In this document: positions 1-26,965 of the stretch, one piece after another | Layout of the letters: the number at the start of each line of letters is the position of its first letter | Numbering within the stretch: the first letter of the stretch is position 1 | Virus record (IMG/VR): IMGVR_UViG_3300027861_000166 | Coordinates: 1-26,965 of that record | Length of the DNA stretch: 26,965 nucleotides | Reading direction: 5' to 3' (one strand) | From: a virus | The notes under the pieces: generated by a model | Databases searched by the model: none | What the model was told of the DNA's origin: nothing | What the model saw: the letters and a program-made list of their open reading frames with translations, nothing else | Position numbers and translations under genes: made by a program

Positions 1-7
1 CAATTCT

Positions 8-96
8 GTGAGAGTCTTTAATCGGAATAAGAGTGCTTAGGTTGTGTAGCCAAGCGAAGACTGTTCAGCATGCGGGTTCGACTCCTGCCTCTCACG
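8..96 (+). tRNA. tRNA-like structure, class II size, anticodon unresolved
   Basis: The ends form a perfect 7-bp acceptor stem (GTGAGAG at 8-14 with CTCTCAC at 89-95). A textbook T arm follows from GCGGG (72-76) and CCTGC (84-88) around the loop TTCGACT. A D arm can be drawn from TTTA (17-20) and TAAG (28-31), with U8, A14, G18 and G19 equivalents in place. The middle is unclear. CTTAGGT (36-42) looks like a Leu(UAG) anticodon loop, but its stem would be mostly G-U pairs. A longer bulged hairpin at 34-56 competes with it. No CCA is encoded. It may be a divergent phage tRNA-Leu or a decayed tRNA; identity is not settled. Confidence 0.42.
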
Positions 97-128
97 GTTA
101 ATTCATTCAAACATAAGCCCACACTAGC

Positions 129-326
129 ATGAAAATCAACCGACAGTTACAAATAGAAGGCGAAAATATAGCAGAACATTACTATAAGGAAAACGATTAC
201 TATTTGTACAAACGTGTTGGATTTGCACCGATAACTTCTGAATATCAACTAAAACCAGACGAATTGGCCAACATATACAAAACCGGCAAAATTTGCAGAA
301 TTCGAAGGATAAACAAAAGGAAGTAG
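129..326 (+). CDS. Small hypothetical protein (65 aa)
   Basis: This is a short, charged protein ending in a strongly basic tail (RIRRINKRK). I do not recognise the family, and there is no signal peptide or membrane segment. It starts 33 bases after the tRNA-like element and has no clear Shine-Dalgarno site. It reads in the same direction as the replication genes, and its last codons contain the AAAAGGAAG that serves as ribosome binding site for the next gene, 4 bases downstream. An overlapping minus-strand frame exists but has no supporting context. A real but poorly characterised phage gene is the most likely reading. Confidence 0.5.
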   Translation: MKINRQLQIEGENIAEHYYKENDYYLYKRVGFAPITSEYQLKPDELANIYKTGKICRIRRINKRK

Positions 327-330
327 AAAC

Positions 331-573
331 ATGTTGCACGCAAGAAAAGATTATCAAAAGCGGGTTCAAGATTCGGCAAATTTAATTCCTGAAGACGAAC
401 CTTGCGTTTTACTCAGAGGTCAAGATAAACTTGCCTGTCAAGCAATTGAATATTATGCATTTCTTTGTGAGCAAAATCAAGCACCTGAAATTGCTGCTAA
501 AATGAAAACTCACGCAAAACTAATGAACGATTGGCCTAAAAAGAAAATACCAGATATGCCAAAAGGTGTATAA
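331..573 (+). CDS. Small hypothetical protein (80 aa)
   Basis: I do not recognise this protein. It is mostly helical and charged, with two cysteines in the middle, and ends in a Lys/Pro-rich stretch (WPKKKIPDMPKG). The start is supported by AAAAGGAAG about 8 bases upstream of the ATG. Its stop codon shares one base with the ATG of the following Sak4-like ATPase (TAATG arrangement), so the two are probably translationally coupled. The AAAAGGTG near its end is the ribosome binding site of that next gene. The position suggests an early or replication-associated accessory protein. Confidence 0.65.
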   Translation: MLHARKDYQKRVQDSANLIPEDEPCVLLRGQDKLACQAIEYYAFLCEQNQAPEIAAKMKTHAKLMNDWPKKKIPDMPKGV

Positions 574-1253
574 TGAACGTAAAACAACTCAGACCTGCCT
601 CAGAACTTGCCAGAATGTTTGGCGTTAAAAGTCTCATATACGGCGGACCGGGAACAGGTAAAACGCCTATGGTTAAAACGTTGCCGCGTCCTGTTATGTG
701 TGTCATTGAGCCGGGCATGTTGTCAATGCGCGACGCTAATACTATACCAGCTTGGGAAGCAAACACACCTGAACGGATTGAAGAATTTTTCACATGGGCT
801 TTAACATCAACTGAAGCAAAGAACTTCGACACAATAGCAATTGATTCAATTAGCCAACTATGCGAAGTGTTTTTAAAACAAGAATTAGACAGGCAAAAGC
901 ACGGCCTTAAGGCTTATGGCGAAATGGCAAGGCGTGTTATGGATTTGGTAAACGCTCTGTACTACACTCCGCAAAAGCATGTCTATCTTATTGGTAAATT
1001 ACATGCTGGTGAAGAAAACGGTGTTAGCATGAAAAAACCGTATTTTCCCGGCAAAGATTTAAACATCAAAATTCCACATATGTATGATGAAATTCTATAT
1101 GTAGGGGAAGCAAACATAGTAGGGCAACCCAAACCAATTATGGCAATAAGAACCAAGCCCATTTTCGGAATAGTAGCCCGTGACAGATCGGGCAAACTTG
1201 AAGAACTAGAACCAACAGATGTAGGAGCGATTTTTACCAAGTGCATGTCTTAA
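573..1253 (+). CDS. Sak4-like RecA-fold ATPase, putative single-strand annealing/recombination protein
   Basis: A P-loop (GGPGTGKT, residues 24-31) is followed by a Walker B-like FDTIAIDS (85-92). At 226 aa it matches the short, core-only RecA-fold phage ATPases of the Sak4/AAA_24 type, which anneal or pair single-stranded DNA during phage recombination. The family is known to work with a phage SSB, and an SSB-like gene lies 44 bases downstream, which supports the call. The start is set by AAAAGGTG 4 bases before the ATG and overlaps the previous stop codon. A general phage nucleotide-binding protein is the alternative name. ATPase activity is well supported; the annealing role is inferred from family and neighbourhood. 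Confidence 0.8.
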   Translation: MNVKQLRPASELARMFGVKSLIYGGPGTGKTPMVKTLPRPVMCVIEPGMLSMRDANTIPAWEANTPERIEEFFTWALTSTEAKNFDTIAIDSISQLCEVFLKQELDRQKHGLKAYGEMARRVMDLVNALYYTPQKHVYLIGKLHAGEENGVSMKKPYFPGKDLNIKIPHMYDEILYVGEANIVGQPKPIMAIRTKPIFGIVARDRSGKLEELEPTDVGAIFTKCMS

Positions 1254-1297
1254 AGTAAGGCATAAACCAAAAAAGCATACAAAGGAGTTAAGCTAGA

Positions 1298-1966
1298 ATG
1301 GCTCAACTAATGCAACCGTTTGACGCAAGTCAACATGACCCAACACAAAGCGCCGGACAAATGCCAATTGGTAAGCATCCGGTTGTCATCACAAGCAGTG
1401 AAATCAAAGCCACAAATGCAGGTGATGGGGGAATGTTGGTTTTCAACCTCCAAATCATCGACGGACCGCAAAAAGGTGGAACGGGTGTTTATCGCTTGAA
1501 CCTGTATCACCAGACGAACGAACAAACCGTTCAGATTGCACATAAACAACTGTCTGCAATTTGCTATGTAATAGGCGTGTTCAATGTAGCAAACACCGAA
1601 CAAATGCACAACATACCTTTTGTTGTTGAAGTCGGACCACAGAAAAACGATCCTCAATACACAGAAGTTAAGAAAGTGTATGACATGCAAGGCAACGAAC
1701 CCGGCAAAACGGGGCAAGCCGCACCTGCTGCACCTGCTGCAACTACGCCTGCTGCTGTCGCACCGGTTCAACCCAACGTTGCCCCTGCTACGCCTCCAGT
1801 AGCTACGCCAACTGCACCAGCGCCTACAGCATGGGCAGCACCAGCGGAAACAGCACCGCCGCCTAATGCAGCAGCACCGGCAGCATGGACGCCCGCACCG
1901 GCAGCAGGTGGAGCAACACCCGCCAATGCTCCTGCCGCTGGCGGAAAAGCCCCTTGGGAAGCTTAA
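1298..1966 (+). CDS. DUF669-type single-stranded DNA-binding protein
   Basis: Residues 1-135 form a compact beta-rich domain (motifs GKHPVVITSSEIKAT and GGMLVFNLQIIDGPQKG) that looks like the DUF669 phage family, considered SSB-like. Residues 145-222 are a low-complexity Ala/Pro/Thr tail ending GGKAPWEA, matching the disordered tail plus short tip layout of SSBs, although the tip lacks the usual acidic DDDIPF. The tail is built on GC-rich CCTGCTG-type repeats, so its base composition differs from the rest. AAAGGAG 10-12 bases before the ATG gives a strong start. It probably coats single strands for the Sak4-like protein and polymerase. A strong hairpin lies 27 bases after the stop. Confidence 0.75.
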   Translation: MAQLMQPFDASQHDPTQSAGQMPIGKHPVVITSSEIKATNAGDGGMLVFNLQIIDGPQKGGTGVYRLNLYHQTNEQTVQIAHKQLSAICYVIGVFNVANTEQMHNIPFVVEVGPQKNDPQYTEVKKVYDMQGNEPGKTGQAAPAAPAATTPAAVAPVQPNVAPATPPVATPTAPAPTAWAAPAETAPPPNAAAPAAWTPAPAAGGATPANAPAAGGKAPWEA

Positions 1967-1993
1967 CTACTGTCGGCTAGCGCCAGGAAGGCA

Positions 1994-2029
1994 AAAGGCG
2001 GCAGAGGTGCATAAACCTTTGTCGCCTTT
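1994..2029 (+). terminator. 14-bp hairpin after the SSB-like gene, probable terminator
   Basis: Bases 1994-2007 pair with 2016-2029 over 14 positions (AAAGGCG with CGCCTTT at the base, three G-U pairs higher up), leaving an 8-base loop. The stem begins in an A run and ends in TTTATT, so it could end transcription of the upstream operon. The T tract is short and partly inside the stem, so an RNA processing or stability role is also possible. A weaker 5-bp hairpin (2037-2041 with 2051-2055) follows. Confidence 0.5.
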
Positions 2030-2060
2030 ATTCAATTTAGCTTGTGACGGGCTAATTCAG

Positions 2061-2143
2061 ATTAAACCCTAACAAGAGCCTCACTAGTAAGCAACAATAA
2101 TGATTAAATTCTAGTTGACCGAAAATGCTTGTTGGGGTTTAAT
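2061..2143. repeat. 16-bp inverted repeat, operator-like, one arm over the promoter
   Basis: ATTAAACCCTAACAAG (2061-2076) is complementary to CTTGTTGGGGTTTAAT (2128-2143) at all 16 positions, counting one G-T pair. The arms are separated by 51 bases. An inner ACTAG/CTAGT pair (2083-2087 and 2111-2115) extends the symmetry. The right arm covers the spacer and -10 of the candidate promoter. This fits a pair of repressor sites, or a long RNA stem followed by TTTT. Confidence 0.6.
2115..2143 (+). promoter_or_regulatory. Sigma70-type promoter for the nuclease-helicase-clamp-polymerase operon
   Basis: TTGACC (2115-2120) matches the -35 consensus at 5 of 6 bases. TTTAAT (2138-2143) matches the -10 consensus at 5 of 6. 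The spacing is the ideal 17 bases. Transcription would start near 2150, about 20 bases before the ATG at 2169. This also explains why a TTG at 2115 should not be taken as a start codon. Confidence 0.55.
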
Positions 2144-2168
2144 TTTTAACTTTGAAAGTGATAAACAA

Positions 2169-3167
2169 ATGACTGACTTAAACGCTCCCGGTGTAGCTAA
2201 AGCTTTATCAAAACGAATCTTAGAAGACATAGACGAATATTGCATTAAATTATACGACGATGGACACAGAACACATTTAGGGGCTAGTCTAATTGGTGAT
2301 GAATGCAAGCGCAAATTGTGGTATGTTTTCAGATGGGTTAAATCCGGATTGTTTGACGGCAGAATGCTAAGACTTTTTAACAGAGGTCACAGGGAAGAAG
2401 ACCGCTATATTGAATGGCTTGAGGGTATTGGCGTGCAAGTGTGGGCAGATGATTTAGACAACTTTAAGCTAATATTGCATCAAGGCGGCGATTATGAAAT
2501 AATGCCAATTGCTGCCGAAATTCCCTTATCTTCCGATTGTTGTGGACGTGATAAGCAGCATATCAAAAGAGCCAAAGCCGACTGTTTAGCATTCCCACAA
2601 TATAGAATTAGCGCCGTTAGCGGTCATTTTGGAGGGTCGTTGGATGGTATTGCAAGACTTCCTGAACGATATGGTGTTAAAAACCCTGTTTTATTGGAGT
2701 TCAAAACGATAAACGATAAGGGACATAAGAAGTTAGTTAAAAGCGGTATGATAATAGAGAAGGCGCAACACTACGCGCAAACCTGTACCTATGGTGTTGA
2801 ATACGGTTTATCACATGTTTTATACATGAGTACACACAAAGACACTGACACTATACACACAGAACTTGTAAAGCTAAATCATCATTTAGGTGAAGAAATG
2901 AAGCTTAAAGCCGAACAGGTTATACGTGCTATAGTTCCACCGCCTAAGCTATCCGAAAACGCAACATTTTTCAAATGCAAGTATTGTGATTTTGCAGATA
3001 TCTGCCATTCAGGCGGAATATGCGAAAAGAATTGCAGAAGTTGCAAACACGCTATGCCTGCTGAAAATGCAGAATGGGTTTGCACGTTAAGTAATGAAAT
3101 AATACCTAAAGACTTCATTCCATTAGCTTGTAACAATTATATGGCAATAACAAACAAATGTATGTAA
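2169..3167 (+). CDS. Cas4/RecB-like PD-(D/E)XK nuclease with Fe-S cysteines
   Basis: With the ATG at 2169 the protein has 332 residues. Nuclease motifs are GSLDG (Asp159), LEFKT (Glu177, Lys179) and a following KAQHYAQ helix. An early cysteine (ECKRKLWY, Cys46) plus CKYCDFADIC (Cys270, 273, 279) gives the four-cysteine pattern of Cas4/AddB-type Fe-S nucleases. A further cysteine cluster at 285-305 could bind another metal. It probably trims DNA ends for recombination or replication. A TTG 18 codons earlier lies in the promoter and lacks a Shine-Dalgarno site, so it is rejected as the start. The 3' end overlaps the helicase gene by 10 bases, which indicates coupling. Confidence 0.8.
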   Translation: MTDLNAPGVAKALSKRILEDIDEYCIKLYDDGHRTHLGASLIGDECKRKLWYVFRWVKSGLFDGRMLRLFNRGHREEDRYIEWLEGIGVQVWADDLDNFKLILHQGGDYEIMPIAAEIPLSSDCCGRDKQHIKRAKADCLAFPQYRISAVSGHFGGSLDGIARLPERYGVKNPVLLEFKTINDKGHKKLVKSGMIIEKAQHYAQTCTYGVEYGLSHVLYMSTHKDTDTIHTELVKLNHHLGEEMKLKAEQVIRAIVPPPKLSENATFFKCKYCDFADICHSGGICEKNCRSCKHAMPAENAEWVCTLSNEIIPKDFIPLACNNYMAITNKCM

Positions 3168-4807
3168 ACCGCTGGTATCAAGATGAAGGCGAGTATTCAA
3201 TCTTTGATTACTTTCAAAGTGGAAATACAGGTAATCCTGTGGTTGCAATGCCTACTGGAACAGGTAAGAGTATTGTTATAGCTAACTTCGTTCGTCGCGT
3301 GTTCGCAAATTGGCCCAAACAACGCATAATGATGTTAACACACGTCAAAGAATTGATAGAACAGAATGCTGAAAAACTAATATCAGTTTGGCCTACTGCC
3401 CCGCTTGGTTTTTACTCTGCTGGTCTTAAGTCCAGAAACACAATTTTACCTATCATCTTTGGCGGCGTGCAATCAGTATCAAAGGCTATTAAAAAGAGTG
3501 TTGAAAGTTCAGATGGTATCCCTTTACACATGAAACATTTTGGTTTTCGTGACTTGGTTATAATAGATGAATGTCACCTATTAAGCCCTAAAGAAGATTC
3601 AATGTATCAGTATGTAATCAACGAACTTTTGAAGATAAACCCCAACCTGAAAATTATAGGTTTCACCGCTACGCCTTACAGATTAAAACAAGGTATGATA
3701 ACAGATGAAGGCGGATTGTTTACAGATATTTGCTATGATGTTACAAAAATTGATTCATTCAATAGATTAATTGCAGAAGGATTTATATCACCGCTAATCC
3801 CAAAAAGAACAAGTACGGAAATCGACGTTTCCGCTGTTGGATTAGCTAGAGGTGATTTCAATTCGAAACAATTGCAAGCTGCTGTTGATAAGGATGAAAT
3901 AACATACGCTGCTGTTAAAGAAACGGTTGAACAAGGATACGACCGCAAATGTTGGCTTGTGTTCGCTACTGGAGTAGATAACGCCGAACATATAGCATCA
4001 ATGTTAGATAGTTTCGGTATACCTGCTGCTGCATGTCATAGTAAGCTAAAAGCAAAAGAAAACGATATTCGAATTCAAGCGTTTAAAAACGGTGAATTAA
4101 GAGCATTGGTTAACAACAACAAACTAACAACAGGTTTCGACCATCCACCTATTGACTTAATTGCAATGTTACGCCCTACATTATCACCGGGATTATGGGT
4201 GCAAATGCTTGGACGTGGAACAAGACCTTCACCCGACACAAACAAAGAAAATTGCTTAGTTTTAGACTTTGCAGGCAACACCCGCCGATTAGGTCCAATC
4301 AACGACCCTGTTAAGCCCCGTAAACCCGGCAAAGGTGGAGGTGATGCACCGGTTAGAATTTGCGAATCGTGTGGGGTTTACAATCATGCTTCGGCTAGAA
4401 TATGTATTTCTTGCGGTGCTGAATTCACATTTGAAAACAAATTATTCACAACAGCAGGAACAGACGAACTGTTAAGAAGTGATGCACCAATTGTTGAATA
4501 CTTTGAAGTGCAAAAATGTCTTTACCGATTGCATGAAAAGAAAAACAAAGAAGGTATTAGAATTAAACCGCCGTCAATGAAAGTATCGTATTTTTGCGGT
4601 CTTCGAATGTTTGACGAATGGATATGTCTAGAACATTCAGGTTTTGCAGGAAAAAGGGCTAGAGACTGGTGGAGGCAAAGACATGCAGAAGAACCGCCGC
4701 CGACAGTTTATCAAGCTTTAGAAAAAGTTTCTCAACTTCGCGTCCCAACTCGCATTAGAGTTTGGGTTAATAAAAAACACCCTGAAATATTAAGTGCAGA
4801 GTGGTAA
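3158..4807 (+). CDS. Superfamily II DEAD/DEAH-type helicase with zinc ribbon
   Basis: Motif I is MPTGTGKS (residues 31-38), motif II is DECH (137-140), motif III is TAT (170-172), and motif VI is QMLGRGTRP (350-357). The second RecA fold includes ATGVDNAEHIA and TTGFDHP. Next comes a zinc-ribbon pattern (Cys402/405 and Cys416/419). The remaining ~130 residues, with many aromatics (FDEWICLEHSGFAGKRARDWW), form a separate C-terminal domain that I cannot name. This layout is common in phage replication helicases related to RecG/UvsW/RadD-like proteins. It likely unwinds or remodels forks or recombination intermediates. It overlaps the nuclease gene, so nuclease and helicase may act together. Confidence 0.85.
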   Translation: MYVNRWYQDEGEYSIFDYFQSGNTGNPVVAMPTGTGKSIVIANFVRRVFANWPKQRIMMLTHVKELIEQNAEKLISVWPTAPLGFYSAGLKSRNTILPIIFGGVQSVSKAIKKSVESSDGIPLHMKHFGFRDLVIIDECHLLSPKEDSMYQYVINELLKINPNLKIIGFTATPYRLKQGMITDEGGLFTDICYDVTKIDSFNRLIAEGFISPLIPKRTSTEIDVSAVGLARGDFNSKQLQAAVDKDEITYAAVKETVEQGYDRKCWLVFATGVDNAEHIASMLDSFGIPAAACHSKLKAKENDIRIQAFKNGELRALVNNNKLTTGFDHPPIDLIAMLRPTLSPGLWVQMLGRGTRPSPDTNKENCLVLDFAGNTRRLGPINDPVKPRKPGKGGGDAPVRICESCGVYNHASARICISCGAEFTFENKLFTTAGTDELLRSDAPIVEYFEVQKCLYRLHEKKNKEGIRIKPPSMKVSYFCGLRMFDEWICLEHSGFAGKRARDWWRQRHAEEPPPTVYQALEKVSQLRVPTRIRVWVNKKHPEILSAEW

Positions 4808-4810
4808 ATT

Positions 4811-5059
4811 ATGATGAGAATTAGTGTTAGAAATTGGTATCTAAGCTCAATAGATAATATTGACAAAAATAAAAGTATTGAAAGAAATTGTCATTCTACT
4901 CAATTTGGCTCAACTATAAATGAACTAATGATAGAAATGCAAAGAGGCGACAGAAGGCGTATTTACAGAAAACTTGAATATTTGGTAGACAGGGAAATTT
5001 TAAGCAAAAGGAAATGCGCCGGTCAAAACGTTTATTATATTAAAAACAGGTTGAAATAA
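4811..5059 (+). CDS. Small winged-helix-like protein (82 aa)
   Basis: The C-terminal half (RIYRKLEYLVDREILSKRK followed by QNVYYIK) looks like a recognition helix plus beta wing, as in winged helix-turn-helix DNA-binding proteins. The protein is basic, consistent with nucleic acid binding. It starts with ATGATG 3 bases after the helicase stop and ends one base before the clamp-like gene, so it belongs to the replication operon. It could be a local transcription regulator (perhaps of the operator-like repeat upstream) or a replication accessory factor. The fold is inferred from pattern alone. Confidence 0.55.
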   Translation: MMRISVRNWYLSSIDNIDKNKSIERNCHSTQFGSTINELMIEMQRGDRRRIYRKLEYLVDREILSKRKCAGQNVYYIKNRLK

Positions 5060-5060
5060 A

Positions 5061-6197
5061 ATGGAAATTGAAAACAACATACCATTGCCAAGTGAAAACG
5101 AATGGTCAGAACCAACAGAAACATTAGAGAAAAAACCTAAACACAGAGCAAGACGAAAGAAGAAAGCACCAAATCCTGCACAAAGTTTGTTAGATGCAAT
5201 TAAGTTTATTAAACCTTGTCAAAAGAAAGCAGGAACGCCTCAACAGCAATTTTGTTGTATTAGAGGCAATTGGATTGCAGCATCAAGTAACTTTATGACA
5301 ATTGGCGCAAAAGTTGAAGAGGATTTAGAGGCTTGCCCACAATCAACGCAACTAGAAGAAGCCTTAAAACAAGTTGAGCATACTGTTTCAATAGCTCAAG
5401 TATCCGAAACTACACTTTCTGTTGTAAGTGGTGAATTAAAAGCCTTAATTCAGTGTGTTAACGCGGATCAAATTGCAATTACTCCACCTGATGCGCGAGT
5501 TGCTTTTTGTGACGACAGAATAAAGGACGCTTTCAGCGTTTTAGCGCCCTTGGCGACCGAAGGGGCATCTAATGCCGTTTACGCCTCTGTGCTGCTACAA
5601 GCAGGCTCTGCTGTGGCAACGAATGGCCCCGCAATGGTAGAATACTGGCATGGAATCGACCTACCTACCATCCTTGTACCAAAACAGGCAGTTGCGGCCA
5701 TTGCCAAGACTAAAAAGAGCTTGACCGGTTTCGGCTATTCCGGTCCTTCTGCAACGTTTTGGTTTGAAGATGATTCATTTATCAAAACACAACTTTACAA
5801 TGAACAATACGTTAACTATGAACAACACCTTAAAAGAGACGACCTTAAACCAATTGAACTACACGAAGACTTTTTCAAAGCAACTAAGACTATTGCAAAG
5901 TTCACAAAAAGCGGTATAGTATACTTTGAAAATGGTAAACTAGCATCACATGAATTAGAGCAAGAAGCGTCAACGTATTCAATTGAAGGTTTACCCGATG
6001 GATTAAGTTTTAACACCAAATGGTTGTTAATGGTCGAATCTGTTTTTAAGAAAGTACACTTTGATTGTACTAATCGCGTAGAAGGTGACTATATTTTACC
6101 TATGGCTTATTTCTTTGGCGATAGTGCACGCGGCGTTGTACTAGGCGTTAAAGGTAAGATTGCATCAGATTTAAAGGTTGACAATGGAACAAAATGA
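5061..6197 (+). CDS. Beta-clamp-like (DnaN-type) sliding clamp homologue
   Basis: This 378-residue protein has the length of a bacterial beta clamp. Residues 175-215 resemble clamp repeats (ASVLLQAGSAVATNG, then DLPTILVPKQAVAAIAKT). The first 45 residues are a charged extension with a very basic patch (KHRARRKKK) not found in standard clamps. It lies directly upstream of the polymerase gene and overlaps it, which fits a processivity factor. Bases 5521-5760 are about 52% GC, against about 30-35% on both sides, and the third-position bias changes as well, so this part was probably acquired by recombination. Similarity is weak at the ends; a clamp-fold accessory protein of another kind is possible. 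Confidence 0.6.
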   Translation: MEIENNIPLPSENEWSEPTETLEKKPKHRARRKKKAPNPAQSLLDAIKFIKPCQKKAGTPQQQFCCIRGNWIAASSNFMTIGAKVEEDLEACPQSTQLEEALKQVEHTVSIAQVSETTLSVVSGELKALIQCVNADQIAITPPDARVAFCDDRIKDAFSVLAPLATEGASNAVYASVLLQAGSAVATNGPAMVEYWHGIDLPTILVPKQAVAAIAKTKKSLTGFGYSGPSATFWFEDDSFIKTQLYNEQYVNYEQHLKRDDLKPIELHEDFFKATKTIAKFTKSGIVYFENGKLASHELEQEASTYSIEGLPDGLSFNTKWLLMVESVFKKVHFDCTNRVEGDYILPMAYFFGDSARGVVLGVKGKIASDLKVDNGTK

Positions 6198-8211
6198 ATT
6201 AGGCTTTATAGTTGCTAAAGCAGACAAGAAAATAGACTATTCTCAAGCGTCAAGACTTAAGTTAAAAGACGTTGAATTCATGACCAACAAAGAATTAAGG
6301 TCTGTTCCTCCCGGAAGTGTGATGATATTTGATGTAGAGTGTTATGTAAACTTCTTCTACATTGCTTTTAAGTGTCTTTCAAATGGTAAGTTTGTAGCCT
6401 TTGAGCGCTCACCTGATTTTAATTTTAATGAAACCAAACTCGCTTGGATGCTATGGCGCTTTTGTATTGTGGGCTTCAATTCACGCAATTACGATTTACC
6501 TATAATATCGTTAGCGTTGAAAGGTGCAACGTGCAAAGAATTAAAAAGAGCAACTGATTTTATAATTAAGTTCAATAACACACCTTGGACTTTCGAAAAA
6601 CATTACGGTTTAAAGATCCAAAAATACAACCATATAGATTTGATTGAAGTTGCACCGCTACAAGGCTCTTTAAAACTGTATGCCGGTCGTTTGCACTGTA
6701 ATACAATGCAAGATTTACCGTTACCACCTGAACATGTTTTAACCGCTGAAGATGCTCAGGTTGTGCGGCCTTATTGCTGTAACGATTTAGACAACACTGA
6801 GCTTTTATTTAACAAGCTCGCACCTGAGATAAAACTTAGAACTGAAATGTCTGAAGAATACGGTGTTGATTTACGCTCTAAATCAGATGCGCAAATAGCA
6901 GAAGCGGTTATAAATAGCGAATTGCAAAAGGTTTTAGGATGCTATCCGAAAAAGCCAAAAGTTGATTTAAATCAAGTATTGAAATACAACATTCCTGATT
7001 TCATTTGTTTCATGAGCCCACACTTGAAAGATATGCTTGAAACAGTTAGAAACACTGAATTTTACTTGGATAAAAACGGTTCACCGATTATGCCGCCTGA
7101 ACTGGAAAAGATGAAAGTTCAAATAGGCAAAGGCGTTTATAAAATGGGCATGGGAGGATTACATAGCCAAGAAAAGAACGCTGCTCACAAAGCCGACGAA
7201 AATACAATATTAGCCGACAATGACGTTGCTTCATTTTACCCGCGAATCATCCTAAATCAAAGCTTACACCCGCCGCATTTAGGGGAGGCTTTTTTAGAGG
7301 TTTATAACAGCATTGTTGAGACAAGGATTAACGCAAAAGGCGAAGCTGCAAAAGCCAAGAAAGCAGGCGATAGAGACGCGGCCAAAAGATGGAAAACAAT
7401 AGCAGACAGTCTTAAGATTACTATCAACGGAAGCTTTGGTAAAATGGGTAACAAGTACTCAACTTTGTACGCTCCGCAACTAATGCTTCAAGTTACATTA
7501 ACCGGTCAGCTTGTGTTACTTATGTTAATCGAAATGCTGGAAAAAGCAGGTATTGAGGTTGTTTCCGGCAACACAGACGGCATTATAGCAAAGTACGATA
7601 AAAGCCGCCATAATGATGTAAGATCCTTGATAAAAGCATGGGAAGATCATACTAACTTTGAAACTGAAGAAACACGCTATCTAGCAACATACAGCCGCGA
7701 TGTAAATTCATATATAGCGCTTAAAGAGAAAGGCGACGACGAAGCAACTTTTTTAGATGATAAATTAGGATGTAAAACAAAAGGCACGTACTGTGAAAGG
7801 GGTTCTGCTCTTAACTCCACCTTATCTAAAAATCCAGAACATTTGATATGTTCAGATGCCGTTTTAATGTATTTAAAATATGGAACATCTGTAGAAAAAA
7901 CCATTAAGGAATGTAAAGATATTCGACGTTTCGTTTCAGTTAGAAATGTAAAAGGCGGTGGAGAAAAAGACGGTGTATATCTTGGCAAGGTTGTGCGTTG
8001 GTATTACGCTAAAGGTGAGAACGGTTGTATCTCATATATAAAGAGTGGAAACAAGGTTGCAAAAACAGATGGGGCTAGACCCTTAATGGATTTACCGGAC
8101 GAATTACCAAGCGACATAAATTACGATTGGTATATAAAAACCGCAACCGATATGTTATACGATTGCGGTTCTTTAAAACATCCTGAAACTGAAACACTAT
8201 TTGATTTTTAG
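6184..8211 (+). CDS. Family B DNA polymerase with 3'-5' exonuclease domain
   Basis: The exonuclease motifs are FDVE (Asp50, Glu52), GFNSRNYD (Asp104) and YCCND (Tyr197, Asp201). Polymerase motif A is DVASFYPRII (Asp347), motif B is KITINGSFG (Lys411) and motif C is SGNTDG (Asp465). Motif C has Asn where the canonical YxDTDS has its first Asp, but it keeps the second, metal-binding Asp. KTKG (531-534) fits the thumb-side Lys motif. The length (675 aa) suits a phage replicative enzyme that copies the genome. The ATG at 6184, 7 bases after AAAGG, is preferred over the TTG at 6178, and it overlaps the clamp gene. The stop interlocks with that of the convergent gene. Confidence 0.88.
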   Translation: MEQNELGFIVAKADKKIDYSQASRLKLKDVEFMTNKELRSVPPGSVMIFDVECYVNFFYIAFKCLSNGKFVAFERSPDFNFNETKLAWMLWRFCIVGFNSRNYDLPIISLALKGATCKELKRATDFIIKFNNTPWTFEKHYGLKIQKYNHIDLIEVAPLQGSLKLYAGRLHCNTMQDLPLPPEHVLTAEDAQVVRPYCCNDLDNTELLFNKLAPEIKLRTEMSEEYGVDLRSKSDAQIAEAVINSELQKVLGCYPKKPKVDLNQVLKYNIPDFICFMSPHLKDMLETVRNTEFYLDKNGSPIMPPELEKMKVQIGKGVYKMGMGGLHSQEKNAAHKADENTILADNDVASFYPRIILNQSLHPPHLGEAFLEVYNSIVETRINAKGEAAKAKKAGDRDAAKRWKTIADSLKITINGSFGKMGNKYSTLYAPQLMLQVTLTGQLVLLMLIEMLEKAGIEVVSGNTDGIIAKYDKSRHNDVRSLIKAWEDHTNFETEETRYLATYSRDVNSYIALKEKGDDEATFLDDKLGCKTKGTYCERGSALNSTLSKNPEHLICSDAVLMYLKYGTSVEKTIKECKDIRRFVSVRNVKGGGEKDGVYLGKVVRWYYAKGENGCISYIKSGNKVAKTDGARPLMDLPDELPSDINYDWYIKTATDMLYDCGSLKHPETETLFDF

Positions 8212-8528
8212 TCTTTTATTGCATTGCGTTCATCAATAAAAGAACTTACTTCACTTGAAATAGCAATTCCTTCCGTTTCCATTTCTTCAAGACAATCAAA
8301 GATCATTTGCAACTGTTTGTCGCGGTCTGCAATTTCTAAAATTTGCTTTCGCTTCTTTTCTCTTTTCTTTCGTTTTCCTTCTTCAATCAATTTTTCTTTT
8401 TGAACTTCTGTAAGATCAGTTTCTTTAATCAAAGTAAGATGCGGGTTGTCAGCTTCAAAAGCTTTTACAGTTCCGTAAATTTTAGCTTCAATTACTACAC
8501 CGTTGTATTCAAAATATCGTTTTGTCAT
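8208..8528 (-). CDS. Small charged protein after the tail fibre (106 aa)
   Basis: I do not recognise this family with confidence. The N-terminus is a small beta-rich part (YFEYNGVVIEAKIYG), followed by a very basic helix (GKRKKREKKRKQ) and an acidic helical C-terminus. Being the last gene after the fibre, it may be a fibre assembly chaperone or another tail accessory; that is inference from position only. The ATG at 8528 has GGAAGG 7 bases upstream and overlaps the fibre stop codon (ATGA). A longer TTG start at 8543 is unlikely. Its TAA stop interlocks with the polymerase TAG on the other strand. Confidence 0.7.
   Translation of the reverse strand: MTKRYFEYNGVVIEAKIYGTVKAFEADNPHLTLIKETDLTEVQKEKLIEEGKRKKREKKRKQILEIADRDKQLQMIFDCLEEMETEGIAISSEVSSFIDERNAIKD
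8212..8243. terminator. AT-rich inverted repeat at the convergence point, possible bidirectional terminator
   Basis: TCTTTTATTG (8212-8221) pairs perfectly with CAATAAAAGA (8234-8243) around a 12-base loop. It begins immediately after the polymerase stop and lies inside the end of the opposing gene. There is little GC in the stem and no long T tract beyond it, so terminator strength is doubtful, but there is no other space for one between the two operons. Confidence 0.35.
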
Positions 8529-9628
8529 TGTGCTACCTTCCAAATTTTAACGTCTCCAAAAACATTATCTTGCGTATCGTTACCATCACGCCCCATTCTC
8601 ACTGTTCCGCCTCCCGTCAATATATCAATTTTAACTTGAGGTGCAATTGTTTGAGTTGAGGCAATTGTAAACAAACCTCTTAGAGGTGCTCGTTTAGATG
8701 CGCTGCCAAAATGATCATTTAATCGTTGGGGTTCACCTATTGCTACATCGGCTGGAGTTCCGGTTGTTTGCCTAGCGCGAGCATTAATAGATATATTTCC
8801 AACAAAATCCAAAGAACCGTTAACGTCCGCTTCGATTAGATAAGTACCCGCTAACAAAGTCACCGCACCTCCTGAATGACTCCAACTAGGCGTATTGCTT
8901 ATAACTGTAGCTGCTGGAATAGTAGTCCAAGAACTTGCAGAAACAGAAACTCCATCAGTTCCTGAGTTTTCACGATATTGCAACCATATCATTTCATCTA
9001 CTGATAAAACAGCACCTGCTGCAAAGCGTGAATCGTCGCCTGCTGCAACGGTTCCGGCAACTGTACCGACATCCAGCAATGCAGCGTCGCCTAGACTTAA
9101 TAGTGTGCGTTGAGCAGCAGCATCAGCAGCAGCTAACATAGCAAGCCCGTCTGTAGTAGCGTCAATCTCTTGAACGGTTCCGGCCAAACGCCCCAAAACC
9201 TTATTGTCTGCTGTCATGGCAAAATTAGCAGTGTTTGAAGGCTGAACGTCTGCAAGTTGACCCGAAAGGTCGGTTACATCAATTTCATCACTACCGCCGT
9301 TTTCATGCGCTGTTTTATGAGGTTCGAAACCTTGGAATACGCCCCATTTACCAGCAGCGTAATCAGTAGCAAAAACACCCGAAGTGTGGGCTTGCAACGC
9401 TATGTAAATAGTTCCGCTTTCGTCGGCCAAATCTTTAATATCATATGAAGTTGCTGTTAACCATGCTCCAGTATCGTTATATGACGAAATGCTCTGAATA
9501 GCTTGATACAACGATTGAATTTGCAAACCAAGCCTTGCAGTAACGGTCGTCGTTCCGTTTGTAACATCTTCTAACGTCTGTGCATCTTCTGCTGCATCTT
9601 CAAGTTCTTGTTTTGTTACTACTGCCAT
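8525..9628 (-). CDS. Tail fibre / receptor-binding protein with C1q-like C-terminus
   Basis: The N-terminal part (1-100) is helical and then has an aromatic-rich segment typical of phage adsorption proteins (GAWLTATSYDIKDL). The middle has the fibre motif HENGGSDEIDVTDLSGQL and AAADAAAQRTLLSLG, then AGTVAAGDDSRF, all common in trimeric tail fibres. Residues ~215-367 are beta-rich with the character of a C1q/TNF jelly roll (WTTIPAA, AGTYLIEADV, APLRGLFTI), likely the host-binding head. It lies at the end of the tail operon after the J-like tip gene, as expected. TTAGGAG supports the start. The fibre role is well supported; the receptor is unknown. Confidence 0.78.
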   Translation of the reverse strand: MAVVTKQELEDAAEDAQTLEDVTNGTTTVTARLGLQIQSLYQAIQSISSYNDTGAWLTATSYDIKDLADESGTIYIALQAHTSGVFATDYAAGKWGVFQGFEPHKTAHENGGSDEIDVTDLSGQLADVQPSNTANFAMTADNKVLGRLAGTVQEIDATTDGLAMLAAADAAAQRTLLSLGDAALLDVGTVAGTVAAGDDSRFAAGAVLSVDEMIWLQYRENSGTDGVSVSASSWTTIPAATVISNTPSWSHSGGAVTLLAGTYLIEADVNGSLDFVGNISINARARQTTGTPADVAIGEPQRLNDHFGSASKRAPLRGLFTIASTQTIAPQVKIDILTGGGTVRMGRDGNDTQDNVFGDVKIWKVAQ

Positions 9629-9871
9629 CTATTTAACTCCTAATTTCAATGGACATTTTATCTCAGATATCTTTTTTAAAGGTCTTAAATTACAAACTGT
9701 TCCACAGCCTGAAATGTGTTCGCATTTTACACAATTTTTATAATGCTTTTTGCGCAAGCTTTTAACTTTCAAAGTGTGCAACTCAACAGCTCTTTTTGTT
9801 GCTACTGATCGATTGGCTTTATTTCTTTTAAATGAAACTAAAGGTATTTTTCTATATGGTAGTTTTTTCAT
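9629..9871 (-). CDS. Small Cys-rich basic protein (80 aa) between tip and fibre genes
   Basis: The N-terminal half is very basic (MKKLPYRKIP to KSLRKKHYK). The C-terminal half has five cysteines (NCVKCEHISGCGTVC, then KCP), a pattern able to bind zinc or iron. The ATG at 9871 overlaps the TAA stop of the J-like gene; a GTG two codons earlier is possible but not needed. The stop touches the fibre ATG and contributes the AGGAG ribosome binding site. No family is recognised. Its location between tip and fibre suggests a tail-tip or assembly role, but it could equally be a DNA- or RNA-binding passenger gene. Confidence 0.65.
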   Translation of the reverse strand: MKKLPYRKIPLVSFKRNKANRSVATKRAVELHTLKVKSLRKKHYKNCVKCEHISGCGTVCNLRPLKKISEIKCPLKLGVK

Positions 9872-12800
9872 TAGCACGAATCTCCAACCGGATCAATGTA
9901 AATATCGTTTCCATTGCTGTCAATAGCAACAAAATCATCAAAAATTGTAGTAAAAGAAGGTGTTGCCGGAACTCCACCAGCTAACAAATAAACATCATTC
10001 GCTGCGTCTGCGTGAGCACCTGAATAAAGAATTGTAGAATCATATCTAACTGTAAGAACTCCACCGGTTCGGGAAAATTTCAATGTGTGTTGACCTGATG
10101 CCGCTGCAATTTGACCTTGGGAAGCACCGTTAATAATAGCTTCAACACGCCATGCATCCGAAGCGGAAAATTGAATAAAATCGCTACCGCTGGAAGAATT
10201 GATTACAAAATATACAATTTTAGGTTGAGTAAATACACCGGACAGACTGTCTATAGTAACTTTAACGCTAATTTCATCAAAATCACCAGCTTGAGAAGGC
10301 ATATTACTGTCAAGTATCAAGGCTGATCCACCTGCTGAATAATTCATTGTAAGGACTCCTGAACCAATAACAGGAGTTCCACTTGATATAGCCCATTTAA
10401 TCAAACCTGCAACGCTGCTTAAAGAATAGCTATTGCAAGCGCTAATTTCATCTAAGCCGTCAAATGTGTCAGAAGCGGGCCAACCTAGCAACTCTGAAAG
10501 ATCGGCGGCAGGCGTTCCGCATTGATCTAAGAAAGCAACAGCCGATGGAGAAGACGCACTAAAAGAAACCCTTTCGCATCGCGCTAAAGAACCTGCAACG
10601 CATAGCCAAGCCGCCAAACCTAACGGTTCGCTATCTCTATCTACATTTGCAGCAAAACCGCCGCCTTCAAAGTTCCAAACTGAAGATTGAACAGCGTTCC
10701 CATATTCATCAACTATACCGTCTATATAATCTTCATCGTTTTCATAATATTCATCTGAATAGTTGATAGTCCTAACAACAGATGTAAAATTGTTTTGAGG
10801 TTCTTTTTCAGCAACTAAAAAAGCTTGCTCTCTAGTTGAAGCACTGCCTACAATCTGGTAAGTCGCTCTTGCAAACGCTTCAATGTCTAATGATAGAGGG
10901 GCTTTTGGCGCATTGGCTAAAACAACTATTCTATCTGTGGAACCTGCTGTAACGCCTATAGATTCAACCGATCCGTCTGCGTGTTGTAAGAATATAGTGT
11001 AAGTCTGAACACCGTCAAAAACATAAGCTTGTGAAAGCGTCAACTCTAAACCATTTTGTGAAATTACGTCACCGTCTTGTGTTCCCGGTCTTGTATTGTC
11101 AGCAACTAAAACTCTATCATTTAATATTAACAAATCTGCTTCTTGAGTTGCTTCAAATTCACTAGCTATATTTTGATGTTGAATTTTATTCCAAGCGCGC
11201 CAAGAATGAAAATAGGCTTGTATTTTGTTTCTAATACCTAACGTCTCAATCTTTTTACTATTGATAGCACTTCTATCAGCAGGTATATAATAAGTGACTA
11301 AAGCATCATCATCAGAATCAACATATTCCAATTCAACACCGTCATGATTATCTAAGTTGCCAAAGCGTAAAGTTCTTTGCTCAGTACCAGGCAATTTATT
11401 TCTATGATTAAACAATAATGTTGAATCTTCTGTTTCCTTTTCAAAGCTTAATTTAATAACGTTGCCGCGTCTATAAGCTTTGCAAAAAATACTAGTTGCA
11501 ATTGATGAAGCACTTTCTTCAAAAGAAAGGTTTTCGTTATCAAAAGTGTAATTAAACTCAACAGCTTTTTCTAATCCAAAATATGCTTCAACTTCTGCAA
11601 CCGTATCGTAAATATTATCAAAATCTATTTCAGAAACATCTCTATTTCCTATATAAGGATCTAAGCAAACTGCTGAAAATATTTCGTCAACTCTATTTGT
11701 GGGGAAAAGTTCAGTTGTAAAAGTTGACCCTGATACACGTTGTGGAATCTTTCTAGTAACCAACATGTTCAATTTGCGGCTTTTAATTGCTAAAGCACCT
11801 GCTGTTGCGTATGTAACAGAATGGACAGTTGTAACATTGCCAAAATCAGTTTCAGAAACTGGAGAAACGCCGTAAACATCACGCCATTTGATTTCATCAA
11901 CAACACTCCCATTAAAAGTCAAGTCTGCATCAGTAACGCGACGTGCTCTAATTTGACAAGAACCGATAAAAGAAGGATCTGCATTTATTGTCAAAGCTCT
12001 TGAAGATCTTGTTGTCGCAGATCCTTCAACAGTTCCTTGAAAAAACTCAGACGGTCCACTTGGAGAACCTGAACCATTAACAGGAGTTAATTCAAGCTCG
12101 ACTATAACATCAAATCTAGTTTGATTGGTACCATTATCCTTATACAAACCATTAAGCGCAACAAAGTTTGAAAAAACGCGGCTCAAGTCATCAATGTCAA
12201 AGGTGAAAGGTCCAATCCATTTTGAACCGGATGTTTCAAGTGTAGGGCTGATATAACCAGTTTCATTACCTGCAAAACTGGTTAATAAATTCCAATCAGT
12301 ATTCACTGTAGCCGGATTAGATAAAACAATAATAGAAGATGAAACAGATAAAATTGCATAAGTTCCATCTAAATTAACAAAAGTTACGGTATCGTCATAC
12401 AAAGCATTTGTTATTGTTAAAGCATCGCCCGCTTGAAAGTAATCGCTAAAATCCAAATCAGACGACAAAAGATGTATTTCATCAGGCGATACAAATTTAA
12501 TATCGTTGTCGCCTATAACAGTACCTGAATTAGGAGCTCTTAAGACTTGACCGTTTACAGAATTTGAACGAACAGTTGAATATAAAGGTTCACCGATTAC
12601 CGTCCCAATTCTTAATTGAGGTGCATCACCTGAATTAGGAGATGTGTTTGGTTCGAACACTTCAACAGAAGTTCCAGCAATATCTAATATCCTAGTTGTA
12701 TCGTCTTTTACATCATTTTGATTTATATCATAATAACCGCGACCGATACACATATAAGAAAATTCAACTTCCTGATGATTTTCAAATACTTTATATGGAG

Positions 12801-13257
12801 CAGATAATAAATCAGGCGTTGAACGAACCGTTCCATATACGTCTGGAATTCTGCCATTAGGGCGTGCTCTGTTTTGTCTGTTTGAAAGTTCGTTGTTTGG
12901 GCTTTCTGTTTGAGTGTTTCTAACTGCTGGCGTAGGCGGTCCAGAGCCCAAAGAACTAGCATAGTTGTACGCAACAATTGCAACAACAATTGTAACAACC
13001 CAATATACTATACTTGCAGGATCACCAGGGTAAACAATTACATAAAAAGTCCCTTCTAAACTTTTCAAACGTTCAATGCCAGCTGTATCAGATGGAGTAA
13101 CGTCACAACTTTCAGCAACTTGGTTGTGATAAATTCGCGCTGTATCAGGAAAAACACCATATCTTTCTTTTAAAAAAGCGCACAAATCATCAACATCAAA
13201 AGCTTCCCATGTTGAAGGATCAATTGAATTTTCTGCAAGTATTACCCTATTTAACAT
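9871..13257 (-). CDS. J-like tail tip / host-specificity protein (1128 aa)
   Basis: The N-terminal ~75 residues form a small globular part, followed by a hydrophobic segment at ~82-100 (IVYWVVTIVVAIVAYNYA). Next comes NGRIPDVYGTVRSTPDLLSAPYKVF (split motif, residues ~134-158), a hallmark of J-type central tail tip proteins. The middle is a long hub/fibronectin-like region. The last ~130 residues look like a concanavalin/laminin-G-type beta sandwich (DEISVKVTIDSLSG, VRYDSTILYSG), probably a glycan-binding module. Its place after the NlpC/P60-like gene and before the fibre matches the lambda K-I-J order. It is expected to close the tube and recognise the host. The hydrophobic segment may act in membrane contact. 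Confidence 0.8.
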   Translation of the reverse strand: MLNRVILAENSIDPSTWEAFDVDDLCAFLKERYGVFPDTARIYHNQVAESCDVTPSDTAGIERLKSLEGTFYVIVYPGDPASIVYWVVTIVVAIVAYNYASSLGSGPPTPAVRNTQTESPNNELSNRQNRARPNGRIPDVYGTVRSTPDLLSAPYKVFENHQEVEFSYMCIGRGYYDINQNDVKDDTTRILDIAGTSVEVFEPNTSPNSGDAPQLRIGTVIGEPLYSTVRSNSVNGQVLRAPNSGTVIGDNDIKFVSPDEIHLLSSDLDFSDYFQAGDALTITNALYDDTVTFVNLDGTYAILSVSSSIIVLSNPATVNTDWNLLTSFAGNETGYISPTLETSGSKWIGPFTFDIDDLSRVFSNFVALNGLYKDNGTNQTRFDVIVELELTPVNGSGSPSGPSEFFQGTVEGSATTRSSRALTINADPSFIGSCQIRARRVTDADLTFNGSVVDEIKWRDVYGVSPVSETDFGNVTTVHSVTYATAGALAIKSRKLNMLVTRKIPQRVSGSTFTTELFPTNRVDEIFSAVCLDPYIGNRDVSEIDFDNIYDTVAEVEAYFGLEKAVEFNYTFDNENLSFEESASSIATSIFCKAYRRGNVIKLSFEKETEDSTLLFNHRNKLPGTEQRTLRFGNLDNHDGVELEYVDSDDDALVTYYIPADRSAINSKKIETLGIRNKIQAYFHSWRAWNKIQHQNIASEFEATQEADLLILNDRVLVADNTRPGTQDGDVISQNGLELTLSQAYVFDGVQTYTIFLQHADGSVESIGVTAGSTDRIVVLANAPKAPLSLDIEAFARATYQIVGSASTREQAFLVAEKEPQNNFTSVVRTINYSDEYYENDEDYIDGIVDEYGNAVQSSVWNFEGGGFAANVDRDSEPLGLAAWLCVAGSLARCERVSFSASSPSAVAFLDQCGTPAADLSELLGWPASDTFDGLDEISACNSYSLSSVAGLIKWAISSGTPVIGSGVLTMNYSAGGSALILDSNMPSQAGDFDEISVKVTIDSLSGVFTQPKIVYFVINSSSGSDFIQFSASDAWRVEAIINGASQGQIAAASGQHTLKFSRTGGVLTVRYDSTILYSGAHADAANDVYLLAGGVPATPSFTTIFDDFVAIDSNGNDIYIDPVGDSC

Positions 13258-13604
13258 GTATAAAATCCAATTTTATTAAAACCTAAAGTTGCAATTTCTA
13301 AAGGCATGTATTGAACACCTTGTTTAGTTATATGCAAAACTCTATTTTTATAATACAAACCAACATGGGGTTCTTTGCCAAATCTTTGCATTAATACAAT
13401 ACACAAGCCTGTCGGCTTATCAAGCTTTTTGAACAAACGACGCAAGCTAAAAGGTACAAATCTATACTCAACAGGTAATAAAAAACCCGCCATTTTATCC
13501 TCAATATTGACACCTGTTAAGTGTTCCCACACTTCAACGACAAAATGTGCGCAATTGTAATTATCTTTATTGTAAGTTCTGCCAAGAAAACAATCAATGC
13601 TCAT
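13251..13604 (-). CDS. NlpC/P60-like tail-tip peptidase (lambda K-like)
   Basis: The short 117-residue sequence has a catalytic-type Cys in NCAHFVVEVWEHLTG (Cys18) and a His in KEPHVGLYY (His80), followed by a second His in VLHI (His91). This is the Cys-His layout of NlpC/P60 endopeptidases found in tail tips, where they open peptidoglycan or process the tip. The gene lies between the DUF1833 and J-like genes, as the K gene does in lambda-type tails. The ATGA start overlaps the previous stop codon, and its own end overlaps the J-like start by 7 bases. Enzymatic activity is inferred. Confidence 0.75.
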   Translation of the reverse strand: MSIDCFLGRTYNKDNYNCAHFVVEVWEHLTGVNIEDKMAGFLLPVEYRFVPFSLRRLFKKLDKPTGLCIVLMQRFGKEPHVGLYYKNRVLHITKQGVQYMPLEIATLGFNKIGFYTC

Positions 13605-14101
13605 AAGAAACCACGCAACATTGGAAAGCGATCTATTTTATATAATTCGCCCGTTCTGTTTATATTCAAGGAAGGTGCTCTTGCTTCAAAACTAGAACCT
13701 TCTCTGTTAAAACTAAATGCGTCTACTTCTAACGTATAAGGACCTAACAAAGGAGCTGTCAAGTCGTCGCTTCTGTAAGTTCGATACTTAATTGTAGGCT
13801 TAGTTTCAAAACCACTTGCTGAGGAAATCGCATCTATTTCAACCGGCAACACTTCGCCCAAATCGCCTAAATCTATACGCAAACCAAAATCCAAATCTTC
13901 TCTATTGCCGACGTTGGTTATTTTCAAAGGGTAGTATGTGAATTCTTGAACTGATAAATCCTCAAGTGTAACTGTTACGCCGTTAGTTGCGTTTCTAACA
14001 ATGTAATAAGTTTGAGTAAAATCGGGGTGTGAGATTTCCAACAGCTCAAGTTGAACTATACTTGATTTTGATGATAAAAAGAATTCGCTATAATCAGACA
14101 T
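13601..14101 (-). CDS. DUF1833 family tail protein
   Basis: The 166 residues fit the DUF1833 phage family: an N-terminal FLSSKSSIVQLELLEISHPDF, a beta-rich core (YYPLKITNVGNREDLDFGLRI is split over residues ~56-77), and a C-terminal RFPMLRGFL ending. Such genes lie between the tape measure and the tip proteins in many siphoviruses and are thought to be tail-tip (distal tail, lambda L-like) components. The gene overlaps both neighbours (TAATG at its start, ATGA at its end), so it is translated as part of the tip gene set. The family is clear; the molecular role is inferred from position. Confidence 0.75.
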   Translation of the reverse strand: MSDYSEFFLSSKSSIVQLELLEISHPDFTQTYYIVRNATNGVTVTLEDLSVQEFTYYPLKITNVGNREDLDFGLRIDLGDLGEVLPVEIDAISSASGFETKPTIKYRTYRSDDLTAPLLGPYTLEVDAFSFNREGSSFEARAPSLNINRTGELYKIDRFPMLRGFL

Positions 14102-14592
14102 TATCCCGGCATGCTCCCCGGTAAATCAACATTTGTAAGTTGTTCAAGTTGGGCTAGTACTTCTTGAGCCGCTTCGTAGCTTCCATATTCATTATACAGA
14201 TCAACAATTGCTTGGTTGTAGTCGTCGTCGGCTTCTAACGGCTTTACTTCCAATTGAGCCGAAACGGTAAACTCCAACCCTCTTTGACTTGGAAATTTCA
14301 CTGTATCTTTTACAAAATAAGCTTCGTGCTCTGTTAATGTGGGCAAGTCTAAGTATAAATCAATTAAGAACGGTAGCGAGCCTCTACGACTTGTTGTTTT
14401 ATAGAACGCTCTTAAATATTGAAACTCAGCACCGTTGACAGACCAAGCAACGTCAACAATACTAGAAGCTTCTAAAATGTCTCTGCGATAACGAGACTGC
14501 CCGCCGTCTAGTTTTACTGATAAAGTTTCATTGCCATCTTTGACTGAATATGATGCTTGATTTGGCGGAATTGTTAGTTTAGTCAAAGCCAT
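14101..14592 (-). CDS. Minor tail protein downstream of tape measure (163 aa)
   Basis: The sequence contains beta-strand-rich segments and a GGQSRYRRDIL motif (residues ~30-40) resembling small tail-tip proteins found directly after the tape measure gene (lambda M-like position). The last 35 residues are an acidic helix (NQAIVDLYNEYGSYEAAQEV) ending in PGSMPG. The start follows the tape measure stop by 3 bases with AAGAAGG upstream, and the stop is shared with the DUF1833 gene start. It likely joins tail tube and tip. I recognise the position better than the family. Confidence 0.65.
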   Translation of the reverse strand: MALTKLTIPPNQASYSVKDGNETLSVKLDGGQSRYRRDILEASSIVDVAWSVNGAEFQYLRAFYKTTSRRGSLPFLIDLYLDLPTLTEHEAYFVKDTVKFPSQRGLEFTVSAQLEVKPLEADDDYNQAIVDLYNEYGSYEAAQEVLAQLEQLTNVDLPGSMPG

Positions 14593-14595
14593 ATT

Positions 14596-17367
14596 TTAAC
14601 GCCTTCTTTGTGCGTTTGTATTTTGTGAAAGCGATTTGGAAACACGACTGTTTGAATTGTTCATATCCGCTGCAATTACACTAGGCGCTTCATTTCTAAC
14701 AACCCTGCTTGCTTCGTCTCTTGCAATTATTCTAACATCTTTTTCGTTTATTCTTTCAACAGTTATTTCAGAAGAACCGTAATTTTCAACAAATACGTTC
14801 AACTCTGTTTCAGTTTGTGCATTAGATGTTGTTCTAGTTCCACCGTTTGCCATATTGAATAATTGCGACTGTTGAGCACGATTCAAAACCATTTCACCGC
14901 TGTTTACTCGTGCTGTCAAATTGTCGCCAGTGAAACTAGTTCCAGGAACAACACCGCCGTCTTGGAAACTACCAGCGTTTCTTATCCGCTGCACATTTGC
15001 CAAGCCGACGCTAATCGCTGCTGCTGCTGCTGCTGCACCCAATGCAGGACCGACATAGGGAACACCTGCCAAAGAGGCATAAGCGCCCGTTGCTGCCTTG
15101 TAGGTGTCGATTGTAGCACCTGCAATAGCCGCTGCTCTACCGATACGCGCTTGCTTCTTATTTTCAGAGTTCTGCAAGCCGGATAAATGACCAAAGAACG
15201 TTTCAGCAGTTCTCAAGCGCTCTTCTTGAGCCTTATTCCAAATTTTGACCTTTTCACCGTGAGCTTGCCATTCATTTATAACGTCACGCTTTCTAAGTTC
15301 ATCTATTAACGCATAACCCCTTTCAAGTTCTTCTATTCTATGCGTCATAGATGACTTTTGAATTTCTTCAAACTTGCTCTGCAATTCCGTTTCAGTTTGA
15401 ATTAACTTAAGCTTTTCTTTCAATGCGTTTCTTTCAAGCTTTGTTAACGTAATCTTTTTACTCAACAATTTGTTGTTTATTCTATCAAAGCGTTGCTGAA
15501 GCTCACCTTCACGACCGATTAATTTAGTAAGTCTAAGTTGCGAATCCAATTCGCGGTTAATCTTTCTTAAAGTATCTGCTCTTTTTTCAGCAGCTTTTCT
15601 AGCTTTAGGATCGACCACAGCGGGAGCTTCGCCAGCCTGTCTTAAAGTATCAACACCACCTGCTTTTCTAGCTGCTCTTATTTTAGCAACGCGTTTTTCA
15701 ATTAACGCAAAAGCTTTGCCTATAAAATCAGTGCCAAATGCTTCTTTAAACTCTTTTTTGGCAATAGCACCAATTTCAACTAAAGCACCCGTCATCTTCT
15801 TTTTATATTTATCTAACTTGACATCAAATTTAGATAAATCAAAAATAGGATCTTTTCCCAAAAACTTAGCAGCTTCGTTAGCTAGTTCCAACGGGATAGT
15901 TAATTTTTTAACAACAGCGTTGACCATATTTTCAACAACGCCAATAACTAAATTATTAGCTAGAATAAATATATCTTCTAATGCGTTTGGAAACAGTTTC
16001 CAAGCTGAAATAACTGTATTAAGTGATCCAGAAAAGAGACTAATTATCCAATTAACAGAAGTTTTTACAAAGCCCACAACCATATCAAGGCCGTCCATAA
16101 ATAACCTTTGAAAGCTATCAACCTCTAATATAGTACCCTCGAAAGCGCTATTCCACAGTTTGCCAAATGTATCAGCTGCCCATTTGATTTCCTCAACGAT
16201 CAATTGAGAGAATGCAACAAAGTAATCACCAGCAATTACAAGATTATCAGCAAGGCTTAAAATCCCAGTTGATAAGCCGTCTGTAATTCCAAATGCTTTA
16301 TTTATTTCACCAAAAGCCCGAATTGCACTATCTTTCAATACAGTCCAAGCCTGTCCAAGTGTGGGCGTTAATTTAGCAAATCTTTCATCAGTTTCATCAG
16401 CTAATTCAGAAATAGCATCTCTTAAGACTTCAACAGTAAGTCTACCGTCTGCTGACATTTTCTTCAATTCACCTCTGGTGACTCCAGCGCTATCAGCAAT
16501 TTGATCAAGAACTTTAGGCATTGTTTGACTAATAATTCTAAACTCTTGACCTCTTAAACGACCTTCATTGAATGCTTGCGAAAGCTGTAACAATGCAGAT
16601 GATTGTTCTTGTGTAGTTGCACCAGATAGCAACAACAGTTTGTTCAATGTTTCAGTAAGTCTTAAAGACTCTTCTTGTGAATTTCCCAACTTTCTCAAAG
16701 ACAAATCAAAACGTTGAAAAGCTTGTGCTGTAGCAAGAACTGATGTTCTAGACCGCCTAGAAACTTCAAATATTTCATTAGTTAAAACTAACAATTGCTC
16801 TTCAGTGTCTACAACATTTTTTAACTTGTTTTGTAAGATAGTAAAAGCATCTGCAAGTCTTAAAATCGCTTGAGCAAATCGAAGTGCAACATAAGCTTTT
16901 GCTAGAGTTAAGAATGATCCAAGGCTAGCCGCTGTTCTCGAAACACCGCTTCTAACTTTTTTACCAGTTTTAACTAGTTTTTCTTTAGCATTTCTAAGTC
17001 TTAAAGAAGCAATTTCAGCTCTTTTTGTTGCGGCTATTGCACGTTGCCTTGCTGCTGTCGTTCTATGCATTGAAGCTATAGATCTTTGTCTAGCAGCTGT
17101 CGTTTTTTCAACCTCCATCCTTGCTTTTTGTTGCGCCAACGCTGTTTTTTCAATTTCAGTTTTTACTTTTTGTTGACCCAACGCCATTCTAGTTTGTATG
17201 TCAGCAAGTCTTTTGAAAGGAGTGGTGTTGATTGTAGATAAGCTTTTCTTCAATCTTTTGATATTAGCATCTGCGTTTCTAGCTACTGTAGCAATGCGTA
17301 AAAGCTTTTTAGCAACGTTAGATGAAACCTTATCTCTTATTTCAATGTCAATTCTTTCATCTGGCAT
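14596..17367 (-). CDS. Tape measure protein (923 aa)
   Basis: Residues 64-133 are five 14-residue repeats (GQQKVKTEIEKTAL, AQQKARMEVEKTTA and related), an alpha-helical rod. The conserved tape measure domain spans ~200-350 (GRLRGQEFRIISQTMPKVLD, then TPTLGQAWTVLKDS). Hydrophobic helices at ~428-490 could insert in a membrane. A coiled coil spans ~600-720, and a Gly/Ala-rich part (GPALGAAAAAAAISVGLANV) is followed by GGVVPGTSFTGD and NSGEMVLNRAQQSQLF, the usual C-terminal signature. It sets tail length and is ejected with DNA; at ~0.15 nm per residue the tail would be near 138 nm. AAAGGC supports the start. Confidence 0.93.
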   Translation of the reverse strand: MPDERIDIEIRDKVSSNVAKKLLRIATVARNADANIKRLKKSLSTINTTPFKRLADIQTRMALGQQKVKTEIEKTALAQQKARMEVEKTTAARQRSIASMHRTTAARQRAIAATKRAEIASLRLRNAKEKLVKTGKKVRSGVSRTAASLGSFLTLAKAYVALRFAQAILRLADAFTILQNKLKNVVDTEEQLLVLTNEIFEVSRRSRTSVLATAQAFQRFDLSLRKLGNSQEESLRLTETLNKLLLLSGATTQEQSSALLQLSQAFNEGRLRGQEFRIISQTMPKVLDQIADSAGVTRGELKKMSADGRLTVEVLRDAISELADETDERFAKLTPTLGQAWTVLKDSAIRAFGEINKAFGITDGLSTGILSLADNLVIAGDYFVAFSQLIVEEIKWAADTFGKLWNSAFEGTILEVDSFQRLFMDGLDMVVGFVKTSVNWIISLFSGSLNTVISAWKLFPNALEDIFILANNLVIGVVENMVNAVVKKLTIPLELANEAAKFLGKDPIFDLSKFDVKLDKYKKKMTGALVEIGAIAKKEFKEAFGTDFIGKAFALIEKRVAKIRAARKAGGVDTLRQAGEAPAVVDPKARKAAEKRADTLRKINRELDSQLRLTKLIGREGELQQRFDRINNKLLSKKITLTKLERNALKEKLKLIQTETELQSKFEEIQKSSMTHRIEELERGYALIDELRKRDVINEWQAHGEKVKIWNKAQEERLRTAETFFGHLSGLQNSENKKQARIGRAAAIAGATIDTYKAATGAYASLAGVPYVGPALGAAAAAAAISVGLANVQRIRNAGSFQDGGVVPGTSFTGDNLTARVNSGEMVLNRAQQSQLFNMANGGTRTTSNAQTETELNVFVENYGSSEITVERINEKDVRIIARDEASRVVRNEAPSVIAADMNNSNSRVSKSLSQNTNAQRRR
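16969..17178 (-). repeat. Five degenerate 42-bp repeats inside the tape measure gene
   Basis: Protein residues 64-133 divide into five consecutive 14-residue units, each beginning G/A-(Q/R/S)-(Q/L)-(K/R). The first two units are closest to each other, and units three and four to each other. This suggests stepwise duplication. Because tape measure length sets tail length, gain or loss of a unit would change the tail by about 2 nm. Confidence 0.7.
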
Positions 17368-17369
17368 AA

Positions 17370-17804
17370 TTAAGCCTTTAGTTTAGCTTGTCTAACTTGC
17401 TTTTTTCCTAACAATGCAGCGCGTTCAACGAAACCAGCAGGAGTTTGGCCCGAATAACCGTCGTTCAATCGATTGATATAAGGCAAAACGTTACTTACAA
17501 AAATAACCTGTCCTGGTTTTTTACCTTTCAAAATTTGCTTTGCTGCTGCAATAGTCGCTTCAGCGCTTGCACGTTGAGTTGAACCAAAGAAACCGGGCGA
17601 ATAAGGAAAGACAGGAACATTGACAGGATTGTCTAAACCAACTTGCCAGTTTGATAACGCTTGAGAAGAATCAACGGGTGTTTGATATGCTAAATCTATA
17701 ATAATAGTAATAGCTACCTTAACAGCAAGTTCGCTAGCTTCAGTTTTATACTTGCTAGCACGTCTTTCCATGCTTTCCGCTAAATCTAAAAGACTTTTAC
17801 CCAT
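17370..17804 (-). CDS. HK97 gp10-like tail completion/minor tail protein
   Basis: The 144 residues carry the pattern of the HK97 gp10 family: a helical N-terminus (LAESMERRASKYKTEASELA), then YQTPVDSSQALSNWQVGL, close to the family's PVDTGRARGNW motif, and a C-terminal NRLNDGYSGQTPAGFVERA. The family usually acts at the head-tail joint and sits before the tail terminator gene. Here it lies between the chaperones and the tape measure, which is unusual. The start overlaps the stop of the chaperone T frame (TAATG). It may have moved, or it may have a tail-specific role. Confidence 0.72.
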   Translation of the reverse strand: MGKSLLDLAESMERRASKYKTEASELAVKVAITIIIDLAYQTPVDSSQALSNWQVGLDNPVNVPVFPYSPGFFGSTQRASAEATIAAAKQILKGKKPGQVIFVSNVLPYINRLNDGYSGQTPAGFVERAALLGKKQVRQAKLKA

Positions 17805-18118
17805 TACTTGTTTTTCTTATTCATGTGTTTTAAATACGCTGTATCCATTTCACGCACAAAGAAAATCAAATCTTCCGTTTGCTCAAAATCAAAACCGTAA
17901 TAACCCGCATAAGTAATAATGCTTGACCATGAAATAACCTCATTCAATCTGTCTGAATCTAAATCTAAAAAAGCTTGAAGATAAACATTTAAACCTTTTA
18001 GAAGTTCAGGCTTGTTTGCTATTCTTTCTGGTATCGGCTCATTAAACCTTAAACACTGGTCAATTATGTTCTGCTCTACTTGCTCCATTTCGAGTTTATA
18101 AAGCAGAACTTCAGTTAG
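17804..18118 (-). CDS. Tail assembly chaperone T part, made as a -1 frameshift fusion (GT)
   Basis: The frame is open from the slippery site and continues to 17804. It contains an ATG at 18088 but no Shine-Dalgarno site, and its start LTEVLLYKLE lies in-frame directly after the slippery heptamer. Ribosomes that slip back one base at A AAA AAC (18118-18124) extend the 131-residue G protein by 104 residues to a 235-residue GT. T-like features are SWSSIITYAGYYGFDFEQTE and a Lys-rich end. In lambda, G and GT bind the tape measure and recruit tube protein; the order tube-G-GT upstream of tape measure is the same here. Independent translation from 18088 is less likely. Confidence 0.8.
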   Translation of the reverse strand, partial: LTEVLLYKLEMEQVEQNIIDQCLRFNEPIPERIANKPELLKGLNVYLQAFLDLDSDRLNEVISWSSIITYAGYYGFDFEQTEDLIFFVREMDTAYLKHMNKKNK

Positions 18119-18124
18119 TTTTTT
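18068..18124 (-). promoter_or_regulatory. Programmed -1 frameshift signal (slippery heptamer plus stem)
   Basis: Read on the minus strand, A AAA AAC (18124-18118) sits in the correct phase, immediately before the G stop codon TAA. Eight bases later GTTCTGCT (18109-18102) can pair perfectly with AGCAGAAC (18075-18068), an 8-bp stem with a 26-base loop that could stimulate slippage. The -1 frame is open across the site. The ATG at 18088 lies in the loop. Confidence 0.8.
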
Positions 18125-18510
18125 GACTCTGTTTCCAAATCGTTAAAATACTCATTATCGAAAGCCTTATCGTGTAAATCGTCAAAAAACTCGGGCCATC
18201 TTGGATCAGTGAGCAAGCTCATTGCTGCTTTTTTACTAAACTTGATAGGCTTACCTTCATCGTCGGTTACACCTTTCCAAGCTAGCAAGGCATTGTCAAC
18301 AAAGATTTCAACCATCTTTTCTTCGCCTTGCTTTTCAGTAATTTTATTACGCCTTACTTCTTTCGCTACTCGCTCAACTGCAACTTTATATGCTTTGTTT
18401 CGCTTGCAAAGACGTTTAACTTTAAAAGCTAAATCTTCATCGTAATTAATCCAAGCGCCTTCTTGTTCTTTTTCTTGATTTGTACCAAATCTTTCAATAA
18501 GGGTTTTCAT
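18115..18510 (-). CDS. Tail assembly chaperone G (131 aa)
   Basis: A charged, helical protein that resembles lambda G-type chaperones: AFKVKRLCKRNKAYKVAVE in the first half and LLAWKGVTDDEGKPIKFSKK followed by LLTDPRWPEFFDDLHDKAF in the second. It binds the tape measure during tail assembly and is not part of the finished virion in the lambda model. The ATG at 18510 is chosen because the longer frame (to 18660) would run through the low-complexity leader and into the tube gene. Its ribosome binding site is weak. It ends directly after a slippery A AAA AAC, so a minority product is the GT fusion. Confidence 0.82.
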   Translation of the reverse strand: MKTLIERFGTNQEKEQEGAWINYDEDLAFKVKRLCKRNKAYKVAVERVAKEVRRNKITEKQGEEKMVEIFVDNALLAWKGVTDDEGKPIKFSKKAAMSLLTDPRWPEFFDDLHDKAFDNEYFNDLETESKN

Positions 18511-18521
18511 CTTCTGTTCTC

Positions 18522-18568
18522 TTTTGTTTTTGGTTTTTGTTTTTGTTTTTGGTTTTGGTTTTGGTTTG
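18522..18568 (-). repeat. A-rich simple repeat leader before chaperone G
   Basis: On the minus strand this is about eight units of CAAAA, CAAAAA or CCAAAA (plus strand TTTTG/TTTTTGG). It lies between the hairpin that follows the tube gene and the chaperone ATG, and is non-coding under the preferred start. The RNA would be unstructured. It could act as a spacer or translation enhancer; unit number may vary by slippage. Confidence 0.75.
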
Positions 18569-18577
18569 TAGAGTAAT

Positions 18578-18609
18578 GGTAAGCCGGGAGCCGAAACCCC
18601 CGACCTACC
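18578..18609 (-). terminator. Hairpin 12 bases after the tail tube gene, attenuator-like
   Basis: On the minus strand, GGTAGGTCGGGGG pairs with CTCCCGGCTTACC over 13 positions, including three G-U pairs, and the loop is TTTCGG. No T tract follows, so full intrinsic termination is unlikely. A role in lowering read-through into the chaperone genes or in protecting the tube mRNA 3' end is plausible. Confidence 0.5.
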
Positions 18610-18620
18610 AAAAACAACTT

Positions 18621-20156
18621 TTAAGCAGGCATGCCCACAGTAGGCACGTAGGGGAGCCAAGCGCTCAACAAGGTGTAACCCGTTGGGCTTTCTGCTGCAT
18701 TCGTGTCAAGCGGGATGGTGATAGGAGCATCTTTTTCAACGTTCAGACGACCGCCGCCAAGGGCAATCAACGGCATGTCAAATACAACTGCTGAATTACG
18801 TTGAGCAACAATCATATTTAATGCAACGTCGCTATTGTTTCGAACTGCTTGCATTGCTGCAACTTCACTAAAGAAAGCAGTAACAGAACCTGAAACTTCA
18901 AAGTCACCTGCTGCTGCATCAAATGCGCCAAGCGTTCCAATTGCTTTAGTTGGAGTAACATTGTTATTAATTGCAATGTCAGCTTCAGAAATGTAAGCAA
19001 ATAAAGCGGTTGGATTCAACGTTACAGGATCAACAACAAACATTTTAATACGATAAACATCAGACGATGTATTAAACGCATCTTCATTTGGTGAACTATG
19101 ACGATTTCCGGTTTTGATACCGGTCGTTCCGTCGCGTTGAGTATTATCCATTGCTACAAAACTAAGATCTGCATTTAGCTTGTCAGCTTGTGGGATGTTC
19201 AACGTAAATTCATTAGCAATTGCACCTTCAAGATACTCCGATTGAGTACCATTTGCATCTTGCCCCAATTGACGTTCCAAGTTGTAAGAACGACGGACAA
19301 TCAATGTTGGATCTTCTTCGTTACGTATAACAGTACCAAAGAAGATTTGGAGTTCTTCAGTTGTGGTGTTTTCAGTAACTGGTGTCCAAGTTGTATCATC
19401 AAGTTCAAGAGCATTTGCAGCAATCGACTTTACCCTTGCATAACCAGGATCGTTATTTGCAAATTGATTTATTGTTGCGTCACCGCCTACAAAAATCCAT
19501 TCGCCGACGTTCAATTGCATTGTTGTAAAATCGGCAATAGTCGTGCTCAATATGATACTTGAAGCACTTGCTGTGATATCAAGATCACCAGCAGCGAACT
19601 CAAAACCACAAGCTTCAATAAATGAAGCCGCTGGCGGTGCAGCTTCTGCAACTAAAGTTTCTTCAACTTCAACAGCAGTTGCACTAACGGTAATAACCTT
19701 TTTCAAACCGTCGTTTGTCGCATCACCAAAATTTGAACCTTTAATCAAATGACCAACTAAGAAGCTACCAAGACCGCTAGCAGCTTGATATTCCTCATTT
19801 GCACCAGTGACAACAGCAGTCAAAGCAACAGCTGTACCATTGAGGGGTGCGGTTGATTCCTTTTCACGAGCGTTAGCAAAGAAAAACCCTTGCATGAGAC
19901 GTGTTAGATTGTTTTGCGTAACATCGGAGTTAAAACCGCCTGATGCGTCAAGGTCGGTCGTAGTACCCTTTTTAAGTTGTCTAGATGGATCAATTGGTGC
20001 TCTTGCCACGTTTGTAAGTTCACCACCAAAATCGGAATACGAATTCGGCTCAAGTCCAAACCAATCGGGCGTTACCGAAAGCTCTTTTAAACAATCCTCT
20101 TCAGCATAAGCTAAACCGGTTACATTGCTATCAATTTTGTTAATATCACAAGGCAT
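18621..20156 (-). CDS. Major tail tube protein (511 aa)
   Basis: The N-terminus (MPCDINKIDSNVTGLAYAEE) and the domain following it match tail tube proteins of the Phage_tube_2 kind. YNLERQLGQ, LEGAIANEFTLNIPQ and FVAMDNTQRDG are typical of the core fold, and the C-terminal ALGGGRLNVEKDAPITIPLD is also characteristic. At 511 residues it is larger than many tube proteins; an extra domain (~residues 110-270, Ala/Thr-rich) is inserted before the core. The ribosome binding site AAAGGAGG is the strongest in the window, as expected for the most abundant tail protein. The tail terminator gene precedes it and the chaperone genes follow. Confidence 0.85.
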   Translation of the reverse strand: MPCDINKIDSNVTGLAYAEEDCLKELSVTPDWFGLEPNSYSDFGGELTNVARAPIDPSRQLKKGTTTDLDASGGFNSDVTQNNLTRLMQGFFFANAREKESTAPLNGTAVALTAVVTGANEEYQAASGLGSFLVGHLIKGSNFGDATNDGLKKVITVSATAVEVEETLVAEAAPPAASFIEACGFEFAAGDLDITASASSIILSTTIADFTTMQLNVGEWIFVGGDATINQFANNDPGYARVKSIAANALELDDTTWTPVTENTTTEELQIFFGTVIRNEEDPTLIVRRSYNLERQLGQDANGTQSEYLEGAIANEFTLNIPQADKLNADLSFVAMDNTQRDGTTGIKTGNRHSSPNEDAFNTSSDVYRIKMFVVDPVTLNPTALFAYISEADIAINNNVTPTKAIGTLGAFDAAAGDFEVSGSVTAFFSEVAAMQAVRNNSDVALNMIVAQRNSAVVFDMPLIALGGGRLNVEKDAPITIPLDTNAAESPTGYTLLSAWLPYVPTVGMPA

Positions 20157-20159
20157 TGT

Positions 20160-20612
20160 TCAAGCCTCCTTTATTTCGTCGTATGTATATTCGGCTACGA
20201 CGTTAAACCGAAACCAATCTTTCTCTGGATCAAGTTCTTTAATTCTAGCATCTCGAAACCATACATTTCCGTCGGTAGAATTACCGCGATAAGCGTCTCT
20301 AGCTAACATAGCTAGTTTTCTGCCTTTTTCTATACTTTTAGCATCCGATTTAGGGCAAAATAGCTGAACAAAAACCAAACCTTCCGTTTCATATCTAATA
20401 CATTCGCCGTTTTGTAAAGTTGACTGTTCTTCTGTTACAGTCTGCTGTGAAACTCTCGCCCAAAAAACACTTGTATTCGGCTCGTTAGGTTCTTCAACAC
20501 CCCACCAACGAAGCTCAGGAACATAACCCACAATAGCTTCACTATTTGTAAACCACGCTGCTCTGAAAATACCGAAAATCTGGTCAATTGCTTCTTCGTA
20601 TGTAACAGGCAT
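20160..20612 (-). CDS. Tail terminator protein (lambda U-like, DUF4128 type)
   Basis: The 150 residues begin MPVTYEEAIDQIFGIFRAAW, followed by LRWWGVEEPNEPNTSVFWARVS, split over residues ~33-54. The next strands (GLVFVQLFCPKSD) and the ending DWFRFNVVAEYTYDE are the beta-alpha-beta pattern of tail terminator proteins. The protein caps the tube once the tape measure length is reached and joins it to the head. The gene precedes the tube gene, as U precedes V in lambda. The start follows the upstream stop directly (TAAATG) with a weak ribosome binding site, so it is probably coupled. Confidence 0.78.
   Translation of the reverse strand: MPVTYEEAIDQIFGIFRAAWFTNSEAIVGYVPELRWWGVEEPNEPNTSVFWARVSQQTVTEEQSTLQNGECIRYETEGLVFVQLFCPKSDAKSIEKGRKLAMLARDAYRGNSTDGNVWFRDARIKELDPEKDWFRFNVVAEYTYDEIKEA
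20165..20172 (-). promoter_or_regulatory. Strong Shine-Dalgarno site of the tail tube gene
   Basis: AAAGGAGG on the minus strand lies 8 bases before the ATG at 20156 and is a near-perfect match to the 16S rRNA tail. It is embedded in the last codons of the upstream tail terminator gene. It confirms the start of the tube gene and suggests high translation. Confidence 0.75.
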
Positions 20613-20879
20613 TTAACTTATCTCTTGAATATTTTCTTCACCAATTTCAGCTATACGATTAGCAGCTGCTGCTTTGTCAGTGAAGTAACATATACATAAA
20701 TCTGCAAGCTCAATATCATCATTTGCAGCAGCTTCTGTCAACTGCGATAACATACCAGACAAATCTACTACTGGAGTTGAACTTTCAAAGGTAAAACCCT
20801 TATCTTTATTATCTTTATTATCTTTATGATGGGCAAGCCAAAAACCAGACATTGGTTGTAATGATGGAGGTAATGACAT
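20613..20879 (-). CDS. Small hypothetical protein with KDN repeats (88 aa)
   Basis: I do not recognise this protein. Residues 17-27 contain three copies of a KDN-type triplet (HKDNKDNKDKG) encoded by three exact 9-bp repeats at 20801-20827. The remainder is an acidic domain (LSQLTEAAANDDIELADLC, CYFTDKAAAANRIAEIGEE) with a helix-strand-helix pattern. It follows the head-closure gene (TAAATG junction) and precedes the tail terminator, so a neck-related role is possible. The repeats look like a flexible linker. Confidence 0.65.
   Translation of the reverse strand: MSLPPSLQPMSGFWLAHHKDNKDNKDKGFTFESSTPVVDLSGMLSQLTEAAANDDIELADLCICYFTDKAAAANRIAEIGEENIQEIS
20801..20827 (-). repeat. Three exact 9-bp tandem repeats (TATCTTTAT on plus strand)
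   Basis: Three identical consecutive copies of a 9-base unit keep the reading frame and encode the KDN/KDK run of the small neck-region protein. A short unit of this kind is prone to gain or loss by slippage without breaking the gene. Confidence 0.85.
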
Positions 20880-22118
20880 TTAACAAGATACTCCAACTAA
20901 AGTAATGTAAAGAAGGTTTCCACCAACAGGTGCATCTCTAAGTTCAAACGGTCCTGATCTAAACTGCAAAGCTCCACCGGGACCGAATGCGGTGTTTCCA
21001 TCGCTAGGATAAATTGCAGAGCTTTGCGAACCTGCATTTGCTTCACCCCAACGGTAGACGTCATAAACATAAGCACTTACGTCAACACCGTCCCAACGAA
21101 TTTCACCTCTAACTTCTTGATCAGGAAACATGCCTAAATAAAACATTGGCGAGCCGTTTTTAGTCACGGTTATAAAATGTGATCCAGCGCCAAAAGCAAA
21201 TGCATAAATGCCATAAACTACACCGCCAATTGTAACACTAAAACCAACGTTGTGAAGCACATCTGGAGTCACATCCCTCTGAAACTGACCTTTAAGCGAA
21301 CCTACTGGTAGAGCTACGCCCGGCAAACCAATTCCACTTTGGGTTTGACCCGTTTGTGAAACTTCATATTGACCGTTACCAATAATTGAACCTGCTGTAC
21401 CAAAATTAAACAAACCTCGACGGGTCCAATTAAAATCACCAACAGCTGTAGAATCGCAATCGCTGTAGTTAAGATCAGCAAGAGGAATGCCTTTCAAATG
21501 TGCAAAATCAGTCGGAGGATGTGTAGTCTCACCATCATCACATTGATACAAGAAATTTGGGTTATTAGCTAAACCGTATGTTAAACCTATTTCTCCGGCT
21601 TTAATATAATTGCCTTCAAAACAAGGATAACCATATTCAACAGTAGGGTTGTTTGCATCATCAAAAACACCAACAACGTTATCTAGTTCATCAGTCCAAA
21701 CATGATTAGTAACTACATCAGAAGAAACTGTGTCAGGTGCTCCAAGTTCCATTGTATAAAGAATAACACCTTCATTATTAGGTTCAACTGTATCAATGGT
21801 TTCAACAACGTATTGTTTATCACCTCTAATGATAACATCTTTTAATTTAGGTGTAAAAGAGGCTTGCCCCATATAGCCCAAAAGCAAGCCTTTTGGAACT
21901 TCGCTATCCTTTCTATATTGCAAGGATTTCTCACGTTCTTTATTACGTGGAAGAAATGCAATACGTACAGTGTTGTCTACTAAAATATCATTGGAAGGTT
22001 TCCAAGGTTTAGTAGGGTCTGAAGGTGTTCCGTTTATTATAGTTCTCCATGTCACCGACTGACCATATTTCTTGATCATTCGGAGTGCAGACGCTATTTG
22101 TCGATCATATACACCCAT
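20880..22118 (-). CDS. Head-closure-like protein fused to a large beta-rich C-terminal domain
   Basis: Residues 1-~130 (MGVYDRQIASALRMIKKYGQ, then DVIIRGDKQYVVETIDTVEP and GVILYTMELGAP) look like the small head-closure/stopper proteins encoded next to the head-tail adaptor, normally about 110-140 residues. The remaining ~280 residues are beta-rich with many Gly and aromatics (GLFNFGTAGSIIGNGQYEVS, HFITVTKNGSPMFYLG), resembling a lectin or jelly-roll module. Few stopper proteins carry such an extension, so this looks like a fusion, perhaps a neck decoration that binds glycans. The gene lies between the adaptor and the tail terminator, as expected for a neck protein. The C-terminal function is inference. 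Confidence 0.65.
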   Translation of the reverse strand: MGVYDRQIASALRMIKKYGQSVTWRTIINGTPSDPTKPWKPSNDILVDNTVRIAFLPRNKEREKSLQYRKDSEVPKGLLLGYMGQASFTPKLKDVIIRGDKQYVVETIDTVEPNNEGVILYTMELGAPDTVSSDVVTNHVWTDELDNVVGVFDDANNPTVEYGYPCFEGNYIKAGEIGLTYGLANNPNFLYQCDDGETTHPPTDFAHLKGIPLADLNYSDCDSTAVGDFNWTRRGLFNFGTAGSIIGNGQYEVSQTGQTQSGIGLPGVALPVGSLKGQFQRDVTPDVLHNVGFSVTIGGVVYGIYAFAFGAGSHFITVTKNGSPMFYLGMFPDQEVRGEIRWDGVDVSAYVYDVYRWGEANAGSQSSAIYPSDGNTAFGPGGALQFRSGPFELRDAPVGGNLLYITLVGVSC

Positions 22119-22119
22119 T

Positions 22120-22620
22120 TCAGACTCTTAGTGTGGTTAAAGCGAACTTCTGCCCGCATGCAAAGAATAAAGGCTCTAGCAAGGCATCTACGGCGGTCAT
22201 TGTGGGCTCTATGGACGTTCTCACAGTATCACTGTATTTTGTGGTAATTGGTCCAATCTTTTCTTCGGTAATGAAAGCTTCTTCGCTAGTTGGTAAAATG
22301 TCAACGCTATTGTGTAATTCAATAACAAGTTGATTTTGTGCGTTTTGAAGTTCTTTTGGTATTTCATCAGAAGGAAATAAAACACAATCAATATAAACGT
22401 TGTAACGTGGAAACTGAAGCTCTTGAACTAGAGGTTCAACTTTATTACCTTGATACCTTGCCCTTTGAGCTTCCAAATAATCCATTGCTTGAATAGCTAA
22501 AACTTCAATATCACCAGTTAGCGTTACACCACGAGCTAACGCATATGCTGTAATTTCAGCAACAGTTTGATATGAATTTGCGTTTGCAACTACTGTACCA
22601 TCTTCAACTATTAAAGCCAT
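22120..22620 (-). CDS. DnaT-like head-tail adaptor protein
   Basis: The start MALIVEDGTVVANANSYQTV and the following LARGVTLTGDIEVLAIQAMDYLEAQ (split over residues ~29-53) are the signature of the phage DnaT-like family. This family is often labelled as a DNA-binding protein but occurs at the head-tail adaptor position in phage genomes. FPRYNVYIDCVLFPSDEIP and the helix QNAQNQLVIELH fit the helical adaptor fold. It is located after capsid and virion genes and directly before the head-closure-like gene. GAGG 7 bases before the ATG supports the start. It likely forms the ring under the portal; a replication role is unlikely given its location. Confidence 0.78.
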   Translation of the reverse strand: MALIVEDGTVVANANSYQTVAEITAYALARGVTLTGDIEVLAIQAMDYLEAQRARYQGNKVEPLVQELQFPRYNVYIDCVLFPSDEIPKELQNAQNQLVIELHNSVDILPTSEEAFITEEKIGPITTKYSDTVRTSIEPTMTAVDALLEPLFFACGQKFALTTLRV

Positions 22621-22631
22621 TGAAAAACCTC

Positions 22632-23453
22632 TTAATAACCGTCTTCAACAAGCAACAAATCGAAACCACCAACGCAAGAAACTGTAGAACCTGAATCATA
22701 CATTCTAATTCTCACGTCAGTCTTTTCAGGAATTGGACCAGCAGGAGCGCCGTATTCATATTGCCAATGAGAAGAACCGATGTTAACTAAACCCATTTCG
22801 CCTTTTGTTTGCCAAGCTCCAATAGTTCCGTTGTTAGGTCTCATTTGCCATCTAAAGTTGGCCAATACACCTTGAAAAGTATCGTCTGAAATACCAACAT
22901 AACCTTTCAAGAAATAAGCTGTATGTCCTGCTGGAACTGTGTAAATAGCTTGTTGCGTTTGCCCTTGATCTGCTGCAATGTAAGCTGCAACAGTACCACC
23001 AGCAGCAATTTGAATTGCAAGAGCACCTACATTAGTTTCATTTGATCCAGCAGTCATGACAACAGCGCGATAAATTCGACGATATGTATTAGTCAAAGCT
23101 ACTGCATTAGTGCCATCTGGTATTACTGTTTCTGTAATTTCGTTTAAGTCATTATCTTGACCAAAAATCATTACACTTAAAGCACCTGTTTGGCCTACTG
23201 CATCTTCTGTACTCGTGCCTATAATCTCCATTGATTGTGCTGTTACTGGATAAAATGCATAAAGACCTCCACCTGCCCACACATCAGCGCCAGTTGAAGC
23301 GGCGGTAGGGTTTTGACCAAACTTATTTACAATAGAATGTCCCGGTACATTACCTTTAGCAACTTCAATTAAGAAATTGCTAACTGAAACGCTACCCGTA
23401 ACGGTATTAATAACCGCTTTGAGTAACTTAATTAGTTCGTAAATCCAACCCAT
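22632..23453 (-). CDS. Virion structural protein, head-associated (273 aa)
   Basis: The N-terminal 20 residues are an amphipathic helix (MGWIYELIKLLKAVINTV). They are followed by a conserved-looking VAKGNVPGHSIVNKFGQNP and AGGGLYAFYPVTAQSMEI, then beta-rich segments (GLYAFYP, AIYTVPAGHTAYFLKGYVG, ANFRWQMRP). It resembles head-associated virion proteins common in marine phages, possibly capsid fibres or decoration; this is recognised from sequence pattern, without any database search. AAGGTGA 5 bases before the ATG supports the start. It lies between the small virion genes and the adaptor gene. Confidence 0.65.
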   Translation of the reverse strand: MGWIYELIKLLKAVINTVTGSVSVSNFLIEVAKGNVPGHSIVNKFGQNPTAASTGADVWAGGGLYAFYPVTAQSMEIIGTSTEDAVGQTGALSVMIFGQDNDLNEITETVIPDGTNAVALTNTYRRIYRAVVMTAGSNETNVGALAIQIAAGGTVAAYIAADQGQTQQAIYTVPAGHTAYFLKGYVGISDDTFQGVLANFRWQMRPNNGTIGAWQTKGEMGLVNIGSSHWQYEYGAPAGPIPEKTDVRIRMYDSGSTVSCVGGFDLLLVEDGY

Positions 23454-23462
23454 TATTTCACC

Positions 23463-23648
23463 TTATTCAACTATATAAGAAACATCAGCAGCTGTGTCCC
23501 AATCGGGAATTTCGCTAATGTTTTCGGTTTCACTAGTACATGAACAAAAACGAGCTTCGAAACCGGGATTCAAATCTCCAACCTGTGATTCACCTTCAAC
23601 GAAGTCAACCTTGTTGCCATCGGCTTTATTGCAAATAAATATGTTCAT
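23463..23648 (-). CDS. Small acidic hypothetical protein (61 aa)
   Basis: A short acidic protein with three Cys residues (ICNKAD and RFCSCTSE) and no recognised domain. The start is supported by a GGAGGGG site and an ATGA overlap with the preceding gene, so it is real and translationally coupled. It sits between two virion proteins and probably has a minor structural or assembly role. No function can be assigned. Confidence 0.6.
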   Translation of the reverse strand: MNIFICNKADGNKVDFVEGESQVGDLNPGFEARFCSCTSETENISEIPDWDTAADVSYIVE

Positions 23649-24328
23649 CGAATAACCCCTCCATTGGCTGTCAATTCGTTTCCTATCGATCCTGCGGGCT
23701 GTGTACCCTGTTTGCTTATTACAGCTCCATTGGTGGAGTTGAGTCCATAGCTTGGCGGTGTACCTGTGTCATCATTATTGTTAGAGTGCACGAACCCTGT
23801 GTTTACCCTGATCATTCGACGGATATTACTGCCATAATTACTAATAGCCCTAACAGACCCGCACAAGTCGAAAAGCATGCCGCTGCCGTCGGCTGCAAAG
23901 TCTCCAAATACAAAGTTGTATCTGGCATATATCGCCCCTGAATTCAAACCATTTATTGGTTTGTTGTTACCGGCACTGGTAATAACACCTATTTTCAACT
24001 TATCCACGTAAACAGTTCCTGGATTTTCACTAATGACTATAGCATCACCAGAGGCGGAATTGATAGTTACTGACTGGCTGGCGTTAAGGCCGCTAGGGTC
24101 TGCCGGATTGCCTTGGATATTAGTGCGATACGTAAATCCAGTAAAAAGTAGTTGGCCGGTTTCGTTGTGCGTACCGTCTTCAAACTGGAATGTTACTGCA
24201 ACCCCCGGTAATCCTGTACGTGGAACTGCATCAATTTTAGCCTGTTTATCAGCTGTTGAATCTGAAACAAACAAGTTCACTGTTTCAGAAACTTGTTGAA
24301 TTAAGTTATCTCCTGTCAACCAAGCCAT
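23645..24328 (-). CDS. Putative virion protein (227 aa), GC-rich
   Basis: A Gly/Ser/Asn-rich, beta-predicted protein (TGLPGVAVTFQFEDG, SQSVTINSASGDAIVISENP, NGLNSGAIYARYNFVFGDF). It has no signal peptide or membrane segment and I do not recognise a family. The composition suggests a surface or decoration protein. The gene has stretches near 50% GC (for example 23701-23760 and 24061-24120), higher than its neighbours at about 40%, so it may be a recent acquisition. GAGGTAG supports the start, and the stop overlaps the next ATG (ATGA). Confidence 0.6.
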   Translation of the reverse strand: MAWLTGDNLIQQVSETVNLFVSDSTADKQAKIDAVPRTGLPGVAVTFQFEDGTHNETGQLLFTGFTYRTNIQGNPADPSGLNASQSVTINSASGDAIVISENPGTVYVDKLKIGVITSAGNNKPINGLNSGAIYARYNFVFGDFAADGSGMLFDLCGSVRAISNYGSNIRRMIRVNTGFVHSNNNDDTGTPPSYGLNSTNGAVISKQGTQPAGSIGNELTANGGVIR

Positions 24329-24332
24329 AGTA

Positions 24333-24710
24333 CTACCTCGAAATGATGCTCATTTCATCAACTGTAACGTTAGCAGCGCCGCCAGTTTCAGTTAAAAGAA
24401 TTGTGAAATCAGTACAAAGCGGCATAGCAAATTCGACCAAGTAATATGGTCCTGCTGCTACACTCATACCTGTTTCAATTTCAGGTGAAACTGTGATGTA
24501 ATCAACACCGTTACCTGAGCACTTCACTTCAGCTTTCAAAACACCAGCATTGCCAGAAAGCTTTAGCTCTAGACTAAAGTTACCCAAACGACCTACATTA
24601 GGGTCTTTATCGATCTTAGGACCAATTTCAACATTAGCTGATGGAAAAGTACCACTAGCCGCGATTAGTTCAGCAGAAGCTAACACTTTTTTGTAAATGG
24701 GGTCTTTCAT
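24333..24710 (-). CDS. Putative virion protein (125 aa)
   Basis: A beta-rich small protein (GNFSLELKLSGNAGVLKAEV, GPYYLVEFAMPLCTDFTILL, ending VTVDEMSIISR) without recognised domain. It resembles small capsid accessory or Ig-like domains. It is the first gene after the UUCG terminator, so its transcription depends on read-through or an undetected promoter. AAGGTG 6 bases before the ATG supports the start. A structural role is inferred from location only. Confidence 0.6.
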   Translation of the reverse strand: MKDPIYKKVLASAELIAASGTFPSANVEIGPKIDKDPNVGRLGNFSLELKLSGNAGVLKAEVKCSGNGVDYITVSPEIETGMSVAAGPYYLVEFAMPLCTDFTILLTETGGAANVTVDEMSIISR

Positions 24711-24724
24711 GGATACACCTTAAG

Positions 24725-24746
24725 AAAAAAGGGGTCCGAAGACCCC
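24725..24746 (-). terminator. Intrinsic terminator with UUCG tetraloop
   Basis: On the minus strand GGGGTC-TTCG-GACCCC forms a perfect 6-bp GC-rich stem closed by a UUCG tetraloop and is followed directly by TTTTTTCTT. It begins 9 bases after the stop codon of the preceding gene and is the best intrinsic terminator in the window. Structural genes continue downstream in the same direction. Confidence 0.85.
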
Positions 24747-24754
24747 ATTAATAA

Positions 24755-25261
24755 CTACGCGTTAGGTTTCCAATCTTCAGACTTGTTTTCATCTTTAGAC
24801 TGTTCAGGTTCTTCAGCTTTGGCTTGCTCTTCAAGATACTTTTCAATATCCGATTTAACAAAACCTTTTGAACCTGTTGGTTTAATAGTTTTCAACACTT
24901 CATCAGAGATTTCATTCTCTTTAATAAGTGTTCTTGCACCGTCGGAAATATCGGGCAATTCGTAGCTATCAACTTCGTTGTTTTCGCCTTTGCCTTTATC
25001 CCGCTTTGCCTTTTTAAGTTCCGCTGCTTTCTTTCTTTCAACTTTGAATTGTTCCAAAGCCTTTTCAGCAGTTGGATACTTCTTTGCATATGCGGCGGGA
25101 ACTTCACCAGCTACGCCGTCGCAATCTTCAAGAGCGTTTGTTTCAACAATAAAGTCAACGTTACGAAACGCAACATTAGTGCCGAAATTGTCGGCAACAT
25201 CATACGCTTCATCGCTTGGCAAAGTACCTTTGATAAAATAGAGAATTTTAGGGGATTTCAT
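24755..25261 (-). CDS. Capsid accessory protein with shared N-terminal domain and E3-binding-like C-terminal motif
   Basis: Residues 1-65 (PKILYFIKGTLPSDEAYDVA, then GEVPAAYAKKYP) are similar to the first 66 residues of the adjacent upstream protein (25294-25815), indicating a duplicated domain. A Lys/Glu-rich helix spans 70-95. Residues 103-145 (PDISDGARTLIKENEI, then TGSKGFVKSDIEKYLEE) resemble the peripheral-subunit-binding (E3-binding) helical fold seen in some phage head proteins. The acidic end (EPEQSKDENKSEDWKPNA) is disordered. GGAG lies before the ATG. Probably a head decoration or assembly protein; the intrinsic terminator follows. Confidence 0.6.
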   Translation of the reverse strand: MKSPKILYFIKGTLPSDEAYDVADNFGTNVAFRNVDFIVETNALEDCDGVAGEVPAAYAKKYPTAEKALEQFKVERKKAAELKKAKRDKGKGENNEVDSYELPDISDGARTLIKENEISDEVLKTIKPTGSKGFVKSDIEKYLEEQAKAEEPEQSKDENKSEDWKPNA

Positions 25262-25293
25262 TTTTCGGTCGGCTCCAGTTATTTTAGGGTTGT

Positions 25294-25815
25294 TTATGCA
25301 GGTACTGTAATAGTCGTTGTTGACAATTCAGTTTTACCAACTGCATAAGTGTGGGTAGCTGTGATTGTGCACGAACCTGCCGCAACACCAGTTACTTCAC
25401 CAGCGGCATCAACAGTTGCAACGCCTTCATCGTCGCTTGCATAAGTTGTATCAACTGCCGTTGTATCAGTTATGGTAAGATCTAACAAATCTTCACCAGT
25501 AACTTTTATAACCTGTAGCTGTTGCGTTGCAGCGGCAGCAAGCGAAGCGACAGCAGCGGGAATGTTAACCTGTTCAAGCGGTCTTGCTGCATCTACTTCG
25601 CCATATTCATCAATGGCACTGTATGCAGTTGGAATTGTACCTGCTGCTAAATCAACAGATTCAAGATTAGGATCGAACGTCGTGTCTTTTTCGCCGTTAC
25701 GGATACCGATTTCAGTAAACGCCAAAGCGTTCAATGCATTAAGCCGATCAATTTCAGCTTGCTCTGCAACTGTAGGCATTGCACCAACTGTGAAAAACAG
25801 TATTTTGGTACTCAT
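25294..25815 (-). CDS. Capsid accessory protein with bacterial Ig-like (Big_2) domain
   Basis: Residues 1-66 (KILFFTVGAMPTVAEQAE, then AAGTIPTAYSAIDEYG) share pattern with the next gene's N-terminus. A linker and Ala-rich helix follow. Residues ~98-172 are a Big_2-type Ig fold, shown by DDEGVATVDAAGEVTGVAAG and SCTITATHTY. Ig-like domains often decorate phage capsids and may bind host surface glycans weakly. The gene directly follows the capsid gene and its terminator-like hairpin, which fits a decoration protein. GAGG 8-10 bases before the ATG supports the start. The N-terminal domain may anchor both proteins to the capsid (inference). Confidence 0.7.
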   Translation of the reverse strand: MSTKILFFTVGAMPTVAEQAEIDRLNALNALAFTEIGIRNGEKDTTFDPNLESVDLAAGTIPTAYSAIDEYGEVDAARPLEQVNIPAAVASLAAAATQQLQVIKVTGEDLLDLTITDTTAVDTTYASDDEGVATVDAAGEVTGVAAGSCTITATHTYAVGKTELSTTTITVPA

Positions 25816-25846
25816 GATAAAACCTCAAATGAAAAATTGAAACTAT

Positions 25847-25888
25847 GAAAGAAAGAAACCAATACCTGCTAAGTTAAACAGGTATTGG
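25847..25888 (-). terminator. Terminator-like hairpin after the major capsid gene
   Basis: CCAATACCTG and CAGGTATTGG (25879-25888 and 25859-25868) form a perfect 10-bp stem with a 10-base loop. On the minus strand it is followed by TTTCTTTCTTTC. It lies 16 bases after the capsid stop codon. The U-rich but interrupted tail suggests partial termination, letting some polymerase continue. Confidence 0.65.
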
Positions 25889-25903
25889 CTCCCGCCGACC
25901 AAT

Positions 25904-26863
25904 TTATTGAGTGTCGAGAATGACGCCCGCAATGTCTTTGTTGGAACTCGCGTACTTATCCCAGTTGGTTGAAACTGCAAGTGCAGCATCATTCGGCGAA
26001 TGGCCGCCGTTTGCTTTGTCCCAAGCAAAACCCTTAACGCCAACATTGTAAGTCCATTCGGACTGAATAGTGCGAAGAATGTTTTCGTCACCGTTTGAGG
26101 TTTCAATGTTGGAATCAAAGTCATTGTTTTGACCAACTACACAAGCACCGGCAACCAAACCAAGACTATGGTATTCGTCGGGTGTTGGAGTTGTGGCAAT
26201 CAATGCAGGCGAGTCTGTAATGACAAACAAACGCCCAAAAGGATCACTAACGATGTTGATTGATTCGAACTTGAACAAACGTTCTGCATTCGTCAAGTTA
26301 TCAACCCATAAGTCAGTCATAACCTTAGAATGCATAATCCAAGCAATGATGGAGTTTTGACGATCACCAAACAAACCAGCAGCTTGAGTCAATACAGTTG
26401 GATCGATCGTTGCCGCTGTACCATCTTTGATAATAGCAGAAACACCACTAAGAGCGGCATATGTTACCGAAATAGCGCTGTTCAACATGTCTTGAACCAG
26501 AGCTTTCGCAAGCTGCTGACCATAGACCGCACCTTGCTCTTCAGGTTGACGTTGAATCCAGTGCATCTGACCAGGGGGAATGTTAACTGGAGGCGTACCG
26601 GCAGCAACCTTAACCGACGTGTCGAGCAAGTGTTCAAGGTCTTTAGCCGCTACAGCACCAGAACCATAAGCATTGCGCCGACGAACGAGGTCAGAAACGT
26701 TTTTCCAGAATGCCGAATCTGAATAATCACCTTGATGTGCAGTGCTTTGCAATGTGATAGTACCACGACTTGCAGCGTTGAAAAGTTGGATCTGTTGGTC
26801 AACGACTTCCGTCATTGAGGAATATGCGTACTCATTGAATACTTCAAGATCTGAGAGGGCCAT
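25904..26863 (-). CDS. Major capsid protein (319 aa)
   Basis: The protein starts MALSDLEVFNEYAYSSMTEV, then has NAASRGTITLQSTAHQGDYS. Its core includes RQNSIIAWIMHSKVMTDLWV and FGRLFVITDSPAL, a pattern seen in HK97-fold capsid proteins (gp13-like group). It ends FAWDKANGGHSPNDAAL followed by a short helix and beta strand. The 319-residue length is typical. Strong AGGAG 10 bases before the ATG, within the end of the preceding gene, and a terminator-like hairpin after the stop indicate high expression. It builds the icosahedral head. The capsid call is strong; the exact subfamily is from memory. Confidence 0.85.
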   Translation of the reverse strand: MALSDLEVFNEYAYSSMTEVVDQQIQLFNAASRGTITLQSTAHQGDYSDSAFWKNVSDLVRRRNAYGSGAVAAKDLEHLLDTSVKVAAGTPPVNIPPGQMHWIQRQPEEQGAVYGQQLAKALVQDMLNSAISVTYAALSGVSAIIKDGTAATIDPTVLTQAAGLFGDRQNSIIAWIMHSKVMTDLWVDNLTNAERLFKFESINIVSDPFGRLFVITDSPALIATTPTPDEYHSLGLVAGACVVGQNNDFDSNIETSNGDENILRTIQSEWTYNVGVKGFAWDKANGGHSPNDAALAVSTNWDKYASSNKDIAGVILDTQ

Positions 26864-26869
26864 TGTAGG

Positions 26870-26965
26870 TTACTCCTGTGCTTCTTTTTTGGCTTTTATG
26901 CGCTCTACTAGTTCACTACCAGTAGCCTTAGATAAATCCATTTCATCGCCTGAAGAAGCACCGCC
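26870..26965 (-). CDS. C-terminal end of a protein upstream of the capsid gene (partial)
   Basis: The last 31 codons of a minus-strand gene run off the window edge. The visible part begins with a Gly/Ser-rich stretch (GGASSGDEMDLSKATG) and ends in a charged helix (SELVERIKAKKEAQE) followed by TAA at 26870-26872. The frame is open to the edge, and the gene contains the AGGAG used to start the capsid gene. A head maturation protease or scaffolding protein is expected at this position, but the fragment cannot prove it. Confidence 0.6.
   Translation of the reverse strand, partial: GGASSGDEMDLSKATGSELVERIKAKKEAQE

Follow-up and report, generated by a model that had tools for sequence, protein, structure and literature searches.

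The G/GT frameshift of phage lambda is established, as is its role (PMC5009743). There, a two-frame tail assembly chaperone ahead of the tape measure gene gives a short G protein and a minor G-T fusion, the latter when ribosomes slip by -1 on the heptamer G GGA AAG close to where G ends. Closer to the locus described here, Acinetobacter phage Loki (gp12/gp13) and IME_AB3, which belong to the same family, carry AAAAAAC beside the stop of the first chaperone gene, where frameshifting has been predicted; the accessible part of the Loki account does not discuss downstream structure (PMC5313236). In the homologous genes of Burkholderia phage KL1 (gp18/gp19) a frameshift has been predicted on GGGAAAC adjoining the stop, and its authors folded only 35 downstream bases (PMC3483164). 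AAAAAAC has also been reported for phiCbK. Given these reports, neither the slip site nor the A-rich heptamer at our locus is new, and frameshifting in tail chaperone genes is of a known kind, ordinary for tailed phages. Outside tail genes, E. coli dnaX joins the A-rich heptamer A AAA AAG to a downstream stem-loop and an upstream Shine-Dalgarno stimulator. Among IS elements, stimulators that act at long range or form a three-way junction have been described, and those of alphaviruses are diverse (PMC5009743).

We analysed a stretch of 26,965 nucleotides (hereafter the window), covering positions 1 to 26,965 of IMG/VR virus record IMGVR_UViG_3300027861_000166, whose minus strand carries a two-frame tail assembly chaperone (Table 1). 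The G protein matched the tail assembly chaperone profiles phrog_313 (E 2.7e-20) and phrog_8233 (E 9.9e-20), and the T protein matched phrog_3817 (E 2.3e-28) and PF23812 Phage_TAC_18 (E 6.3e-20; 71.5 bits against a curated cut-off of 27). The single profile phrog_8233 covers G (6-135) as well as T (138-251); since it holds both halves, fused products have already been deposited. As in lambda-type G/GT pairs, the two chaperone genes are placed between those for the major tail protein and the tape measure, and the order tail tube, G/T, Neck1, tape measure is also present in annotated relatives. Unlike lambda, the window has T separated from the tape measure gene by a Neck1/tail completion gene; in KL1 an intervening tail protein gene precedes the tape measure gene (PMC3483164).

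Table 1. Features of the chaperone locus and its neighbours, in window coordinates.
Feature	Position	Strand	Remarks
Tape measure gene	14596-17367		Downstream of the Neck1 gene
Neck1/tail completion gene	17370-17804	(-)	phrog_169; between T and the tape measure gene
T extension, -1 frame	17804..18118	(-)	Would lengthen G by 104 residues past the slip; ends at TAA 17806-17804; phrog_3817, PF23812
Hairpin 3' arm	18068..18079	(-)	GUAGAGCAGAAC; T codons V-E-Q-N; class I partner; mean pairing probability 0.997
Hairpin loop	18080..18097	(-)	18 nt; weak 3-bp inner stem; contains ATG 18088-18086
Hairpin 5' arm	18098..18109	(-)	GUUCUGCUUUAU; T codons V-L-L-Y; position conserved family-wide
Spacer, heptamer to stem	18110..18117	(-)	8 nt
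G stop TAA	18115..18117	(-)	First codon past the heptamer
Slippery heptamer A AAA AAC	18118..18124	(-)	In phase (tcA AAA AAC TAA); adjoins the G stop
G frame, tail assembly chaperone	18115..18510	(-)	131 aa; ATG 18510 to TAA 18117-18115; phrog_313, phrog_8233
Tail tube gene	18621-20156		Upstream of G; phrog_290 / PF18906

The gap between the tail tube gene and G (window 18511-18620, minus strand) holds a hairpin followed by an A/C-rich leader nearly without G and U (AACCAAAACCAAAACC...). A hairpin and A/C-rich leader likewise precede G in L002 (2915-3000), the nearest relative, and the other relatives checked have a hairpin before G with an ordinary leader.

At the end of G the minus strand reads GAG TCA AAA AAC TAA CTGAA GUUCUGCUUUAU...GUAGAGCAGAAC. 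An earlier, sequence-only reading had proposed that A AAA AAC lies in phase directly 5' of the G stop and that the -1 frame is open into T. Both were borne out: the heptamer lies as described, and the -1 frame, which opens 25 nt before the G stop, stays open to TAA 17806-17804. The open reading frame coordinates also agree with the products proposed at that time, 131 residues for G and 131 + 104 = 235 for the predicted G-T fusion, and the limits then given for the whole element (18068-18124) are exact, the 3' arm of the hairpin ending at 18068. Lambda-type G/GT genes have this arrangement, in which G ends close to an in-phase X XXY YYZ heptamer and the -1 frame is open into T, although the window differs from lambda in having A AAA AAC directly before the stop and a strong hairpin 8 nt downstream.

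We then turned to T homologues gathered from phage records and viral contigs, whose 90 distinct junctions form our main set. Starting again from seeds in other branches, we made a further collection, of which 35 sequences sharing less than 90% identity with the main set and with one another served as the held-out set. A genome contig scan gave only three further relatives, and viral contig scans with single proteins just one close relative. All 125 distinct relatives (90/90 main and 35/35 held-out) have an in-phase slippery heptamer at the junction; loss of the heptamer in close relatives, one of the outcomes that by the earlier reading would refute it, was seen in none. Among the 125, the heptamer is AAAAAAC in 88, GGGAAAC in 32 and GGGAAAT in one, counting those at the exact junction, with four nearby; for the 90 of the main set the corresponding numbers are 67, 20 and one, plus two with GGGAAAC one codon upstream. 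Within the family, A AAA AAC occurs more often than any other form, it has been published for Loki and phiCbK, and the special notice once suggested for the A-rich heptamer is not supported. KL1 shares with the window the heptamer adjoining the stop and differs in its GGGAAAC. The nearest relative, 84% identical in G, keeps both heptamer and stem, and GenBank holds joined coding sequences for the relatives KL1, AH03 and RcRudolph.

Slippage by RNA polymerase on the run of six A, which would put an extra A into some transcripts, is another way in which the T frame could be reached. Six A is a short run for polymerase slippage, however, and many relatives have GGGAAAC at the same place, with no long homopolymer, while the downstream helix is conserved at a ribosome-like spacing. 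We consider this route very improbable.

The G stop usually adjoins the heptamer and comes one codon later in some relatives. It lies 39 nt past the heptamer in two phages, CN2 of Bordetella and PaSz-9 of Pseudomonas, where G consequently extends into the region of the downstream RNA helix. We also observed homologous chaperone loci in bacterial assemblies, namely a Wolfebacteria MAG contig, an Anaerolinea MAG contig and a Gilliamella genome; these are possibly prophages or binned phage contigs.

T might instead be initiated separately, with the two frames simply overlapping. The first ATG, GTG or TTG in the -1 frame is ATG 18088, and many GenBank records carry T as a coding sequence of its own. 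Yet no Shine-Dalgarno sequence precedes ATG 18088 in the window, in line with the earlier remark that T has no ribosome binding site of its own, and the codon is located in the hairpin loop. In the T alignment, the first post-slip residue is an invariant Leu (L1), L5 is invariant and V4 nearly so, all upstream of the ATG, whereas position 11, where the window has its ATG, may be Met, Leu, Gln or other and is Leu, Gln or other in most relatives. Because the T residues upstream are conserved and the ATG itself is not, ATG 18088 is not the T start, and the ATG in the stem loop, singled out in the earlier reading, has no special role. The first possible start codon is at position 11 in only 9/90 relatives, which, taken with the residue conservation, argues that T is read from the slip site. 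Moreover, the separate T coding sequences of relatives in GenBank start at scattered positions, often truncated and past the slip site (L003, L007, L011, L023 and others); in phage BL5, a 72-codon T stands against a 119-codon -1 frame. Separate initiation therefore strikes us as scarcely credible. Judged from the sequence, T would have no start of its own and would be made only as a fusion, as in lambda-type pairs.

A programmed -1 frameshift of the lambda G/GT type in the tail assembly chaperone gene, helped by the hairpin, is in our judgement highly probable. Most ribosomes would read G and halt at TAA 18117, giving the 131-aa protein; a minority would slip by -1 on A AAA AAC and read T, giving the 235-aa G-T fusion, and the 12-bp hairpin, with its base 8 nt downstream, would aid the slip. 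We infer slippage in the cell, and likewise its rate. In E. coli, which may not be the host here, ribosomes shift less readily on A_AAA_AAC than on A_AAA_AAG according to a review (PMC5009743). By analogy with lambda, the two products would share a role in tail assembly as chaperones, G coating the tape measure protein and the T part recruiting tail tube subunits.

The hairpin of the window comprises 12 bp (10 Watson-Crick and 2 G-U), pairing 18109-18098 with 18079-18068 at -20.1 kcal/mol, and its fold energy is well below that of shuffled sequences (z -3.7 for dinucleotide and -5.0 for synonymous-codon shuffles). A perfect 8-bp stem starting 8 bases downstream had been proposed here. The 8-nt spacer holds and the first eight pairs are indeed Watson-Crick, but the helix runs to 12 pairs rather than 8, and the loop is consequently 18 nt with a 3-bp inner stem. 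The stem is worth describing, as had been thought, though for another reason: its 3' partner differs between clades. In L002 both G-U pairs of the window are replaced by C-G or U-A. The A-rich heptamer and downstream stem-loop are shared with dnaX, but the window has A AAA AAC where dnaX has A AAA AAG, and a search for an upstream Shine-Dalgarno-like stimulator found none (mean z -0.43; 0/90 relatives below p 0.05). An Rfam search of 17700-18700 gave nothing at gathering score, with sub-threshold matches only.

Across the family, we compared the fold energy of the 48 nt downstream with shuffles that preserve the T protein and the codons used. Just past the slip site the mean z was about -2.1, with 53/90 relatives at p<0.05; a second stretch (T nt 53-101) had a mean z of -1.85, and the next four stretches were near zero. 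Covariation scored column by column for the entire family proved uninformative, since clades differ in their pairings and amino-acid differences dominate, and we replaced it with per-sequence synonymous-codon tests. One pairing from the covariation scan, T nt 30-33 with 63-66, was rejected as a clade signal that arises in the protein (codon 11 is M/L/Q and codon 22 A/C).

Pairing registers were numbered i+j, with T positions counted from the final heptamer base (nt 1). When 1445 registers were scanned without bias, 165, 125 and 61 came out on top, with 46 close behind. Register 61 (class I) is the stem of the window, with 3' arm codons IEQN and an 18-nt loop, and register 46 (class II) is a short hairpin with 3' arm codons LEQG and a 5-nt loop. 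In register 125 (class III) the same 5' arm pairs with codons APEL about 90 nt away, in a predicted three-way junction, and register 165 is a second hairpin within the class III loop. By fixed thresholds, 63/86 relatives belonged to class I, II or III, compared with 9.2 (maximum 14) in shuffled genes; other registers of the same 5' arm held a mean of 0.9 sequences. Since the registers had been picked on the main set, we retested them on the 35 held-out sequences. Of 106 registers, 46, 125 and 61 once more ranked highest, 61 level with the adjacent 47, and 20/35 sequences fell in a class, against 3.25 expected.

The remaining 22/86 relatives are outside all three stem classes, and strong hairpins in other registers occur among them, as in Lokivirus L010 and L061. 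KL1 fits a class III stem (score 28, p 0.01), while its short-range fold does not improve on synonymous shuffles (z +0.45), so that a 35-nt fold would miss the long-range stem. The predicted class III junction recalls the three-way junction stimulator of IS911 in lying downstream of the slip site, but the genes are unrelated, and the hairpin of the window is of the simple class I kind. A further, weak class III complementarity in the window (GAAGUUC with GAACUUC; score 19, p 0.05) was treated as chance or a relic, because it is absent from L002 and has a predicted pairing probability of 0.0015.

The second hairpin, about 60-100 nt past the slip site (T nt 54-103; codons (A)MRxG...PERIA), is selected beyond the protein in many relatives (for example L007 1072-1121, L027 and L058) and is weak or absent in the window (about 18065-18016). 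It forms the inner arm of the three-way junction in class III and is free-standing elsewhere.

A further possibility is that the frameshift is real and the hairpin incidental, reflecting the amino-acid sequence without stimulating slippage. A clear stem is missing in some relatives, and slippage is possible with little structure. This explanation must nevertheless meet the excess of pairing over synonymous-codon shuffles at three registers, in the main and held-out sets alike, and the presence of compensatory double changes. Compensatory counts are favoured, most class members having been selected for pairing (the class I alignment adds four unselected sequences, L025, L027, L042 and L043), and with that reading class I has double changes at 7/12 pairs and 88.9% of cells paired, against at most 54.4% with the arms slid, and class II has double changes at 7/11 pairs and 93.4% of cells paired. 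For the class III three-way junction, 85.0% of cells are paired against at most 41.3% when slid, with 48 double-change cells against 19.6 in shuffles; the number of pair types is not above shuffles. In 130-nt ensemble folds, the classes pair as assigned (mean probabilities 0.73, 0.84 and 0.89). RNA pairing is kept beyond what the protein sequence requires. An incidental hairpin is accordingly unlikely in our view, and the class structures, that of the window included, would stimulate frameshifting.

The classes cluster on a tree built from G and T proteins joined together (22 changes against a shuffled mean of 46.5). Class I nevertheless needs several changes on this tree, 7 of them forced by well-supported branches; since some forks are weak and some branches long, the number of switches is approximate. 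The window and L002 are placed within a mostly class III clade. We lean towards a helix whose base is held at a nearly fixed distance past the heptamer, whose 3' strand has been repeatedly exchanged (LEQG, IEQN, APEL) and which stimulates frameshifting. If the start of the helix is fixed and its partners exchanged, selection would hold the position of the helix base and not one structure. A limited search of the open-access literature found no earlier description of partner exchange in tail chaperone genes.

What our computational results would add to a familiar kind of frameshift is a helix, found family-wide, that starts at nearly the same place and exchanges its partners. If this is true, the recoding signal conserves where the ribosome meets a helix and leaves the pairing partner free to vary, and the exchanged partners would offer a ready natural series of variants of one signal. 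Reading of T from the slip site would also account for the frequent wrong, truncated T starts in the annotations of these phages.
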